Shown: positions 1-64,000 of the stretch, in pieces
Numbering within the stretch: position 1 is the first letter of the stretch
Layout: the number at the start of each line of letters is the position of its first letter
Made by a program: the position numbers and the translations under genes
The notes under the pieces: generated by a model
Databases searched by the model: none
The model's input: the letters and a program-made list of their open reading frames with translations, nothing else
Told to the model about the DNA's origin: nothing
Source of the DNA: Bacillota bacterium
GTDB lineage: Bacteria > Bacillota_I > Bacilli_A > RF39 > UBA660
Assembly (NCBI GenBank): GCA_015059305.1
Contig: SVAQ01000002.1
Location: forward strand, 124,001-188,000
Direction of reading: 5' to 3'
Length of the DNA: 64,000 nucleotides

Positions 1-623
1 TGCCAAACCGGCACATGCATACTATTTGTAAAGTAATCTCTATCAGAAATATTTTTTAATTCACCATATTTAGCTTTGAACTTTTTCATAGCTGTATAGC
101 AAAGATTTTCCGCAGGAGTGAAATAAACTCCAAAGTTTAATTTATATTCTTCCTTGAATTTCGCACATTTATCTTTGAACATTTGTTCAATTCTTTTTGC
201 TAACGCCATACCTTTTTCAGTTGTATGGTCTGTGCCGATTAAGATTTGAAGTGTTTCCGCAAGACCTAATTGACCGATTGCTAGTGTACCATGTTTAAGG
301 GCACTTCTAATTCCTTCTTCTGGAACATATCCTGCCATTAAACCATTTTCATACATAAACTTTGCAGCTTTAGGTGACTGTGAAGCAATCCATTCAAATC
401 TTTCGATTAACATATCCTTTGCTTCATCAATCTTTGCTTCAAGCATATCAAAGAAAATATTTAATTCTAATTCAGTGCTCCAACTATCTTCGCTAAAATT
501 ATCTGCTAGTTCTACAGCTTCCATTGCTAGTGTTGGTAAAATAATTGTAACAGGACAAATATTTCCTCTTCCATCTTTCTGTTGGCCGAGTCCATTAATA
601 TCCCAGCCATTTGCGGTTCTACA
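1..623 (-). CDS. nrdD: Anaerobic ribonucleotide reductase NrdD, exon 2 (3' part, runs off the window)
   Basis: This is the downstream exon of NrdD, which makes dNTPs from NTPs under anaerobic conditions with a glycyl radical. After splicing the reading frame begins C-R-T-A-N-G-W-D and continues through GRGNICPVTIILPTLA, the conserved core of class III reductases. It stays open to the window edge, so the glycyl-radical C-terminus lies outside. The exon starts at TGT (621-623), directly after the intron. It matches the conserved M-G-C-R-T motif when joined to exon 1. The product suits a strictly anaerobic host. The family call is very secure; the exact splice point is inferred from motif continuity. 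Confidence 0.9.
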
Positions 624-1469
624 CACGTTTATCCAATGTCACCATTGGCGCTGACTATATCTTCATCTCACAAAAGTGAGGTTGTCTTCCGCTTCGAATG
701 TGCGCCTATCTCACATCCTACTCCCTTACATTCATCAGGGATAGTCGATACACTTTATTCATCATAATATTCAAATAGCCATTTTCCTTTAAATGGACTT
801 TTAATTTGTCCATTTAATCTTGTTGTAATAGAAGTTTTTCCATTATTAATTCCACAAGCCTTAGCACAATTAATAATCGTTTCAAAGATGTCAATTTCAC
901 TAGTTTGAATATTAATTCGTTTAATTTTTTTAGCCATAGGATTTTTATTACCTATTTTTGTTTGACGAATTTTTTCTTTAATAACTTCCATTTCTTCTTC
1001 TGTTTTAGAACGATATGTATTTCCGCCACATTTATTGATTGCGTCGGTTTCATTATATCCTTCTTCAACAGAATTATAATATTGAATCCAATATTGTTCT
1101 TTTTGATTTAATTCTTCCTGTGTTTCCGCGTTATCAATAACTTCAAGAAGCCATTGATCTGGACCATATTTTCTAATTGCTCTTGCGAAATGTGTATCAA
1201 TAATATTTCGCATTGCATCATTTATGTGTCTATGAAAACGATACTAAACAGGACGAATTGTTTGGCCTATATAAACTTTACCATTTATTTTATTTGTAAT
1301 TTTATATATTTCCATTATATTCACCACCTTATGATGAATATTATGATGAATCTTAGCACGGTCTCATCTTATTAAATGAACTATTTTTAATAAGACCTAA
1401 CCGTTAGCCTCTTTAAGAAACACCCTCGGGCGAGGTTCAAAAGATTTTAGATGAGCTGCATTTTCACTT
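624..1469 (-). ncRNA. Group I intron in nrdD
   Basis: The intron splits NrdD inside the conserved MG|CRT motif. The upstream exon ends in GGT and the intron ends in G, the usual U and omega-G boundaries. Near its 3' end it carries an S-type core string (GAAGATATAGTC) at about 650-662 and an R-like partner (CGACTATCC) near 740-752, which would form P7. A GIY-YIG endonuclease gene sits in it at 755-1315. Without splicing, translation stops at TGA a few codons into the intron. Group I identity rests on these core strings and boundaries and not on a covariance model. Confidence 0.8.
755..1315 (-). CDS. GIY-YIG homing endonuclease inside the nrdD intron (one TAG read as Gln)
   Basis: The protein is 186 aa and starts MEIYKITNKINGKVYIGQT, a textbook GIY-YIG N-terminus. 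Codon 24 is TAG (1244-1246); read as Gln it gives TIRPVQYRF and joins the N-terminal nuclease core to the rest. The C-terminal half looks like a DNA-binding segment with a modular NUMOD-like end (TSITTRLNGQIKSPFKGKWLF). It would cut intron-less nrdD alleles and spread the intron. If only standard-code reading is used the first 34 residues, including GIY-YIG, are lost. That is a strong local argument for recoding. Confidence 0.85.
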
Positions 1470-2720
1470 ACCCATCGTTGAGAAATAAGTCTTAGGATCA
1501 TTAGGGTCATATCCTGCATTACCAGACCAATCAATATTAGCATAATTAGGATATAATCTTTTTGAAGTAGATTCTAATGCTAACTGATATAAATCATAGT
1601 TAGGATCACCAGGTTCTCTATTAATACCTTTTCCTAATTGGAAAATTCCACAAGGGAAAATAGATGTTTTATGTAAAGCACCTAAGCCTTCAATAGATAC
1701 CTTTAATAATTCTTCAATTACCATTCTTCCTTCTGAAAGAGTACAAGTTCCATAATTAATACTTGTAAATGGTAATTGATTACCAGAACGAGATTGTAAT
1801 GTATTTAAATTATGATATAAACCCTCTACTGCTTGATGAACTTCTTTTCTTGTTTGATCAATAGCATATTCATATGCTTTATCACAATAAGCACTATAAT
1901 CTAATTCATCAATAGAATAATCTACTGCGTTTTTTAACATATTTTCAATGGAATAATCAATACCTTCCCAATCAGCAAGATATTTTAATCCATCTTTATA
2001 ATGTTTTGCAAAGCTCTTTCTAACATAAGGAACCATTGTCCAGTCTAAATGAGTTGCAGATACACCACCAAATTGCTGTAATGATTGTAATTGGAAAATT
2101 ACAGCAACTAACTGGAATGCTGTATTTACAGAACCTGCTGGCCGCACATCAGTTTGTCTTGTATTAAAACCATTTGCTAATAAATGGTCAAAAGGAACAG
2201 ATAAACAATTATGAGAACCTACAAAATAACTGTCTAAATCATGAATATAAATCATATTATTCTCATGATTTGCTCTTGCTTTTGGAGAGATTAAAAAATC
2301 TAAAGCAAGTCTTTTAGTAACAACCCCAGATGCTTCTCCTGTTCTACCACCAAATGAATGTTCATCAACATTTGCATTTTGATTTTGAACATCTTCTGCA
2401 CGAAGTTTTTCTTTAATTGCTTCAATAAAATCATTGCTATAATTTCTAGCAACTTCTTTTTTATATCTAAATCTAATATATGCCTTCGCAACATCTTTAC
2501 GCTCCGAAGTCATTAAATAATGTTCTACTAAATCTTGAATGTCTTCTACTGTTAATTCTCTTTTAATTGCTTCACGATATACATCTTCTGCAATACTATT
2601 AGCAGTATCTTCTTCATAAAGAAGACCATCAACTTCAACAAGTGCGCCGTTGATAGCATCGACAATTTTTTGTTTATTAAAAGGAACTAATTCTCCATTT
2701 CGTTTTCTTATATTGATCAA
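1470..2720 (-). CDS. nrdD: Anaerobic ribonucleotide reductase NrdD, exon 1
   Basis: The exon encodes 417 residues. It begins with an ATP-cone allosteric domain (IRKRNGELVPFNKQKIVDAI) and continues into the class III catalytic barrel, including VTKRLALDFLISPKARANH and IYIHDLDSYFVGSHNC. It ends FSTMG at the intron boundary. The start is an ATG at 2718-2720 behind a GGAGG-like site. No TAG codon occurs in it. It is the last of the run DnaE-like polymerase, guanylate kinase, NrdD, which probably share the promoter at 7388-7416. An activase (NrdG) is not visible in this window and may lie just beyond it. Confidence 0.92.
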
Positions 2721-2785
2721 GATTATAACCTCCTTCTATATTTTGTAGTCGTATATTTATTTGTGTGTTGCGGCTACAAAATTAA

Positions 2786-3340
2786 TTAAAATTGCCCAAT
2801 AGCTTCTATAATACGATCTACACATTTTTGTAAGTCTTCTTCTTCATTATTTATTAATAAAGTATATTTAAAATCAAAATCACCCGGATTAAAATCTCTT
2901 GCATCTGTTCCATATCGGCGAACAATTTCATTTACATCTGGATTTTGTTCTCTATTTAATTGTCTTAATAATCTTATTTTATCATCTGTATGAATATAAA
3001 ATACTCTTAAATTTATATTTTTATTATTATAAATATAATTCAATGCTTCAGGATTAAAAACCCCAACATTAGTAACATCACTTCTCAATGCCTCATAGGT
3101 TGTACCATAATACCAATTATGAAGACTTGCTTCAAGCATTTCATAACTTAATACTTTATAAGCAAATTGTTCTTCTGTTAAAAAATAATAATTAACGCCC
3201 TCTGTCTCTCCCTCTCGCATTGGTCGTGTTGTTGATTGAATAATTTCATTTAATTCAAGAGGTCTTGCGGCAAGGACCTATTTTAAAATAGTATCCTTAC
3301 CACTACCTGCTTTACCCATAATAGCAATAATATTGTACAT
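2786..3340 (-). CDS. gmk: Guanylate kinase-like nucleotide kinase (one TAG as Gln)
   Basis: The 184-aa protein has a P-loop GKAGSGKDT at residues 9-17 and the guanylate kinase signature TTRPMREGE near residue 39. It likely phosphorylates GMP/dGMP to feed DNA synthesis. Codon 21 is TAG (3278-3280), giving ILKQVLAARP. Ending the gene there would separate the P-loop from the substrate-binding part, so this is one gene. The ATG overlaps the polymerase stop codon as TAATG, which indicates translational coupling. The family normally has about 200 residues, so the length is right. Confidence 0.85.
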
Positions 3341-6300
3341 TATTCTCCCATGTACCTTTCTGTTTTTAGAACTAATTCGTTGTTAGCTGTAATTGAGTCA
3401 ATTTTATAAAGCTGATGTCCATTAGAGGTTGCATATTTTTTCGTAATAAAATCATCGCCCTGTCTTATTCCTTGAACAACAATCATATTTCCTCTATTAA
3501 ACCAAGATTTCTCAACTACATGTTTCACACCATCTGCACCTTTTTCTGAAATCTGTTTATCAAATAATGTGAAATATTCTTTTCTAAATTTAACATTAAC
3601 TACACCTGTTGTAGTTAATAATGTAACTGTACTCTTTGTTTTATTCTTTGCGATACAAGTTCCGCAAATTTTATCTAATTTAAAAATATTAATTGTTTTA
3701 CCACCACGAGGATATGTTTTTTCAACAACTGGTTCAGTTGGTAATTCAAAGAAATCAACAAAACCATATCTTTCTTTATCTACGTGAGCTAATTCATGTT
3801 CATGATAATAGAAGCATAATACTTCCATTTCCCATGCAGAGATAGTTCCACTAGCATATTTATCCCAATCTTCTTTAAAGATAGAATTATTTAAATCATT
3901 TAAAATCTTCTCTTTATCTTTAGCGATCCAATCTCTAAAAACATCCATCCAAGCTTGATATTTCTTTTCCCAGTTTTTAAGATTTAATTTAAAATCTTCT
4001 TCAATTAATGCTTCATATCCAGAAGAAATTAAGAAATCAATTGCGCGTTCATCTAACGTATAATGAGTTGCGTCTTTCGCGCACATTGCTTTTAAATAAC
4101 GATTAAATTCATAAATCTTAAATGCAAAAATTCTTTCTTCTGTATCTTTTGGAAGTAAATTATGTTTAATTAATCCTCCCATATTTTGTAGTGTTATTCT
4201 TTTCTTTTTGTCACAAGTTTCCCAAATGTACCAAACCATACATCTTTTTCTATCCATCATAGAATCAAATGCTCCGCCTTTAATAAGTGAAATCATTGCT
4301 TGTTTATTTGGTTTTACTTTATTTAAGAAATCTCTAGGAGATTCATAAGGTCTATTTGCTATAATAGCTCTAACAGTATCATCACTTACATTCAATAAAC
4401 CTTTCATTCCAAAAAGAATTTGATTATTTTCTACATCTGGTTTAAATCCAAAGTCAGATTTATTAATATCTACTAAACTTAATTTAATACCAGCACTCAT
4501 AATATCGCCCATTGCCTTAGCCATCTTACCATAATCAGTAGAGGCGGTTTTGCGAATCTTGGCGCTTTTATCTGGTAAATCTACAAATGTAATTCCATCA
4601 GCTAAATCAGAAGCTTCTGGTTCATAAATATCAACTAATTCTTCTTCGCTATTATCTTCTAATGAACCACTGTTTACAATTAAACAAGCTGTATTCCAAT
4701 AGATAGGATTCCAATTAGTTGCAATAAATAATGTTTGAACACCAATAAATGAATAAGCTAATGCATGAATTCGAGAGAATGAATAACCCATCTGCGGACC
4801 AGCGCCATACTTCCAGATATATCTACCTAATGCTTTTGAAGTTGCATTAGTTAATACTTTTTCTCGAAGTTCTGGAATCTTTGACATTTGCTTTTTACCT
4901 ACAATTTTTCTTGCAGCATTCGCTTCACCTAAGGTAAATCCGCAAAGATTTTTATCCATTAACATTAACATTAAACTTTCTTGGTCAGGTGGAACTCCAT
5001 AGTCTGCTTTAAAATATGGTTCAAGCCAACTCTGTTCTTCTTCTGATAAACCATATTTTGTCATTTCATCATACCATAATTGAATATTATTTTTCTGACG
5101 AATATATTTATCAATTGGACGTTCTTCACCTTCTTCACCCATTAATCGCATTAGGCCATTGGCCGCAGTCATTTCCAAAATATTTTTTGGTTGAATTTTC
5201 TTTGCTGTCTTTGATCCTTCTAATGAGTCAAACTGGAATGTATTAATAACTGATACATCACTTAATGCTTTCCAAATTCTATTATCATTTAATGGCAAAA
5301 CATTTGGATGAAAATATTTATCATAAACTTCTCTTAAACTTAATTCAGATTCAATAACTTCATCTTCTTGCATTAATTTAATCGCTTGAACTAACTTATC
5401 TTGAACTTCTGTTACCAGAAAGTCATATTTTGTTAATCCCATATATTCGCAATCATGTAAGTCAAACTGTGTAGTTATTTCACCTTTTGGAGTTTTCATA
5501 AAAGCACAATGCTCAAATGGATCTCCTTCAAATAAAATTACACCAGATGCATGACTTCCTCTATGGTTGACAAGACCTTCAATCGCCATGATAATATCCA
5601 AAAGTCCAGGATAATTATTTACTTCTCTTAAAAATGATGTTACTGGTTTTCTTCCTTTTTCTTCATCACCATAAACAACTTCTTTAATAGACCATAAAAA
5701 TCCTCTTTCTTCTGGAATCAATGATGACATATATAATGCTTCATCAACATCAATACCATCTGGATAATCTTCACTTCTATAACCTCGACATGCTGTTTGA
5801 ATTGCGGACTTTGTTTTTTCAGTTCCAAAAGTCGCAATTAATGTACATCCAAGATTACTCTTTGCCCATTCATCAATATTCTTATCAAACATTTGACTTC
5901 TTTCTTCTTTAATCTTTTGAAGAATAAGAGGTCTTTTTGATGGACAAATATCTATATCAATATCACCAAGTTCAATACGTTCTTCATTTAAATATCTGAA
6001 GAATGGAAGATTCCATTCAATCGGGTCTAATTGTGTAATACCCATTAAATAATGATTAAGTGCTGCACAAGATGAACCACGTCCTGCACCTACCATTGAT
6101 CCGCACTCCCAAATCATATCAATATAATGCTGAAGAGTGTTTGGATATCTAAACATATTAGTTTCTAACTTTTCAGAAATAATAGATTTTACTCTTGCTT
6201 CTTCTTCTAATTGAGATAAATATTGTGTGTTATATTTATTTAATTTAGATAATTTTTCAAGACATTGATTTACCCAATATCTATTCTGAATATCATCTGA

Positions 6301-7314
6301 ACTTAACATTTCATCTAAATGAGGAAAATTCCATTCAGGCTTATATCTGCCAGTAAAATCAGATTCTACTTCTAAAGGAGGATAATTCTTAACTTCTACT
6401 GTTGGAATATTTTGTTTATGAAATAAAGAATATTTTTGAATTTTATTTTCAATTTCTAATGTATTATCTAAAATCCAATCTATTGTTTCTTCTGAAAAAC
6501 AAAGAGATAATAATTTATTTATTTCATCACTATCCATGAGACGAGAAAATTCATAGAAACTATCTACTTCTCTATCTCCATTTTTTGAATTAAGGTATGC
6601 TTTATGAACTGGTCTATCTGCGGCTGTGAGATAATGCGCATCTGTACCAACTACCATTTTTACATTATATACTTGCGCAATTCGATAAAGTTTTTTATTA
6701 ACTTGAATTTGGTCTTTATCTGTCGATGGTGCGCACTCAATATAAAAATCTTCACCAAAAACATCTAAACAATATTCCATAAATTTAAGAATATTGTCAT
6801 AAAATATTTTTGCTGAAGTCATATCATTAACTTCCTCTGACATGCTCATACCTAGAGCATTTGTAGAAAGTTCTCCACCTAAACAAGCGGTAGTCGCTAT
6901 AACATGACCCTTATACTTGGACATAACTTCTTTTAATTCTGATTTTAATAATGGAACTCTTTCCATACCTCTATCAGAATAAGAGTTATACCAAGCTATC
7001 GAACTTAATTCTTTTATTGCGCGATAACCAATTTCATCTTTTGCAATAAGAATAAAGTGATAATATTTTTGTCCAGATTCTCTTGTATTTGTTAAATAAA
7101 TTTCATTGCCTAACGCAATTTTAAAATCTGGATAATCTTCTGCTAATCTGTTCACTATTGGATGTGCAGCAAGACATTCGTGGTCTGTAATAGCAATACC
7201 GCTTAAACCTAATTCAATTGCTTTTTTGATTAAATCTTTTGGTCGATTAATCGAATCTAATAATCTAATATTAGAATATTCAGTATGATTATGACAATTA
7301 AAATATTTTCTCAT
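3340..7314 (-). CDS. dnaE: DNA polymerase III alpha subunit (DnaE-type replicative polymerase)
   Basis: The product has 1324 aa. The N-terminus is a PHP domain (FNCHNHTEYSN, ITDHECLAAHP). The polymerase active site is visible as GDIDIDICPSKR, with the third acidic residue in GLTKYDFLVTE, followed by finger and helix-hairpin-helix regions (MISLIKGGAFDSM) and a C-terminal OB-like region. This is the phage's own replicase, the largest gene in the window, with no TAG codon. It follows a sigma-A promoter at 7388-7416 and is coupled to guanylate kinase. DnaE rather than PolC is preferred because no internal exonuclease insertion is visible. Confidence 0.93.
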   Translation of the reverse strand: MRKYFNCHNHTEYSNIRLLDSINRPKDLIKKAIELGLSGIAITDHECLAAHPIVNRLAEDYPDFKIALGNEIYLTNTRESGQKYYHFILIAKDEIGYRAIKELSSIAWYNSYSDRGMERVPLLKSELKEVMSKYKGHVIATTACLGGELSTNALGMSMSEEVNDMTSAKIFYDNILKFMEYCLDVFGEDFYIECAPSTDKDQIQVNKKLYRIAQVYNVKMVVGTDAHYLTAADRPVHKAYLNSKNGDREVDSFYEFSRLMDSDEINKLLSLCFSEETIDWILDNTLEIENKIQKYSLFHKQNIPTVEVKNYPPLEVESDFTGRYKPEWNFPHLDEMLSSDDIQNRYWVNQCLEKLSKLNKYNTQYLSQLEEEARVKSIISEKLETNMFRYPNTLQHYIDMIWECGSMVGAGRGSSCAALNHYLMGITQLDPIEWNLPFFRYLNEERIELGDIDIDICPSKRPLILQKIKEERSQMFDKNIDEWAKSNLGCTLIATFGTEKTKSAIQTACRGYRSEDYPDGIDVDEALYMSSLIPEERGFLWSIKEVVYGDEEKGRKPVTSFLREVNNYPGLLDIIMAIEGLVNHRGSHASGVILFEGDPFEHCAFMKTPKGEITTQFDLHDCEYMGLTKYDFLVTEVQDKLVQAIKLMQEDEVIESELSLREVYDKYFHPNVLPLNDNRIWKALSDVSVINTFQFDSLEGSKTAKKIQPKNILEMTAANGLMRLMGEEGEERPIDKYIRQKNNIQLWYDEMTKYGLSEEEQSWLEPYFKADYGVPPDQESLMLMLMDKNLCGFTLGEANAARKIVGKKQMSKIPELREKVLTNATSKALGRYIWKYGAGPQMGYSFSRIHALAYSFIGVQTLFIATNWNPIYWNTACLIVNSGSLEDNSEEELVDIYEPEASDLADGITFVDLPDKSAKIRKTASTDYGKMAKAMGDIMSAGIKLSLVDINKSDFGFKPDVENNQILFGMKGLLNVSDDTVRAIIANRPYESPRDFLNKVKPNKQAMISLIKGGAFDSMMDRKRCMVWYIWETCDKKKRITLQNMGGLIKHNLLPKDTEERIFAFKIYEFNRYLKAMCAKDATHYTLDERAIDFLISSGYEALIEEDFKLNLKNWEKKYQAWMDVFRDWIAKDKEKILNDLNNSIFKEDWDKYASGTISAWEMEVLCFYYHEHELAHVDKERYGFVDFFELPTEPVVEKTYPRGGKTINIFKLDKICGTCIAKNKTKSTVTLLTTTGVVNVKFRKEYFTLFDKQISEKGADGVKHVVEKSWFNRGNMIVVQGIRQGDDFITKKYATSNGHQLYKIDSITANNELVLKTERYMGE

Positions 7315-7387
7315 TTGACACCTTTTTATGAATCCCGAAATACTTTCGCATTGAACTTATTCCTTTCATCTTTTATATATTTATATT

Positions 7388-7416
7388 ATTATACCATATT
7401 TTTTATTCAGCGTCAA
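7388..7416 (-). promoter_or_regulatory. Sigma-A promoter for the polymerase-gmk-nrdD operon
   Basis: The -35 is TTGACG (7411-7416), the spacer is 17 bp and the -10 is TATAAT (7388-7393). The -35 box lies inside the last codons of the small gene upstream (7403-7561), so the promoter is built into a coding end. Confidence 0.8.
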
Positions 7417-7561
7417 GTTCTTTCACTTTATCTAAAAGTGTTTGAAGAATAAAAGCTGCTGTTGAAAAATCAGTTGTATTACTTAATAAAAATTGAGTAA
7501 ATTTTTGAGATTCTATAAATTCTTTTACATTTTTAAGATTTACTGTCATATCCATATTCAT
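7403..7561 (-). CDS. Small acidic protein, unknown function
   Basis: The ORF encodes 52 aa (starts MNMDMTVNLK, ends KVKELDAE) with a GGAG site just upstream. I do not recognise the family. It looks like two short helices with no membrane segment or cysteines. Its stop region doubles as the -35 of the next promoter, so it closes the preceding transcript. It was too short for routine calling but has a good ribosome site. Confidence 0.6.
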   Translation of the reverse strand: MNMDMTVNLKNVKEFIESQKFTQFLLSNTTDFSTAAFILQTLLDKVKELDAE

Positions 7562-7574
7562 AACTATTTTCTCC

Positions 7575-8177
7575 TTATTCTATAATTGCAGGTTGCTTAT
7601 AATAATCTGTTACAATTGATTGCCATAATTTAAATAATGGATAAAAATCTTCCGGAACCCATTGAGGAGATAAAACTAAAATTAATTGGTCTGGAATAGG
7701 AATTTGTTCTAAATTATAACTTCCCATAAAATTTTCTTCCATATCAAAATCTTCTGGTTTTAAATCAGAATTAACATTTTTGATCCAAATATACCTTTCT
7801 AATAAATCAAAATCTTTAATTTTTCTAACCCAATTTGCACATGTTAAATCTTGTTCTGAAATAGGCTCTTGTTCATCATGATATCCACAATCATGATGAT
7901 GATCTATATTATAAATAGTTAATTTTTCATCACCAGGCATTTTAAAAGTTGCTGTTTGATGTTCATAAACAAAATGAATCTGATCAAATCTTAAATGTGG
8001 TAATAAAGAAATTAAATATTCTGTTAAACGTTGATAATAAAACATATCTGCTGTTAATAAATTTAATTGTGGAATATGTCGTAATTCAAACCATGGAACT
8101 CTTGGGACCAAATGATTATATAAATCAATACAAGGAGCCATTATAATATCAAAATCAATAGTTACTATATTTTTCAT
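7575..8177 (-). CDS. Possible UPF0489/arginase-fold protein
   Basis: The product has 200 aa. The N-terminus reads VTIDFDIIMAP and a metal-site-like string IDHHHDCGYH lies near residues 91-100. The order DxDxxxxP then DHHHD resembles the UPF0489/arginase-like fold, a family that includes enzymes turning peptidyl arginine into ornithine. I cannot confirm the fold by eye. Its start overlaps the methyltransferase stop (ATGA). It could equally be an uncharacterised phage metalloprotein. The link with the RiPP-like genes further along is only speculative. Confidence 0.4.
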   Translation of the reverse strand: MKNIVTIDFDIIMAPCIDLYNHLVPRVPWFELRHIPQLNLLTADMFYYQRLTEYLISLLPHLRFDQIHFVYEHQTATFKMPGDEKLTIYNIDHHHDCGYHDEQEPISEQDLTCANWVRKIKDFDLLERYIWIKNVNSDLKPEDFDMEENFMGSYNLEQIPIPDQLILVLSPQWVPEDFYPLFKLWQSIVTDYYKQPAIIE

Positions 8178-8803
8178 TTAGCTCTCCTAATCCAATTTAC
8201 TTTTGTTTCTTTTTTATCTAATGTTTTATTCCAAACAAACCAAGCATATGCTTGTGCAGAAGAGCCATCTGGTTTATCTCCATTCTTCCAACATTGAATT
8301 CTATCAACATATACATATACATCAGTTGGAGGATTGTCTTTTAAAATTGTTTCATATCTACCAGAACCTTCAAGGAATTGTAATCTTGCTAACATAATTA
8401 TGCCTTTTTCGGCAATTTCTAATGCTCTAATAGTAAATGGTTCAATTGTAGAATACGGAGGATTCATAATTATCCAATCAATATTTTCATCTGGTAAATT
8501 ATAATTATCAGCAAGAAAATCATATTCTTCACCAGTTAAAATTTCAAAATCTTCAATTCTTGGATGTTTTGTAAAATCAGTAGCATAAATAGTAGCATTT
8601 GGAGCATATTCTTTAATGCCTTTTAACATATGTCCTCCGCCAGCACATGGTTCAAGAATTGTTAAACCATCAAAATTAATTCCTAATGTTTCTAAAATAT
8701 TTTTTACTTCTACAGTTGGAGTAGCATAATAGTCAGTTTTATCTCTTTCTTTATGCTTTTTATCATATCCATTATATAAACCTTTTGTTGTATATTGTCC
8801 CAT
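8174..8803 (-). CDS. DNA adenine-type methyltransferase
   Basis: The 209-aa protein has a SAM-binding motif I region (LTILEPCAGGGHMLKGI) and the catalytic motif IIMNPPYS, typical of N6-adenine or N4-cytosine DNA methyltransferases. A likely role is modifying phage DNA against host restriction. It ends in TGA, overlaps the next start (ATGA), and is preceded by the helicase with a TAATG overlap. SAM can be supplied by the phage's own synthetase at 13444-14235. Target specificity cannot be read from sequence. Confidence 0.8.
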   Translation of the reverse strand: MGQYTTKGLYNGYDKKHKERDKTDYYATPTVEVKNILETLGINFDGLTILEPCAGGGHMLKGIKEYAPNATIYATDFTKHPRIEDFEILTGEEYDFLADNYNLPDENIDWIIMNPPYSTIEPFTIRALEIAEKGIIMLARLQFLEGSGRYETILKDNPPTDVYVYVDRIQCWKNGDKPDGSSAQAYAWFVWNKTLDKKETKVNWIRRAK

Positions 8804-9963
8804 TATTTATAATCCTTTACTATTACTAATTTTTCTTTTGCGCGAGTTGCCGCTGTATAAAGCCAACGAGCATGATCGCCACCTTTTAACCATTCTTCTA
8901 ATACTAATACTTTATTATATTCACTACCTTGTGCCTTATGACAAGTAATCGCATAACCATAATCAAAATGCTTAGGCTTATTAGGAACATTTTTAAATAT
9001 ATTAAAATTATTATTATTAATAATTGAATTACCAGTTGTTAATAATTTATTATCTATCAAAGTATTTTCAAAAGATGATTCACCATAATCTGGTGTAAAT
9101 TTTGCATTTACTACATGACCAATAAAAAGGGGATGAACTCTATTTGGTTTTTCTAAATTAGTTATATATCCAATAGTACCATTAACTAGTACATCACCAG
9201 ATATATTCGGTTCTTCCCAATAATTGCGCAAACAAATTACTTTGTCTCCTTCAACGGGATATGTGCTATCCCAAACATTATGCAAATAACTTCTCATCAA
9301 TTGATTTATTTTAAAGCGAGTATCATTCTTTGCTACTAAAATTTGATCTGCCCATGTAAACATTCCACTTACTAATTCTTTTTTATCAATAATTTGAACT
9401 TCATTACCCTTATAGAGACTTAAAGACTTGCCGGCCCGCACATCCATAGTTAATCTAATAATTTCACTTTCTTGTGCTTGTCTCATGATTTCATCAAGAA
9501 AAATATGAGGTTGAGCCAAAATTTCATTATCTTCTCCTATTGGAGGAAGCTGTCCAGGATCTCCAAGTGCTATTACATGAACTCTATGAGATAATAATAA
9601 ATCCCACATTTCTTTTGGAAGCATTGATACTTCATCCACTATAATTAATTTATAAGGATATTCTAGTGGGCGACGAGGCTTATGATAAAATGTGCCATCT
9701 TTTCTTGGGAAAGATTGATATAATAATTTATGTGCAGTTGTAGCATTAGGACAACCTTTTTCTTTAAGAACAAGTGCTGCTTTACCCGTATATGCTATAT
9801 ATGCCACATCTTCATTATAAAGGCCAAGAGCAGAGATAATAAATTTTACAAGGGTTGATTTACCACTTCCAGCATATCCACTAATTACAGTATATCGTTC
9901 TCTATCTTTATATCTTTGAATTGCTATTTTTAATCCTTCTTCTTGTTTATAAGTAAGAATCAT
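8803..9963 (-). CDS. Dda/RecD2-like superfamily 1B helicase
   Basis: The product has 386 aa. Walker A is GYAGSGKST (residues 29-37), Walker B is IIVDEVSML, and the C-terminal UvrD-C2-type motif is YAITCHKAQGSEYNKV, followed by YTAATRAKEKL. This is the layout of T4 Dda and RecD2, 5'-3' helicases that load at forks and promote recombination. Its start overlaps the stop of the small upstream gene (ATGA). No TAG codons are present. Confidence 0.88.
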   Translation of the reverse strand: MILTYKQEEGLKIAIQRYKDRERYTVISGYAGSGKSTLVKFIISALGLYNEDVAYIAYTGKAALVLKEKGCPNATTAHKLLYQSFPRKDGTFYHKPRRPLEYPYKLIIVDEVSMLPKEMWDLLLSHRVHVIALGDPGQLPPIGEDNEILAQPHIFLDEIMRQAQESEIIRLTMDVRAGKSLSLYKGNEVQIIDKKELVSGMFTWADQILVAKNDTRFKINQLMRSYLHNVWDSTYPVEGDKVICLRNYWEEPNISGDVLVNGTIGYITNLEKPNRVHPLFIGHVVNAKFTPDYGESSFENTLIDNKLLTTGNSIINNNNFNIFKNVPNKPKHFDYGYAITCHKAQGSEYNKVLVLEEWLKGGDHARWLYTAATRAKEKLVIVKDYK

Positions 9964-10256
9964 TTATTTTTCTTTTCTCCTGTTCCAACTTTTAAATATG
10001 TTACATGTTCAATAAAACGAATTTCATATCTATCTTCTAAATATTCTATAATTTCTAATGTATTAAATAGATTAAATAATAAACCACCAGTAATATCTTC
10101 AAAATCAGTTCCGTAATATATCTCAATATCATCAATTATATCTTTTATATCTGCAACATCATCATCTTGCAAAAATTTAGAAAAATCTAATTTATCAAAT
10201 AACTCAATACAATCTTTTCCTTCTTTTCCTAAATATTGACACCAATTATCTTTCAT
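9960..10256 (-). CDS. Small acidic protein of unknown function
   Basis: The 98-aa protein is strongly acidic in the middle (FLQDDDVADIKDIIDDIEIYYGTDFEDITGG) and ends in a lysine-rich tail. I do not recognise a family. It is the first gene after the promoter at 10287-10315, has a GAGGAGG ribosome site, and is translationally coupled to the helicase gene, so it may be a replication or helicase accessory factor. Confidence 0.6.
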   Translation of the reverse strand: MKDNWCQYLGKEGKDCIELFDKLDFSKFLQDDDVADIKDIIDDIEIYYGTDFEDITGGLLFNLFNTLEIIEYLEDRYEIRFIEHVTYLKVGTGEKKNK

Positions 10257-10286
10257 TTAATTCCTCCTCTTTTACTTATATATAAT

Positions 10287-10315
10287 ATTATATCATATTT
10301 TATATTAAAAATCAA
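10287..10315 (-). promoter_or_regulatory. Sigma-A promoter for the helicase-methyltransferase operon
   Basis: TTGATT (10310-10315), 17-bp spacer and TATAAT (10287-10292). The rest of the 190-bp gap holds the terminator at 10421-10446 and otherwise nothing I recognise. Confidence 0.75.
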
Positions 10316-10420
10316 GTTTTGAATATTTGGTCTAAAAATTTTGAAGAGTGGTTTTAATTTGGGTTTGCGGATTTTGTGATTGAGGCCGGCGCAAGCAACT
10401 AGTTTATAGAAACAAAAAAT

Positions 10421-10446
10421 AGGGTTATGTATTTCTACATAACCCT
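10421..10446 (-). terminator. Intrinsic terminator after the secreted lysozyme gene
   Basis: A 10-bp stem (GGGTTATGTA / TACATAACCC) with a 4-nt loop, followed on the minus strand by a T-rich run, directly behind the gene at 10453-11277. Confidence 0.8.
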
Positions 10447-10452
10447 TTAAAA

Positions 10453-11277
10453 TTATCTTACGAAATATTCATAAGCAACTGTTGCGTTCTTCATTCTTTG
10501 AGAATAAGTATAGCTTGCGCAACGTTCATAGCAAGCCGCAAATGCTTTCGCAGCTTCTTTTTCATTTTTTAATTTTTTAAATTTGGAATAATTAAAATCT
10601 GATTTATAATTTTTTCCATATTTATTAATAATAGTTTTAATATTACTATTTAAAAATTCTAGTTGGCCATTTAAGTCTTCCCCTACGACTTTTGGATAAT
10701 ATTTTTTGCTCCATTGGCACATTCCATAATATCCATTGCCACTATTTCTCAACGGATTAATGTTAAGAGTTTGTCCTCCTACTTCTGCCATTAAATTTCC
10801 TAAAATGCCAGCGCACACATAATCATTATAACCTTCATCTTTAAGATATAGCCAGATTTCTGTTGCCACAGGATATTGATTTCTTTTTTTATTCCAATAC
10901 TTTTCTTCTTGTTTCTTTAAAGTATCTTTATAAAATTTCTTATCTGCTTTTGCATTTTCATATTCTTGTTCAGCAAGTAATATTACTGCATGTTCATCAT
11001 GATATCCAAGATCCTCAGCAGATTCTTTCATTTGTTTTGCGGCATCCATGCGAGCCGCGCATTCATCAATTAATTCTTCTAATTCATCCATATCCTTAGT
11101 TTTATCTCTTTCTATGGAAGAAATTAAAGAATTAACAGTCATAAGAGTTTCAGAAGGGATGTTATCTTCCGAAGTTGTAGTTGGTTCTTCTATTTCTATG
11201 GATTCAGCGGCATATGCTACTCCAATAACGCTAAACATAAATACTAAAACCATAAAAATAGCAATAATCTTTTTCAT
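10453..11277 (-). CDS. Secreted phage tail-lysozyme-like muramidase
   Basis: The product has 274 aa. It has a clear signal peptide (MKKIIAIFMVLVFMFSVIGV, cleavage after AYA) and a coiled-coil middle. The C-terminal domain carries AGILGNLMAEVGG, YYGMCQWSK and a helical tail typical of phage tail lysozyme domains. The E in MAEVGG is the likely catalytic acid. A signal peptide means it could be exported by the host, either as a SAR-independent endolysin or to act on neighbouring cells. It has its own ribosome site and terminator. Family confidence is good; the role in lysis versus release is open. Confidence 0.75.
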   Translation of the reverse strand: MKKIIAIFMVLVFMFSVIGVAYAAESIEIEEPTTTSEDNIPSETLMTVNSLISSIERDKTKDMDELEELIDECAARMDAAKQMKESAEDLGYHDEHAVILLAEQEYENAKADKKFYKDTLKKQEEKYWNKKRNQYPVATEIWLYLKDEGYNDYVCAGILGNLMAEVGGQTLNINPLRNSGNGYYGMCQWSKKYYPKVVGEDLNGQLEFLNSNIKTIINKYGKNYKSDFNYSKFKKLKNEKEAAKAFAACYERCASYTYSQRMKNATVAYEYFVR

Positions 11278-11322
11278 ATTTAAATCCTCCTAATATTTTA
11301 TATTAGGCCGACTGTGCAATAT

Positions 11323-13077
11323 TTAGAAGATATATTTTTTTGCTACAATTTCGTAATCTTCTATACTAATTTGAGGCGTTATTCTGCCCCCCCATTCGTT
11401 TTTATCGCATTTACCAACGATGTTCATATTTACACAATTAAAATCAGAATTAATGATATTATCATATTCTTCTTCAGACGACCCGAACTTAATCAAACTC
11501 AAGCCTTGCGGCAAGGTTATCTTTAAGGTTGGATTTTTATCTCTTGACATTAAATCAATTTTACAATTTTTTAAATCTAATTGTTCTAATACAATGAGAG
11601 GTTCTTCCAACCCTTGGCCCCATATTGGTTTTAATTCAGCAACTTTTAAAATATCATTAGGATTAAAATTACCATAATGATAAATCTTATCTACTGTATA
11701 ACATGGGGAAAAGTCGAAATCTGCTAATAAATTATCTGTATATGATATAAATTCATCAAAATTAGAATCTAAAACTCCGAAGCCAAAAGCAGAAGCATGT
11801 CCTTCACTATACATAGCAAAACCAGTTTCTAATAGTAATTCTCTAAAACTTTCTATTGGAGAATTACTATAATTTCTGCCAGAGCCTTCCCAAGATATCA
11901 CGCCTTCTTCATTTACTTTTTTATTTAATAATAAAGTAGGTCTTTGATATTTTGAAGCTAATTCATTAGCAATTAAACCTGTTAAATTAGTATCTACATC
12001 TTGAACTTGAATAACTAATAATTTATGGTCTAATAGATTTCTTTCTTTTATTGTTTGTTCAATTATATTCAGACTTGAATCTCTTGCGTTTGTTTGTCTC
12101 TTCTTGATGTTAGTGCAATTGCGACAAGCCTGTTCTACTCTTGTCTCTACTTGACCCTTACATCCTCGTTTGGTCGAAGGGATTTGTTCATATCCCCGAT
12201 AGTCAAGCATAGATTCGAATAGCATGAGCTTTTCATCTTGTGTGCCGACGCGAATGGTTGCGTTAATATATGGCGCAATATAAAAAGCTACCGTAAAAGG
12301 ATTTAGACCTCCACCTCTTGAAATAGAATATTCATTTGTGTTAATCATACCTTTTAGGTAAGGATTGCGAATTTTATTTAAGCCACTTACGACCAAATGT
12401 CTTGTTTCAAAATCTCGTAAATCCATCATGTCAGCCACCATGCCAACAGCAACCAAATCAAGGAATTGCTCTGCTTTATTATCCTTTAAAAGTTGGTCTA
12501 AGTAAGCACAGAATTTATATACCATACCTACACCAGATAAAGATTTAGTAGGGTAATCACATAATTGGTTGTTTATGACACAAGCATATTCTGATACTTT
12601 CTCTGCGTCATGGTGGTCTATTACCAGCACATCAACTCCACGAAGCGCAAGCGCCTCATGAACTTCGTAGTCATTACTAGATGAATCTGGAGCAATAACT
12701 AATTTAACATCATCGGGAATTGTGTCCAGGACAATGCCGTGCTGTTTTCCTGTATGTAATCTATAAGATATATTATTTCTCACAAAGGCAGGAAATAGAC
12801 AATTCAAATAGTTAATTAATAATGCGGAAGATGTAAAACCATCAGCATCAGAGTCTATTTGAATGAGAACTTTGTCTCCTTTGTGAATGTGCGAAATTAG
12901 CATTTTAGCGCCTTCCCGCACATTAGCAATTATTGATGGGTTTAAAATATCTCCATCAGTAGTGTTTAAATAGTGATTAATATTTTCTAGGTTTATTCCT
13001 CTGTTTGTCAATAACTCTTCAATTATGGACAGCTATGAACCATATTTAAGAGGGGATTTAATTAATTGATACTCCAT
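11323..13077 (-). CDS. recJ: RecJ-like single-strand DNA exonuclease (one TAG as Gln)
   Basis: The 584-aa protein is a DHH-family phosphoesterase. Motif I is QIDSDADGFTSSALL and motif III is VLVIDHHDAE; a DHHA1 region (GHASAFGFGV) follows. Codon 15 is TAG (13033-13035). With Gln the gene starts MEYQLIKSPLKYGSQLSI behind a near-perfect AAAGGAGG site. Starting after the TAG would leave no ribosome site. It degrades 5'-ended single strands in recombination or repair, next to the replication genes. A short cysteine cluster (CRNCTNIKKRQ) near the middle is an insertion. Confidence 0.85.
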
Positions 13078-13151
13078 AAGAATGTTAACCTCCTTTCATA
13101 TCAATCACCATCTATTTATTTAATTTTCGTTTCAAATAAATTAACCACCTT

Positions 13152-13442
13152 TCACCATACTACTATCTTTAAATTAGGAATTGTCATTTTTAAATACTGA
13201 ATATTATTTAATATTTCAGCATCCTTAACCCTAGAATCAAGATAAATAACTTTTGGTTTATATCCTCTAATTTTGGCAGGGTGGCTTTCACCAACAGCCA
13301 CCCACAATTGATTATTTTCAAAACGAACTTGATCTTTTCTTATAAAAGAAGTAAATACATGATTTTGTTCATAGTGCAGAATAATACTTTTTAATATTTT
13401 TTCTGCCACAGTAAAATTTTTACCTATTACTAATCCATACAT
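13152..13442 (-). CDS. Hypothetical protein, possibly a P-loop-less nucleotide-related fragment
   Basis: The product has 96 aa (starts MYGLVIGKNFTVAEKILKSI, ends PNLKIVVW). The alternating strand-helix pattern with PKVIYLDSRV resembles an alpha/beta fold, but I cannot name a family. It follows the SAM synthetase gene by one base, so they share a transcript. Confidence 0.55.
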   Translation of the reverse strand: MYGLVIGKNFTVAEKILKSIILHYEQNHVFTSFIRKDQVRFENNQLWVAVGESHPAKIRGYKPKVIYLDSRVKDAEILNNIQYLKMTIPNLKIVVW

Positions 13443-13443
13443 T

Positions 13444-14235
13444 TTAAATTAAACCCCATTCAGCAAACTTTTCAAAACCGCCACAAGAATTAATATATTC
13501 TCTTGCGATTTCAACAATTTCAGAATATGGAACTCCATCAATTTCTTCATCACCAATTGCGCAACAAAATGCTTGCGGTTCGCCGGTCTGCTGAGCTTTT
13601 AACCAAGCATAAATATTAACAGATACATCAGCTTTTGAAAGGTCTTTACCATGAAGTCCTCCACCAGTTACACTATCCGCCATATCAGAGCCTAATTTTC
13701 TATTGGTAGCACCAGCATCAACCCCAGTTCCACCAGTCCAATCACCAAGTGGATTGATGATTGCATTTTCATACATTACACGTAGATTTTCTGTATTTGC
13801 ATTGCTTTGACAAATAATTAATTTATCATGCTTTTCATCAAGGATATACTTTCCATCTGTTGGGAAATTACTATAGATATCTCTTGCGATTGTCGCTAAT
13901 GTAGCCTGCTCTGATGTTACTGGCATTCCTTTAAAAATACCATTATCACCACATCTAATAGCCTCTTCTTGGTTCTTTGCTAAATGCACATCCTGTGGCG
14001 CAACTGTTAATGTAAGAGATTGAATTGATGGATCAATTCTTTTAACAATTTCATTGACTTCTGTTATTGCAAACAAATAACTAGATTCACCTGTAATATA
14101 ACATTCATTATGTCCGATTAATACTTCAATTGCTACTTTTGGATTTTCTTGCTCACTATATGCTAAATCTACTAATGCGCCCGCAATTCTATCTGCTACT
14201 TTATCTGGATGTGATGGATTTACTTTTTCAAACAT
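13444..14235 (-). CDS. metK: Compact S-adenosylmethionine synthetase
   Basis: The 263-aa protein carries the MetK signatures: SHPDKVADRIAGA at the N-terminus, GDNGIFKGMP in the middle, and DWTGGTGVDAGATNRKLG followed by VTGGGLHGKDLSKADVS. It would make SAM from ATP and methionine. Bacterial MetK is about 380-400 aa, so this form is about a third shorter. The first visible part is the active-site HPD motif. It is coupled to the primase gene by TAATG. The phage also encodes two radical SAM enzymes and a methyltransferase that consume SAM. Confidence 0.85.
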   Translation of the reverse strand: MFEKVNPSHPDKVADRIAGALVDLAYSEQENPKVAIEVLIGHNECYITGESSYLFAITEVNEIVKRIDPSIQSLTLTVAPQDVHLAKNQEEAIRCGDNGIFKGMPVTSEQATLATIARDIYSNFPTDGKYILDEKHDKLIICQSNANTENLRVMYENAIINPLGDWTGGTGVDAGATNRKLGSDMADSVTGGGLHGKDLSKADVSVNIYAWLKAQQTGEPQAFCCAIGDEEIDGVPYSEIVEIAREYINSCGGFEKFAEWGLI

Positions 14236-15347
14236 TATAATACTATCCTTTCCTTAAATAATTGTATAAACTTTTCTTTGCTTTCATCAATTGGACTTGC
14301 TTTATAATCTGTGATAATATTCTTATCAAAAATAAAACTAATTATCACTTCGCTGTGATACTTATTATGTAATTTCATCAAATTCTTTTTTAAATGATAA
14401 AATTCTTTATCTCCAATTTCTTGAAACTGTCTATCAAAAGCAACAATAATTTCTTTTGCTCCAGCTTCAATTAATAGTTGAACTTGATAAGCAGATAAAT
14501 TACTTCCGCAACAAGCAACTGATATATCATTCTCTAATCCGAAATACGATTGATATTTGAGGACTGATTTCTCGCCCTCAAACACAATCGCTTTTTCGAG
14601 GATCGAAATGGCTTTTTTGGAATTATTTAAATTATATAAATTCATTCCAAGAGGATGATTGTATAAAATATTATTTATTTTTAATGGTCTATATTTTCCA
14701 TATTTTTCTGCTTCATCTTTACATAATGCTCTACCACGCAAACCAATAAATCTGCCGTTTTGGTCAAAATGAGGAATTGTAATTTGGTCTCCACCAGGAT
14801 AAAATCCAATAGTAGAATTAGTGAGTGCTTCTTGAGTTATATCTTCTTTTAACCAAGGCTCAATCCGCACTTTATAATTAAAATTCTTTAAAATACTATC
14901 ATCATATTCTTTTAAAATAATATTATTAGTTTTAACTTCTATATCTTGAATACGATTATAGTTTGCTAAATATTTCCAATCATCTAATCCTTCATCTTCT
15001 GGAGCATCTTCTTCACGACCAGAAATATGAAACTTTGATGCTACCCAACGGACTGCGTCATTTAAATCAAAATCTTCATTTTTTTGAATTGACATTACTT
15101 TAATAACTAATTCAAATATATCAAAGATTGGCTCTTCGCATCCGCCAGTATAACATCTAAATAAACCAGTATTTTCATAATAATATAATTTTCGAGAAGC
15201 ATCATCATTTATATTATTATGACAAATTGTTCGTGAAACTAAACCAGTGGAAACATGTTCTGGTTCTCCACCGAACTCTTCTAATAAATCAAATATATTA
15301 TCTATTGTTAAGTTTTCTCTAATTTCACTTTTATTATAAACTATCAA
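14235..15347 (-). CDS. dnaG: DnaG-like primase
   Basis: The product has 370 aa. A zinc-binding region has cysteines and histidines in the order expected of a CHC2 finger (TICHNN, LFRCYTGGC). The TOPRIM domain is visible as IVFEGEKSVLKYQ and EIIVAFDRQ. It synthesises RNA primers at the fork. It is coupled to DnaB by an overlapping TGA stop and to MetK downstream. The C-terminal helicase-interaction domain of cellular DnaG seems reduced. Confidence 0.85.
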   Translation of the reverse strand: MIVYNKSEIRENLTIDNIFDLLEEFGGEPEHVSTGLVSRTICHNNINDDASRKLYYYENTGLFRCYTGGCEEPIFDIFELVIKVMSIQKNEDFDLNDAVRWVASKFHISGREEDAPEDEGLDDWKYLANYNRIQDIEVKTNNIILKEYDDSILKNFNYKVRIEPWLKEDITQEALTNSTIGFYPGGDQITIPHFDQNGRFIGLRGRALCKDEAEKYGKYRPLKINNILYNHPLGMNLYNLNNSKKAISILEKAIVFEGEKSVLKYQSYFGLENDISVACCGSNLSAYQVQLLIEAGAKEIIVAFDRQFQEIGDKEFYHLKKNLMKLHNKYHSEVIISFIFDKNIITDYKASPIDESKEKFIQLFKERIVL

Positions 15348-16873
15348 AACGCTGATGGCTCCTCTATTTTAATTCTAATATCATCTATATTAATCATTTC
15401 ATAATCATAACCTGTGCAAAACATCGGTTTAATTCTACAAGAACCTAAATCTGCTTTACACCAGAGATAAACTCCTTTATATCTTCCTCTACGATTTTTA
15501 TAGACTGACATTTTAATTGTTGGTCTTTCAAAAATATTTGCACAAAGTATTTTATCTAATGCTACTAAATCTTCATCAGTAACACCCATTAAAATTGCGC
15601 CATAGTCAATTTTATCCGCAATCGCTTTTGCGCCACGAAGTAAATTCTGGTCAGGAACTTTTGCGTCTTTATAATCGCCATTTAACTGTGTCGCAGACAT
15701 AATAAAAATTCCATACTTATTACAAATATCTTTTAATCGAGTTGATAACATAAATAAAATATTATCTTCTCTTAATTTTACACCACCACTTCTACGAGTG
15801 ATTTCTTCTAATATTTTTAAACTTGTATGTATATAATCATGGAACACATATTTTACATCATGTTCTCTAATATTCTTCTTAATTTTATCTTCAACATCTT
15901 TTAATGAAAAATCTGGAAGTTCTTCTACATATAAAGGTGCGTTTTTAATTAAAACTGCGGCTTGACGTACGCGGTCTTCTTCACCTGGTTCATATTCACC
16001 ATTAAGAATATGGTCTTCATTTACACCCGATAAAAATGCCAACATCATTGTTTGGATTTCTTCTAATTCCTGCTCAGTTGTAATAAATAATACTGGCTGA
16101 GCAAGTCCAGTTCCAATCCATCCGAATGTTTCATCGTAAAGTTTTTCACAAGCGATATAACAAGCATCCGCAATCATAGAACGAGTTTTTCCAATACCTG
16201 TGGCTGCAGACCGCAGATAAAACTTTTTCAATCTCGCTCCTCTTGTAACTGTATTAATTAATGGTCCATATAATGGAACACCAACTTCCGGATGCTCTTT
16301 AAATCTATCAATTAAATCTTCAATTCCTTCACCAGCTTGAAAAGCCTCTCCAAAAGAATCATCAACATACTGCATTCTAATTGCATCAATTTTTTCATCA
16401 ATCTTATCTGCAATTTGTTCTAAGGTTGAATTATCCAATATTTCTTCTTGAAGTTGTTTTTTCTTCATATCAAGAAAATTATCTGGATCATATATATCAG
16501 AAACATCCATTCCGCAATTATCATAAGCCCTCAATAATGAAAACTTTTTTAATCTTTGATAATAATAATCAAATGCAGAAGGAATACTATTTTCTGCAAC
16601 TTTAATTAGCCATTCTTCACCTTTTTGAGTTTTAAAAACCGCTTCACTTTTTGGTCGAGCCGCAAGAAAATCTGAAATACTTTCTAATGTAATTTCTTGC
16701 GCACCTAATTCATGTAATTTATAAATTGCACCAAAAACAATTTTATGAAACTCATTTGCGAAATCTTCATCTGTTATAATATATCTATCTGAAATATCTA
16801 ATAATTGTGGATTATTAAATACACAACCTACAACTTGCATTGTTGCCGCAACATCGACATATTTAGAACTCAT
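15344..16873 (-). CDS. dnaB: Replicative DNA helicase (DnaB-like)
   Basis: The 509-aa protein has a DnaB-type N-terminal domain (residues 1-110) and a RecA-like motor. Walker A is SAATGIGKTR, with the Walker B area at YVFHDYIH and sensor residues in FIMSATQLNGD. It unwinds DNA ahead of the polymerase. It overlaps the upstream zinc-ribbon gene by 4 bp and the primase downstream, so loader, helicase and primase form one operon. No TAG is present. Confidence 0.88.
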   Translation of the reverse strand: MSSKYVDVAATMQVVGCVFNNPQLLDISDRYIITDEDFANEFHKIVFGAIYKLHELGAQEITLESISDFLAARPKSEAVFKTQKGEEWLIKVAENSIPSAFDYYYQRLKKFSLLRAYDNCGMDVSDIYDPDNFLDMKKKQLQEEILDNSTLEQIADKIDEKIDAIRMQYVDDSFGEAFQAGEGIEDLIDRFKEHPEVGVPLYGPLINTVTRGARLKKFYLRSAATGIGKTRSMIADACYIACEKLYDETFGWIGTGLAQPVLFITTEQELEEIQTMMLAFLSGVNEDHILNGEYEPGEEDRVRQAAVLIKNAPLYVEELPDFSLKDVEDKIKKNIREHDVKYVFHDYIHTSLKILEEITRRSGGVKLREDNILFMLSTRLKDICNKYGIFIMSATQLNGDYKDAKVPDQNLLRGAKAIADKIDYGAILMGVTDEDLVALDKILCANIFERPTIKMSVYKNRRGRYKGVYLWCKADLGSCRIKPMFCTGYDYEMINIDDIRIKIEEPSAF

Positions 16874-17388
16874 ATTTCACCTTCCTCGTCTAAAAATGAA
16901 AATAATGGCCTTTTCCGTACTTTACGTTCAGGCACTGGAATAATTATTTCTTTTACTATTGGAACATATTCCTCAACTACTTTATCTTCATTTTTTTGTT
17001 GAGCCAACCACAATGAATAATAATAATTATATGCTTGCTGATAAACATAAGGAACTATACCTATTCCACCATTTGCTTTTTCAACAGAATTGCCTTTTAT
17101 TTCAAAAAAATAAACCAAAGCTTTTTTTATGCCAGAATATGTATAATTATTTTCATCTACATACTTTTTGATTTGCTTTTGGATTCTCGCATCTACATAA
17201 GTCATTTTAAATAAAGACATTATATAATTATCTAATTCTTCTTTATCTTTTATTTCTTGTGTTTTGCGTTCATCCTCAGACATAGAGCATTCTTTATGGG
17301 CATATCTGCGAGGAGAAACCTGAACAAAAGGTACTTTATCTCGGTCAAATGTTTTTCCACAAATCGGACACTTTACATTATGTGCCAT
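16870..17388 (-). CDS. Zinc-finger protein, probable helicase-loader or replication accessory
   Basis: The product is 172 aa. An N-terminal treble-clef-like finger is CPICGKTF...YAHKEC, followed by helices and a basic tail (PERKVRKRPLF). I chose the ATG at 17386-17388 because it sits about 10 nt after an AAAGGAG site. Its 4-bp overlap with DnaB and first place in the operon suggest a role in helicase loading, but the family is not recognised. Confidence 0.65.
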   Translation of the reverse strand: MAHNVKCPICGKTFDRDKVPFVQVSPRRYAHKECSMSEDERKTQEIKDKEELDNYIMSLFKMTYVDARIQKQIKKYVDENNYTYSGIKKALVYFFEIKGNSVEKANGGIGIVPYVYQQAYNYYYSLWLAQQKNEDKVVEEYVPIVKEIIIPVPERKVRKRPLFSFLDEEGEI

Positions 17389-17423
17389 ATAAATAAATAC
17401 TCCTTTCAATAGTTTATATAAAT

Positions 17424-17452
17424 ATTATATCATATTTTCAAAAAAAAATCAA
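17424..17452 (-). promoter_or_regulatory. Sigma-A promoter for the helicase-primase-metK operon
   Basis: TTGATT (17447-17452), 17 bp, TATAAT (17424-17429). The -35 overlaps the end of the preceding terminator. Confidence 0.78.
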
Positions 17453-17476
17453 CTCTGGAATATTTCATCCAGAGTT
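17451..17476 (-). terminator. Intrinsic terminator after the Sak4-like gene
   Basis: A 9-bp stem (AACTCTGGA / TCCAGAGTT) followed by a run of nine T on the minus strand. The T-run lies in the next promoter's spacer. Confidence 0.8.
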
Positions 17477-17483
17477 GTTTATA

Positions 17484-18464
17484 TTATTCAGTCATTAAAT
17501 CTTCTTTAATATCAGTTACAATTAAATGTAAGAATTCAGCATGGGAAGGTGTAGCATCTGCTACTTTTTTGCCCTTACCAAGATACTTTTCTACGATTTC
17601 CATAATCTTTGGAGCATAGTAAGTTTGATTCTTATTCATTAACTGACCTACAAGACCTTCAAATTCAGCCTTTAAAGCATCAAAATCATAAGTCTTTTCA
17701 ACAGGAGCAACAATTCTTTCTTCTGTTACAAACTTTCCGCCATTTTCAGCAGCTTCTTTTTCGATTGCTTCATGAAGAGCATTTACTAAATTCTTATAAT
17801 TCATAGGAATTTCATTTGCAAGATACTTAAATCTTCCACCACATTCAATTAAATTAGAAGGATCTCTTAAAGTTAAAACAGACATTTCACCAGCATACTT
17901 CTGATGTGCATAGCCATAAATATCAGCCATACCTGCAATTACTGTTTTTGTAGAATTACTTAAAGCAGGTCTAATCTTATATGTTTTAGTTCCATCTGGA
18001 TTATCAATGCTTTCTGTCTTATCATGACCGATAAAGAATACAGCATAACCAAGTTGAGTTAATCCTCTAAAGATATTATTAAATTCATCTTTAAATTTAG
18101 TCCAACCTTTACCATAACCCATATCTCCAAGATCTTCAATATCATTTTGACTACAAATATATTTCTTGCAAAAATCAGCTGCGATATCAATGGTATCAAT
18201 AATAATTGACTTAAAGTTCGCTTTTACTTCTGGCTTCTTTAATTCTCTATAAACCTGCTTCATTTCAGTCCAAGATGTAATATCCTGTGCCATTACACCT
18301 GGAAGAGCATGATAACCTGGTTCAAATGCGAGAAGCAGAGCACCTTCCATCTAAGATGCTAATGTAGTTTTTCCTGTCTTTGGTGCTCCATAGATATATG
18401 TAATATATCCACTTAAATCTTTACTTACTTTATGAGGTTTAATTGCTAATAAATCAATTGCCAT
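17484..18464 (-). CDS. Sak4-like RecA-fold ATPase (one TAG as Gln)
   Basis: The 326-aa protein has Walker A YGAPKTGKTTLAS near residue 32 and Walker B FKSIIIDTIDIAA, with a motif-3-like FFIGHDKT. This is the AAA_24/Sak4 group used by phages with single-strand annealing and SSB proteins. TAG at 18351-18353 is the codon right after the Walker A helix (TLASQMEGALLLAF). Standard reading cuts off the nucleotide-binding loop. The neighbour at 18517-19461 may be its ssDNA-binding partner. Confidence 0.8.
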
Positions 18465-18516
18465 TATTTTTTATTCTCCTTATTTTTTAAAATATATCTA
18501 TGAACTGGGGTTTCAA

Positions 18517-19461
18517 TTAGAAACTGAAACCGCCAGTTGCAGGAGCTGCTGCTGCTACAGGAGCCTTTTGAGATGCCTTATATTCAAGATATTTCTGTTT
18601 TACAGTCGCTAGATGTGTTTCACGAGCTGCAATCTTTTCCTTTAATTCAGCAACAGTCATTGTGGATTCATCATCCCAAATATATGGTTCTGTTTGTGCG
18701 CCAGTAATTACAAAGTCCTTACGAGTGCTCTTAACTTCTCTTACACTTGCATCACCAAATGCAGATTCTTCTCTAATTTCACGAATAATAGTTTCAGAAA
18801 TCTGACGACCCCAAACCTTTGTGAAAATAGGGTTAGATGGACTTGCTTCAAGTCCTTCAAAATAATTAATTGCATTTGGATTTGTAGCACTAAATTCAAT
18901 TGGAAGTAAAGAACCAGCGAAATCAAATACATAACCCTTTATAATTGCCTTTTCTGGAAGATTACGTTCTTCATCAGCTTCTTTTCTTGTTACATTTGTA
19001 ATTAACATATCACACTTAAAAGTGTTTCTAATATTTTCATCTTCTGCTAATGCATCTGCTACGTGAACAAAACCACCAATATTTCTCTTTGCACTAACTA
19101 ATTCTAACTGGCCTGGATTATTTCTATCTTCTACATAGAAATCATTTAAACCAACAGCAGAATCAATTCTTACCTTTGTAGCATTATCTTTACCGTCCTT
19201 CATTACTGTCTTAAATACACCATCAATGATGTTCTTTAAAGTAGTGAAAGTAGCATTAGTAGAACCTTTCTTTGTAGTTGCTGTTACATATGTAAAATAA
19301 ACCTGAACTACATTTAAACATTCTTCATCTGTTGCAATGCTCACAGAACCACCAATAAATTGTGTTCCTGGTGTCTGAGAATTTGGACCAGATACCTTTA
19401 ACGCAAGGTCATGTTCATAAATTCTACCTTCAATATGAGTTTCATTTGTCATCTTTTTCAT
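18517..19461 (-). CDS. Probable ssDNA-binding or recombination partner protein
   Basis: The 314-aa protein is beta-rich (residues 1-230), followed by a helical segment and a low-complexity end (APVAAAAPATGGFSF). A short flexible tail ending in a hydrophobic tip is typical of SSB-like proteins. I do not recognise a named family. It lies between a winged-helix gene and the Sak4-like ATPase. Function is inferred from position and tail only. Confidence 0.55.
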   Translation of the reverse strand: MKKMTNETHIEGRIYEHDLALKVSGPNSQTPGTQFIGGSVSIATDEECLNVVQVYFTYVTATTKKGSTNATFTTLKNIIDGVFKTVMKDGKDNATKVRIDSAVGLNDFYVEDRNNPGQLELVSAKRNIGGFVHVADALAEDENIRNTFKCDMLITNVTRKEADEERNLPEKAIIKGYVFDFAGSLLPIEFSATNPNAINYFEGLEASPSNPIFTKVWGRQISETIIREIREESAFGDASVREVKSTRKDFVITGAQTEPYIWDDESTMTVAELKEKIAARETHLATVKQKYLEYKASQKAPVAAAAPATGGFSF

Positions 19462-19482
19462 AAATTATAATTCTCCTTAAAA

Positions 19483-19830
19483 TTAAACAATTTCAATTTT
19501 TGTGCCTTTGTCTGTTAAAGTGTATATAGTTGGGTCCTGACCAACCTTTTCAACATATCCATCAGAAACTAACTTTCTCATAGCTCCGGATACTGCTCTG
19601 GAAGAAATAAATAACACTTCTGCGATATCTCTTGACTTCCACATTGGCGTTTCAGTGTGGTCCTTCATGCACTGAAGAATCAGCTTTCCGTTGTCTGTAA
19701 AAAGAGGCTTATCAACTTCTTCTTTTCCTTTAAACGCTTCCCAATACAACTTTACATTTTCTGTCATTTCCGGCTTTTCACCATTCATTAAATCTTCAAC
19801 ATAATTAATAAATTCTTGCTTTTTTGACAT
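19483..19830 (-). CDS. Winged-helix DNA-binding protein
   Basis: The product has 115 aa. The C-terminal half is a MarR/ArsR-like winged helix (SRDIAEVLFISSRAVSGAMRK then GYVEK...YTLTDKG). It is the first gene after a strong promoter (19866-19894), with an AAGGAG site, so it probably regulates the recombination genes or its own operon. Confidence 0.7.
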   Translation of the reverse strand: MSKKQEFINYVEDLMNGEKPEMTENVKLYWEAFKGKEEVDKPLFTDNGKLILQCMKDHTETPMWKSRDIAEVLFISSRAVSGAMRKLVSDGYVEKVGQDPTIYTLTDKGTKIEIV

Positions 19831-19865
19831 CCTTTTACAAACTCCTTTTTTAATTTTATATAAAT

Positions 19866-19894
19866 ATTATAACATTTTTTATTAAAAAAGTCAA
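19866..19894 (-). promoter_or_regulatory. Near-consensus sigma-A promoter
   Basis: TTGACT (19889-19894), 17-bp spacer, TATAAT (19866-19871). It lies right after the stop of 19903-20307. Confidence 0.85.
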
Positions 19895-19902
19895 TTTGTA
19901 AA

Positions 19903-20307
19903 TTATAAATGAGCATAAATCATTCTATTTGATGAAACAGATTTTTCTAAATTATCACACAATGTAGTATAATCTTTTATACAATTATCTATACAATTAG
20001 AATTAATTAATTCCGCACGATTATCATCGCATCCATATAATTGTCCTTTTGGTACTTCTCCTTCATAAGAAATAGAGATAGATTTTTCTGCAGGCCATAA
20101 TTCATTTGTACAAGTAGGACCATCATGCCAATCCCAAGTTATATCTTTTTCAATATGTCTTGTTCCAGGAGGCCAATATAGTGATGTTCCCTACCCATCG
20201 GAACAACCTTCTTCATATGCTTCATTTATTAGTTCTTCTAATTCTTGTTTTGTAAATTCAAATTTTCCATTTTCATTTGGAGTAAATATTTTAATTTTTC
20301 TTTTCAT
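19903..20307 (-). CDS. Hypothetical protein with one TAG codon
   Basis: The product has 134 aa (starts MKRKIKIFTPNENGKFEFTK, ends NRMIYAHL). TAG at 20191-20193 (codon 39) is read as Gln in SDGQGTSLYWPPG. Standard reading leaves two pieces, both below usual calling limits, so this gene is easily missed. Six cysteines, several aromatic residues and no clear family are visible. It overlaps the end of thyX. Confidence 0.7.
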
Positions 20308-20965
20308 GTCTTCCACAACACTCTGTTTCTAAACAATAACCAACAATATCACATTTTACTTTAAATTGAGTATCAATTAGATATTTCCACTCTTCTGAAT
20401 ATTCAGAAAGTGCTGCTTTAATATCTTTCATAATATTTCTAATTTCCCAATAAGCACGAGTGCATTCTCTTGTACCATCCATATCAATTAATTGACGAGC
20501 ATTAGTCCTTACAACTACTTTACTCTCCATTCCAAGAGGAAGAAGATTTGCGGAATCTTCCTTATCAATGCCACATTCAGTTGCTAAACGTACTCTTGCA
20601 ATAGCAATATGATGCATACAATCATCATAAATTTCTTTTGCTATTGGGTCTTTTTCAATATTTGGAGGGATGATATAATCAAAATCACTATATCCAATAT
20701 ATCTTGTAGAGGCTTGAAGTCTTGTAGGAGCGCCTCCAATATGTGTATAATATTCTCTCATTACTCTTGCAGAATAACCATCAAGAATCATGTATACTTG
20801 CGGAAATTCTAATACTCTGCCATGACCATCTTCAATACATCTTTTACCACGTTTATAATTCTTCACTGGATCTGTTGTATCTGTGCCATAGCAAATACCT
20901 GCTTCTTCACCAATTAAAGTAATTGGATTTTTTGTAGTATGAGGCTGAATAATTACTCTACCCAT
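20291..20965 (-). CDS. thyX: FAD-dependent thymidylate synthase ThyX
   Basis: The 224-aa product shows the ThyX fold signatures: REYYTHIGGAPTRLQASTRY in place of the RHRxxSxxxxSxRY motif, and GMESKVVVRTNARQLIDMD. It makes dTMP from dUMP with folate and flavin. The H in the usual RHR motif is not conserved here, so activity should be treated with some care. It follows the coiled-coil GIY-YIG gene closely. Confidence 0.85.
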   Translation of the reverse strand: MGRVIIQPHTTKNPITLIGEEAGICYGTDTTDPVKNYKRGKRCIEDGHGRVLEFPQVYMILDGYSARVMREYYTHIGGAPTRLQASTRYIGYSDFDYIIPPNIEKDPIAKEIYDDCMHHIAIARVRLATECGIDKEDSANLLPLGMESKVVVRTNARQLIDMDGTRECTRAYWEIRNIMKDIKAALSEYSEEWKYLIDTQFKVKCDIVGYCLETECCGRHEKKN

Positions 20966-20975
20966 TTATTTCTCC

Positions 20976-21926
20976 TTATTTTATACTATAACCAAATTCT
21001 TTTGCTTTAAAATATTCTTGCCAATAATCTTCTTGCGCATCAAGTTTAGCTCTATCGCACTCTTCAATTACTTCAAATGTAAAATTCTCTACCCCAAATT
21101 CTTCCATAGCTGGGTAGAGTTTATTGCGGGTTGGAGCTTCTGCGCCGACACCACGCTTAATATGTTGTCTCCAACGCTCTGATAAGTTAGCGGCTTGACC
21201 AACATAGCACATATTATTTTCCATATTAGTAATTTTATAAATGCCGGTGTGAACGCCAGAACCAATAACTCTACCAATTAAATCAGTATATGGTTTTTCA
21301 TAATAAACTTTCCAAATAACTTTATTAATTGGTTCAGCATTTCGCAAATAAGGAACTACTGAGCGAAGTCGCGCAATTTCATCAACATCAGTATCTGATA
21401 GCTATAAACGATAAAAATCTTTAGATTCTTCCATTTCTTTTGCTCGTTTACTTGCTTCAACAGCTGCATTAACAATAGATTGTTTTTCATTTAGTTCATT
21501 ATCTAAATCAGATATAAGTTTATTAACTTCTTCTGTTTTTAGCTATGCTTTATCTGCTAAATCTTTTATAATTGCTAAATATTCTGCTTCATACTAATCT
21601 TTTGACTATTGGATTTCTTGACTAAACTTTTCTAATGATGCTTCAAGATTTTGCTATGCAATCTCCATATTCTTTTGATAAAAAACTTCAGCAGATTGCC
21701 TTGCCTACTTTTCTAACATGCCTAAATTTTCTATAATAGATTCTCTCTATGCTTTTATTCTGACATATTCATCACGTAGAAATTCATATTCTTGTCTTAA
21801 TTTACTATTTTCTTTTTCTAATTCGGTATCTAAAAAAACTCTTTGTTTTACTTTTGATCGCATTATAAAATAAATTATAATACCACCAGTTAAGACACCA
21901 ATTAAACTATATATTATTATATCCAT
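20976..21926 (-). CDS. Membrane-anchored coiled-coil protein with GIY-YIG domain (DUF4041-like, seven TAG codons)
   Basis: The 316-aa protein has an N-terminal membrane helix (residues 3-21), a long coiled coil (30-190), a DUF4041-like linker (LRSVVPYLRNAEPINKVIW) and a C-terminal GIY-YIG nuclease (TGIYKITNMENNMCYVGQA). Seven TAG codons, all in frame, start at 21402, 21543, 21594, 21606, 21654, 21705 and 21747, mostly at coiled-coil positions that suit Gln. Standard calling keeps only the last 123 residues. Similar coil plus GIY-YIG proteins occur in phages; the role is unknown, possibly nuclease attack on host or rival DNA. Confidence 0.8.
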
Positions 21927-21943
21927 AATTACTTAAAAAAATT

Positions 21944-21966
21944 GGGGTAGAATTTTTATCTACCCC
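21944..21966 (-). terminator. Intrinsic terminator after the small winged-helix gene
   Basis: An 8-bp stem (GGGGTAGA / TCTACCCC) followed by a T-run on the minus strand. The next gene starts only 18 nt further on without a visible promoter, so it may rely on read-through. Confidence 0.8.
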
Positions 21967-21987
21967 ATATTCTATTTAATTCAATAA

Positions 21988-22257
21988 TTATTCAGCGTCT
22001 TCTGCGTCTGGATCAAATGCCATACCAGCATCAGTTAAAGATAAGAACTTAACAGCCTTGTGGGAACCATCTTCAAGTTCGATTTCAGCAGGAGTTCTTA
22101 CGCCAAGACCCTTTCTCTGGATAGCGGATGTAAAGATACCGTCTACGCTTCTCTTTTCTAAACCAAGTGCTTCTGCTACATCAGCAGCTGTAACCTGAGC
22201 GCCATTGATACCCTTTAAATAATTTAAAACTTTCTTGGAATTTTCTTTCATTGCCAT
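21988..22257 (-). CDS. Small winged-helix DNA-binding protein
   Basis: The product has 89 aa. KKVLNYLKGINGAQVTAADVAEAL and EKRSVDGIFTSAIQRKGL form a helix-turn-helix of winged type, ending in an acidic tail (DPDAEDAE). It stands alone between a near-consensus promoter (22314-22342) and a terminator (21944-21966). That points to high monocistronic expression, perhaps as a nucleoid-like or regulatory protein. Confidence 0.7.
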   Translation of the reverse strand: MAMKENSKKVLNYLKGINGAQVTAADVAEALGLEKRSVDGIFTSAIQRKGLGVRTPAEIELEDGSHKAVKFLSLTDAGMAFDPDAEDAE

Positions 22258-22313
22258 TTGTATTTTTCTCCTTTAAAATTATATTTTTTTTTATTTTTTT
22301 ATTTTATGTAAAT

Positions 22314-22342
22314 ATTATATCAGAAAAATTTTTTTAAGTCAA
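22314..22342 (-). promoter_or_regulatory. Sigma-A promoter, -35 overlapping a stop codon
   Basis: TTGACT (22337-22342), 17 bp, TATAAT (22314-22319). The -35 reads through the last codons of the gene at 22334-22534. Confidence 0.82.
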
Positions 22343-22534
22343 AATTTTTTGTTCTAAAATCTTCTGTACCATGTCGTCGATCGCAAGCATATCTTCTAAA
22401 TTTGTAATTCTCATAGTCAGTGTTTCAATTCTATTCATTGCTTTATTCTTATTTAAATCATTATTACTCTTTTGAATGATAAGTTCGCACTTCGCGATTT
22501 CACGAGCGATTTCTCTACGATTTTTTCTATCCAT
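22334..22534 (-). CDS. Small helical protein of unknown function
   Basis: The product is 66 aa, charged and probably coiled-coil (starts MDRKNRREIAREIAKCELII, ends QKILEQKILT). No family is recognised. It is monocistronic behind the promoter at 22565-22593, and its stop codon forms part of the next promoter. Confidence 0.6.
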   Translation of the reverse strand: MDRKNRREIAREIAKCELIIQKSNNDLNKNKAMNRIETLTMRITNLEDMLAIDDMVQKILEQKILT

Positions 22535-22564
22535 AAATTTTTCCTTTATTTATTTTACACATAT

Positions 22565-22593
22565 ATTATACTAAATTTTTTTTTATAAGTCAA
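22565..22593 (-). promoter_or_regulatory. Sigma-A promoter, -35 overlapping the ligase stop codon
   Basis: TTGACT (22588-22593), 17 bp, TATAAT (22565-22570). The -35 encodes the last residues of LigA. Confidence 0.8.
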
Positions 22594-24523
22594 GAAAATT
22601 TTTAAAATTTTCTTCTGTGATAATCTCTATACCGAGTTTTTTCGCACTTTCATTCTTTGATGATGTACTATTTATATCATTATTAATTAAATATGAAGTA
22701 TTTTTACTTACTGATGAAGAAACTTTACCACCATATTGTTTAATAATTGATTCTAACTCAGCTCTATTTTTATATGTTTTTAATTTGCCGGTAATAACAA
22801 ATGTCTTTCCCGCAAATATATCTTCTTTTTTCTCTTCTTTTGGATTAGTTATAATAAAAATTTCTTCTGCTAATTTATCCGCTTCTGAATAATCAAATTT
22901 CATAATAGCATTATGAATTTCTGGCCCAATAGTAGGAATATTAAAGAATTTATAATTATTCATAACAGCCATTCTAAAATCATGATAATCATTGAATTTT
23001 TCAGATAATAATTTACTTACAGTTGAGCCTACTAATGGAATACCAAGAGAACAAATAAATGCTTGTAAATTACAAAGTCTGGATTGATTAATAGATTCAA
23101 TTAAATTGTTTACTGATTTTTCACCAAAACCGTTTAATTTATATAATTTTTTAGACCACTTTTCAATATTATATAAATCAGTAATAGAAGATACATCGCA
23201 TTCATCAATTAATTTTTCAATAGTTTTCTTTGAAAGACCTTTAATATCAAGACCTTTCTTACTTGCAAAATGGTCAATTCTATTAATTAATTTACCTTGA
23301 CAAGTAGGATTTGTGCAAACTAATTGTTTTGTATCATTTGATTGAACTTCTTCTGTTGGACCTCCACAAATAGGACAAATTTCAGGCGGATCAATAAATC
23401 TTTGAGCCATATAAAATAGAGTGCCTCTGTCTGTATCAAATGCTTTTTCAATTTGCGGAATTATCATATTCGCTTTAAATACTGAAATTTTTTGATATTC
23501 AAAAGGTCCAGGAGAACCAAAGATTTCATCCATAATGCTTAAATTATGAAGACTTGCTCTTTCTACTGTTGAACCATCAATTTCAACTGGTTTAAATATT
23601 GCGATTGGGGTAAGAACTCCTGTGCGGCCCATAGACCATTCAATATCTAATAATTCAGTTTCATATGTTTCATCATAAAATTTAAAAGCTAATGCATTAT
23701 TAAAATGATGTTCTGTGCGGCCAAGTGTTTGACCTAACATAATATTATCATATTTAATGACTAATCCATCTATTGGATATGATAATTCTTGACATAATTC
23801 TTGAACACCATTTAAATTCCATCTAATAAAAGCAGGATATTCTAATTCTTCCTCAAAAGGACCTTTTGGAGGATTATAAGGAATATAAGAATATGGAACA
23901 ATTATAAATGAATTTTTATGTAAAATATAAAATAAATCTGCTAAACTATTACATTCATCTGCTGGTGCAATAGCATCCCAAGCAATAAAAGTTAATTTTC
24001 TTTTAGCACATTCATTAGCATCTAATAATCTAATACTACCTGCCGCAAAATTACGAGGGTTTTTATAAGAATTATTAAATATTTCAAAATCATCATATTT
24101 ACAAATAATTTCACCAAATACAGTTAATTTATCCTTATATTCAATTTTCTTTGGAATAGATGGAATAACCATTGCATTATGAGTAATATCTTCACCAATC
24201 ATTCCATTGCCGCGAGTTTCAGCTCGCACTAATTCTCCATCGAGATAGGTCAACGCGCAAGTTAAACCATCCATTTTACCCATAATAACAATATCTCTCT
24301 GTTTAATAAAACTAAAAATATCATCTTCATTTTTAGTCTTATCAAGAGATAACATCGGATATTCATGCTCAACTTTCTGAAGCTCACTAACTACTTCATA
24401 TCTTATATTTTGAGCCTGTTCACCAAGCTCAAAATATAAGTCATCCCATTCTTTATCGGACATAAATGGTTGTCCTTTATTATATGCATCTGTTGCTATG
24501 TTTAATAATTCTAATTTATCCAT
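22583..24523 (-). CDS. ligA: NAD-dependent DNA ligase LigA
   Basis: The 646-aa protein has the full bacterial LigA layout. The adenylation motif is GKMDGLTCAL with the nucleophilic lysine, followed by an OB domain, a four-cysteine zinc finger (CPICGG...CTNPTCQGKL), helix-hairpin-helix repeats and a C-terminal BRCT domain (FAGKTFVITGKLK). It seals nicks in phage DNA. I chose the ATG at 24521-24523 because it overlaps the upstream stop. Keeping zinc, HhH and BRCT domains is unusual for phage ligases, which are often trimmed. Confidence 0.92.
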   Translation of the reverse strand: MDKLELLNIATDAYNKGQPFMSDKEWDDLYFELGEQAQNIRYEVVSELQKVEHEYPMLSLDKTKNEDDIFSFIKQRDIVIMGKMDGLTCALTYLDGELVRAETRGNGMIGEDITHNAMVIPSIPKKIEYKDKLTVFGEIICKYDDFEIFNNSYKNPRNFAAGSIRLLDANECAKRKLTFIAWDAIAPADECNSLADLFYILHKNSFIIVPYSYIPYNPPKGPFEEELEYPAFIRWNLNGVQELCQELSYPIDGLVIKYDNIMLGQTLGRTEHHFNNALAFKFYDETYETELLDIEWSMGRTGVLTPIAIFKPVEIDGSTVERASLHNLSIMDEIFGSPGPFEYQKISVFKANMIIPQIEKAFDTDRGTLFYMAQRFIDPPEICPICGGPTEEVQSNDTKQLVCTNPTCQGKLINRIDHFASKKGLDIKGLSKKTIEKLIDECDVSSITDLYNIEKWSKKLYKLNGFGEKSVNNLIESINQSRLCNLQAFICSLGIPLVGSTVSKLLSEKFNDYHDFRMAVMNNYKFFNIPTIGPEIHNAIMKFDYSEADKLAEEIFIITNPKEEKKEDIFAGKTFVITGKLKTYKNRAELESIIKQYGGKVSSSVSKNTSYLINNDINSTSSKNESAKKLGIEIITEENFKNFLDL

Positions 24524-24719
24524 GGTATTTATCATTATCAATTAAATATTCTGCTAATTCTTCAAAATTTTTAAATTTTGTTTTATTTTTTATATTATAA
24601 TGAGCTACACTTACAGCTAAAAAAGTTTCAGGACTATGTTCTCTTAAAAATTCTGATAAAGCTTTAATTTTTAAATCAGATACTAATAATTCTTTTAATC
24701 TTTCTCTACTAATATACAT
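24516..24719 (-). CDS. Small protein between ClpP and LigA
   Basis: The product has 67 aa (starts MYISRERLKELLVSDLKIKA, ends LIDNDKYHG), is helical and has no recognised family. Its start overlaps the clpP stop and its stop overlaps the ligA start, so the three genes are translationally coupled. Confidence 0.6.
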   Translation of the reverse strand: MYISRERLKELLVSDLKIKALSEFLREHSPETFLAVSVAHYNIKNKTKFKNFEELAEYLIDNDKYHG

Positions 24720-25342
24720 TAATAAATCAGTTCCTTCGTAATTTCATCACAAATACCATATTCTAATGCTTCTTTGGCAGTAAACCACCAGTCATCATTA
24801 ATATGTTTTTCGTAATCTTCTTCGGTAATATCAGTATATTCTAAAACAACTTTCTTTAAATTATCTAATTCCTTTTTATAGAAATCAGCGAAGTTTCTAA
24901 ACTTACCAGCATCACCAGAAGTTCCAGTAGAACCTTCATGGAAAAGAAAAGATGATAAAGGATATGCAAATCTCTTATGTCCCGCAATAAATGTAAAGAA
25001 ACCACCAGAATATGCTGCTCCAATATTAATAGTCCAAACAGGAGTCTTAGACATTCTAATTGAATTAATCATTGTAAATGTCGCAATTAAATCTCCCCCT
25101 GGGGAATCAATATAAATCTTGATAGGCACTCTTTCTTCTACTGGAATACCATCTTGTTCATCTTGTCTATTGAAAAACCTAATATAACTATCAATGGCAT
25201 CACCAACATTACCATCAATTTCTCCAACATTTAATTGTCTATTAAGAGCATTACTTAAATCAGTAATATCACCAAAATCATACTGGTCTTTATCAGATTC
25301 AATTAAACTTTTTACTAAATCAGTAATTTTAATATCTTTCAT
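24719..25342 (-). CDS. clpP: ClpP-like serine protease
   Basis: The product has 207 aa. The catalytic serine is in GAAYSGGFF, the histidine in FLFHEGSTG and the aspartate region in NDDWWFTAKEALEYGICDEI, in ClpP order. IKIYIDSPGGDL is the typical oxyanion-loop region. Such phage ClpP proteins may pair with host ClpX/ClpC or act on prohead proteins. No Clp ATPase gene is visible here. Confidence 0.82.
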   Translation of the reverse strand: MKDIKITDLVKSLIESDKDQYDFGDITDLSNALNRQLNVGEIDGNVGDAIDSYIRFFNRQDEQDGIPVEERVPIKIYIDSPGGDLIATFTMINSIRMSKTPVWTINIGAAYSGGFFTFIAGHKRFAYPLSSFLFHEGSTGTSGDAGKFRNFADFYKKELDNLKKVVLEYTDITEEDYEKHINDDWWFTAKEALEYGICDEITKELIY

Positions 25343-25346
25343 TTAA

Positions 25347-25544
25347 TTACTCCATTTCATTTAATTTATTTACTAATTCATCAATATCAATTCCATGTAC
25401 TTCTGCGGCTTCTGCTAGATTTTCAGTATGTGCCATCACACAACCAAGACAATGCATTCCTTCTGACATAAGAATAGCAGGAGCATTAGAATTAATTTCA
25501 ATGATATCTTCAATTTTCATATCTTTTGTAATCATATTTATCAT
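25347..25544 (-). CDS. DUF1858 protein (redox disulfide domain)
   Basis: The 65-aa protein matches the DUF1858 family: ITKDMKIEDIIEINSNAPAI then GMHCLGCVMAHTENLAEAAEVHGID, with the CxxC pair. The family is common in anaerobic Firmicutes and is linked with redox or metal proteins. It is the first gene of the clpP-ligA operon behind the promoter at 25574-25602. Confidence 0.8.
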   Translation of the reverse strand: MINMITKDMKIEDIIEINSNAPAILMSEGMHCLGCVMAHTENLAEAAEVHGIDIDELVNKLNEME

Positions 25545-25573
25545 TTCTCCTCTTTTGTATATTATTATAATTT

Positions 25574-25602
25574 ATTATATCATAATTTTTATAAAAAAAC
25601 AA
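25574..25602 (-). promoter_or_regulatory. Sigma-A promoter for the DUF1858-clpP-ligA operon
   Basis: TTGTTT (25597-25602), 17 bp, TATAAT (25574-25579), placed directly after the gyrA terminator. Confidence 0.75.
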
Positions 25603-25603
25603 A

Positions 25604-25625
25604 GGGGAGATTTATTAATCTCCCC
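25604..25625 (-). terminator. Intrinsic terminator after gyrA
   Basis: A 9-bp stem (GGGGAGATT / AATCTCCCC) followed by TTTGTTTTTTT on the minus strand. Its T-run doubles as the next promoter's -35. Confidence 0.85.
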
Positions 25626-25630
25626 ATTTA

Positions 25631-28009
25631 TTATACCTTACTAACATTAATAATTTTACTACCTTTAATCATTTGATTTCCAACAGAACCTCTATTAAGT
25701 TCAGGTATCTCACTTGCCGAAATACATAAATTTGTATTATTTCCGCAAATAAGTATATCATCTTCTGCAGATACTAATGCTCCACAAACAACATTACCAG
25801 TTATTTCAGTTGGTTTATAACAAATTAATCCTTTACCTGCTCTCTTTTGGAGAGGAAGTTCATTAATTAAAATCTTTTTTGCTAAACCATTTTCCGCAAA
25901 AATTGCTATATCATCAGAACTATTTCTAATAGGCATTCCGGCAACTACATAATCATTTTCTTTTAATGTAATACCTTTTACTCCCGCAGTAGTTCTACCA
26001 CTCGCAGAAACTTCTGTAGAATTAAATCTAATACCCATACCATTTTGAGTTAATAATACTAATTCTTCATCTTTTACTAAACATACAGATATTAATTCAT
26101 CGCCTTCTTTGATATTGATTGCGGCAATACCTGTTTTCTTTTTAGTTTTAGTATATTCTTCTAATGTTGTTTTCTTTACTACACCATTCTTTGTAATAAA
26201 TAAAACATATTTAGCATCAGTATCTCTATAAATAGAATACATTGTTGTAGGTTCTTCATCAGTTTCCATTGCAATTAATGACTTAATAGACTGACCCTGT
26301 GAAACATTTGTTCCAATAGGAATATCATTTACTAATAAACGATACATGCGACCTTTGTTAGTGAAAATCATTAAATTATCAATTGTGTTTGTTCTAATTA
26401 CCATACTAGTAATATCGTCCTGCGTTTTTACACCCTTTGTATTTCTACGCTGAGTGCGGAAACTACTTGATGGAATTCTCTTAATAAGACCACTTTCAGT
26501 CATTACTACAACACATTTTTCTGGTTCTACAAATTCAATTTCTTTTTCTTCCTTTGTTGCTGCCGCAACCTGAATAATTGTAGAACGTCTTTCATCACCA
26601 TATTTATTTACTAAATTATTATAAATATTAATTAATTCTGGAATTGGATTTTCAAGAATAGTATTTAATTTCTTAATTTCATTTTCTAAACTATTCTTTT
26701 CATTTTCAATTTCTTTTTTTTCTAATTTTGCTAATTTACTTAATTTCATATCAAGAATAGCTTTAGCTTGCATTTCAGTAAGATTATATGCTGCCATTAA
26801 TCTTTCCTTAGCTTCAGCCGCACTTCCGCTACTCTTAATCATCACAATAACATCATCAATATTATTTAATGCTATTAATAAACCATCTAAAATATGAAGT
26901 CTTGCTTTTGCTTTCTTTAATTCAAAATTAGTTTTTCTAATTAAAACATCTTTCTGATGTTCATTATATATTTCAATTAATTGCTTTAAATTAAGTAATC
27001 TTGGTTTCTTATTAACCAATGCTACTTGATTAATGCTATAAGTAGTTTCTAAATCAGTATTTTTAAAGATTTTCGCAATTATTGGTTCAGAACTTACGCC
27101 TTTTGCTAATTCAATTACAAAACGCACACCTTGATGATTACTTTCGTCTCTAATTGAAACTACACCATCAATTTTTCCTTCTTCACATAATTTATCAATT
27201 TCAACAATTAACTTTTCTTTTGATACTTTATATGGAATAGATGTAAATACAATACTATCTTTGCCGGCTTTGGTTTCAATAGTATATTCACCTCTAATTC
27301 GTGCGCGCCCCTTACCTGTCAAATACGCAGTTGGAAGTTCATCTTTATTGATAATTGTTCCACCTGTTGGAAAATCTGGACCTTTTACATATTCTAATAA
27401 ATCATTGACTTTACAATCTGGATTCTGTAAAATATGCTTTGCTGCTTCCATAATTTCATTTAAGTTATGTGGAGCAAATGAGCAAGCCATTGCTACCGCG
27501 ATTCCAGAAGTACCATTAACTAAAAGATTTGGAAAATATGCTGGAAGATAAACTGGTTCTTCTTCATCGTCTGTATATGCTAACTGCCAATCAATAGTAT
27601 CTTTCTTGATATCAGCTAACATTTCTTCTCCAATTTTAGATAATTTACATTCTGTATAACGCATTGACGCAGGTTCATCACCATCTCTACTACCGTTATT
27701 TCCATGGAATGAAATTAATGGATATCTCATATTCCAAGGTTGCGATAACCATACTAATGCTCCATAGATAGAACTATCTCCATGCGGATGGAAACGACCC
27801 ATGGTATCACCGACCGGCTGCGCGCATTTTACAAACTTTTTATCATTCTTCCAACCTTTATCGAACATATCCCAAAGGATTCTTCTTGCTACTGGCTTTA
27901 AACCATCTTCTGTGGAAGGAAGTGCTCTATCTGTAATTACACTTAAACCATAATCTAAAAAACTTTGTTCTACTTCCGCAATAATAGGCGTTTCTATAAT
28001 ATTACTCAT
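25631..28009 (-). CDS. gyrA: DNA gyrase subunit A
   Basis: The 792-aa protein is a type IIA topoisomerase A subunit. The catalytic tyrosine is in PASMRYTECKLS, and the N-terminus has GLKPVARRILWDMF. The C-terminal domain has blade repeats and a gyrase-box-like QRRNTKGVK, which favours gyrase over topoisomerase IV. With GyrB at 29502-31412 the phage has its own supercoiling enzyme. No TAG codons. Confidence 0.9.
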   Translation of the reverse strand: MSNIIETPIIAEVEQSFLDYGLSVITDRALPSTEDGLKPVARRILWDMFDKGWKNDKKFVKCAQPVGDTMGRFHPHGDSSIYGALVWLSQPWNMRYPLISFHGNNGSRDGDEPASMRYTECKLSKIGEEMLADIKKDTIDWQLAYTDDEEEPVYLPAYFPNLLVNGTSGIAVAMACSFAPHNLNEIMEAAKHILQNPDCKVNDLLEYVKGPDFPTGGTIINKDELPTAYLTGKGRARIRGEYTIETKAGKDSIVFTSIPYKVSKEKLIVEIDKLCEEGKIDGVVSIRDESNHQGVRFVIELAKGVSSEPIIAKIFKNTDLETTYSINQVALVNKKPRLLNLKQLIEIYNEHQKDVLIRKTNFELKKAKARLHILDGLLIALNNIDDVIVMIKSSGSAAEAKERLMAAYNLTEMQAKAILDMKLSKLAKLEKKEIENEKNSLENEIKKLNTILENPIPELINIYNNLVNKYGDERRSTIIQVAAATKEEKEIEFVEPEKCVVVMTESGLIKRIPSSSFRTQRRNTKGVKTQDDITSMVIRTNTIDNLMIFTNKGRMYRLLVNDIPIGTNVSQGQSIKSLIAMETDEEPTTMYSIYRDTDAKYVLFITKNGVVKKTTLEEYTKTKKKTGIAAINIKEGDELISVCLVKDEELVLLTQNGMGIRFNSTEVSASGRTTAGVKGITLKENDYVVAGMPIRNSSDDIAIFAENGLAKKILINELPLQKRAGKGLICYKPTEITGNVVCGALVSAEDDILICGNNTNLCISASEIPELNRGSVGNQMIKGSKIINVSKV

Positions 28010-28229
28010 TAATTAAATATTTCCTTCCATTTAATAAAACTTTAATTTCTCTTGGAGGATGCGGTTCGCAATCTTTACAATGTGCTACATATTCAAAATG
28101 AACATCTTTACCTTCATGTTTGCAACCACAACACTCACATTGAATACTATAATAATAATATTTTCTAGTTAAAGGAACATCTTCTGAACCACAAATTTTA
28201 CATCTTCCAACTTCAATTACACCACTCAT
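28002..28229 (-). CDS. Zinc-ribbon protein
   Basis: The product has 75 aa with three CxxC-type pairs (CKICGSED, CECCGCKHEG, CKDCEPH), probably binding one or two zinc ions. The pattern resembles the Lar-like small zinc proteins of phages. Its stop overlaps the gyrA start. Function unknown. Confidence 0.6.
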   Translation of the reverse strand: MSGVIEVGRCKICGSEDVPLTRKYYYYSIQCECCGCKHEGKDVHFEYVAHCKDCEPHPPREIKVLLNGRKYLINE

Positions 28230-28252
28230 TTTTATCTTCTCCTATTATTATA

Positions 28253-28924
28253 TCATATATTTTTTTCTATTTCAATTTCAATTCCTTTAAGTATAGTGAT
28301 TACATTATTATTTGGAAAAGCTTCAGATAGATATTTATGGATATAAGATGTATCATCAAGTTTTACTAAATCTGGATCTATTTTAACTAAAATATTATCA
28401 TTTTCTTCTACTTTAAATGTTGAAATATCAAAAGGTTTTAATATTTCATTTTTTTCAGTAGTTTCAGCTTCTATGACAAAATCTTTTATTTTATATCTTC
28501 CAGTAGCTAAACCATCAGCAATTTCATTGTATTTATTTCCTGCATGACCTCTTACATATTTCAATTCAATTTTTTTATCAGAATTAAAATATTCTTCAAT
28601 TAAATCAAGGTTTTCCGGTGGCTTTTTATCTGATTTAATCCAGCCATTGCGTGCCCAATTATACATCCATTCATTAAAAGTATTTACACAATACATTGAG
28701 TCAGAATAAACGAGAGGATATTGAAATTCATCTTTTGGATAACCATAATTTTTTAAAGCCCAAAGAATAGCTTTAATTTCTTCTCTATTATTGGTTGTAT
28801 TTTCTGAAAATTCTTGATAAGCATCAATTATTTTATCATCTTTGATAACTACTACTCCAAAACCGCCCTTAGAATTTTCTTTACCATTTCCGCTACATGC
28901 TCCATCAGTATATATTGTTATCAT
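28253..28924 (-). CDS. rnhA: Ribonuclease HI
   Basis: The 223-aa protein has the RNase H active site: D in YTDGACSGNG, E in NREEIKAI, D in VYSDSMYC and the HxGNxxN region RGHAGNKYNEIADGLA. It removes RNA primers. About 70 extra C-terminal residues form a small added domain of unknown role. Confidence 0.9.
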   Translation of the reverse strand: MITIYTDGACSGNGKENSKGGFGVVVIKDDKIIDAYQEFSENTTNNREEIKAILWALKNYGYPKDEFQYPLVYSDSMYCVNTFNEWMYNWARNGWIKSDKKPPENLDLIEEYFNSDKKIELKYVRGHAGNKYNEIADGLATGRYKIKDFVIEAETTEKNEILKPFDISTFKVEENDNILVKIDPDLVKLDDTSYIHKYLSEAFPNNNVITILKGIEIEIEKNI

Positions 28925-29509
28925 TTATTCCCTCCAATATTTTCCAATTTCTGCTTGTTCAGCATAACTAATACATCTCTTATAAGAATCTCTTAAAATT
29001 TTTGGATTTAAATAGTTTTTATATTTAAATTCATTCTCTTTCATAAGAATGAAAATATTATCAATAAACATTTTAGTTGCTGGATGCATAAGGCAATGGT
29101 CTTTTTTAGTCTGCCACCATTCATAAGGAGAACTCATAGTCCAGTTTTTTCCCATGTATGCCTGTCCAGCACCTAAAAAATCGCAAAGCATTTCAATAGC
29201 ATATTTTTCTGGCATGAGAAGAGCATCTGGACCATCAGCTAAATTATCAATCCAATATTCCCAATGATGTTTATTGCGGCCTCTATGATGAAGCCATGCC
29301 ATACTAATTTCACCTTTATCTTTTAAATTGTCTATTGGAGAACGATTACCAGAATAATTTTTTACAGATTCTAAAAATTCAGTTGGAGAATATTTAGATA
29401 AATCATGCAGTATTCCCTGTAAAAGAATACCTGCATAACAACAATTCTTAAAAACATAATATTTATGTTTAGTAATTAATTTAAAGTGTTTCCAATAATT
29501 TTTAAACAT
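28925..29509 (-). CDS. DUF5662-family protein
   Basis: The product has 194 aa. GILHDLSKYSPTEF and AWLHHRGRNKHHWEYW form a histidine-rich, HD-like metal site typical of DUF5662 phage proteins. I place the start at the ATG 29507-29509, eight bases after a TTGGAGGG site. It overlaps the end of gyrB. A hydrolase role is plausible but unproven. Confidence 0.7.
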   Translation of the reverse strand: MFKNYWKHFKLITKHKYYVFKNCCYAGILLQGILHDLSKYSPTEFLESVKNYSGNRSPIDNLKDKGEISMAWLHHRGRNKHHWEYWIDNLADGPDALLMPEKYAIEMLCDFLGAGQAYMGKNWTMSSPYEWWQTKKDHCLMHPATKMFIDNIFILMKENEFKYKNYLNPKILRDSYKRCISYAEQAEIGKYWRE

Positions 29510-31412
29510 CAATATTTGCCCTCCAAGCATTTTCTTCAATAAACTTCTTTCTTGGTGTTACTGATTCACCCATTAAGTTCATAAAGGTTTTTGCTACTTC
29601 CGCAGCATCTTCCATTGTAATACGCTTTAAAGTTCTTGATTCTGGATTCATAACTGTTTCAGCAAGTTCATCAGCATCCATTTCACCAAGACCTTTCATA
29701 CGACCTAACTCAAAAGATTTCTTTGTCTGCGCTCTAAATACTTCTAAAGCAGCATCATCTTTAATATATTGAATTTTAGTTCCCATTGTTGCTTTATATA
29801 ATGGAGGAACTGCCGCATAAATATATCCTTTTTCTAGTAATTCTGGACAGAATTTCCAGATGAAAGTTAAGAATAAGATTCTAATATGGCTACCATCGAC
29901 ATCCGCATCGGCTGTAATAATAATTTTACCATATCTTAATTTATCTTCATTAACAATAATTTTATTATCTTTTACTTCTAATCCAAAAGCATCAATCATC
30001 GCATTAATTTCTTGATTCTGCATCGCTTTATGAAGATCTGCTTTAAGAACATTTAAAATCTTACCTCTTACTGGAAGAATTGCCTGGGTTCCTCGATCTC
30101 TTGCATCTTTTGCTGTACCACTTGCGGACTTACCTTCTACAATAAATACTTCACATTCTTTACGATTCTTTGAGTTCGCATCAGATAATGTACCAGGTAA
30201 TACTGCTCTCTTTGCCTTATCTTGCTTACGAACAGTTTCCTTTGCCTTTTTTGCCTTTTCACGAGCTGCGCGCGCAAGCATAGCCTTATCAATGATAGCC
30301 TTAATGTCTTTTGGATTATTATTAAACCAAACTTTTAATTCCTTAGATACTAATCTCTGAACCGCAGTTCTTGCTTCACTTGAACTTAAAACTTCTTTTG
30401 TTTGTCCGGAGAATACTGGATCTGGCATAATGAAAGATAAAATTAAAGTTAAACCTTCTTTTAATTCTTCGCCAGTAATATTTGTATCTTTTTCTTTTAA
30501 AAGTTTATTATCTCTTGCATATTCATTTACTGCTTGAGTTAAGGCTGTTCTAAAACCAGTTAAGTGTGTTCCGCCAGTATTTGGAATTGAGTTAGTAAAT
30601 AATTTATATGTATCAGTATATAAACTATTATACTGCATCGCAATTTTAACACCAATCTTATCTTCAATGGATTCAGTATAAAAAATTCCTGTAATAGTTT
30701 CTCTTTCTTTACATAAATTATTCATATAATCTTTAATACCATTTTGAGATAAGATTATTTCTTCTCCTTTATCTTTGTAAGATAAGTGGAATGTTAAACC
30801 TGGGGATAAATATGCCAGTTCTTGAATTTGCTTTTTTAATATGTTATAATCTAAAGTAATTCCTTCTTTAAAGATTTTTGCGTCAGGTTTAAATGTTATT
30901 GTTGTACCTGTATTACCATTACCAAACGGATCTGGCTTTTTATCAAAAGATACTCTAATACCTTCTTCAAAATACATAGTTGCGCAAACATCTTCTCTTT
31001 TGGAAGAAACAATAAAAAATTCTGAAAGAGCATTTGTTGCTTTGGCCCCAACACCATTCATACCACCAGACGTATTATATCCAGTTTTACCAGAACTATC
31101 GAACTTCGCACCAGTATGTAATTTTGTAAAAATATTTTCCAATGTTTCAGTTCCATCTTCTGCTGGACCAAAAGGAACTCCTCGACCATTATCAGAAATC
31201 TTAATTACATCATCTTTTGATACTTCAATATAACATTCAGTACAATGACCATTAAGATATTCATCAATCGCATTAGAAATAATTTCTAATGTAATATGTT
31301 TCACGCCCTCTGGACCGGTGCTACCAATATACATTCCCGGACGAAGTCTAATGGCTTCTATCCCTTCAAGGGTTCTTATATCTTTTACACCATAATCAAC
31401 TGTATTAGACAT
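29502..31412 (-). CDS. gyrB: DNA gyrase subunit B
   Basis: The product has 636 aa. The ATPase is a GHKL fold (EIISNAIDEYLNG, ISDNGRGVP, GGMNGVGAKATNAL), followed by transducer and TOPRIM domains (EGKSASGTAKDARDRGTQAI and DADVDGSHIRILFLTF). It heads the gyrB-DUF5662-rnhA-zinc-gyrA operon behind the promoter at 31451-31479. No TAG codons. Confidence 0.92.
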   Translation of the reverse strand: MSNTVDYGVKDIRTLEGIEAIRLRPGMYIGSTGPEGVKHITLEIISNAIDEYLNGHCTECYIEVSKDDVIKISDNGRGVPFGPAEDGTETLENIFTKLHTGAKFDSSGKTGYNTSGGMNGVGAKATNALSEFFIVSSKREDVCATMYFEEGIRVSFDKKPDPFGNGNTGTTITFKPDAKIFKEGITLDYNILKKQIQELAYLSPGLTFHLSYKDKGEEIILSQNGIKDYMNNLCKERETITGIFYTESIEDKIGVKIAMQYNSLYTDTYKLFTNSIPNTGGTHLTGFRTALTQAVNEYARDNKLLKEKDTNITGEELKEGLTLILSFIMPDPVFSGQTKEVLSSSEARTAVQRLVSKELKVWFNNNPKDIKAIIDKAMLARAAREKAKKAKETVRKQDKAKRAVLPGTLSDANSKNRKECEVFIVEGKSASGTAKDARDRGTQAILPVRGKILNVLKADLHKAMQNQEINAMIDAFGLEVKDNKIIVNEDKLRYGKIIITADADVDGSHIRILFLTFIWKFCPELLEKGYIYAAVPPLYKATMGTKIQYIKDDAALEVFRAQTKKSFELGRMKGLGEMDADELAETVMNPESRTLKRITMEDAAEVAKTFMNLMGESVTPRKKFIEENAWRANIDV

Positions 31413-31450
31413 TGAAACCTCCTTTTTATCATTCTTTTTATTCTATAATA

Positions 31451-31479
31451 ATTATAACATATTTTTTTAAAAAAGGCAA
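31451..31479 (-). promoter_or_regulatory. Sigma-A promoter for the gyrase operon
   Basis: TTGCCT (31474-31479), 17 bp, TATAAT (31451-31456). The -35 is in the T-run of the holin terminator. Confidence 0.78.
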
Positions 31480-31485
31480 AAAAAA

Positions 31486-31508
31486 AGAGTAAGGACTAGC
31501 CTTACTCT
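31486..31508 (-). terminator. Intrinsic terminator after the lysis genes
   Basis: A 9-bp stem (AGAGTAAGG / CCTTACTCT) followed by nine T. The stem includes the holin stop codon. Confidence 0.85.
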
Positions 31509-31804
31509 AAATCTTCTTCCAAATTTTCAGCAAATTTAGAAAGTAATACTTTTTTTAATTCATCAAAAGGAAGAAGAACAATAAGAGTTCCTGTTCCTAT
31601 AATAAATCTAAATTGTTTTAAAGATTCTTGAATCCAAATTGCGGTATCAATATGATCTGTTGTATATGCTAAAAAACCAGTCCAAGCAATTAAAATTGTA
31701 CTAGCAATTAAACAATACATAAATGAAAATTTTCTTACAGGCCACTGCTTCCAAGAACTATTTTTTAAAAGCTATAATTTAGGATGCTTTTTTTTATTTT
31801 TCAT
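31502..31804 (-). CDS. Holin-like membrane protein (TAG at codon 11)
   Basis: The 100-aa protein has a charged N-terminus (MKNKKKHPKL), then TAG as Gln at codon 11 (31772-31774). Two membrane helices follow (about residues 28-47 and 66-85) and an acidic tail (ENLEEDLE). It starts inside the endolysin gene end (11-bp overlap). Position and topology fit a class II holin that releases the endolysin. Standard calling would start at a later ATG and lose the charged N-terminus. Confidence 0.7.
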
Positions 31805-32534
31805 ATTTTTTCGCCTTTGTTATAGTATTAGTTCCAGCGATACCATCGTCCGCAATTCCAACAGTTCTTTGGAACTCTTTTGTAGCTTTCATAGACATTG
31901 TGCCGAAAATACCATCAACAGTAAGTCCCGCGTCAAGTGCCCAGTTAAGGAATTTCTACCATCTTTTAATATTAGTTTTAGTTCCTTTTTCAACACTTAC
32001 TAATGCAGTAGGAAATTCACCAGTATATTTTGTTTTCTTTTTTGCTGTAGTTTTAGATTTTTTATATGGAAGTCTTATGTAGCAAAGAACAAATTTTTTA
32101 TCTCTTATTCTCTATTGAACGCAATCTCCATTACCATTAGAGACAGAAGAAGTATTTCCTTCATATGTAGTAATAGTTCCATTTTTATTATCTTTTACAC
32201 AGAAACCTACATGGTCTCTTTCAGGAATACCATTTCCGCATTTCCAGTCAAAGATTACTAAATCTCCTGGTTCTGGAGAATATTTTACATAACCTTTTTT
32301 CTTTGCCCATTCATGAATGGTAGGAACATATGCGAAATTAGAACATCCGGCAAGAAGTTCTTTATCCCCACATAATTTTTCAATTACATATTTAACAAAA
32401 ATCCCGCACCAAGCAGCTTTGGTTTCATTCCCATAATACCATCTGCTATACTTATTAGGCTTTCCATATTTCTTTTCTCTAATTTCACCTTTTGCTGCGG
32501 CAAGGACTTGCTTAGCTGTAGTTTTAGATGCCAA
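31794..32534 (-). CDS. Endolysin: CHAP amidase/peptidase with peptidoglycan-binding domain (two TAG codons)
   Basis: The 246-aa protein has an N-terminal CHAP domain: catalytic Cys in KAAWCGIFV and His in RDHVGFCV. A lysine-rich linker leads to a C-terminal PG_binding_1 domain (NIKRWQKFLNWALDAG, VDGIFGTMSMKATKEFQ). TAG codons at 32112-32114 and 31956-31958 encode Gln; the second is the conserved Q of the WQ pair in the wall-binding repeat. Without read-through only the catalytic domain is made. I chose TTG at 32532-32534 behind AAAGGGG; an upstream TTG is possible. Confidence 0.82.
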
Positions 32535-32565
32535 AATATTCAACCCCTTTCTTTTCAATAAAAAA

Positions 32566-32588
32566 GGAGCAGTTTTTATAACTGCTCC
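32566..32588 (-). terminator. Intrinsic terminator after PIN-PhoH
   Basis: A 9-bp stem (GGAGCAGTT / AACTGCTCC) followed by TTTTTTA on the minus strand, overlapping the PhoH stop codon. Confidence 0.8.
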
Positions 32589-33835
32589 GCAATTTGTGCT
32601 ATTTTTGAACGATGTATAATTTGAAGTTCAACTTCTCCATACACATCTTGTCCTCTAAATACTTTTGAAACTCTACGCATACCATTATTGCGACCCGCAA
32701 AACTCATATCATCTACCTAAGTTTTACAATCACCATCAATGATACAAACACTATCTTCTCCGATTCTCTGTAATGTTAATTTCATTAATGAAATATCCAT
32801 ATTTTGCGCTTCTGAGATATAAATACCTGCATTCATTCCAGAAGTATCATAGCCTCTAATATCAGATAAAGGTAATAAAACTAATTTTCCGGTTTCAATT
32901 AAATCTTCAACCGCATATCTGTCTCCTAACTTACTAATTAGTAGATTACCAATTTGTGAATCCAGAAGCTTTTCATTTCTAGTTCCTGGATAATACCCCA
33001 GCTTAGCAGAATTTTTGGTAGCTACGGTATTACAAAAAACAATAATCTTATCAATTTTACCTTTTTCTAATAAATGCATTAAATAACCAAGAGAAAGGAA
33101 TGTTTTACCTGTGCCCGCAGGCCCCTTTACCATGGTTATTTGATTATTACATAAACTATCTGCCAAAATGACTTGATAAATATCATGTTTATATGGTTTG
33201 ACTTCACCAAACCATTCAGATTTAAATGAATGATATATTACACTACGATGTGTTTCACCATCCCAGCAGACAGTATCTACATGCTATTTCTATTGATTAT
33301 AAATAAATAAATACTAATTTATATGCAAATTAAAAATATTCTAGTTTATATTCTAATAAAACTAGGCCATTTCTTCATTAGATAAATATACTTCCTTGAA
33401 GCCAGTATATCCATCATCAATATTTTCTTCTATACTACCAACAGAATCTTCACCAAAAAATAAATTAGCAATATGTTTTAATAATAAATCATTGGTTATA
33501 AATACTGTTTCATCTGGATGGCAAGTATTATCATAATCAATTGCGCTAGCAAGGATTCTCATATCATTTGAGATGCTAAAACCCTTTTCCTCAATAGGCT
33601 TCAACATTGGTTCTTTAAAGATCCAAATTTCATACTTGTCAGGATTTTCATCAAGAACGCGCAATAAATGTCTAGCACGCATCTTAGTATCTTCATCCTT
33701 AGAGCCAGAGGTTTTAATGTTTTCTAACTCTTCTAAGCTTATTGAAGAAATAACTATGGTATCTTGTTCATCTTTAAATAAAGCATCTGCCTTGATTAAT
33801 AGACTGCAAGTATCATAAAATTTGTATATCTTCAT
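32576..33835 (-). CDS. phoH: PIN-PhoH fusion ATPase/RNase (seven TAG codons)
   Basis: The 419-aa protein is a PIN nuclease domain (YDTCSLLIKADALF, MRILASAIDYD) joined to a PhoH ATPase (KGPAGTGKTFLSLGYLM, IYISEAQNMDI, CIIDGDCKTQVDD). This matches the YlaK/PhoH2 layout, linked to RNA unwinding and cleavage. Seven in-frame TAGs occur: one ends the PIN part (33362-33364), five lie in the linker and one is at 32717-32719. The last encodes the Q of the conserved GDxxQ motif. Standard calling gives two unrelated-looking genes. Confidence 0.88.
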
Positions 33836-33887
33836 TCTGTATCTTCCCTCTTTGCTAATAGTTTTGGAATATATTTGTATATTCCTT

Positions 33888-33917
33888 AATTTTATTAAAA
33901 ATGTTTTTAATAAAATT
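33888..33917 (-). terminator. Perfect inverted repeat, probable terminator
   Basis: A 14-bp perfect AT-rich stem (AATTTTATTAAAAA and its complement) with a 2-nt TG loop, overlapping the stop of 33916-34368. A second small hairpin (GGAATATA / TATATTCC) follows at 33866-33885. Confidence 0.55.
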
Positions 33918-34368
33918 AAATATTATTGCCCTCAGCTGCAAGTTCTCTACCCTTGCGAGTAATCTGATAAAAATGTTCTTTTGCATCAATATAAGCTTTT
34001 AAATCAGATTTTCTTTCTCTAATAATACTTTTTACAAGAGCAATATCTTCTTCTTTTTGTCTAATTTGTCTATATAACATAATAGTCTCATATCCTTTAG
34101 GACTAAACTTCTTACTATGTTTAATAGAAAAATAAAGCTGATTTAAAGCGTCAAGACCTGGTTTTAATTCATCTCTAATATATGAGCGAAGAGCTTCAAT
34201 TTCCGCACGTCTGAGCGCAATTTCGCAACCAACTTTATCTGTCATCATATCTCTGTCTTTTGGATGACAAGCAGCAACACCTACATGATTTCTTCCCTTT
34301 GCGTCTTCAATTACGCAAGTAGCAATACCTGCTTGTTCATTCCAAATAAATTCAGGCTCTCTCTTCAT
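33916..34368 (-). CDS. Hypothetical phage protein with helical C-terminus
   Basis: The product has 150 aa. It starts MKREPEFIWNEQAGIATCVI with AKGRNHVGVAACHPKDRDM, a small beta domain, then a long helical region (residues 60-145). The start is chosen by the AAGGAGT site. It seems to be a widespread but uncharacterised Firmicutes phage family. It heads the PIN-PhoH, endolysin, holin transcript behind the promoter at 34391-34419. Confidence 0.6.
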   Translation of the reverse strand: MKREPEFIWNEQAGIATCVIEDAKGRNHVGVAACHPKDRDMMTDKVGCEIALRRAEIEALRSYIRDELKPGLDALNQLYFSIKHSKKFSPKGYETIMLYRQIRQKEEDIALVKSIIRERKSDLKAYIDAKEHFYQITRKGRELAAEGNNI

Positions 34369-34390
34369 TGGAAACTCCTTTTTTATTTTT

Positions 34391-34419
34391 ATTATATCAT
34401 AAAAAATATATAAAAACAA
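34391..34419 (-). promoter_or_regulatory. Sigma-A-like promoter
   Basis: TTGTTT (34414-34419), 17 bp, TATAAT (34391-34396). Confidence 0.72.
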
Positions 34420-34496
34420 ATATGGAGGTTTTTATGGAAAAAATTTGCTATGCGATTTTTGGTCCAAACTTCGACCGTTCAGGGAAACAAAAAATT

Positions 34497-34518
34497 GGGA
34501 CTAACAAAAGTTAGTCCC
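34497..34518 (-). terminator. Intrinsic terminator after the beta-helix protein
   Basis: A 9-bp stem (GGGACTAAC / GTTAGTCCC) followed by an AATTTTTTG tract on the minus strand. Confidence 0.8.
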
Positions 34519-34529
34519 GAAAAATAAAA

Positions 34530-35540
34530 TTAAGCCATGTAAACTTCATCAGCCGCAGGAGCAAATACTCCGCCATTAATAAATCCAGTTTTATTTTCAC
34601 TATAAACAGAAACAGTACCATTATTAATAGTGTTAAATACTCCTCCATTTACAACCATATTAACAATTGTATGGTCAGTGTTTTGAGGATTGCTTTGATA
34701 TAAAGCACTATAACCTCTAATAAAACCTTTATTTACAACTACATTAATAGGATGATTTGTAGTATGTTGTGCAACAGCAATTCCGCAACCATCAGAAGTA
34801 GTACCGCTACCATTAGGAGTGGAAGAAGAAGGAACACCAATACCTACAATTTCTCCACCATTTACTTCTAAATCACCAGAACGCATTTCAATTCCAGTAG
34901 AACCAATGATTTTTCCGCCATTGATAATAACTTCACTATTTTCTTGCGGATTAAAGATTGCAGTACCAGTTTCTTCAAAAGTACCTAATTTACCACCATT
35001 AATAGTAATACTAGTATTTCCTCTACCAGGATTACCATTTCCGCAAATAGCATAATATTGACCTTTTAAGCAACCATCTTCTACTACTAATTTAGCTACT
35101 TGACTATCATTAGTATCACCTTTTTGAGTCATAGTAACTGCGCCATAGCATTTAGGAGCATGAATATGACCAATACCTTTAATAGTTAATTCTCCACCAT
35201 GAGCAACATTAAGTGCGCCACTAGCTAATTCAAAATCAGCAATAATATTATGACCATTAAGATTTAATACTACAACTTTTGCGCAATGTACTTGTTCAGT
35301 AATAACTATATCTTCTAATAATTTAACTTCTCCACCTAATTCAAAAGCTTCTGCTAAAGTAGCAACGCCATTACCTTCTACTTCAATTGGAGATTTATCT
35401 AAATTAATAGCTACTAAACTACCATCATCAGCAATACCAATTACTTTTCCAGCATTTACAGCCTATTCTAATTCATATAAATTATAGTCTTTAATTGGGA
35501 AAATTTCATTTCCAATTTCAGCATTATATAATTTAACCAT
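34530..35540 (-). CDS. Beta-helix virion-type protein (one TAG)
   Basis: The 336-aa protein begins MVKLYNAEIGNEIFPIKDYN. From about residue 110 it has repeated short strands of the type VINGGKI, LEVNGGEIVG and VVNGGVFNTI, which suggest a right-handed parallel beta-helix as in tail spikes and surface-exposed phage proteins. TAG at 35463-35465 (codon 26) is read as Gln in YELEQAVNAGKV. It sits with another virion-like gene behind it. Confidence 0.65.
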
Positions 35541-35551
35541 TTTTATCCTCC

Positions 35552-36052
35552 TTATTTAAGAACTAAAGTTCCTGTTTCTTTTCTAACTTCAGCAACTTCT
35601 TCATCGAAAATTACTGTGCCTGTTTCACTACTAATAACTGCTGCTTCTTCTGGAATAACCATAGAACCAGACTCTTTATTAACTACAACTTCTTCTTTTT
35701 CAAGTTCAGCTATTTGATCTTCTAACTCTTGCACTTTTTGAGTTAATTCCTAATTAATTGTAGTTAATTCAGAAACTTGTTGTGTGAGACTTTCTACAGT
35801 CTTTTCAAGTTCTTTTATTTTATTTTCGAGTGCGGTTGTATCTCCACCGCCACCAGAGGAAGATCCTCCACCTTGCTATTTCCATTCATGTTTACTATTT
35901 AATATATATAAATCGCCGGAATCAATTACAAGTGCGGAACTACCTGGGGTGTCATCTAATGGAAGTAAATCTACATCTGCATTAGTATCACAAATATATT
36001 CTTTTACTCCATAAGCGGTATGTCCGCTATTAGAATAAATAAAAGGACCCAT
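35552..36052 (-). CDS. Tail-like coiled-coil protein (two TAG codons)
   Basis: The 166-aa product has an N-terminal beta domain (MGPFIYSNSGHTAYGVKEYI), a Gly/Ser linker, a heptad coiled coil (about 70-120) and a C-terminal strand repeat (SGSMVIPEEAAV, TGTVIFDEEVAEV, TGTLVLK). TAG at 35876-35878 (EWKQQGGG) and 35750-35752 (TINQELTQ) is read as Gln. The layout suggests a trimeric tail or capsid fibre. GGAGG precedes the start. Confidence 0.6.
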
Positions 36053-36097
36053 AATATTCCTCCTTTAAAAATTTTTTTATTTCCATAAAAATACGAA

Positions 36098-36125
36098 AAA
36101 ACCGAGATAATAATATCTCGGTTTT
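36098..36125 (-). terminator. Intrinsic terminator after the flotillin gene
   Basis: A 12-bp stem (AAAACCGAGATA / TATCTCGGTTTT) with a short loop. Confidence 0.78.
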
Positions 36126-36141
36126 GTCCAAAAGGATTTAA

Positions 36142-37533
36142 TTATCTATTGCGTTCCATTGCTTTATTAATAATATCAATTACATTGATACCATTAGCAG
36201 CGAGACCTTCCATTACCTGATTAGTAATCTTCATTACATCGCCAACAACTTTACCTCCATTACCTTCACCATAGAGGTTCATAGTATCTACATTGGCAAG
36301 TGGAGCAGCAGCTGCGGCAGTCATTTCTGGTAATGTCTGAAGAATCATATCTACTACAGATGCTTCACCCATTAACTTCTGAGCTTCTGCCTTCTTTTCA
36401 ATAGCTTCTGCTTCCGCACGACCTTTGGCCGCAATACCTTCTGCTTCAGCCATTGCCGCATATTTAGCTGCATCAGCCTGAGCCTTCATAGCTTCTGCTT
36501 CCTGTTCCTTTTCATAGCGTTCAGCTTCTGCTTTCTTCTGACGAGTAATTAATTCTGCTTCTGCTTTCTTTTCAGCGGCATACTTTTCAGCATCTGCCTG
36601 CTTACGAACCAGAGCATCCAGTTCTCTTTCTTTTAATTCAATCTGCTGTCTCTTTAATTCAGTTTCTCTTTCAGCCTTAGCAATGTTAGCATTTGCTGCC
36701 GCAACTTCCATTACTTTACGCTGATTTTCTGCTTCGATACCAGCTGCTGCATCTGCCTGAGCCTGTTCAGTATCAGAAATCTTCTGAAGCTGAGCTTTCT
36801 TAATAGCCAGGTCATTATTTCTTACAGCAATTTCTTCGGCTGCCTTAACCTTAGCATCATTTGCCTGCTTAGCATTTTCTGCTTCTGCGATAGCAACTTC
36901 TCTCTGTGCATTAGACTTAGCAATCATAGCTGCCTTTCTAATCTGTTCTACATTGTCAATACCTAAGTTAGTAATCACATCATTGTCATCGACGAAGTTC
37001 TGAACATTGAAAGAAACTAATTCAAGACCAAATCTCTGTAAGTCTGGAACAGCATTTTCCTGAACCTGTTCGCTAAATTTCTTTCTATCGCTAACCATTT
37101 CAGTAAGCTTCATAGAACCTGCGATTTCACGGATATTACCTTCCAGTAAATCATTTACCTTACGCGCAATTTCTTCACGTGGCACATTCAAGAAGTTCTG
37201 AGCTGCAATCTTCATCAGCGCTGGATCCTGGCTTACTCTTACAGATACAGTAGAGTCAATTCTAACATTGATATATTCTGCTGTTGGAACAGAAGAACCA
37301 GTCTTTACATCAATCTGAATTGCGCCAAGAGCTAACTTATCAAGTCTTTCAAAGAATGGAATCTTAATGCCAGCCTTACCAACGAGGATTCGTTGATTTT
37401 TTCTTACTCCGGAAATAATGTAGGCAACATCAGGCGGTGCCTTTACATAACCAAAGACTACTACAAGAGCTACGAGGACGATAACTGCTAATACCGGAAC
37501 GCCGGCCGCAAGAATACCAATAATTTTTTCCAT
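36142..37533 (-). CDS. Flotillin/SPFH-domain membrane protein
   Basis: The product has 463 aa. An N-terminal membrane helix (about residues 3-28) is followed by an SPFH domain (YIISGVRKNQRILVGKAGI, AAQNFLNVPREEIARKV). A very long Ala/Glu/Lys coiled coil (about 215-390) and a flotillin-type C-terminus follow. Flotillins scaffold membrane microdomains. The base composition is less AT-biased than that of its neighbours (many GCA/GCT/CTG codons), which suggests capture from a bacterial host. No TAG codons. Its role in a phage is unclear; membrane remodelling or superinfection control are guesses. Confidence 0.85.
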   Translation of the reverse strand: MEKIIGILAAGVPVLAVIVLVALVVVFGYVKAPPDVAYIISGVRKNQRILVGKAGIKIPFFERLDKLALGAIQIDVKTGSSVPTAEYINVRIDSTVSVRVSQDPALMKIAAQNFLNVPREEIARKVNDLLEGNIREIAGSMKLTEMVSDRKKFSEQVQENAVPDLQRFGLELVSFNVQNFVDDNDVITNLGIDNVEQIRKAAMIAKSNAQREVAIAEAENAKQANDAKVKAAEEIAVRNNDLAIKKAQLQKISDTEQAQADAAAGIEAENQRKVMEVAAANANIAKAERETELKRQQIELKERELDALVRKQADAEKYAAEKKAEAELITRQKKAEAERYEKEQEAEAMKAQADAAKYAAMAEAEGIAAKGRAEAEAIEKKAEAQKLMGEASVVDMILQTLPEMTAAAAAPLANVDTMNLYGEGNGGKVVGDVMKITNQVMEGLAANGINVIDIINKAMERNR

Positions 37534-37560
37534 TAAAAAACTCCTTTTATATATTAAATT

Positions 37561-38214
37561 TTAATTAAAAACTCCACAATGTTCTTTATCAAAAAAGAAC
37601 TAACAATTATCTTCTTCTGGACAACCTCCACATTCATACTTTGCTTTATATGCTTTATTTTGTTCATTCATATTTTCTGGCCAACATTCTTTCCAAATTT
37701 GATGAATTGAAATTGGGGTTAAATCATTTGTATCCATACCTACATGATAAGTTCCATCTACATAACCCTTTGGCGCATTAGAGTGAATATGTCCATAAAG
37801 CATAACTACTTCACTATTATCTTTTGTAACTAATTTAATAAATTCTGGATTAGTCATAGGGAAATGACACATTACAAAAAATCTGCCTTTATATTCAAGG
37901 TAAGCAATATCTTTTACTTCAATTCCAAGAGAACGATAAAGACGTAATCTGTTCTCTGTATCGTGGTTACCGCGAACGAGAACAATAGTGCCATTTAGTC
38001 TTTCAATAATTAAGGGAATATCATCTAGCTTTCCCATACATAAATCCCCTAAAACATATACTGTGTCTTCTGGACTAACTACACTATTCCAATTTTCAAT
38101 AATTTTTTCATTCATTTCTGCGGGACTAGCAAACATGCCGCGTGTTTCAGACTCATATTTAATAATATTAACATGGTTGAAATGACAGTCACTAGTAAGG
38201 AAAATTTTCCCCAT
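37561..38214 (-). CDS. Calcineurin-like metallophosphoesterase (one TAG near the end)
   Basis: The 217-aa protein carries the motifs SDCHFNH, VLGDLCMG, VRGNHDTEN and YGHIHSN, the complete metal-site set of the calcineurin-like superfamily. TAG at 37600-37602 is read as Gln, which adds a 15-residue C-terminus (QFFFDKEHCGVFN) with a cysteine. The natural stop is TAA at 37561. It is grouped with a polynucleotide kinase and a second phosphatase, so an RNA-end healing role is possible. Confidence 0.8.
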
Positions 38215-38226
38215 TAGTATCACTCC

Positions 38227-38469
38227 TTAAATATATTTTGTAGCATTATATTCTAAATCATTTAAATCGCATTTTAAATGATATTGTTCTTCATGCAAAG
38301 CTTTCTTTTTTATTTCAAGTTCATGAATTTTTTCTTTTAATTTTTTAATTTTTTGTTTAGTTTCACAATTACATTCTTTATAGGAAGTATTATTAGGAGA
38401 AGAAAAACCAAGATCAAAATTAAAATCTAACTCTAATTCTTTTCCGCAATATTTGCAATATTTAGGCAT
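38227..38469 (-). CDS. Zinc-ribbon coiled-coil small protein
   Basis: The product has 80 aa. It starts with CKYCGKELEL and CNCETKQK (four cysteines), followed by a helical coil (KLKEKIHELEIKKKALHEEQ). No family recognised. It lies between the kinase and the phosphoesterase with minimal spacing. Confidence 0.55.
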   Translation of the reverse strand: MPKYCKYCGKELELDFNFDLGFSSPNNTSYKECNCETKQKIKKLKEKIHELEIKKKALHEEQYHLKCDLNDLEYNATKYI

Positions 38470-38932
38470 AAATTACATATACCTCCTTATATTTATATTT
38501 CTGGTCTCCTCGCGGATTTGTCATAGATTTATGCATGCGCGTCAGAGCGCTTTCTGGCACTACTTCACGTCCGGTCCGCAGAGCATTGCGTCGCAAACAT
38601 TCTTCAAGAGGAATATTAAAAACTAAAGCATATAAATCTACATTTTCAAGATTTAATCTATCAAGAACTTTATTTCTTGATCTTTCATTGAGATTAGTAG
38701 CATCTACATAAGTGCGCTGTCCCGCATCAATAGACTTTTGAATTTCTTCAATAAATTTATCAAATACTTCATTTTCTCGACTAAAATATTCTTCGTCTTC
38801 TTTTACTAAAGAAAATCTAATTACATCTCGAGAAATATGATTTCCTTCTAAATTAAATTCTTTAGCATTTTTAATCCAAGTAGTTTTACCACTTCCAGGC
38901 GCGCCAACCATCATAATTAAACTTGTTGCCAT
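38462..38932 (-). CDS. Polynucleotide kinase-like P-loop protein
   Basis: The 156-aa protein is a P-loop kinase of the T4 Pnk/AAA_33 group: VGAPGSGKTTWI, ISRDVIRF, TYVDATNLNERSR (lid) and the arginine-rich LRRNALRTGREV. It likely phosphorylates 5'-OH ends of RNA or DNA. The start is the ATG that overlaps the upstream stop. No phosphatase domain is fused; two separate phosphoesterase genes flank it. Confidence 0.82.
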   Translation of the reverse strand: MATSLIMMVGAPGSGKTTWIKNAKEFNLEGNHISRDVIRFSLVKEDEEYFSRENEVFDKFIEEIQKSIDAGQRTYVDATNLNERSRNKVLDRLNLENVDLYALVFNIPLEECLRRNALRTGREVVPESALTRMHKSMTNPRGDQKYKYKEVYVIYA

Positions 38933-39126
38933 TATATCACCCATCCCGTTCCGCATTTTGGACAAAACCAAACATCATATTTTTGACTCGCAAAATTATC
39001 TCTTGCTAGATATGGATTCGAACAATACCCGCATGGATGAATTCTCACAATTCTCAATGCTTTCTTCGACTTCGGCAATGAATTCACCATTTTTAAATTT
39101 TTCCAAAAATTCTTCTTTTTCATCAT
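38932..39126 (-). CDS. Small zinc-ribbon protein (start uncertain)
   Basis: The C-terminal 40 residues carry CGYCSNPYL and WFCPKCGTGW, a convincing zinc ribbon. The upstream half overlaps the neighbouring gene in another frame and is probably not translated. A TTG or GTG start near 39040-39050 is likely. It is coupled to the kinase by TAATG. Confidence 0.5.
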   Translation of the reverse strand: MMKKKNFWKNLKMVNSLPKSKKALRIVRIHPCGYCSNPYLARDNFASQKYDVWFCPKCGTGWVI

Positions 39127-39286
39127 AATTCCTTACTTCTACATGGTTAATAGTTAATTTACAATGCGGACAATATAATTTCTTTCTATGACCTCTTGCA
39201 TGCTGATGCCCACTTTTACGAGATAATGGAATTGATTTATTTCCGCATTTAATACAATAAAAATCATGAATTTCATAAGCAGCCAT
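38996..39286 (-). CDS. Phage zinc-ribbon protein
   Basis: The product has 96 aa. MAAYEIHDFYCIKCGNKSIP, then GHRKKLYCPHCKLTINHVEV gives two CxxC pairs around a basic loop, a form repeated in many Firmicutes phages. The start overlaps the phosphatase stop (TAATG). Function unknown, possibly nucleic acid binding. Confidence 0.7.
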   Translation of the reverse strand: MAAYEIHDFYCIKCGNKSIPLSRKSGHQHARGHRKKLYCPHCKLTINHVEVRNYDEKEEFLEKFKNGEFIAEVEESIENCENSSMRVLFESISSKR

Positions 39287-40005
39287 TACCAAAGCACCTC
39301 CTCAATAGGTTCTCCAATAATATGTTCTTCAAAAGTATCAATATTAAGAAGAATAGTAAAATTGGTAAATGCTGTTAAACAATCAATATCAATTTTATGC
39401 CCACCTTCATACCATAGAGCTTTGGTCGGCACATAATCTGGCCAATTCATCATCTTTGCTATTGGAGTATGTCCATGAACTACCATCCAGTCTTCAAATT
39501 CTTCATCTTTTGGCCAAGGAAAATGAAAATGATTTCGATCCCATAACAAATCAAAATCTTCAATATTATCATTATAAAAATCTTCTGAACAACAACCTGC
39601 ATGACATAAAATAATTTTTAAACCTTTTTCATTAATATGTAATCTTTTTAAAGGTAGATTGCGCATTTGTTCTAATATTTCCATACGACCAGGATCGAGA
39701 CACCAATCTTCAAAAGTACAATTTCCACCATTGCCATAAATCCAATTTGCCATAGTGGAAGAAGTATTTGTATTAGCACCTTTAAGATGTAAATCACAAC
39801 TACGAATCATCATATCTTCATGATTACCCATAAATAATTCTACTCTTGAATCTCCAAGCATTTCTACTAAAATGGAATATCCTGCGGAACCTCTATCAAT
39901 TACATCACCAAGGCAAATTAATTTATCATCTTTTTTTAAGAATTTTTTGATTTCATACCATACATTATAATTGCCATGTAAATCACTGCAAATGTAAGTA
40001 GCCAT
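39286..40005 (-). CDS. Lambda-phosphatase-like serine/threonine or RNA-end phosphatase
   Basis: The 239-aa protein has SDLHGNY, CLGDVIDRG, FMGNHEDMM and VHGHTPIAKM, the PPP-family metal-site motifs closest to lambda phosphatase. The same fold provides the phosphatase of bacterial Pnkp RNA-repair enzymes. It is the first gene of the kinase-phosphoesterase group behind the promoter at 40048-40076. Confidence 0.8.
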   Translation of the reverse strand: MATYICSDLHGNYNVWYEIKKFLKKDDKLICLGDVIDRGSAGYSILVEMLGDSRVELFMGNHEDMMIRSCDLHLKGANTNTSSTMANWIYGNGGNCTFEDWCLDPGRMEILEQMRNLPLKRLHINEKGLKIILCHAGCCSEDFYNDNIEDFDLLWDRNHFHFPWPKDEEFEDWMVVHGHTPIAKMMNWPDYVPTKALWYEGGHKIDIDCLTAFTNFTILLNIDTFEEHIIGEPIEEVLW

Positions 40006-40047
40006 AGTATCAACTCCTTATTTATTTCTTAATTTTTATTATAATAT

Positions 40048-40076
40048 ATTATAACATATTTTTTAAAAAAAATAAA
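40048..40076 (-). promoter_or_regulatory. Sigma-A-like promoter for the phosphatase-kinase operon
   Basis: TATAAT (40048-40053) with a weak -35 (TTTATT, 40071-40076) at 17 bp, next to the preceding terminator. Confidence 0.6.
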
Positions 40077-40100
40077 GGTGAGATTTTTTATCTCACCTTT
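40074..40100 (-). terminator. Intrinsic terminator ending the radical SAM operon
   Basis: An 11-bp stem (AAAGGTGAGAT / ATCTCACCTTT) followed by a T-run. Confidence 0.82.
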
Positions 40101-40107
40101 AATATTT

Positions 40108-40794
40108 TTATTTAGCACCGCCAGCATCACTTGTTTCATTTTTATTACAATTATGATTACAGCAATTATAATTACAGTTATAACCACAATTATAATTACA
40201 GCTACAATTATAACCACAGTTATGTTCAGTTCCTGCGTTACATATATCACATACAGAAGTATTAAATTTAGCATTAGAAAAACCATTTTCTAAATTTGTA
40301 GAATGCCCAGCAGTTATAACTGTACCACTAGGTCCTCCAGTAACAGTTGGAATATAAGAACCAAATTTTTCTGCAGCAGTAGAAAATTCATTATATTTTT
40401 CAGCAGTAATTAAAGAATTCGCAGGATGTGTATTATTACAAGGATCTGCCGCGGCTCTTGTAAATGAAAAACTTGCTCCTTGATTTTGTTTAATTCCTAA
40501 ACCATTAGCAATTTCATATAATTGTTGTAATTCATTCCATTTACTTGCTGTCCATTTTTCAAAAATTAAATTATCACTGGTTGCACCAAAGCCACTAAAA
40601 GAACCTACATTTCCATGAGAAGAAATATTTTGAATTCCAATAGAACAAAAACTTTGAGATGTATTACATTGAACATTACAATTTCCACAGTAGGTGGATT
40701 CAGTTGAACTTCCAAAATCTGGTTTGCAAGAACTTTCAGAAGCATAACAAGCTTCACAAACTTCATTCACCGTTCCAGCTGGATAATAAGGCAT
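40108..40794 (-). CDS. Cysteine-rich protein, candidate substrate of the radical SAM enzymes
   Basis: The 228-aa protein has 18 cysteines in three clusters. The last is a near-regular array in which C alternates with GYN or NYN (CGYNCSCNYNC, GYNCNYNCCNHNC), followed by a short acidic tail. The N-terminal cluster has CEAC, CGNC and VQC. The middle is cysteine-poor and looks like a folded spacer with repeat-like ITAEKYNEF helices. It overlaps the second radical SAM gene by 32 bp in another frame. A terminator closes the operon. It could be a modified virion peptide or a RiPP-like precursor; no database family is recognised. Confidence 0.7.
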   Translation of the reverse strand: MPYYPAGTVNEVCEACYASESSCKPDFGSSTESTYCGNCNVQCNTSQSFCSIGIQNISSHGNVGSFSGFGATSDNLIFEKWTASKWNELQQLYEIANGLGIKQNQGASFSFTRAAADPCNNTHPANSLITAEKYNEFSTAAEKFGSYIPTVTGGPSGTVITAGHSTNLENGFSNAKFNTSVCDICNAGTEHNCGYNCSCNYNCGYNCNYNCCNHNCNKNETSDAGGAK

Positions 40795-41962
40795 TATTCA
40801 TAGACACCTCTTTTCTATAATAAATTTCATTCCAATAATATTTTATAACTTCATTATTTTTATCATTTAAAAGATTTAAAAATAACATTGCTGCATCATG
40901 ATAAATCTTTTGAGTATTACACTGAAATAATGTTGGAGTAAAAATATTTTTATGTTTACTTTTTAAATTTTCAGATAAACAAACACTATACATACAAGTA
41001 GATTGATATGGACATTTTTCATCTAGCTCGCAAACGCCATTAAGAGCTAAATAATCTTGTTTTATTTTATTTAACAGTTTTTCTTGAGTATCAATTTCTT
41101 CATTTATATTTCTCATACATAAAGAAATATCTGTATTTAAAATAGGAACTTGCCCACCAGCAGGACTTGTTCCGCCTTTAAAATCTAATACTTCACAAAT
41201 TAATTTAGCACTATTAAATTTTCCTTCTTCTGGAATTAACATTTTTACTAAAATAGTAATAATATTAGTAATTAAACATCTTTTTCGATTTAAAGAAATA
41301 CCTAATTCTATTTCTTTCATAATTTTAAAAATTTCAGTTCTAAATTTATTCCAATCTTCTTCTTCCCAATGACCTGTCTCTAATTCTGGATGATGTGTAT
41401 CAACCTCATTTTCATATACATTAGGTGTTATAAAAATTTCTTGAAAACCAAGTCTTTCTAATTCTAAATAAGTGTTAAAAATTTCTGAAATTAAATTTTT
41501 AGGAACAATTAATTTTGCTCTTGTTCTTGGAGCATAATATAAAATATGTGGTATATTTTCTTTTAATTTTTGAAAATATCCTTGTTCTCCATTTGCTAGA
41601 GGTCTTAAATAATTAGTTACTTTTTCTCCCCCATCAACAGATAAAATATAACTAACTCCATAATAAGAAAAGAATTTAGCTTTTTCAGCAGTTAATAAAT
41701 ATCCAGAAGTAGAAATTTCATAAGTATTATTTGGAAAATGTTTCATTAATTGTTGAATATCTTTATATTTTAAAAGAGGTTCTCCTCCAGATATATTTAT
41801 TTTACATTTATCAACATTTTTAGAATCCATAAAATTTTGTACTACATCAATCATTTCTTGAGCAGTAAATTCAGAATCTAATAAAGCTATATCATTTCTT
41901 TGACAACAATATCGGCAAGATAAAGGACAATTATAATTTATATGTAAGTTTAAAGTAATCAT
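40763..41962 (-). CDS. Radical SAM enzyme 2 (SPASM-like)
   Basis: The 399-aa protein has the CxxxCxxC cluster in YNCPLSCRYCC and the GGEP motif in INISGGEPLLK. Near the C-terminus cysteines in CELDEKCPYQSTCMYSVC suggest an auxiliary Fe-S (SPASM/twitch) domain. Such enzymes modify peptides, for example by making thioether or C-C crosslinks. It is coupled to the first radical SAM gene by an ATGA overlap and to the cysteine-rich gene downstream. No TAG codons. Confidence 0.85.
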   Translation of the reverse strand: MITLNLHINYNCPLSCRYCCQRNDIALLDSEFTAQEMIDVVQNFMDSKNVDKCKINISGGEPLLKYKDIQQLMKHFPNNTYEISTSGYLLTAEKAKFFSYYGVSYILSVDGGEKVTNYLRPLANGEQGYFQKLKENIPHILYYAPRTRAKLIVPKNLISEIFNTYLELERLGFQEIFITPNVYENEVDTHHPELETGHWEEEDWNKFRTEIFKIMKEIELGISLNRKRCLITNIITILVKMLIPEEGKFNSAKLICEVLDFKGGTSPAGGQVPILNTDISLCMRNINEEIDTQEKLLNKIKQDYLALNGVCELDEKCPYQSTCMYSVCLSENLKSKHKNIFTPTLFQCNTQKIYHDAAMLFLNLLNDKNNEVIKYYWNEIYYRKEVSMNNALLSSWNGE

Positions 41963-43146
41963 TCAATTTCTCCTAAAAAATATTGTGCTCTTGGATTTAA
42001 AGATAAATTAAAATTATAATATAATCTTGAACAAGCTCTATGTAAAGCTCTTAAATAATATGTTTGTGTATTATTAAAAGCAAATCCATCTTTTAATCTT
42101 GTATTACAAACATGATTTCCATAAAATAATTTAAAATTAGAACTTCCTATTATATTATCTATTTTTTCTATATATTCTAACCATTTATTATAAATATCTT
42201 TACAGTATTGTTCATGTAATTTTTTATCAATTCCGTAATAAATATCACCTATAATATTTATATCATCTACACCGTTTTCTTCTTGACAAGGATGTAATTT
42301 TCCATTTGGAGAAATTCCAATACCTTTAAAGCCCATTCCACAAGCATCAATAGGATTTTTTAAATAATTATTTTGATTAGATTTATAAATTCCTTGAATA
42401 CCATCTTTTAAATTTGTTAATATGTAATCAAAAGGTTCTTCCCAAGAAATTTTTTGCATAATTTTAATAGATTCATTATCTATAAATTGTTCCCACTTAT
42501 AAAAATCTTCTGGTTGCCATTCTTCAAATAAATTAGGCACTAATGTAATATATTTAAAACCAAAATTTTTAGCCGTATTAATATTTTCTTCTAAAAAATC
42601 TAAAGAATATCTTGAGATTGTTGACCTAAAAATAGTATTAGGTTGCTTTAATAATAAATATGGAATGATATTTTTTAATTTATCAAAACAACTTTCTCCA
42701 TTTTTCATAGGCCTTTGATTGTCTTGAACTTTTTTACATCCATCCATAGATAATAAAATAGAAACATTATTATCAGTAAAAAAATCTATAATATTTTCTG
42801 TTAATAAAGTTCCATTTGTTGTAATAGTCCAATTTATAGAATCTTTATATTTATTAATTAATGGTTTTATTATTTCATCAAATAATAATAAAGGTTCTCC
42901 TCCAAAAAAGCTAATATTAGGTTTTACTTTTTGAATAGTCGCATTTGAAATAATATATTTTATAGCCATATCCGCAGTATAAAAATTTATATCTATTTCA
43001 TTTTGTTTATGAAAACAATAAGAACAATTTAAATTACATCTATTTGTAACAGATAAAATCCCATGAATTGGTAATAAATTATTATATTTATAATTTGTAA
43101 TTAATTCTTTTAAAGAAGAACAATTATTTTCATTACAATTTGACAT
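41959..43146 (-). CDS. Radical SAM enzyme 1 (SPASM domain)
   Basis: The 395-aa protein has TNRCNLNCSYCFHK, with the CxxxCxxC site, and ISFFGGEPLLL. A SPASM segment reads CGMGFKGIGISPNGKLHPC, and further cysteines follow at CKDI, CNTR and CSRL. The layout matches peptide-modifying maturases related to anaerobic sulfatase maturase. It is the first gene behind the promoter at 43185-43213, so three genes form one closed operon: two enzymes and a cysteine-rich product. Confidence 0.88.
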   Translation of the reverse strand: MSNCNENNCSSLKELITNYKYNNLLPIHGILSVTNRCNLNCSYCFHKQNEIDINFYTADMAIKYIISNATIQKVKPNISFFGGEPLLLFDEIIKPLINKYKDSINWTITTNGTLLTENIIDFFTDNNVSILLSMDGCKKVQDNQRPMKNGESCFDKLKNIIPYLLLKQPNTIFRSTISRYSLDFLEENINTAKNFGFKYITLVPNLFEEWQPEDFYKWEQFIDNESIKIMQKISWEEPFDYILTNLKDGIQGIYKSNQNNYLKNPIDACGMGFKGIGISPNGKLHPCQEENGVDDINIIGDIYYGIDKKLHEQYCKDIYNKWLEYIEKIDNIIGSSNFKLFYGNHVCNTRLKDGFAFNNTQTYYLRALHRACSRLYYNFNLSLNPRAQYFLGEIE

Positions 43147-43184
43147 ATATTCTTCTCCTTTTACTCATTTTTATTTTATATTAT

Positions 43185-43213
43185 ATTATATCATATTTTT
43201 TTATATAAAACAA
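43185..43213 (-). promoter_or_regulatory. Sigma-A-like promoter for the radical SAM operon
   Basis: TTGTTT (43208-43213), 17 bp, TATAAT (43185-43190), in the T-run of the preceding terminator. Confidence 0.72.
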
Positions 43214-43245
43214 AAAAGCGAGAACTTAATTGTTCTCGCTTTTTT
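43213..43245 (-). terminator. Intrinsic terminator after the tail-motif gene
   Basis: A long stem (AAAAGCGAGAAC / GTTCTCGCTTTT) with the stop codon of 43226-43447 in its loop. Confidence 0.82.
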
Positions 43246-43447
43246 GTTTAGCTGCCAATATATCATCTAATGTAATCCATTGGTCTTCAGGATTCATATA
43301 AATAGCATTTAACCAATCTTGTTCAGTTCCTTCAAATCCATTTTCAACTGCAATTTCATAAGCAGATTTACCAGGAATACCTTCACAATCTTCAGTATGT
43401 AAGCCTTTCATCATATTTTTCATATATGCTAAGGTAAAAATATCCAT
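43226..43447 (-). CDS. Small protein with a tail-fibre-type motif
   Basis: The product has 73 aa. GKSAYEIAVENGFEGTEQDW is a short motif common at domain borders of phage tail fibre and baseplate proteins. The rest is a short helical N-terminus and a charged tail. I place the start at the ATG 43445-43447; an ATG two codons upstream is also possible. It may link to the modified cysteine-rich protein next door, but that is conjecture. Confidence 0.6.
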   Translation of the reverse strand: MDIFTLAYMKNMMKGLHTEDCEGIPGKSAYEIAVENGFEGTEQDWLNAIYMNPEDQWITLDDILAAKQKSENN

Positions 43448-43535
43448 AATCATTTTTCCTTTCATTTTTATTATATAAAAATGAAATTATCAAAATTAAA
43501 TATATTTGGCCTATTAATTCTCCTTAAAAAAAATA

Positions 43536-43557
43536 GGGAGAGTAATTAAACTCTCCC
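43536..43557 (-). terminator. Intrinsic terminator after the secreted repeat protein
   Basis: An 8-bp stem (GGGAGAGT / ACTCTCCC) followed by a T-rich run of eight T. Confidence 0.8.
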
Positions 43558-43569
43558 ATTCTAAATTAA

Positions 43570-45033
43570 TTACTTACCAAACTTTCTGCAAGCATACTTA
43601 CAATCTTTAATCTTTGTTTCTGCTACTAACTGACCATCAGCATCATAAACAAGAGCTTTTACTCTGTAGTAATACATCTTACCTTTTGTTCCGCCAGTGT
43701 TAGTATATGTTCCTTTGCTTGTGAATTTAGCAACATATTCGCCATTCTTTGAAGTAGCACGATAGAACTTATACTTTACAGTATAACCAAGTTCTTCTAA
43801 TTCTTCTGTATCAGCCACAGCAGTTATTTTAATATAACCTTTAGAAGTCTTTGCACTTCTAGCCTTTACAGATAAATTATCCATAGCTTTATCAAAAGCC
43901 ATTTCTTTCTTAATAGCTTCTAATTCTTCTTTAGTCTTATCTAATTCTTCCTTAGTATCGTTTAAATCGCCAATTAACTTATCGTTTTCATCTTTAATCT
44001 GTACGTCAGATTGATATCCGCCCATAAGTCTCATTGCTTCATACTTATAAGCATCAACTTTTGCGATTGTAGTAGCAGCATTGATATATACAGTATATTT
44101 AGACTGAATATCAGCAACATATGCCTTAGCTTCACCACTCCAGTTTCCTACATAATAGTCGCCAGCTGTGATAGCGAAGATAGCAGCCTTCTTAGCATCT
44201 ACTAATGCCTTAGCATCAGCTTCTGTCTTATCAGCCTTTTCCTGTTCGATAGTCTTTGGTTCTACAAACTTTGTAACATCAGTAATATCTAAAAGTTCAA
44301 TACCAGCATAAGTTTCAGCCTTAGCTGCTGCGATTGCTCCAGCAGAGTAAGTATCAGAACTATAATGAGCAAGATCAGCATAATACTTATCTGCTTCATA
44401 CTTAACATTCTTTACTTCATCAAGCATGCCAACAATCTGAGCGAACCAAGCATCATCAATTACTTTACCATTTAAATATTCAATATCAGCCTTTGCAGAA
44501 GCAAATGTTAATTCAGTAGAACCAGTTTCATGTCCACTATTAATTACATTCTTACCAGGATGATAGAATCTCTTACCAATAAACCAATCAGTAAAAGCCT
44601 TTACATCAGCTTCAAATTCAGTCTTTTCACCAAGCTTAATCTGATCTTCTGTCCATTCCTTAGAAGCTACATAAGCATCAACCTTATTTTCAAACTTAAT
44701 AATAGCATCAGTCTTAATTTCCTTTAATTCAGCTTCCTGAGCCGCAAGAGTATTATCAGCAAGAAAATCCTTTAATTCATCAATTGCTTTTAAAACCTCT
44801 GCATCAAGAGATTCCTTACCAGCAGCAAAAGTGCGCAGTTCCGCAATTTCATTTGCGATTACTTCTTCCATACTCTTGGAATACTTTGTTAAATCGACAG
44901 TGCATACACTTTCTACAGCGTTCTTAACGACTTCGCTCTTGTAGGTAGTGGATACCACTGCCGCAAATGAAGCTCCGACACTGAATGTAAACATAATACA
45001 GAAACATAAAACAAATGTTAAAAATTTCTTCAT
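43570..45033 (-). CDS. Secreted coiled-coil protein with FN3-like C-terminal domain
   Basis: The 487-aa protein has a strong signal peptide (MKKFLTFVLCFCIMFTFSVG, cleavage near SFA). A long helical Ala/Lys/Glu-rich middle with a coil (NDTKEELDKTKEELEAIKKE) follows, and then a C-terminal domain with YKFYRATSKNGEYVAKF and KMYYYRVKALVYD. That domain resembles the FN3-like repeats of Firmicutes cell-surface proteins. It probably acts outside the host cell. Codon use is less AT-biased and no TAG occurs, so it may be host-derived. The family is not certain. Confidence 0.7.
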   Translation of the reverse strand: MKKFLTFVLCFCIMFTFSVGASFAAVVSTTYKSEVVKNAVESVCTVDLTKYSKSMEEVIANEIAELRTFAAGKESLDAEVLKAIDELKDFLADNTLAAQEAELKEIKTDAIIKFENKVDAYVASKEWTEDQIKLGEKTEFEADVKAFTDWFIGKRFYHPGKNVINSGHETGSTELTFASAKADIEYLNGKVIDDAWFAQIVGMLDEVKNVKYEADKYYADLAHYSSDTYSAGAIAAAKAETYAGIELLDITDVTKFVEPKTIEQEKADKTEADAKALVDAKKAAIFAITAGDYYVGNWSGEAKAYVADIQSKYTVYINAATTIAKVDAYKYEAMRLMGGYQSDVQIKDENDKLIGDLNDTKEELDKTKEELEAIKKEMAFDKAMDNLSVKARSAKTSKGYIKITAVADTEELEELGYTVKYKFYRATSKNGEYVAKFTSKGTYTNTGGTKGKMYYYRVKALVYDADGQLVAETKIKDCKYACRKFGK

Positions 45034-45072
45034 TATAATTTAACTCCTTTTTCTTATTTAATTTTACACTTA

Positions 45073-45101
45073 ATTATAACATATTTTTTTAAAAAAATCA
45101 A
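45073..45101 (-). promoter_or_regulatory. Sigma-A promoter for the secreted protein gene
   Basis: TTGATT (45096-45101), 17 bp, TATAAT (45073-45078). Confidence 0.8.
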
Positions 45102-45112
45102 AAATTATTTTT

Positions 45113-45355
45113 TCACGGCAAACGCCAATCTTCCTAACTATTATAAGGATTTAATATTTGCAAAGCTTCTAATATATTTTCGGGTGAAGGATCAATTCTC
45201 TTTTGTTTAAAACTACAATCTATGCCAGACCAAATCGCGCATTCTTCACCAATACAGTCAGTAAAAACTTCAAATGTTTCTTTATCTGCTGGATAGCCGT
45301 GATACATAGGATTAGAACTACAAGTATGTGTTTCTTTTTTAAATGGACACTTCAT
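45113..45355 (-). CDS. Small cysteine-containing protein (one TAG)
   Basis: The product is 80 aa. It has C-P-F-K, CSSNP, DCIGEECAIW and DCSFKQ cysteines, likely binding metal. TAG at 45134-45136 is read as Gln in NPYNSQEDWRLP and the true stop is TGA at 45113. The start ATG follows GAGGT at 5 nt. No family recognised. Confidence 0.6.
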
Positions 45356-45461
45356 CAAATACCTCATTTACTTTATTAGAATATAATTTAATTATTACTG
45401 CAGCCCCAGCTAATGCGACCGCAGAACCGACCAATCCGGCAACAATAACTTTCTTATCCAT
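45339..45461 (-). CDS. Small single-span membrane protein
   Basis: The product has 40 aa (MDKKVIVAGLVGSAVALAGA, then a short charged tail). One membrane helix is predicted at residues 5-23. Start and stop overlap the neighbouring genes. Function unknown. Confidence 0.55.
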   Translation of the reverse strand: MDKKVIVAGLVGSAVALAGAAVIIKLYSNKVNEVFDEVSI

Positions 45462-45576
45462 CGATCTTTCTCAGCTTTCTTTCCCACTTCTTAATAAGTC
45501 TTTCATTTTCAATAATACCCTGTGCCTTCAGTTTTGCAATTCTAGCAACAATTTTTTCCTTAGTCATTCCCATCAT
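45454..45576 (-). CDS. Small basic helical protein
   Basis: The product has 40 aa, starts MMGMTKEKIVARIAKLKAQG and ends KLRKIDG, with a GAGG site upstream. It overlaps the next small gene by 8 bp. Unknown function. Confidence 0.5.
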   Translation of the reverse strand: MMGMTKEKIVARIAKLKAQGIIENERLIKKWERKLRKIDG

Positions 45577-45581
45577 AATAA

Positions 45582-45986
45582 TTATACCTCGCCTAAATCA
45601 TTTTTTTCTTTACAATAATCACAAACACAACTTCCAAAAACTCCAAGAGGAATGGGATAAAATTCATAATGATAATCAAGCCATTTTCTATCTGGATGTT
45701 TTTGTTTTAAGTGTTCATCAATCCATTTTTTATTTTTTTCTCTATTTGCGGAACTAATTATAAATGCTGTATTAAGCTTTTTTCTTAATTTTACATTTTC
45801 TTCTTCCACTTTTTTTACATATTCATTATCTCTTAATAATTGATTTTCTTCTTCAAGTTTTTCACTTTTTATTTTCCATTTATCAATAAGATAATTCATA
45901 TTATATTCTAAAAACTCTATAACTTCGGAAGGTTCAGTATAAACCTCCCGAAAGCTACGACCATTTTCAAATCTCTGAACTTTCAT
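45582..45986 (-). CDS. Coiled-coil protein with a C-terminal CxxC
   Basis: The 134-aa product has a coiled coil (residues 40-75), then a conserved-looking end with WLDYHYEFYPIPLGVFGSCV and CDYCKEKN. The start ATG is 7 nt after AGGAG and overlaps the RNA ligase end. It may bind zinc or interact with the ligase. No family recognised. Confidence 0.6.
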   Translation of the reverse strand: MKVQRFENGRSFREVYTEPSEVIEFLEYNMNYLIDKWKIKSEKLEEENQLLRDNEYVKKVEEENVKLRKKLNTAFIISSANREKNKKWIDEHLKQKHPDRKWLDYHYEFYPIPLGVFGSCVCDYCKEKNDLGEV

Positions 45987-47385
45987 CAATAGTCTCCTGT
46001 GCTTCTTCCATATCTGGCATTAATGCATCCGCTTTGACAATTCCTTCGAGAACTTTGAAGCTAAAGTTTTTATGCTTATATGCTGCAAATTTTGGTCTAT
46101 TTATAATTCTTACAACTACACCTTCCCGCACATGGGTTCTACCAATTGGGTCAGGTCCATCGTAATACTGTTCTGCTACACTCTTAACCCAGTCTCCAGC
46201 ATTTTCCCCTTCTCTAAGTATAATTCTGTGACCAGGAATAGTAGAATCAATGTCATCTACTGTATAAGGAATGTATCCTTTCCACATAACAGGCACTGTC
46301 TTTACACCCATCTGCTCGCATCTATATCTCATATAATCAGGAGTTAATTCCATTACATAACCATCTTCATTAGTCATTGTCATTCGATATACATAAATGT
46401 CAGACTGAGGTTTGTCTGGATCTTGTCCTCTATTTTCTCTCCATGCTTGTTCCGCACAGTCACAACCATAAGAGAAAGTAGTCACTTCACCATATTTCTT
46501 AATAAACTCTTTATCTTGAGTTTTTCTATTATCACAAGAACCCATAATAGGAGTTCCATTATCGGTAAAACCAACAACTTCATAATAAACAGTTTCACCC
46601 TTATAAAGCTTTCCTTCAAACATTTTTGCATGCGGTTCTCTAAATGCATCACTACCATAGAAAGAAGTTGTTCTATTTTCAAAATCATCTACAACAGTTC
46701 TACGAGTTCCAGACACATAGCCCCAATCATAGATTGGAGTTCCTTCTCTCTTTAAGAGTCTATCTAAAATAGATCTTTTATAACCAATTAATTTTGGTAA
46801 GTAAGCAGTTCTTTGAGAAGTTCCATGCATCTTTAATGTGATTTCAATTTCATCTCCCGCTTTGAAAGCATCAAGATTATATGCTAATTGTTCAGTATCA
46901 GCATGTTCTTTGAATAAAGGAGCAATTAGGCGCTTGGTCTTGCGGGTCTTATTACCGCCAGCGCGCACCTTCATTGGATTTTCTCTTGGAATATACTTTT
47001 TACAAATTTCATGTCCATTAAAGACATTAATTGTATTTCCAATATTTAAAGTAGAAATATCTCCAAAAGAAGAAAGGGATTCTAGTGGCATTACTAAACC
47101 ATCAGATTTTTCACCTCTTAATTTAATTGCTTTGATGTTTCTTTTATCTGGGTCTAAATATCCACCGGAATATGTTCCATCTTCATTCTTGATTCTTATA
47201 AGATTATTGATTTCCGCATATTCTTTAGATAATTGTCCATCTGTTGGAAAATAGAGAATTACATCTTCCTCTTGCGCGTCAAGGCCTACACAAACAGTAT
47301 TGCCGAAACAGTCTGCTAAAAGCATTCTATCAGCATTAGGGTGCGGCCGCACATTTTTTAATTTAGTTACATATGCCTAATACAT
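45967..47385 (-). CDS. DraRnl-type RNA ligase (TAG at codon 3)
   Basis: The 472-aa protein begins MYQAYVTKLKNVRPHPNADR once TAG (47377-47379) is read as Gln, giving the N-terminal OB-like domain of DraRnl/Rnl5 ligases. The nucleotidyltransferase motif I is TLKMHGTSQRTA (lysine nucleophile), with downstream motifs VYYEVVGFTDNG and VREGVVVRIINRPKFAAYKHKN. This family seals nicks with 3'-OH and 5'-phosphate RNA strands in duplexes. It could join tRNA halves in this genome. A TAG at codon 3 makes its start depend on the suppressor. Confidence 0.85.
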
Positions 47386-48164
47386 TATTCTTCATCCCCT
47401 TTCTCAATCTTTACATATTTCCATTTATATCCCATATAAGAACTTTTCTTATTAATAGCATGAATAATTCTTTTTCTAATATTTTCAGATTTAACATTAG
47501 AATTTGGTGATGTTGTTAATATTTCTTTTACAACACATTCAGTAGCTTCTGTTAAACTAATATAATCAGTATATCCATAACCTTTTTTATTTCTTCTAAC
47601 ACCCATTTCTGTTTTAATAACAAATGGAGAACAAGGTAATGAATATTTTTTTGGTAAAACTTTATATAATTCTTTTAAAGCTAGCGCATCCTCAAGAGCA
47701 TCATGACACTGCTCCCAAGCTGTTTCCGAGGTTTTAAAATAATTTAATGCCTGGATTAAAGAAATACTATCTTTAAAGAAATGATTTACTTTCTTGGTAA
47801 AATCTTTCAAAGACATAGCCATAGCCGCAAGAATCATATAAGAATCAGTTGTTTCGCAAGTTTGTGCTGAAGCCTGAATAAATGAATGATCCGCATTTCC
47901 ATAGCAATAAAAAGTAGTATCTTTCCAAGAAAAATGTTCCTGCGTATTGATAAGCCAATTATAAAAAATCATAATTGCTTCATCAATTAAAGGAGAATCT
48001 TCTACCATTTTATTTGTAATATGCGTTAATCCCGTAATAAATGGGTCAATAGGTGTAGTTGGTTTAACATACATTTTAAAACAATCATTTTTTTCAGAAA
48101 CGCAACCTATTTCAATGATTTCATTCGTCGGACTATTGGCTTCAAAATCAATAAAATATTTCAT
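47385..48164 (-). CDS. DEDD-family 3'-5' exonuclease
   Basis: The 259-aa protein has ExoI (YFIDFEANSPTNEIIEIG), ExoII (ITNKMVEDSPLI...YCYGNADHSF) and ExoIII (EQCHDALEDALALKELY) motifs of DnaQ-like exonucleases. It may proofread for the DnaE-type polymerase or process RNA. The start follows AAAGGA. Its stop overlaps the RNA ligase start (TAATG). Confidence 0.8.
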   Translation of the reverse strand: MKYFIDFEANSPTNEIIEIGCVSEKNDCFKMYVKPTTPIDPFITGLTHITNKMVEDSPLIDEAIMIFYNWLINTQEHFSWKDTTFYCYGNADHSFIQASAQTCETTDSYMILAAMAMSLKDFTKKVNHFFKDSISLIQALNYFKTSETAWEQCHDALEDALALKELYKVLPKKYSLPCSPFVIKTEMGVRRNKKGYGYTDYISLTEATECVVKEILTTSPNSNVKSENIRKRIIHAINKKSSYMGYKWKYVKIEKGDEE

Positions 48165-48177
48165 TAAAAATCCTTTC

Positions 48178-48330
48178 TTATAAAACAAATGCAGTTAAAT
48201 AAACATAAACTATTAATCCTACTATAACTGCGAACCAGCGATATTTTTCTTCTTTTGGCATTTCATCATTTTCAACAACACAAGCCATAAAGAAACTTAA
48301 AAAGAAAGCTATCACTAATACATGAATCAT
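48178..48330 (-). CDS. Small two-span membrane protein
   Basis: The product is 50 aa with two hydrophobic helices (about residues 3-17 and 32-48) around a charged loop (ENDEMPKEEKY). A GGAG site lies 7 nt before the ATG. It stands first behind the promoter at 48361-48389. It is too small for routine calling; function unknown. Confidence 0.6.
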   Translation of the reverse strand: MIHVLVIAFFLSFFMACVVENDEMPKEEKYRWFAVIVGLIVYVYLTAFVL

Positions 48331-48360
48331 GATATCACTCCTTATTTTTTATTATATAAT

Positions 48361-48389
48361 ATTATATCATATTTTTTGAAAAAAATAAA
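48361..48389 (-). promoter_or_regulatory. Sigma-A-like promoter for the exonuclease-ligase operon
   Basis: TATAAT (48361-48366) with a weak TTTATT (48384-48389) at 17 bp. Confidence 0.55.
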
Positions 48390-48414
48390 GGCGGAGTATT
48401 TTTACCCCGCCTTT
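48387..48414 (-). terminator. Intrinsic terminator after the vWA gene
   Basis: A 12-bp stem with one G-U pair (AAAGGCGGGGTA / TACTCCGCCTTT) followed by TATTTTTTT. Confidence 0.8.
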
Positions 48415-48425
48415 TATTTTTTGAA

Positions 48426-49982
48426 TTAGCAAATTACGCTATATCTTTCATTATCTAACTTATCCATCATCAGATCGTAAGCACTTAAACCTTTCATAAC
48501 CTGTTCATAGATTACTGGAGACATACCAGATACATAATTTACTCTACCTTCAGTCTTCATTGGAATATTATTCTGTCTTGCCTGAACATTCCAGAATGTA
48601 ATTGCAGGCATCTGATATCCTGCTCTATTCCATTTGCGTTCCATGGTTTCGAATAAAGTTTCAGTATTAAACATAGGTTCATTATAATATCTTCTTGCAA
48701 GTAAGCTATTAAAAGTTACACAAGAGTTAAACTCCATATCAGAAATAACAATTACATTCTGTGGAATTTCATCCTGAGAACAATTATTTCTGATAGCAGT
48801 ATCTAATAATAAGTCAAACACTGCTTCAATATTTGTAGAACCACCCCAGTCTGCGCCAGTAATATTATAAACCTTTTCGCAAAAGTCTACGCCTTCAACC
48901 TTAATTAAATGAGGATTAGATTCAAATGTAATGAAGTGATCTTTGAATGGACCATTATTTTTTTCAGCACAATACATGCCAAGAGAAACAGCTACATTAA
49001 TTGGTGCACTAGCAAAAGAACCAGTCATAGAACCAGAAGTATCTACCACTGCAATTCCATTAAAATTAGCACCCTGGATATAATCAGCGAGATTATTCCA
49101 ATATTTATTAATCATAAGTCTATCAGTATTATCTAATGGAACATCATGAGTGCTACGGAACCAACCACCATTATATCCCATTAAATCAATAGCCTTAGCT
49201 ACTACTTCATATGGATATAATGCCTTAGCATTTACAGTTGTAGTTACATCCTTAGCGAAATCCGCATAAGATACTACAGCCTTTTCAGTCTTCATTCTTT
49301 CGATATCGTGTCTAGCAAAAGCATTCTTATAAATTAAACCTGCCTTAGAAGGAATCTTATCGAACTCGATTTCATCCCACTTACCTGCAGACATTAATCT
49401 TTCAAGAACATTAATTCTTTCACGGAGGATAGATAATGTCTTTCTATACTGCTTTGCGGTCATGCCAAAATACTGACGAGTCTTCTTAGCCAGATATCTG
49501 GATTCCATAGAAGATGTATTTTCAGACTTTAACCACTTTGCTAACAGAGAAGGTGTTTTGCACTGCATATCGAGTGCTAACTGTTCCTTCATAAACTGGA
49601 ACATTTCATTTTCAAGAGGCGTATTAATGAAAAGATATAAATCATCCCATCTACCAAACTCTGGAATATGCTTGAAATTTCTTCTTGCTGCTTCTACATC
49701 AGCATTAGCAAACCACTTCATTGCAGTTTTGAAAAATCTTCTTTCACCCTGTCCGCCACGCACGTCGCGCAGATAGAACAGGCACTTTAACGCATAAACA
49801 GGATTTTCCTCATATGCGTTCTTAAATAAGGTGATTACTTCTGCGTCACTTCTAGTTCTATATGCTCCACCAAGTGCGAACATATCTAACAGAGCAGACT
49901 TAGTAGTTTTATGGGTAATAGCACCATTTTCAGTGTAAGTGAAGTTAGTTGCATCAGTTAATCCATTTAAAAACTTATTCAT
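48426..49982 (-). CDS. DUF2828 / Ro60-like TROVE-vWA protein
   Basis: The 518-aa protein has a helical N-terminal part (ALLDMFALGGAYR, YALKCLFYLRDVRGGQGERR) and a C-terminal vWA domain with a full MIDAS site (VVDTSGSM, then GGSTN and VISDMEF). This matches DUF2828 and is built like Ro60/Rsr, ring proteins that bind Y RNAs and misfolded RNA. It is monocistronic, with promoter at 50049-50077 and terminator at 48387-48414. No TAG codons. A role in handling the phage's structured RNAs is an attractive guess. Confidence 0.78.
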   Translation of the reverse strand: MNKFLNGLTDATNFTYTENGAITHKTTKSALLDMFALGGAYRTRSDAEVITLFKNAYEENPVYALKCLFYLRDVRGGQGERRFFKTAMKWFANADVEAARRNFKHIPEFGRWDDLYLFINTPLENEMFQFMKEQLALDMQCKTPSLLAKWLKSENTSSMESRYLAKKTRQYFGMTAKQYRKTLSILRERINVLERLMSAGKWDEIEFDKIPSKAGLIYKNAFARHDIERMKTEKAVVSYADFAKDVTTTVNAKALYPYEVVAKAIDLMGYNGGWFRSTHDVPLDNTDRLMINKYWNNLADYIQGANFNGIAVVDTSGSMTGSFASAPINVAVSLGMYCAEKNNGPFKDHFITFESNPHLIKVEGVDFCEKVYNITGADWGGSTNIEAVFDLLLDTAIRNNCSQDEIPQNVIVISDMEFNSCVTFNSLLARRYYNEPMFNTETLFETMERKWNRAGYQMPAITFWNVQARQNNIPMKTEGRVNYVSGMSPVIYEQVMKGLSAYDLMMDKLDNERYSVIC

Positions 49983-50048
49983 TCTCTTTACTCCTTTTTC
50001 TCATTGTTTCCTCTTGGACAAGAGGATTATTTTTTAACTTTATAATAT

Positions 50049-50077
50049 ATTATAACATTTTTTTTGAAAATTTTCAA
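50049..50077 (-). promoter_or_regulatory. Sigma-A promoter for the vWA gene
   Basis: TTGAAA (50072-50077), 17 bp, TATAAT (50049-50054). Confidence 0.78.
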
Positions 50078-50088
50078 ATAAAAAATAT

Positions 50089-50117
50089 AAAACGAGATTA
50101 TTTTTAATAATCTCGTT
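50089..50117 (-). terminator. Intrinsic terminator after the YcaO gene
   Basis: A 12-bp stem (AACGAGATTATT / AATAATCTCGTT) followed by TTATATTTTTT. Confidence 0.82.
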
Positions 50118-50128
50118 TTTATTTTATT

Positions 50129-51919
50129 TTATCCAACTAAAGCATCAAGATAATCAGAATATTTTTCACTATGATAATATTCATATAATTTTTCCATTAT
50201 TACTTGTAAGAAATATTCTGGAGTAATAATATTTTTAAATAATGTTTCATCTTGTGAAAATTCTGGTATTAAAGTTTTTAATATTTTAGTTTTTTCACTT
50301 GGAAGATAATCATTATTAACAATATACCTATATTGAGTTAAGAATTTTTTAATATCTTCTGAAAGAATTGATTTATTAGACATAGCAATAATTTGTTCTT
50401 CAATCATATAAATATTTGAATCCATTTTTATAAATTGTTCAATTAATGATAAAAGATTATTAGTTTTACTAAAATTAAAACAAAATATAGAGGCACTAAT
50501 ATTAAACAATAAAATATCTTCAATAGTAAATTGATTATATAAAATTATTATTTTTTCCCATAATAAATTATCCCATATATGATTATTTAGCCATTTATTT
50601 TCTAACTGAATAAAATATGATAATAATTTATAAACATTTAATTGTTGTTTTTTGTAAAGCATTTTTTTTGCTTCCAAAGGTAACGAGAAATGAGGTAAAT
50701 TTATACTATAAATTTGTATAGCATGCATTTCAGAAGATTGAGATACATCTAAATAACAAAAATTAATATTTAAATAAGAAGATAATTTTTTATAATAATT
50801 TAATATATCTTCATTTGAATAATTTTTATCCTGATTAAATAAAAATATTTTTGAATTAGGGGAATAAAATTTTTTTTCACTTAATAAAAAACTTTCATTT
50901 AAACAAAGAGAATTAGTGACATTTGCTGTAGCGTCTAAAGCTTCTATAATAGTTACTCCACTTTTATAAGGAACAATAATATTATTTGATTGTTCTTCTT
51001 CTTTAAAAGAAACAACTCCTTGATATAATTCTGTTAATGTTCTTTCTAAAGCAATATCAAAAATAGGAAAAGAACCAAAATTAATAAAAAATCTTTGTAA
51101 AGTTTTATCAATTAAAATAGATAATAAAACAGGTACATTAAAATTATAAGAAAAATCAATTAAATAATATTCATAGTTTTCATTATCTGTTAATAATTTT
51201 ATCTTTTCTTTTAATTTTTGGTTTTTAATAGTTGAAATATCTATAAAATGAAAATCAAAATCTTTTTTTAAATAACGAAATTTATCTGTAATATAATGTT
51301 CGTAAAGTTCTGAAATGCCTTGATTTAAAGCTTCTTCTAATGTATTTCCAGCAGCCATTCCGCCAGATCCTCTTAACACTGTCATTAAATATGGGTTATA
51401 AAAATATTGTTTATTTGAATCTAATAAATCTTGATAAGGCGCAGCAATAAATTTATTATTAAAAAGTGTATTATAAAAATTAATAATATCAGAATCTTTT
51501 TCAGAAAAATCTCCTAAGAAAAAATTATGAAAATTTTGATCGGCATTAATTAATTCTATTAAAGAAAATTCTTTTTCTTCTGGATGATAATAATAATTAT
51601 ATTTTTGTTTTCTTTTTTGTAAAAATAAATTTTGAGCAATACCATCTTTCATAATAAATCTCATATTACAGAAACGTTCATATAATTCGCCATAAGCAGA
51701 GGCAATTGCAAATTCTTCTGTTTCACCTTTACCATTAGCGTATAAAATTAAAAAATCATTTTTATCAAATAATATTATTTGTATTGAATAAGTATTTATT
51801 TCACTAATCATAACTTCATTTCTTTTAATTTTCATATTGAGATTTAAAAAAAAGTTTTCTATAATTTTTATTGTTTCCTCTGGTTTTCGTTCTTTATAAT
51901 GATTTTTATAATTTATCAT
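50129..51919 (-). CDS. YcaO-family protein
   Basis: The 596-aa protein has the YcaO ATP-binding motifs: NGKGETEEFAIASAYGELYER near residues 63-83 and GMAAGNTLEEALNQGISELYEHY near 187-209. YcaO enzymes activate amide bonds with ATP to make azolines, thioamides or amidines in peptides and proteins. The C-terminal 250 residues are helical and unlike other parts of the family. It is translationally coupled to a kinase-like gene upstream (14-bp overlap), with its own promoter and terminator. No TAG in this gene, although its partner has five. Confidence 0.82.
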   Translation of the reverse strand: MINYKNHYKERKPEETIKIIENFFLNLNMKIKRNEVMISEINTYSIQIILFDKNDFLILYANGKGETEEFAIASAYGELYERFCNMRFIMKDGIAQNLFLQKRKQKYNYYYHPEEKEFSLIELINADQNFHNFFLGDFSEKDSDIINFYNTLFNNKFIAAPYQDLLDSNKQYFYNPYLMTVLRGSGGMAAGNTLEEALNQGISELYEHYITDKFRYLKKDFDFHFIDISTIKNQKLKEKIKLLTDNENYEYYLIDFSYNFNVPVLLSILIDKTLQRFFINFGSFPIFDIALERTLTELYQGVVSFKEEEQSNNIIVPYKSGVTIIEALDATANVTNSLCLNESFLLSEKKFYSPNSKIFLFNQDKNYSNEDILNYYKKLSSYLNINFCYLDVSQSSEMHAIQIYSINLPHFSLPLEAKKMLYKKQQLNVYKLLSYFIQLENKWLNNHIWDNLLWEKIIILYNQFTIEDILLFNISASIFCFNFSKTNNLLSLIEQFIKMDSNIYMIEEQIIAMSNKSILSEDIKKFLTQYRYIVNNDYLPSEKTKILKTLIPEFSQDETLFKNIITPEYFLQVIMEKLYEYYHSEKYSDYLDALVG

Positions 51920-52871
51920 ATATTATCCTTTCTATTTTTTTTTCGTATTTTTCTCTTTTATCTATATTTTGTAAGAGAAATAAAGGAAAATCTAATAATA
52001 ATTCTTTTCTTTTTTTTAATACTATTATTAAATTATTTTTTTGGAATTCTTCAAGTGGAAGATCATTTATAATCTAAATAATTTTTTCCATATCAATTTT
52101 AGGAACAATTCTTTTTAAAGCTTCATTACAATCTTCATTTTCTAAAGAGGAAATAAAATTAAAATAATTTATAACTTTATTATCATAAATTAAATAAGAT
52201 TTTTTAAAAGGCGATATAGCTAAAAAATTTATTTTATTCTAATTATTTAATAATTGTTTTTTATTTTTTAATAGTATTTCTAAAAATATGTTCTATTCAC
52301 AATCAAAAATTGGACAAAAATTTATGATTGTATTTGTTTTTTTATCTTTTATAAAACCCCAGTTTCCAGAAGTTCTATCGGGATTATCAATAAAAGCATC
52401 AATAATAAACATATCCCAAAAACGTTTTTTTATTTTTTGAGAATCATAAATATTTTGTTCTTCAATTTTTTTTATAATATTTTTTATTTCTAAAGATTGC
52501 AATTTATTATTATCTTGTTGTCGTTCTTTATTAAAGAATATACCAAAAGGAAGAAAACTATCATCAATATTAAAATTTTTACAAGCAATTATCATTTGTT
52601 TTTTATTTTTATACTAATAATATCCTAATAAAGTTTTTTGTGCAGGTATATTTAAACTATCATAAATTTTACAACCTAAATATTCCGATATTGTATTATA
52701 CAATTCAATCATTTTATATTTATTTTCTTTATCTTGTTCAATTGTATATTTTGAAGTTTTTATTATATATTCTTCATTATTATAAATAATTTTTAATTTT
52801 TTTTTATTGTTACCAGTAGGTTTAAATAACTAAGCATTATTTATTGCTTTCGTAAAGTCAATTAATTCCAT
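51906..52871 (-). CDS. HipA/CtkA-like kinase A (five TAG codons)
   Basis: The 321-aa protein reads through TAGs starting at 52830, 52614, 52293, 52239 and 52074. Its N-terminus (NAQLFKPTGNNKKKLKIIYN, YIIKTSKY) resembles the HipA nucleotide-binding lobe. FWDMFIIDAFIDNPDRTSGN then PIFDCEQN match the HipA/CtkA catalytic and metal motifs (DxxxxNxDR...N and DCE). The last 80 residues are almost identical in DNA to kinase B at 55189-56037. It is coupled to YcaO. Standard calling finds only a 100-aa piece. Kinase activity is inferred. Confidence 0.65.
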
Positions 52872-52905
52872 ATATTTTATCCTTTTTTATTTTTTATCAT
52901 AGTTT

Positions 52906-52934
52906 ATTATATCATATTTTTTAATTTTTTTCAA
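52906..52934 (-). promoter_or_regulatory. Sigma-A promoter for the kinase A-YcaO operon
   Basis: TTGAAA (52929-52934), 17 bp, TATAAT (52906-52911), directly after the tRNA-array terminator. Confidence 0.78.
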
Positions 52935-52947
52935 ATAAATAACAAAA

Positions 52948-52975
52948 AGCCAGTTTATAAAAATATAAACTGGCT
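52948..52975 (-). terminator. Intrinsic terminator at the end of the tRNA array
   Basis: A 12-bp stem (AGCCAGTTTATA / TATAAACTGGCT) followed by TTTTTG, after the suppressor tRNA. Confidence 0.82.
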
Positions 52976-52984
52976 ATTAAAAAT

Positions 52985-53075
52985 TGGCGGCCCCGCTGGG
53001 ATTCGAACCCAGATTACCCTTTCAGAGAGTATAACGGATTTAGAGTCCGGCGTTTTACCATTAGACTACGGAGCT
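52985..53075 (-). tRNA. Amber suppressor tRNA, anticodon CTA
   Basis: Cloverleaf with T-arm CTGGG-TTCGAAT-CCCAG, encoded CCA and anticodon loop CTCTAAA, so the anticodon is CTA and reads UAG. A long variable region lies between anticodon and T arms. First acceptor pair A-C is mismatched. D-arm TAGTCTAATGGTA looks glutamine-like. It supplies the Gln reading of TAG, though charging identity is inferred from proteins and not from tRNA identity elements. Confidence 0.82.
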
Positions 53076-53081
53076 TTAATA

Positions 53082-53239
53082 CTAGACTCAAAAGAATTTA
53101 ACAGTTTTTATTAGCGTTATTATCCCTGTTTTTCTTACTATCAAATAATAACAACAGTGAAAGCGTGTCACCAGCACATTTTCTGTAGAGTTTATATATT
53201 GCCTAAACAAGTTTTATAATTTTGCTGTATTGAGTCTTA
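53082..53239 (-). ncRNA. ACAGCAAA stem element enclosing a ~140-nt structured RNA
   Basis: Outer stem AGACTCA (53231-53237) with TGAGTCT (53084-53090). ATACAGCAAAA follows the 5' strand. The interior has no tRNA features but has hairpins such as the ACAGG...CTGTT region. It lies between the tmRNA ribozyme and the suppressor tRNA. Function unknown. Confidence 0.5.
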
Positions 53240-53269
53240 ATAGAAATAAAGAAAATGAGAACAATTTTT

Positions 53270-53322
53270 GAGATAATCTGTCGAAATCAGCATCACCACG
53301 TGAAGGTTTATCTCTTGATGCC
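53270..53322 (-). ncRNA. HDV-like (theta-type) self-cleaving ribozyme 1, at the tmRNA 3' end
   Basis: A nested pseudoknot: P1 GGCATCA/TGATGCT with a G-U first pair, P2 GAGATAA/TTATCTC, L3 core ACCTTCACGTGG, and ATTTCGACAGA before P2'. It begins exactly one base after the tmRNA CCA. Cleavage 5' of its first G would create the tmRNA end. Two more copies covary in both stems. HDV-like theta ribozymes behind phage tRNAs are known in gut phages. Confidence 0.8.
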
Positions 53323-53671
53323 TGGAGCTGGCGAGAGTCGAACTCGCGTCCAAAACTGTTACTAATTTTAAATCATACTTACGCAATAGGTTATTTTAGA
53401 GATAACCAACTCAGGGTTTTGTAAAGACACTTTACAAACATCGTATCCACCACTTAATTTTTGAAAAAGAATTAAGAAACTTTGGGGTGATTGTTCTATT
53501 CCTCGAGCCGCAGACATTTAGCTGAACAACAAGCATGTCGTTTAGGCCTACCAATTAATTAGGCAGCTAATCTATAAGGTTTTGCGTTTATATTTAAGTT
53601 TGATTTGTAAGGTAAATCACACCTGCGGATTTAAAATTTTTCACAACCCTGTCGAAACCATTTTCAGCCCC
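53323..53671 (-). ncRNA. ssrA: tmRNA
   Basis: Starts GGGGCTGAAAATGGTTTCGA and ends GTTCGACTCTCGCCAGCTCCA minus the first base, the diagnostic two ends of tmRNA (tRNA-Ala-like half). The tag frame reads A-K-P-Y-R-L-A-A then TAA (near 53585-53560), a normal LAA degradation tag. CCA is encoded and is followed by a ribozyme. A phage tmRNA would rescue ribosomes stalled, for instance, at TAG codons. Confidence 0.9.
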
Positions 53672-53715
53672 GTAATAGTTAAAGTCCTTACAGGCCTTTA
53701 ACTCTTCATTGTTAT

Positions 53716-53810
53716 TGGCGGAGGCGGGAGGATTTGAACCCCCGCGTCAGGTACTAGCTGACACAACAGATTTCAAGTCTGCGCCGTTATAGCCACTTCG
53801 GTACGCCTCC
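53716..53810 (-). tRNA. tRNA-Ser (TGA)
   Basis: Class II cloverleaf, acceptor GGAGGCG/CGCCTCC, loop CTTGAAA, CCA encoded. Confidence 0.9.
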
Positions 53811-54125
53811 ACATAATTTTATAAATTTTCTCGATTTTAGACAATTAACCTCTGACACCAAAGATACGAAGTAGAGCTCCGTGTCGCCTCTCCATCAACA
53901 TCCACACCAAGGCCGATACTCATTTATAAAATTGCGTACTCACATTATTCACATATTACAGCAGCGCGATATCTTAACATATCGTGAGACTTTTGCGAGA
54001 TTTAAAAATACTATATACACATGGCTCTGCAGCCTACTAATAAATATAAACCGGTTAAGCGGCCCTACTTTCTCCACCTTATTCTTATGTTCCAAAAGTA
54101 GGAAAGGAAAACATAAACGGTGGAC
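53811..54125 (-). other. About 310 nt between tRNA-Pro and tRNA-Ser, stem-loop-rich
   Basis: No gene with a ribosome site. Strong local hairpins are present, for example CGATAT...ATATCG near 53970-53990 and CCTACTTT...AAAGTAGG near 54068-54105. Overlapping reading frames are antisense shadows. It may hold an unassigned structured RNA. Confidence 0.35.
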
Positions 54126-54202
54126 TGGTCTGAGTAGCAAGATTCGAACTTGCGGCCTCCTGAACCCAAATCAGGCGCTCTGCCAAACTGAGCTATACCC
54201 AG
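54126..54202 (-). tRNA. tRNA-Pro (TGG)
   Basis: Acceptor CTGGGTA/TACTCAG, anticodon loop TTTGGGT between CCTGA and TCAGG, CCA encoded. Confidence 0.9.
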
Positions 54203-54211
54203 ATATTAATA

Positions 54212-54289
54212 TGGTTGAGAAGGTGAGAATTGAACTCACGACCTCAGGTTTATCAGACCTGCGCTCTAACCATCTGAGCTACTTCTCAA
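54212..54289 (-). tRNA. tRNA-Ile (GAT)
   Basis: Acceptor TTGAGAA/TTCTCAA, loop CTGATAA between CAGGT and ACCTG, CCA encoded. Confidence 0.9.
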
Positions 54290-54296
54290 TATTTTC

Positions 54297-54369
54297 TAGA
54301 CACTTTATTAGCTATTATAAGAATTAAAAGTTCCTTGCTTGACATAAAATATTTTGCTGTTTGTGTCTA
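54297..54369 (-). ncRNA. ACAGCAAA stem element, short, no tRNA inside
   Basis: Outer stem TAGACAC (54363-54369) with GTGTCTA (54297-54303), then AAACAGCAAAA. The 50-nt interior is AT-rich and has no cloverleaf. It sits directly after tRNA-Ile (TAT). Confidence 0.5.
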
Positions 54370-54376
54370 ATAAAAA

Positions 54377-54457
54377 TGGTAGGGACAGAAGGACTTGAAC
54401 CTTCGACAGATTCCAGAGGTATAAGCTCTGCGCTCTCACCAACTGAGCTATGTCCCC
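54377..54457 (-). tRNA. tRNA-Ile (TAT)
   Basis: Acceptor GGGGACA/TGTCCCT, loop CTTATAC between CAGAG and CTCTG, CCA encoded; reads AUA, a common codon in this AT-rich genome. The variable loop is slightly long (about 9 nt). Confidence 0.85.
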
Positions 54458-54460
54458 AAA

Positions 54461-55192
54461 TTATGGAATAATTCCAAATCTATCTTCTTCAACATATTTA
54501 TGATGATAAAGATCAATATTTAAAGTTGTATCAATAGCCGCATATCTACAATTAGAAAAATATTGAACCATTTGATTTACAGCTTCGCCCGCAATAATTG
54601 CACATTTATAAGCGGGTTGACTTACTGCTTCTGGAAAAATTTTTTCATTTTTATTTTGATAAATTAATCTATGCGTAATAAAATCAAAATGGCTTAAATC
54701 TTTCATAGTTTCAATATGAACATAACCTCCTAATATATTTATAGGGAAACGAATAATAGGAATATTATATTCAATAATGACTTCTCTTAAAATTGTTCTT
54801 AATTTAAAAATATTATAATTACAATCTGCAGCATCAAAAATAAAATCTACTTTAGATAGTTTCTCTTTATCATCTTCTTTATCTCCAAAATACCAATCAC
54901 AACAAATTAATTCTACTTCTGGATTAATTTGTTGAAGCCTTTCTTTCATAGATAAAGCTTTGTTTTTTTGTAACGTTGGAATTAAACAGCCTATTTGTCT
55001 ATTAAGATTAGATTCTTCAAAATAATCTCCATCCCAAAAAATAATAGATTTAATTCCTAATCGAATAAGAAATTCTAAAGTATATCCACCTTGTCCGCCA
55101 CAACCAATTACTGCAATATTTTTTGTTAATAATTGATTTTGAATTTTTTCTGTTAAATTAAATTCATCAATATTTTCTTTATATCTAATCAT
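54461..55192 (-). CDS. ThiF/MoeB E1-like adenylating protein
   Basis: The 243-aa protein has the E1 nucleotide site AVIGCGGQGGYTLEFL, FWDGDYFEESNLNRQ and the aspartate region DFIFDAADCN. It adenylates a protein or peptide C-terminus or acts as a peptide-binding partner; in azoline-forming systems ThiF-like proteins partner with YcaO. The usual paired CxxC zinc site is not obvious. It is coupled by ATGA to kinase B and ends 4 nt before tRNA-Ile. No TAG codons. Confidence 0.8.
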   Translation of the reverse strand: MIRYKENIDEFNLTEKIQNQLLTKNIAVIGCGGQGGYTLEFLIRLGIKSIIFWDGDYFEESNLNRQIGCLIPTLQKNKALSMKERLQQINPEVELICCDWYFGDKEDDKEKLSKVDFIFDAADCNYNIFKLRTILREVIIEYNIPIIRFPINILGGYVHIETMKDLSHFDFITHRLIYQNKNEKIFPEAVSQPAYKCAIIAGEAVNQMVQYFSNCRYAAIDTTLNIDLYHHKYVEEDRFGIIP

Positions 55193-56037
55193 TGGTTTTC
55201 TCTTTCATTAAGTTTTATTAAAACAAGATTTAATAATTCTTTTCTTTTTTGAAGAATTGTTATTAAAAAATTTTTCTATATTTTTTCAAGTGGAAGATCA
55301 TTTATAATCTAAATAATTTTTTCTATATCAATTTTAGGAACAATTCTTTTTAAAGCTTCATTACAATCTTCATTCTCTAAAGAAGAAATAAAATTAAAAT
55401 AATTTATATTTTTATTATTATAAATTATTTTTGATTCTGGATAATTATAAGCTATTTCTTTTAATTCTTTTTGACAATAATTCTATAAAATATAATCATT
55501 CATATTGGGATAAAAACTATTTTCACAGTCAAAAATAAAAGGAACGCTTAATATTTTATCTAATTTTTCATTATAAAATAATCCCCAATTACCAGTATTA
55601 CGATCTGTATTACCAATAAAAGCATCTATAATAAACATATCCCAAAAGTATTCTTCTATATTAATATATTTACAAACTAATAAAATATCATTTAATTTAT
55701 TACTTACTTTATAATCATATTTTTCCATAAAAAAACTAAAATCTGTAATTTTATTATTTGCAAGTTTACAAGCAGTTAAAATATTATTTTTATTTTTATA
55801 ATAACCTAATAAAGTTTCCTAAACAAAAAATTCTGCATTTTGATAAATTTGACAAGCTAAATATTCTGAAAAGCCTCTCTAATTTGTAATAATACCTTGA
55901 TTATTTGTACATATATTTTTAGCAAATTTAATTATATACTATTCATTGTTATAATTAATTAATAATTTTTTCTTTTTACCAGAACCTACAAATAACTAAG
56001 CATTATTTATCTCTTTTGTAAAATCAATTAATTCCAT
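55189..56037 (-). CDS. HipA/CtkA-like kinase B (seven TAG codons)
   Basis: The 282-aa protein is a paralogue of kinase A: same start (MELIDFTKEINNAQLF), then FWDMFIIDAFIGNTDRNTGN and FIFDCENSF, and the same C-terminal 80 residues. TAGs begin at 55996, 55939, 55879, 55819, 55483, 55309 and 55276, several at the same places as in kinase A. It is coupled to ThiF as kinase A is to YcaO. Only an 81-aa fragment is seen with the standard code. Kinase identity is inferred from motifs. Confidence 0.65.
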
Positions 56038-56084
56038 TTTATTTATATTCTTTTAAACTAATAATATTATTATTTATAGGTAAA

Positions 56085-56142
56085 ATAATTCAAATCTCTA
56101 GAATCATGTATCTATACCAATTCGGCTACATCCGCTCAATTT
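56085..56142 (-). pseudogene. Orphan tRNA 5' half
   Basis: GCGGATG followed by TAGCCGAATTGGTATAG looks like acceptor and D arm of a leucine-type tRNA, continuing into an anticodon-like ATTCTAGAG. No matching 3' half (CATCCGC) follows; the kinase B gene begins instead. It could be a decayed tRNA or half of a split tRNA. Confidence 0.45.
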
Positions 56143-56164
56143 AAGTAACAGAATAAATCAAAAC

Positions 56165-56259
56165 AAGACGCTAGGTTCTTGTGATGGATTCGAACCATCT
56201 AAAAATCTTCTTCAACAAAATTCTATTAACCTAAAATAATTGCTGTATTCTAGCGTCTT
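56165..56259 (-). ncRNA. ACAGCAA stem element with a tRNA T-arm-like hairpin
   Basis: Outer stem AAGACGCTAG (56250-56259) with CTAGCGTCTT (56165-56174), then AATACAGCAATT. The interior has GATGG-TTCGAAT-CCATC, a perfect T arm, but no D or anticodon arm. It may be a degenerate permuted tRNA. Confidence 0.5.
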
Positions 56260-56265
56260 TTTAAA

Positions 56266-56342
56266 TGGTGCCCCACACAGGATTCGAACCTGCACTGATC
56301 TGATCCTAAGTCAGACGCCTCTGCCAATTGGGCTAATGGGAC
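56266..56342 (-). tRNA. Class I tRNA with leucine anticodon TAG
   Basis: Anticodon stem TCTGA/TCAGA with loop CTTAGGA, acceptor GTCCCAT/GTGGGGC, T arm GCAGG-TTCGAAT-CCTGT, CCA encoded. The anticodon UAG pairs with CUA (Leu), not with stop UAG. The variable loop is short, unlike bacterial tRNA-Leu, so the amino acid is uncertain. Confidence 0.75.
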
Positions 56343-56347
56343 ATATT

Positions 56348-56424
56348 TGGTGTCCCTGGTGAGATTCGAACTCACACTGGATGGATTTTAAGTCCACTAT
56401 CTCTACCTGTTGGATTACAGGGAC
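56348..56424 (-). tRNA. Class I tRNA with leucine anticodon TAA
   Basis: Acceptor GTCCCTG/CAGGGAC, loop CTTAAAA, T arm GTGAG-TTCGAAT-CTCAC, CCA encoded. Reads UUA. As with its neighbour, the variable loop is short, unusual for bacterial tRNA-Leu. Confidence 0.75.
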
Positions 56425-56563
56425 ATATTATAGTAAGTTTACTTTGCCTTCTTATATAGCGTTTGCCACTAAGCCACATACCTTCATTCATAGAATTCCG
56501 TCGGTGGTAGTTTAACTTACAAATCCATGTTAACGCTGTTGATCCACATAGTGGACTAATAAA
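56425..56563 (-). ncRNA. Structured, possibly pseudoknotted RNA between tRNAs
   Basis: Interleaved complementary strings AGCGTT...AACGCT and GTAAGTT...AACTTAC suggest a pseudoknot. A small hairpin TCCACTATGTGGA and an ACAGCG string near 56535 recall the stem elements elsewhere. No tRNA features complete. Function unknown. Confidence 0.35.
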
Positions 56564-56603
56564 TGGTGTCCCATCGCAGACTCGAACTGCGGACACCGTG
56601 ATT
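56564..56603 (-). tRNA. tRNA-Lys (TTT), 3' exon
   Basis: From AATCACGG through T arm CGCAG-TTCGAGT-CTGCG to ATGGGAC, disc A and CCA. It pairs fully with the 5' exon at 57092-57128 in acceptor (GTCCCAT/ATGGGAC) and anticodon stem (CGTGA/TCACG). Confidence 0.8.
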
Positions 56604-57091
56604 TTTTAGTCCTTCAGAATGACAATTACAAAGTTTTTACTATATCCTCTAAATGAAAATCTTTCGCAAACAAAATTCCTTTTGTTTGTCCATTTTTAGT
56701 TGGAACAAATCTTATTCTTTGGATTCTTTTACCACAAAGATGATAAGGAACTAAATAACATTGTCCTTCATGCATTGTAGCAAAGAAATCAACATCATCT
56801 TCTGAATAAGAAAGATTTAATGTTCCTTTAGTATTTGTATGACTTGTACTTGTAGCAAATTCTAAATAAGCATCTTCTTTATAAGTTCCAGTTTTTACTT
56901 GAATTTTATAAAGTTTATGATTTATATCCGCTATAAAATCATACTTCGAACTTTGTACTAATGGCTTCGAAACTAAAATACCTAATTTTAAGAATTCAAC
57001 TGCCACTTGCTGTTCTGTAATTTCTCCTATAAAATGACTACTCAACATATTTTTTCACCTCTTTGAGTAATTGTCAATCTACATGAGTCTA
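56604..57091 (-). ncRNA. Intervening element in the tRNA-Lys anticodon loop
   Basis: A 488-nt insertion between U36 and A37. Only about 65 nt lie outside the endonuclease gene, too few for a group I core. The ends pair: TTTTTAG with CTAAAAA, and TGACAATTAC with GTAATTGTCA, which extends the anticodon stem. It may be a minimal mobile insertion or a novel intron type; splicing is unproven. Confidence 0.65.
56626..57048 (-). CDS. PD-(D/E)XK homing endonuclease-like protein inside tRNA-Lys
   Basis: The 140-aa protein has a PD-(D/E)XK core: SKYDFIADINHKLYKIQVKTG, where D and QVK form the active site. This resembles the group linked to I-Ssp6803I, a tRNA-intron endonuclease. It is flanked by the intron ends and has a GAGGTG site upstream. 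No TAG codons. Confidence 0.75.
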   Translation of the reverse strand: MLSSHFIGEITEQQVAVEFLKLGILVSKPLVQSSKYDFIADINHKLYKIQVKTGTYKEDAYLEFATSTSHTNTKGTLNLSYSEDDVDFFATMHEGQCYLVPYHLCGKRIQRIRFVPTKNGQTKGILFAKDFHLEDIVKTL

Positions 57092-57128
57092 AAAAGTCAC
57101 GTGCTCTAGCCTACTGAGCTAATGGGAC
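57092..57128 (-). tRNA. tRNA-Lys (TTT), 5' exon
   Basis: GTCCCAT, D arm TAGCTCAGTAGGCTAGAGC, then ACGTGACTTTT, ending after U36. Joined to the 3' exon it gives a normal 7-nt loop CTTTTAA. Confidence 0.8.
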
Positions 57129-57135
57129 ATAATGC

Positions 57136-57209
57136 AAGATGGTTTATTATAATACGCTTTTAATCCCTAATTAAATGTGTTATATCAAAATATTTGCTGT
57201 AACCATCTT
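57136..57209 (-). ncRNA. ACAGCAAA stem element in the leader of the tRNA-Lys transcript
   Basis: Outer stem AAGATGGTT (57201-57209) with AACCATCTT (57136-57144), followed by ACAGCAAAT. It starts about 10 nt after the -10 box at 57219, so the element is near the transcript's 5' end. Confidence 0.5.
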
Positions 57210-57218
57210 TATATAAAT

Positions 57219-57247
57219 ATTATATCATATTTTTTTAAATTTTTCAA
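57219..57247 (-). promoter_or_regulatory. Sigma-A promoter within the tRNA array
   Basis: TTGAAA (57242-57247), 17 bp, TATAAT (57219-57224). Confidence 0.75.
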
Positions 57248-57258
57248 ATTAAGATTTT

Positions 57259-57346
57259 TGGCGGAGGAGGTGGGGTTCGAACCCACGCGGCTGTTACACC
57301 CTAACAGTTTAGCAAACTGCCCTCTTAACCACTTGAGTACTCCTCC
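57259..57346 (-). tRNA. tRNA-Ser (GCT)
   Basis: Class II, acceptor GGAGGAG/CTCCTCC, loop TTGCTAA, CCA encoded. Confidence 0.9.
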
Positions 57347-57613
57347 AAAGAGAAAAAAATAGAGCTGATAAACAACAAGCATATTATTTATCAACTCATA
57401 GTGGTAGTTTATACTTCGCTTACGCTACATGGACTATCGTATTTTACTACCAAACCAAGACGCACACCTTTTATTTATAGACGCTTATGCGACCCGTCAA
57501 TGGCGGCGACCTAAACCCGTATACTATGGTACAATAAACCGCTAATCCGAGATAGTACAGGTACTTTCTCTTAAAAGGCTTCCCTTTGTCAATTTCTTTA
57601 ATTATTGTTTTCC
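57347..57613 (-). other. About 265 nt without a recognised gene
   Basis: Rich in short hairpins and GC-richer than the surroundings. No T arm or ribosome site. Probably another structured RNA; nothing more can be said. Confidence 0.3.
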
Positions 57614-57690
57614 TGGTGATTCTACTGGGGATCGAACCCAGACTTTTCAGGTTGAAAACCTGATGTGTTTACCTATTACACTATAGAACC
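57614..57690 (-). tRNA. tRNA-Glu (TTC)
   Basis: Acceptor GGTTCTA/TAGAATC, loop TTTTCAA between TCAGG and CCTGA, CCA encoded. Confidence 0.9.
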
Positions 57691-57694
57691 ATAA

Positions 57695-57769
57695 TGGCTG
57701 GGAGGGCGGGACTCGAACCCGCAGCCTTGTGGTTAACAGCCACCCGCGCCGCCATTGCGCCACCCCCCA
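57695..57769 (-). tRNA. tRNA-Asn (GTT)
   Basis: Acceptor TGGGGGG/CCTCCCA, loop CTGTTAA, CCA encoded. Confidence 0.88.
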
Positions 57770-57776
57770 ATAATTC

Positions 57777-57907
57777 TAGACACATATTCTTATTAAGCTC
57801 TCCCAATTGAGCTACTTGAGATAAAATCTCAAGGTTGGACTCGAACCAACAACCATTAGTTTTGCAGACTATTTGTAAGAAAAAACCAATTTGCTGTATA
57901 TGCCTAA
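57777..57907 (-). tRNA. Circularly permuted tRNA-Cys (GCA)
   Basis: In transcription order the 3' half comes first (57871-57827: anticodon loop CTGCAAA, T arm GTTGG-TTCGAGT-CCAAC, acceptor CTTGAGA). Next is a 5-nt loop TTTTA, then the 5' half (57821-57795: TCTCAAG, D arm TAGCTCAATTGGGAGAGC, then TT). The acceptor pairs 7 of 7 and T27 pairs with A43 across the break. Flanks pair as an ACAGCAAA stem element (AGGCATAT with ATATGTGTCT, including G-U pairs). No CCA is encoded. Joining 27 to 28 restores a complete tRNA. Confidence 0.8.
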
Positions 57908-57926
57908 AAATTTTTATTATATAAAT

Positions 57927-57955
57927 ATTATATCATAATTTTTTTAAATTTTCAA
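57927..57955 (-). promoter_or_regulatory. Sigma-A promoter for the permuted tRNA-Cys transcript
   Basis: TTGAAA (57950-57955), 17 bp, TATAAT (57927-57932). The stem element begins about 20 nt downstream. Confidence 0.78.
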
Positions 57956-57971
57956 ATTATGATTTTTTAAC

Positions 57972-58048
57972 TGGTTGCGGCGGGAGGGACTCGAACCCTC
58001 GATTTTTAGGTTATGAGCCTAACGACTTAGCCACTGGTCTACCCCGCA
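57972..58048 (-). tRNA. tRNA with anticodon CAT (Met, or Ile2)
   Basis: Loop CTCATAA between TTAGG and CCTAA, T arm GAGGG-TTCGAGT-CCCTC, CCA encoded. The acceptor has an extra base on the 3' side. Met elongator or lysidine-type Ile cannot be told apart here. Confidence 0.8.
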
Positions 58049-58060
58049 TCATTTTTATAA

Positions 58061-58090
58061 ATGCCGAATCAGATGGCCAATTCGGCATTT
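58061..58090 (-). terminator. Hairpin, probable terminator
   Basis: A stem of about 10 bp (ATGCCGAAT / ATTCGGCAT) with a short U-rich tail, between tRNA-Thr and tRNA-Met. Confidence 0.55.
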
Positions 58091-58192
58091 TATATAATTG
58101 GAATGTTTATTATACGACTATCCACAAATAACATTCCCAAAGAGGATAGAAGTTATCTAATTAGTTATTGTCGCAAGTATCATCCTGCGAAG
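58091..58192 (-). ncRNA. Pseudoknot-like RNA behind tRNA-Thr
   Basis: It follows the CCA of tRNA-Thr. Hairpin TCGCA...TGCGA, then interleaved pairs AATAAC/GTTATT, CTATCC/GGATAG and GGAATG/CATTCC. It does not match the theta-ribozyme core. Unknown. Confidence 0.35.
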
Positions 58193-58267
58193 TGGAGCCG
58201 GCAGAGGGACTTGAACCCCCAGCCTTGACATTACAAATGTCCTGCGCTACCATTGCGCCATGCCGGC
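58193..58267 (-). tRNA. tRNA-Thr (TGT)
   Basis: Acceptor GCCGGCA/TGCCGGC, loop TTTGTAA, CCA encoded. Confidence 0.9.
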
Positions 58268-58277
58268 AAATTATTTT

Positions 58278-58351
58278 TGGAGTGCTAGGTTGGAGTCGAA
58301 CCAACTCTGATGGTTTTGCAGACCACTTCCTCGCCGCAAAGAATCTAGCAC
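58278..58351 (-). tRNA. tRNA-Cys (GCA), normal order
   Basis: Acceptor GTGCTAG/CTAGCAC, loop CTGCAAA between GTGGT and ACCAT, CCA encoded. A conventional counterpart to the permuted Cys gene. Confidence 0.9.
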
Positions 58352-58355
58352 ATAA

Positions 58356-58429
58356 TGGAGCGGTATGCGGGAATCGAACCCGCGACCCAAGCTTGGAAGG
58401 CTCTTATGTTACCTCTACACCAATACCGC
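58356..58429 (-). tRNA. tRNA-Gly (TCC)
   Basis: Acceptor GCGGTAT/ATACCGC, loop CTTCCAA, CCA encoded. Confidence 0.88.
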
Positions 58430-58438
58430 ATAAAAAAA

Positions 58439-59026
58439 ATGCTAAATGAACCTTCGTTCTACGTCACATATCTTCAAATATATTCAGCCAATAGGGAGTT
58501 AAATCTGAGCCTAGGGGAGCTACCCCAGTGACTTTTTTAACCCAGCTTTAAAAGCCAATGTCCTATGCGGGATTGATTACCCACACCTTTCAGCCACAAT
58601 TCAGTAAATTTCTTGTTAATTCTTCTACAACAAATAAGAACTTTCAAAAATTTGAATTGCAATATAGCCTTGACCTACTCGGACGTTGCGCGCAAATGTT
58701 ATACACAGATTTCTCTGCTTCACGGCCAAACGAGTTGTTGGTATTTCCAAGGATTGATACAGTCACCAGCTAAACCCTAACTTGGATTCGGCTCCGCTAT
58801 TCACAGAGCTTTCTATTGCCTCGCCCATTCGCTTACTGCTTTTATTTGCGATATATGAAATGCTATGCGTTTCGTTTGGGAGTTCTCTCCTCTTCTGGAA
58901 CTTCGTCACCTTAGAACCAGCGGGCCAGTATCAACAGGTATCCCTGCTTCGTTTTCTGCCGACCATTTTCCGCATACCTCAGCCATATCTGCGAGATACA
59001 GTTTAGCACTGAGTTATTTAGCATTT
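58439..59026 (-). ncRNA. Large structured RNA, ROOL/GOLLD-like candidate (588 nt)
   Basis: Ends close as an 11-bp stem (AAATGCTAAAT at 59026-59016 with ATTTAGCATTT), followed by a T-run. The interior has higher GC than its surroundings, many local hairpins and no credible coding frame. Large ornate RNAs of 500-900 nt beside phage tRNAs are a known type (ROOL about 580-600 nt, GOLLD larger). I cannot recall their consensus well enough to prove which. Confidence 0.6.
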
Positions 59027-59033
59027 ATTTTTT

Positions 59034-59093
59034 TGTAAAAGTATCTGTCGAAATCAACTCACACCACGAGAAGGTTCTTTTACATAGTGAGTC
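59034..59093 (-). ncRNA. HDV-like (theta-type) ribozyme 2
   Basis: P1 GACTCAC/GTGAGTT (G-U first pair), P2 TGTAAAAG/CTTTTACA, L3 core AACCTTCTCGTGG, and ATTTCGACAGA before P2'. Stems differ from copies 1 and 3 but keep pairing. It lies between an unknown RNA upstream and the ROOL-like RNA downstream. Confidence 0.78.
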
Positions 59094-59335
59094 ATTTATC
59101 ATTTTTCCACCGCAGTGAGGGAAATGATGAAACCCTTGCATGCAATTGATTTTCTTACCTAACTTAACCCTTATCTGAAAATCTTAACCGTCCGGGGGTA
59201 ATACGCAATCTTTAGTTTCTTCTAAACCTGTGAAGAGCATACCAATCAATCTCAAAAATATCCTCATCGCCATTACTTAGGTCCGAGGCCGACCAAAGCC
59301 ACTATAATCTCCATACAAGATTTAATTGGGCAAAT
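59094..59335 (-). ncRNA. Unknown ~240-nt RNA with ribozyme-defined 3' end
   Basis: It begins right after tRNA-Asp CCA and ends at the ribozyme 2 cleavage site. Contains hairpins such as ATCATTTCC...GGAAAAATGAT. There is no coding frame with a ribosome site. The ribozyme suggests that this RNA needs a precise 3' end. Confidence 0.45.
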
Positions 59336-59410
59336 TGGCGGTTTATGCGGGAATCGAACCCGCCTCTCCGGCCTGACAAACCGGCATTCTAACCGATGAA
59401 CTAATAAACC
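59336..59410 (-). tRNA. tRNA-Asp (GTC)
   Basis: Acceptor GGTTTAT/ATAAACC, loop TTGTCAG between CCGGT and GCCGG, CCA encoded. Confidence 0.88.
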
Positions 59411-59557
59411 ATATAAAAAATACCTAAGATTTAGCAGTACATATTTTTCAATGCCATTTTAAAAGCGGAGGCCTATACCCATTCCCTCACTTTACTAAAT
59501 CAACTTATGGGATCCAAGTTTTTTCAGTATTTTTATTTATTTTTTTATTGTATATAT
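59411..59557 (-). ncRNA. Structured leader RNA between promoter and tRNA-Asp
   Basis: Paired strings AAATACT...AGGTATTT and GATTTAG...CTAAATC enclose a GAGG...CCTC hairpin. It follows the promoter at 59558. Function unknown. Confidence 0.35.
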
Positions 59558-59586
59558 ATTATACAATATTTTTTTATAAAAATCAA
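59558..59586 (-). promoter_or_regulatory. Sigma-A promoter for tRNA-Asp, the unknown RNA and ROOL-like RNA
   Basis: TTGATT (59581-59586), 17 bp, TATAAT (59558-59563). Confidence 0.75.
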
Positions 59587-59604
59587 ATTTTTGATTTTTA
59601 TTTT

Positions 59605-59683
59605 TTGGCATAGACAGTTGGGAATCGAACCCACCACACGGAATTTTGGAGACTCCGTCGCCAGCCTTGGTACATGTGCCTAC
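59605..59683 (-). tRNA. tRNA-Trp (CCA)
   Basis: Acceptor GTAGGCA/TGTCTAT with G-U pairs, loop CTCCAAA, CCA encoded. Anticodon CCA reads UGG only, so TGA stays a stop. Confidence 0.85.
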
Positions 59684-59687
59684 ATAT

Positions 59688-59762
59688 TGGTCCCCTAGGG
59701 CAGAATTGAACTGCCGCAAACAGAATCACAATCTGTCGTCCTACCACTAGACTACTAAGGGT
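59688..59762 (-). tRNA. tRNA-His (GTG)
   Basis: Acceptor CCCTTAG/CTAGGGG, loop TTGTGAT between ACAGA and TCTGT, CCA encoded. Confidence 0.88.
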
Positions 59763-59900
59763 ATATTATGTTCAACTTTTTATAGCCTTTCTGCATATAC
59801 GAAGAGAACGGATAAGCGAAAAGTATAGAGGCCGCTATGTTTCTCGTATTGAACGTGAGGGACCTTTCTCCCAACGAGGTCATTGCGCAAATGACATATA
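59763..59900 (-). ncRNA. Structured RNA between tRNA-Tyr and tRNA-His
   Basis: GTCATT...AATGAC hairpin, and interleaved GTTCAA/TTGAAC, ATACGA/TCGTAT and ATAGC/GCTAT pairs. No gene. Unknown RNA. Confidence 0.35.
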
Positions 59901-59986
59901 TGGTAGGTGGGGTGGGATTCGAACCCACTCAGCCTGAGGCACCGGATTTACAGTCCGGCGCAGCTCTCCAACTCTGCCGCCCACCT
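59901..59986 (-). tRNA. tRNA-Tyr (GTA)
   Basis: Class II, acceptor AGGTGGG/CCCACCT, loop CTGTAAA between CCGGA and TCCGG, CCA encoded. Confidence 0.9.
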
Positions 59987-59989
59987 ATA

Positions 59990-60271
59990 TCAGAGCCAAC
60001 AATCTCTTATCAATCGTTCAGCCCATAAAAAATCGCTTTTCCGCAATTCCTCCCAATTAATTGGTTCTTCTTCTGGAAGATAAATTCCATTCCAATCATA
60101 GTAATTTTCTCCATCAGAAACAATAAAATGACCTATAATTGGAAGGTAATATATTTGAATTTGCGGAAAGCGTAATTGAAGAATTTTGGCAAACCATAAA
60201 CAATTTCCATTAGTCCAATTTGCGTCAATACTCCAACGTCGTTTAATGAAATTTAAAATCTCATTCTACAT
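59990..60271 (-). CDS. Small phage protein with TAG as codon 2
   Basis: The product has 93 aa, starting M-Q(TAG)-NEILNFIKRRW behind a strong AAAGGAGG site. It contains NCLWFAKILQLRFPQIQIYY and HFIVSDGENYYDWNG, features of a small protein family often seen in Firmicutes phages. Function unknown. It is missed by standard-code calling. Early TAG makes translation dependent on the suppressor almost from the first step. Confidence 0.72.
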
Positions 60272-60461
60272 TTTTTTTCCTCCTTTTGGAAGAAAATACA
60301 AGATGCTATTATTAAATCTTGGAAGGATTTGCATGCTTGCATTAAGATCGCTGTTAGCATCTTTTTATTAAATTACAGCTAGGGTTAGGTCCCCAACTGC
60401 CCGCACATCGTGGTTTGTTTTCTTCTCTTGGCAGCCACATATTTGCTACACTTCTGCCCGT
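60272..60461 (-). other. About 190-nt non-coding stretch with a stem element variant
   Basis: AAGATGCTA (60361-60369 area) pairs with TAGCATCTT (60298-60306 area), and AACAGCGATC follows the 5' strand, a variant of the ACAGCAAA element. The rest (60375-60461) is unassigned. Confidence 0.4.
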
Positions 60462-60537
60462 TGGTGGGATTAGTGAGATTTGAACTCACAACCTCCAATC
60501 TTTCGACCATCGCTCTTCACTTTTGAGCTATAATCCC
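60462..60537 (-). tRNA. tRNA-like gene with an abnormal anticodon arm
   Basis: Acceptor GGGATTA/TAATCCC, D arm and T arm GTGAG-TTCAAAT-CTCAC are normal and CCA is encoded. The anticodon arm reads ATGGTCGAAAGATTGG and best folds as GGTC-GAAA-GATT. If forced into a 7-nt loop the anticodon would be CGA (Ser). Decoding identity is uncertain. Confidence 0.6.
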
Positions 60538-60538
60538 A

Positions 60539-61156
60539 TTATATAAATTTCCATTTAAATCCGCCAGCAGTTTTTCTTTTTCCATGACAAACATCTTTTA
60601 TATGTGAATGACATGAATTTTGTCTTTCTGCTTCAATAACTGATGGATAAATTTCAATTATTTCTTCTGTATTTTTATCTAATTTCGCAACTGGTTTAGA
60701 AGTTTTTTCTTTTAAAACTTCATAAGAAGAAATAATTTCTATATTATATTTATATAATACTTGTTTAATAGTTAATTGATCATGATTAAAAAACTCAGCG
60801 GTATCTTTTAAATTTCTATTTTTTAAATAGAATTTACAAATTTCTTGTTCTGGTAAATCTAAATATTTACCACCATCTCCGCCGAGAGTTTCATTATAAC
60901 CATTATGATAAGTATTATAATATTGTATATAATATATTTCTCGTTCTTCTGGCAAATTAGTTTCTTCAATAATTTCAAAAATAAAATTATCTATTCCATA
61001 TTTATTCATAGCTTTATATAAAGCTCTATGATTTCTATTAGGATTATTACTATCTGCTTTATGTTCCATCCATCTTCTTTGTGGATTTATTTTAGAAGTT
61101 TTTCCAATATAAGATTTTTGATTAATCTAATTAGTAATTTTATAAATGTATGCCAT
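60539..61156 (-). CDS. Free-standing GIY-YIG homing endonuclease with NUMOD end (one TAG)
   Basis: The 205-aa protein starts MAYIYKITNQINQKSYIGKT when TAG at codon 10 (61127-61129) is read as Gln, restoring the GIY-YIG motif. The C-terminus ends HIKDVCHGKRKTAGGFKWKF, a NUMOD-type DNA-binding module. It sits 1 nt from a tRNA-like gene and is not inside a visible intron, so it probably moves with the tRNA array. Confidence 0.82.
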
Positions 61157-61187
61157 AATTAAATAGCTCCTTTTTATTTATTTTTTT

Positions 61188-61240
61188 GAGATAATCTGTC
61201 GAAATCAGTATCACCACGTGAAGGTTTATCTCTTGATACC
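61188..61240 (-). ncRNA. HDV-like (theta-type) ribozyme 3, behind tRNA-Gln
   Basis: P1 GGTATCA/TGATACT (G-U first pair), P2 GAGATAA/TTATCTC, core ACCTTCACGTGG and ATTTCGACAGA. Cleavage 5' of its first G leaves tRNA-Gln ending in discriminator G and C74. Confidence 0.8.
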
Positions 61241-61313
61241 GCTGAGGCGGTAGGATTCGAACCTACGGATGCAGGGATCAAAACCCTGTGCCTTACCACT
61301 TGGCGACGCCCCA
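61241..61313 (-). tRNA. tRNA-Gln (TTG) with ribozyme-defined 3' end
   Basis: Acceptor TGGGGCG/CGCCTCA, loop TTTTGAT between CAGGG and CCCTG. No full CCA is encoded; the sequence runs ...CAGC straight into ribozyme 3. Confidence 0.88.
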
Positions 61314-61480
61314 ATATTAAAGACCATTTTAGACTCTTAAATTAAGAGGATCAAGGCTGGTTCCCACCTAATATAAATTGGTAATTCCTACGCTTCATAA
61401 GGTCACTTGTTCCTTTAGACCCATCTCCCAATGCCCGGAATTTTCTGGGTACTACCAATTTTTATTTTTTATTATAATAT
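61314..61480 (-). ncRNA. Structured leader RNA in front of tRNA-Gln
   Basis: AAATTGGTA at its start pairs with TACCAATTT about 75 nt later, enclosing ACCC...GGGT type hairpins. It begins right after the promoter at 61481-61509. Unknown role. Confidence 0.4.
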
Positions 61481-61509
61481 ATTATAACATTTTTTTATAA
61501 AATTTTCAA
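61481..61509 (-). promoter_or_regulatory. Sigma-A promoter for tRNA-Gln
   Basis: TTGAAA (61504-61509), 17 bp, TATAAT (61481-61486). Confidence 0.75.
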
Positions 61510-61535
61510 ATAAAAGATTTTTTACTTTTGCTTAA

Positions 61536-61670
61536 AAATTTTGCTAGACACTCAAAATATAATTGCCTTACCAACTAGGCGATCTGTCCAATTTAATGGC
61601 GGACGGAGTGAGACTCGAACTCACGATATATTGTTCCCAATATGTTTTGCTGTAAGTGTCTAGCAAAATT
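61536..61670 (-). tRNA. Second circularly permuted tRNA (anticodon not assigned)
   Basis: In transcription order: 3' half with T arm GTGAG-TTCGAGT-CTCAC, acceptor TCCGTCC, G and CCA (61645-61597), a 7-nt linker TTAAATT, then 5' half GGACAGA with D arm CGCCTAGTTGGTAAGGC (61589-61556). The acceptor pairs 6 of 7. Outside lies a perfect inverted repeat of about 15 bp (TTTTGCTAGACACT and its complement) with TACAGCAAAAC after the 5' strand. The anticodon arm around TTGGGAAC is ambiguous (Pro GGG or Phe GAA possible). Confidence 0.7.
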
Positions 61671-61751
61671 TTTAAGAAGTCTTTAAAACAGCCAAATAAG
61701 AAAGGAAAGAAGAAACTGAAACTTGACTTCATATAGTTTTTTAGATAATTG

Positions 61752-61826
61752 TGGTATCCCCCAAAGGAATCGAACCTTCATCTTCTGGTTCGTAGCCAAA
61801 TATTCTGTCCGTTGAACTAAGGAGAC
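61752..61826 (-). tRNA. tRNA-Arg (ACG)
   Basis: Acceptor GTCTCCT/GGGGGAT with wobble pairs, loop CTACGAA between TTTGG and CCAGA, CCA encoded. Confidence 0.85.
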
Positions 61827-61922
61827 ATGGCAAAGCGGAGAATATTTTATCGCAACAGTTTGCAACCCGTATTGAGAACTTCTCTTTGGCTATTCGGCAT
61901 AGATATCATTAACCGACGCTTC
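61827..61922 (-). other. Spacer of about 95 nt between tRNA-Ala and tRNA-Arg
   Basis: No gene or clear structure recognised. Confidence 0.3.
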
Positions 61923-61998
61923 TGGTGGAACTGGTGGGATTTGAACCCACGACCTCCTGGATGCAAGCCAGGCGCTCTCCCGCTAGAGCTACAATCCC
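61923..61998 (-). tRNA. tRNA-Ala (TGC)
   Basis: Acceptor GGGATTG/CAGTTCC, loop CTTGCAT between CCTGG and CCAGG, CCA encoded. Confidence 0.9.
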
Positions 61999-62100
61999 AT
62001 ATTTATAGGTTTTTTTGAATAGGAACCTTTTAACCTATGCGTTTTCCGTTCATTATGGCGGAAAGGAAATGCGACCGCACCAACCTATATAAAATAGGAT
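61999..62100 (-). ncRNA. Structured leader RNA in front of tRNA-Ala
   Basis: TATAGGTT (near 62090) pairs with AACCTATA (near 62005), with GCGGAAA-type hairpins inside. It lies between the promoter at 62138 and tRNA-Ala. Confidence 0.4.
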
Positions 62101-62137
62101 TTTTTAATAAAAGTTTTTTAACCTTTATTATATAAAT

Positions 62138-62166
62138 ATTATATCATATTTTTTTTAATTTTTCAA
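62138..62166 (-). promoter_or_regulatory. Sigma-A promoter for tRNA-Ala and tRNA-Arg
   Basis: TTGAAA (62161-62166), 17 bp, TATAAT (62138-62143). Confidence 0.75.
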
Positions 62167-62181
62167 ATTATGATATTTTTT

Positions 62182-62300
62182 CTAGGCACCTTTCAATTTT
62201 GTGCAAAAAATTGGATTCGAACCAATAACCGTAAGTTTATCAGACTTATGCTCTACCATTGAGCCATTCTCGCAATTGAGGATTTGCTGTATGTGCCTTT
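62182..62300 (-). ncRNA. ACAGCAAA stem element enclosing a normal-order tRNA-Ile
   Basis: Outer stem AGGCAC (62293-62298) with GTGCCT (62185-62190 area), then ATACAGCAAAT, then an inner stem TCAATT/AATTGA that abuts the tRNA acceptor. The same outer layout encloses permuted tRNAs elsewhere. Confidence 0.55.
62202..62273 (-). tRNA. tRNA-Ile (GAT), second copy, inside a stem element
   Basis: Acceptor GCGAGAA/TTTTTGC with G-U pairs, loop CTGATAA between TAAGT and ACTTA, T arm ATTGG-TTCGAAT-CCAAT. No CCA encoded (CAA follows). Confidence 0.8.
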
Positions 62301-62394
62301 AATAAAAATTCTTAAATAAAAATTTTTATTAAAAATACATATCCAAGAGAGGAAAACTTCTAAAATTTTCCTCTCTTAATTTTTATTATAATAT

Positions 62395-62423
62395 ATTATA
62401 TCATATATTTTTTAAAAAATCAA
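62395..62423 (-). promoter_or_regulatory. Sigma-A promoter at the start of the tRNA array
   Basis: TTGATT (62418-62423), 17 bp, TATAAT (62395-62400), starting one base after the glycosyltransferase stop. A strong hairpin (AAGAGAGGAAAA and complement, 62345-62377) lies in its leader. Confidence 0.78.
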
Positions 62424-63200
62424 TTAAAATTTATAATTTATTTTTTTTATTATTTTATTTAATTCTTTTTCAGTTTGTACAGCAATAATTATTAATTTTT
62501 GTAAATTATCAATATTTTTTTCATCATCTAAAAAAGAATTAAATGTTTTTTCTTCCCAGTCAATAAAAAAATTTTTAAAAAATGAAAAAAACTATAAATC
62601 TGCTAATTTCAATTGTCCTGCAAAATGAATACAATTTTTATGAATAATAGTATCATCAGATTTTATATTTGATAAACAGTTATAAAAGTAAATATTTAAA
62701 AAAGCCTAATCATTTTCTATATTTTTTATTATATTATTGTTTAATATATATTTATTATAAAGTTCTTTATTGGGTCGACAGAAAAAATAAGCTCCATAAA
62801 CACCTGGAATTATTTTTTGTTTAAAATTTTTACAAAATAAATAAAAAGGTTTATTTTTTGAAAAATTATATTCTTTAAAAACATTATCTATATTATTATA
62901 AATAATAATATCTGCATCTAGAAATAAAACAATTTCATATTCTATTAAATTTAAAATCTGAAATTTATTTAAAGTATCTTTATAATGTTTATCTTCAATT
63001 TCAAAAGATAAAGAATCAATAATTTTATATATAATATTATTTTTTTCTATTATATTCTTATATTTATTATAAATATTTTCTGTTATTAAAATAATAAAAG
63101 GATATTTTGATTGAAGATATTTTAATCTTTGCTACGTTCTAATAATATAAGGAATATATTTTTTATCTGTTACTATAGTACAATAAGCATAATTATTCAT
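62424..63200 (-). CDS. Family 8-like glycosyltransferase A (three TAG codons)
   Basis: The 258-aa protein has VLFLDADIIIYNNID (DxD metal site), PGVYGAYFFCRPN and, once TAG is read as Gln, IENDQAFLNIY, the conserved DQ of glycogenin-like enzymes. TAGs lie at 63132-63134, 62706-62708 and 62592-62594. C-terminal HFAGQLKLADLQ has the expected HF(x)G. It may glycosylate a virion or cell-surface target. It overlaps gene B upstream by 8 bp. Confidence 0.8.
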
Positions 63201-64000
63201 ATTTTTCTCCCAATAAATAAAAATTTTTTATAAAAGAGGTATAATCATAAATAAATAATTGCTTTATTTTAGTAATATTATTTATTAAAAAATTATAAAT
63301 ATAATCTATTTCCAAATTATAATTATAAAAAATATTTTTTATAATTTTTATTTGATTAAAAGAATTCCAAATTTTAGGAGTGCCAACAAAATGGAACTAT
63401 TGTAAACTTTTTAAAATTTTTATTTTATAATTTATATTATGATAAAATAAAACTCTCATAATATCATGATCTGAAATTATATTTGTTTTATTATTTATTT
63501 TATAATTATGTAATTGTATAATTTTATTATAATTATTGATATTTGGTTTGCAAAAAAAGACAAAAGTTTCAAAATCTTGAAATATTTTATTTTTTTTACA
63601 ATTATATTCTAATAAATTATTTGGAGGAAATAAAAAATCATGCTATGCCAATGTTAATTGATTATAATAAAAATCAAATTTATTTTCAATATTATTTAAT
63701 AAAACAACATCAGCTTCAAATATCATTAATAAATCATATTCTATTAAAGATATCGGAGAAAAATGAAAACTTGCATATTTATGATTTGAATTTCTATCAT
63801 ATAAAGAAAATAATTCAGTTTTCTAAACAATAATTCCAAAATCTTTCATTTGTTTAATTCCTTGTTCTGTAACTTCTCCAGCTATTAAGACAATAAAAGG
63901 ATATTTACATTTTAAATAATCCATTATTCTTTTATTTAAAATTATACAAGGAATATAATTATCATTTGTTATCGCTGTTGCATAAGCATATTTATTATTC
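63193..64000 (-). CDS. Family 8-like glycosyltransferase B (three TAG codons, start just off the window)
   Basis: About 268 residues are visible, beginning NNKYAYATAITNDNYIPCII. LMIFEADVVLLNNIE has ExD in place of DxD, and HFVGTPKIW marks the C-terminal motif. TAGs begin at 63823, 63643 and 63397. The start codon appears to lie two bases beyond the window. It is a diverged paralogue of gene A, and the altered DxD may mean a different metal or donor use. Confidence 0.75.

Follow-up and report, generated by a model that had tools for sequence, protein, structure and literature searches.

The permuted tRNA-Cys element described here is very probably a Y RNA of a Ro60-like ribonucleoprotein, whose terminal stem (H1) would sit in the ring of a DUF2828 protein and whose tRNA-shaped head would act as a tether or a decoy. 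The element lies in a stretch of 64,000 nucleotides (the window), which is part of an IMG/VR virus record of 188,323 bp. Its terminal stem, its link to DUF2828, the lack of charging identity across the set of such RNAs, the lack of a bulge-helix-bulge (BHB) signal and the lack of a splicing endonuclease in the virus records searched make a Y RNA, and no spliced tRNA gene, the most likely reading.

A permuted tRNA-Cys-like RNA with pairing flanks

On the minus strand, the order at 57795-57871 and in its flanks is leader, 3' half, TTTTA, 5' half and trailer (Table 1). An earlier account made from the letters alone (the sequence-only reading) had described the 3' half (T arm and anticodon loop) as preceding the 5' half (D arm), the acceptor strands as pairing 7 of 7 around a 5-nt loop, and base 27 as pairing with base 43 across the halves; we found all three, with TTTTA as the loop and U27-A43 as the pair. 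Rejoining the halves did give the full tRNA it had announced, a Cys cloverleaf with an anticodon stem of 5/5 pairs, U33 and R37, and the normal tRNA-Cys it had noted close by was located by ARAGORN at 58278-58351. That reading passed over three features: leader and trailer form a stem, CAGCAA adjoins this stem, and 61539-61668 contains another permuted RNA. The leading T of the TTTTA loop is the Cys discriminator base, and CCA is not encoded. The window's copy thus has U73, but its 1:72 pair is U1-A72, so that this copy alone does not decide chargeability.

An exact-pattern search of viral contigs, from which near relatives of the record may have been excluded, returned no close copies of the window's permuted RNA. 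When the locus was compared with phages by blastn, the best 20 of 47 matches all fell on ordinary tRNA stretches and none covered the permuted RNA.

Table 1. Features of the window discussed in the text (positions in the window).
Feature	Positions	Strand	Remarks
Terminal stem H1, 5' strand	57897..57909	-	TTTTAGGCATATA; 13 pairs, GU included
CAGCAA motif adjoining H1	57891..57896	-	class A signature
3' half of permuted tRNA-Cys mimic	57827..57871	-	nt 28-72: anticodon loop CTGCAAA, variable loop, T arm, 3' acceptor strand
TTTTA loop between acceptor strands	57822..57826	-	closes acceptor stem of 7/7 pairs
5' half of permuted tRNA-Cys mimic	57795..57821	-	nt 1-27: 5' acceptor strand, D arm
Terminal stem H1, 3' strand	57774..57786	-	TATGTGTCTAGAA; pairs with 57897-57909
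Match to Rfam YrlA (RF02553)	57773..57872	-	35.1 bits, E 3.1e-6 in a 301-base search; gathering score 69
Second class A RNA with permuted tRNA mimic	61539..61668	-	acceptor 6/7, long terminal stem, loop starting GCCA
Class A-like stem with ACAGCAA	57136..57209	-	AAGATGGTT/AACCATCTT; tRNA module not seen
Possible further class A RNA	56164..56256	-	ACGCTAG / CTAGCGT stem, ACAGCAA, T-arm-like hairpin
Class A-like stem with ACAGCAA	54296..54370	-	TTAGACAC/GTGTCTAG; tRNA module not seen
Class A-like stem with ACAGCAA, ~150 nt	53084..53237	-	AGACTCAA/TTGAGTCT; tRNA module not seen
DUF2828 + vWA-like (DUF7788) protein, 518 aa	48426..49982	-	predicted Ro60-like fold; proposed partner of the RNA
RNase_T/DnaQ-type exonuclease gene	47385..48188	-	adjoins DUF2828 gene
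RNA ligase gene (PF09414)	45967..47352	-	27.6 bits against a cut-off of 27; next after exonuclease gene

The permuted layout in this phage is no one-off. The pattern 'T arm, short gap, D arm' retrieved at least 120 loci from viral contigs (the motif-blind set), in which at least 37, and in a later scan at least 52, permuted candidates not called by ARAGORN were found, some of them unconvincing. Pooled with two motif-led viral scans and one bacterial genome scan, the survey comprised at least 427 sources and at least 305 permuted candidates. The rejoined anticodon stem was complete (5/5 pairs, with U33 and R37) in 165 of 305 candidates, against 5.9 of 305 with shuffled flanks. Requiring 7/7 acceptor pairs as well left at least 135 high-confidence permuted RNAs in at least 115 sources, the window included; these are cut mostly after nt 26-29, sometimes in or past the anticodon loop, and their anticodons span all twenty isotypes, some only once. 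Running ARAGORN on the rejoined halves was dropped as evidence because shuffled controls also pass (729/915, with 289/305 real candidates).

Two flank classes and a covarying terminal stem

The candidates fall largely into two classes by their flanks. In class A, to which the window's RNA belongs, a terminal stem is followed by ACAGCAA; in class B, UUACUUC or UUACAUC stands ahead of the 3' half. Among 38 confident cases from the motif-blind loci, CAGCAA was present in 12 (0.37 expected) and the class B word in 11 (1.39 expected). The invariance of CAGCAA in the class A set as a whole is by construction, because this word was part of the pattern that retrieved most of its loci. Beside CAGCAA, 133 of 136 class A RNAs form a terminal stem with at least six Watson-Crick pairs; with trailers swapped between RNAs the figure drops to 26.4. 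Each of nine positions shows five or six pair types. For class B, in which a single helix was considered, the corresponding count was 73 of 121 against 14.0. The sequence-only reading had named retention of pairing in relatives as a check: pairing is indeed kept, but as the terminal stem, and the anticodon arm is complete in just 68 of 136 class A RNAs.

Forty-nine of 306 candidates belong to neither class. Some of these, for instance L038 and L094/L105, may represent additional stem classes, perhaps further classes of Y RNA; their leader words, read by eye, are CCTTCT and, after a 5-bp helix, a bulged U and GCU/AGC, GCTTATTTCT.

Class A RNAs co-occur with DUF2828 and class B RNAs with TROVE

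We compared the open reading frames of eight class A genomes with those of three class B genomes and three controls. A family of ~520 aa (DUF2828 + DUF7788) was present in 6/8 class A genomes and in 0/6 of the others. A second family had an equal pattern (6/8 versus 0/6); it is multi-copy, with members of 76-343 aa (e.g. L450:12794-13150).

At E<=0.001, PF11443 (DUF2828) was matched in a first set by 14/17 class A records, 0/18 class B records and 1/15 tRNA-bearing controls. In a second set, for which the class labels had been fixed in advance by a stem/flank rule, the counts were 21/25, 0/19 and 1/6, that is, 21/25 class A records versus 1/25 others. At the same threshold the two sets together gave 35/42 class A, 0/37 class B and 2/21 controls, and 33/42 class A records scored above Pfam's own cut-off. 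The whole-set Fisher value of 1e-17 overstates independence, since virus records may be fragments and related. The seven of 42 class A records with no DUF2828 match are likewise possibly fragments. The two DUF2828-positive controls were G046, in which two class A RNAs turned up away from the initial locus, and G095; the second-set control L165 has an unclassified candidate.

TROVE/Ro60 (PF05731) showed the opposite distribution: 18/18 class B, 0/17 class A and 0/15 tRNA-bearing controls in the first set, and 17/19, 1/25 and 0/6 in the second. Over both sets it was found in 35/37 class B records, in 34/37 above Pfam's cut-off. The single TROVE-positive class A record (L194) lacks DUF2828 and also carries a class B candidate.

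The association extends to bacteria. Among bacterial genome contigs retrieved with nothing but the RNA pattern, a DUF2828 gene was present in 29 of 36 within fetched stretches of at most 8 kb; those with the gene include Treponema saccharophilum, T. bryantii, T. zioleckii, Akkermansia, Clostridia and other MAGs. Across the fetched viral and bacterial loci, an HMM of the DUF2828 family matched 38/105 class A loci, 3/83 loci with class B only, 2/23 with other candidates and 29/136 without a candidate, many of the last also having been fetched through the CAGCAA pattern. The three matches in class-B-only loci are weak (22.7-27.7 bits) and are probably cross-matches to TROVE proteins, as judged from the position checked for L390. 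A Capsulimonas MAG contig of 5.4 kb (L410) carries permuted RNAs, one with CAGCAA, with the DUF2828 gene not in view.

The DUF2828 protein resembles Ro60

In the window, the DUF2828 gene lies 7.8 kb from the permuted RNA, in the same record and on the same strand. Its product is, on the evidence of a predicted structure, a protein like the human autoantigen Ro60, with a MIDAS-bearing vWA domain, and no TROVE ortholog. The AlphaFold model (pLDDT 86.4, pTM 0.86) gave 10 matches in the PDB at E<=0.001, all of them to Ro60/TROVE, with a loose superposition (TM 0.42-0.56, rmsd 7-11). A profile search of the PDB placed Ro60 (1yvp) on top, though weakly (E 0.0069) and shortly ahead of other vWA proteins, and the first match of an HMM built from 15 DUF2828 proteins, beyond its members, was a TROVE protein from class B (E 3.7e-4). 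Residues D314, S316, S318, T383 and D415 are invariant in 37 sequences, and we read them as a MIDAS.

The DUF2828 protein thus shares with Ro60/TROVE proteins (1yvr, 2nvo and 9l5y, the last from Thermus phage phiLo) the overall fold, a vWA domain, MIDAS-type residues and a length of ~520 aa. In contrast, identity to them is 11-15%, Pfam assigns DUF2828 + DUF7788 instead, and the window's record has no match to PF05731. Of 50,697 phage records, 667 have the family by tblastn, those of FelixO1, P100 and Bacillus phage FADO among them; several mycobacteriophage records already annotate a member as 'Ro-like RNA binding protein'.

Relation to YrlA and other Y RNAs

With a permissive threshold, the Rfam model of YrlA matched 19 of 20 other loci (E 3e-8 to 0.2; best score 49.9, against a gathering score of 69), and the match compared overlapped a permuted candidate in 14 of these 19. 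The second RNA of the window scored 24.7 bits (E 0.0026). With 35.1 and 24.7 bits, both of the window's RNAs fall below the gathering score and were therefore filed as Y RNA-like, not as members of YrlA. In the Rfam alignment, the T and D arms of the YrlA consensus flank a closed acceptor stem, with the T arm first.

YrlA (RF02553), whose partners are Rsr/Ro60, and the window-type RNAs have in common the long stem pairing the ends, the permuted T/acceptor/D module and a Ro60-like protein in the genome. They differ in that the window-type RNA has an ACAGCAA stem and a DUF2828 partner in place of TROVE, and in that a full anticodon arm, frequent in window-type RNAs, is not shown by the YrlA consensus. 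According to PMC8394870, YrlA mimics tRNA, its basal stem binding Rsr and its tRNA-like domain binding PNPase. The sequence-only reading knew of no described phage counterpart, which was wrong in substance: T before D is the YrlA-type order, and PMC12282133 states that Y RNAs have been identified in mycobacteriophages and bacteria. Our literature search, which did not extend to bioRxiv preprints, found no paper on phage-borne permuted tRNAs. As far as that search shows, both the stem class tied to DUF2828 and the full anticodon arms are new, though either may already be described in the Y RNA literature or in a preprint.

CAGCAA stems around DUF2828 genes of named phages

Within 1.1 kb of the DUF2828 gene and on its strand, we found 18 CAGCAA stems in seven of 11 named phages (P100, 3; FelixO1, 4; Loadrie, 3; CP81, 2; EfaM_A2, 2; S-CoN_Ph9, 3; FADO, 1), where simple arithmetic from a control rate of 0.53 per 10 kb gives ~2 expected on both strands. 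In the other four (ValKK3, PX29, CBB and phiM12), the same distance and strand yielded no stem. Stems lie farther off in phiM12 (1.9-8.2 kb) and in ValKK3 and PX29 (8.7-9.9 kb), distances at which chance matches are possible. One or two stems carry the permuted tRNA module in FelixO1, Loadrie, FADO, EfaM_A2 and phiM12, some with a variant of the motif.

In P100, three class A stems lie 74-283 bp upstream of the DUF2828 gene, and our scans found no tRNA module at any of them. The stem therefore seems to be the constant part, with the tRNA head one of several heads. For the Listeria phage CKA15, PMC12282133 reports three regions with very high transcription and no apparent coding content, all on the strand of an Rsr-like gene and no more than 2 kb upstream of it. 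Y RNAs are one of the explanations its authors offer, and the Rsr-like protein was found in purified particles. The layout of these putative Y RNAs resembles that of the upstream stems in the related P100; the passages on the CKA15 regions contain no RNA structure. The strongest of the CKA15 regions (26,236-26,727) is probably not these stems. In P100, ~650 nt upstream of the Ro-like gene (L561:6413-7072) are free of annotated genes and possibly correspond to this most transcribed region.

Charging, splicing and alternative explanations

Permuted tRNA genes are known from algae and archaea, where the order of the halves and the short loop between the acceptor strands are the same as here. A true circularly permuted tRNA gene of this kind, in which leader and trailer are trimmed off, a phage or host RNA ligase seals the ends, and RNase P together with 3' processing opens the loop to yield a decoding tRNA, would account for the excess of complete rejoined anticodon stems, for the twenty isotypes, for the Cys discriminator U of the window's copy and for the RNA ligase gene in its phage; we nevertheless consider it very unlikely. 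The charging end of these RNAs does not behave like that of tRNAs. For the 148 RNAs whose anticodon stem is complete, chance alone would give 39.3+-5.4 discriminators and 44.9+-5.4 1:72 pairs that fit the isotype consensus. The numbers seen were 48 and 49, compared with 2104 and 1660 of 2432 ordinary tRNAs, respectively. The acceptor loop begins with NCCA in 24 of 257 RNAs, as a permuted gene might have it, and is a UUCG or GNRA tetraloop in 18 of 257. An A34 outside ACG anticodons occurs in 10/149 permuted RNAs versus 35/2432 ordinary tRNAs. The anticodon loop, on the other hand, is identical to a common loop of ordinary tRNAs in 71/149 (control 8.7%); with loops kept and identity elements at chance, it is the anticodon arm that is preserved and the charging end that is not.

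Nor does the processing machinery fit. The circular intermediate and BHB splice put forward by the sequence-only reading find no counterpart in the data: in a relaxed test confined to the central helix, BHB-like pairing was seen in 11/53 class A RNAs (10.1 in swapped controls) and 7/62 class B RNAs (9.2), and tRNA splicing endonuclease (PF01974) in 0/50 virus records searched. RtcB (6/35 permuted-RNA records versus 1/15 controls) and RNA ligase PF09414 (16/35 versus 8/15) were both rejected as a universal processing enzyme, neither being enriched. In lacking BHB signal, isotype identity and a virus-record endonuclease, and in their taxa, the window-type RNAs differ from the algal and archaeal genes; half of class A is without a full anticodon arm, and the window already encodes an ordinary tRNA-Cys. 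The RNA is thus probably not spliced. A self-splicing or permuted group I intron was also discarded, the flanks being too short (100 nt between the 3' half and tRNA-Met, 25 nt between the 5' half and tRNA-Asn) and ribozyme families absent among the Rfam matches. A functionless relic of tandem tRNA duplication, joining the end of one copy to the start of the next, would suit a locus surrounded by 21 ordinary tRNA genes in a 9.3-kb stretch, but it is already contradicted by the covarying terminal stems and by the recurrence of the motif beside one gene family, both in bacteria and in phages that infect many hosts, and is exceedingly improbable. What is left, and best supported, is the last alternative of the sequence-only reading, 'an RNA with another role'.

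Within the Y RNA reading, the RNAs that keep the arm may lure away host anticodon nucleases, or other toxins that read the anticodon, while displayed on the ring or shielded by it; we regard this decoy sub-case as possible though rather doubtful. It would agree with the retention of loop and stem in RNAs that lack charging identity, and PMC7790460 raises a competitive inhibitor of anticodon nuclease as one possibility for Salmonella YrlA. Against it stand the half of class A RNAs that have no full arm, the degenerate look of the loop in FelixO1 and FADO (by eye) and a spread of isotypes that shows no focus on one nuclease. Conversely, the anticodon loops are conserved better than a bare scaffold needs, which counts against a plain Y RNA.

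Proposed mechanism and meaning

In the Y RNA model, the ends of the RNA pair into H1, which carries the ACAGCAA strand and would be held by the phage's DUF2828 ring protein. The head is a tRNA-shaped module (loop-closed acceptor stem, T arm, D arm and anticodon arm) from which H1 leaves at the 27/28 nick. A Y RNA whose ends lie in a stem must have the T-before-D order, so that the 'permutation' needs no splicing. Most likely the RNA would serve as an uncharged tRNA look-alike, either as a tether that recruits an enzyme acting on tRNA or other RNA, or as a decoy that soaks such an enzyme up. We place a tether, the role described for Rsr-Y RNA-PNPase (PMC8394870), slightly ahead of an anticodon decoy. 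The exonuclease and RNA ligase genes follow the Ro-like gene in the window, and the P100 and CBB records list nearby RNA ligases.

The pair of DUF2828 and class A RNA recurs in many phages and some bacteria. A widespread phage family thereby gains a proposed RNA partner, a structural class and a clean prediction, and phage 'permuted tRNA genes' found by software or by eye may often be Y RNAs. Whole anticodon arms of twenty isotypes that lack charging identity pose a sharp question, possibly one of phage defence against tRNA-targeting immunity. More speculatively, and on balance unlikely, DUF2828 rings with sets of tRNA look-alikes, their anticodon arms functional but their charging identity absent, could be an RNA shield with which many phages take up or divert anticodon nucleases and other tRNA-targeting defences, and a Ro60/Y RNA branch parallel to TROVE/YrlA and specialised in anticodon display.

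Other elements in the window

The anticodon of the second permuted RNA is ambiguous, being TGG/Pro (4/5 stem pairs) or TTT/Lys depending on the scoring. The possible class A RNA at 56164..56256 was identified by eye with hand-counted coordinates, and an automated stem scan paired the region differently. Besides the 21 ordinary tRNAs, which include a tRNA-Pro at 54126-54202, ARAGORN reported a tmRNA; a further tRNA at 60465-60537 (-), which it missed, was matched by Rfam with 46.9 bits. A tRNA with anticodon CTA at 52985-53075 (-), labelled Pyl by ARAGORN, is a possible amber suppressor. Genes of the YcaO (50129-51919) and ThiF (54461-55192) families, both on the minus strand, may form a peptide-modifying pair; the former adjoins the Ro-like (DUF2828) gene. 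Within the tRNA array, beside tRNA-Gly, lies a ROOL RNA at 58429-59037 (-), matched by Rfam with 337 bits.
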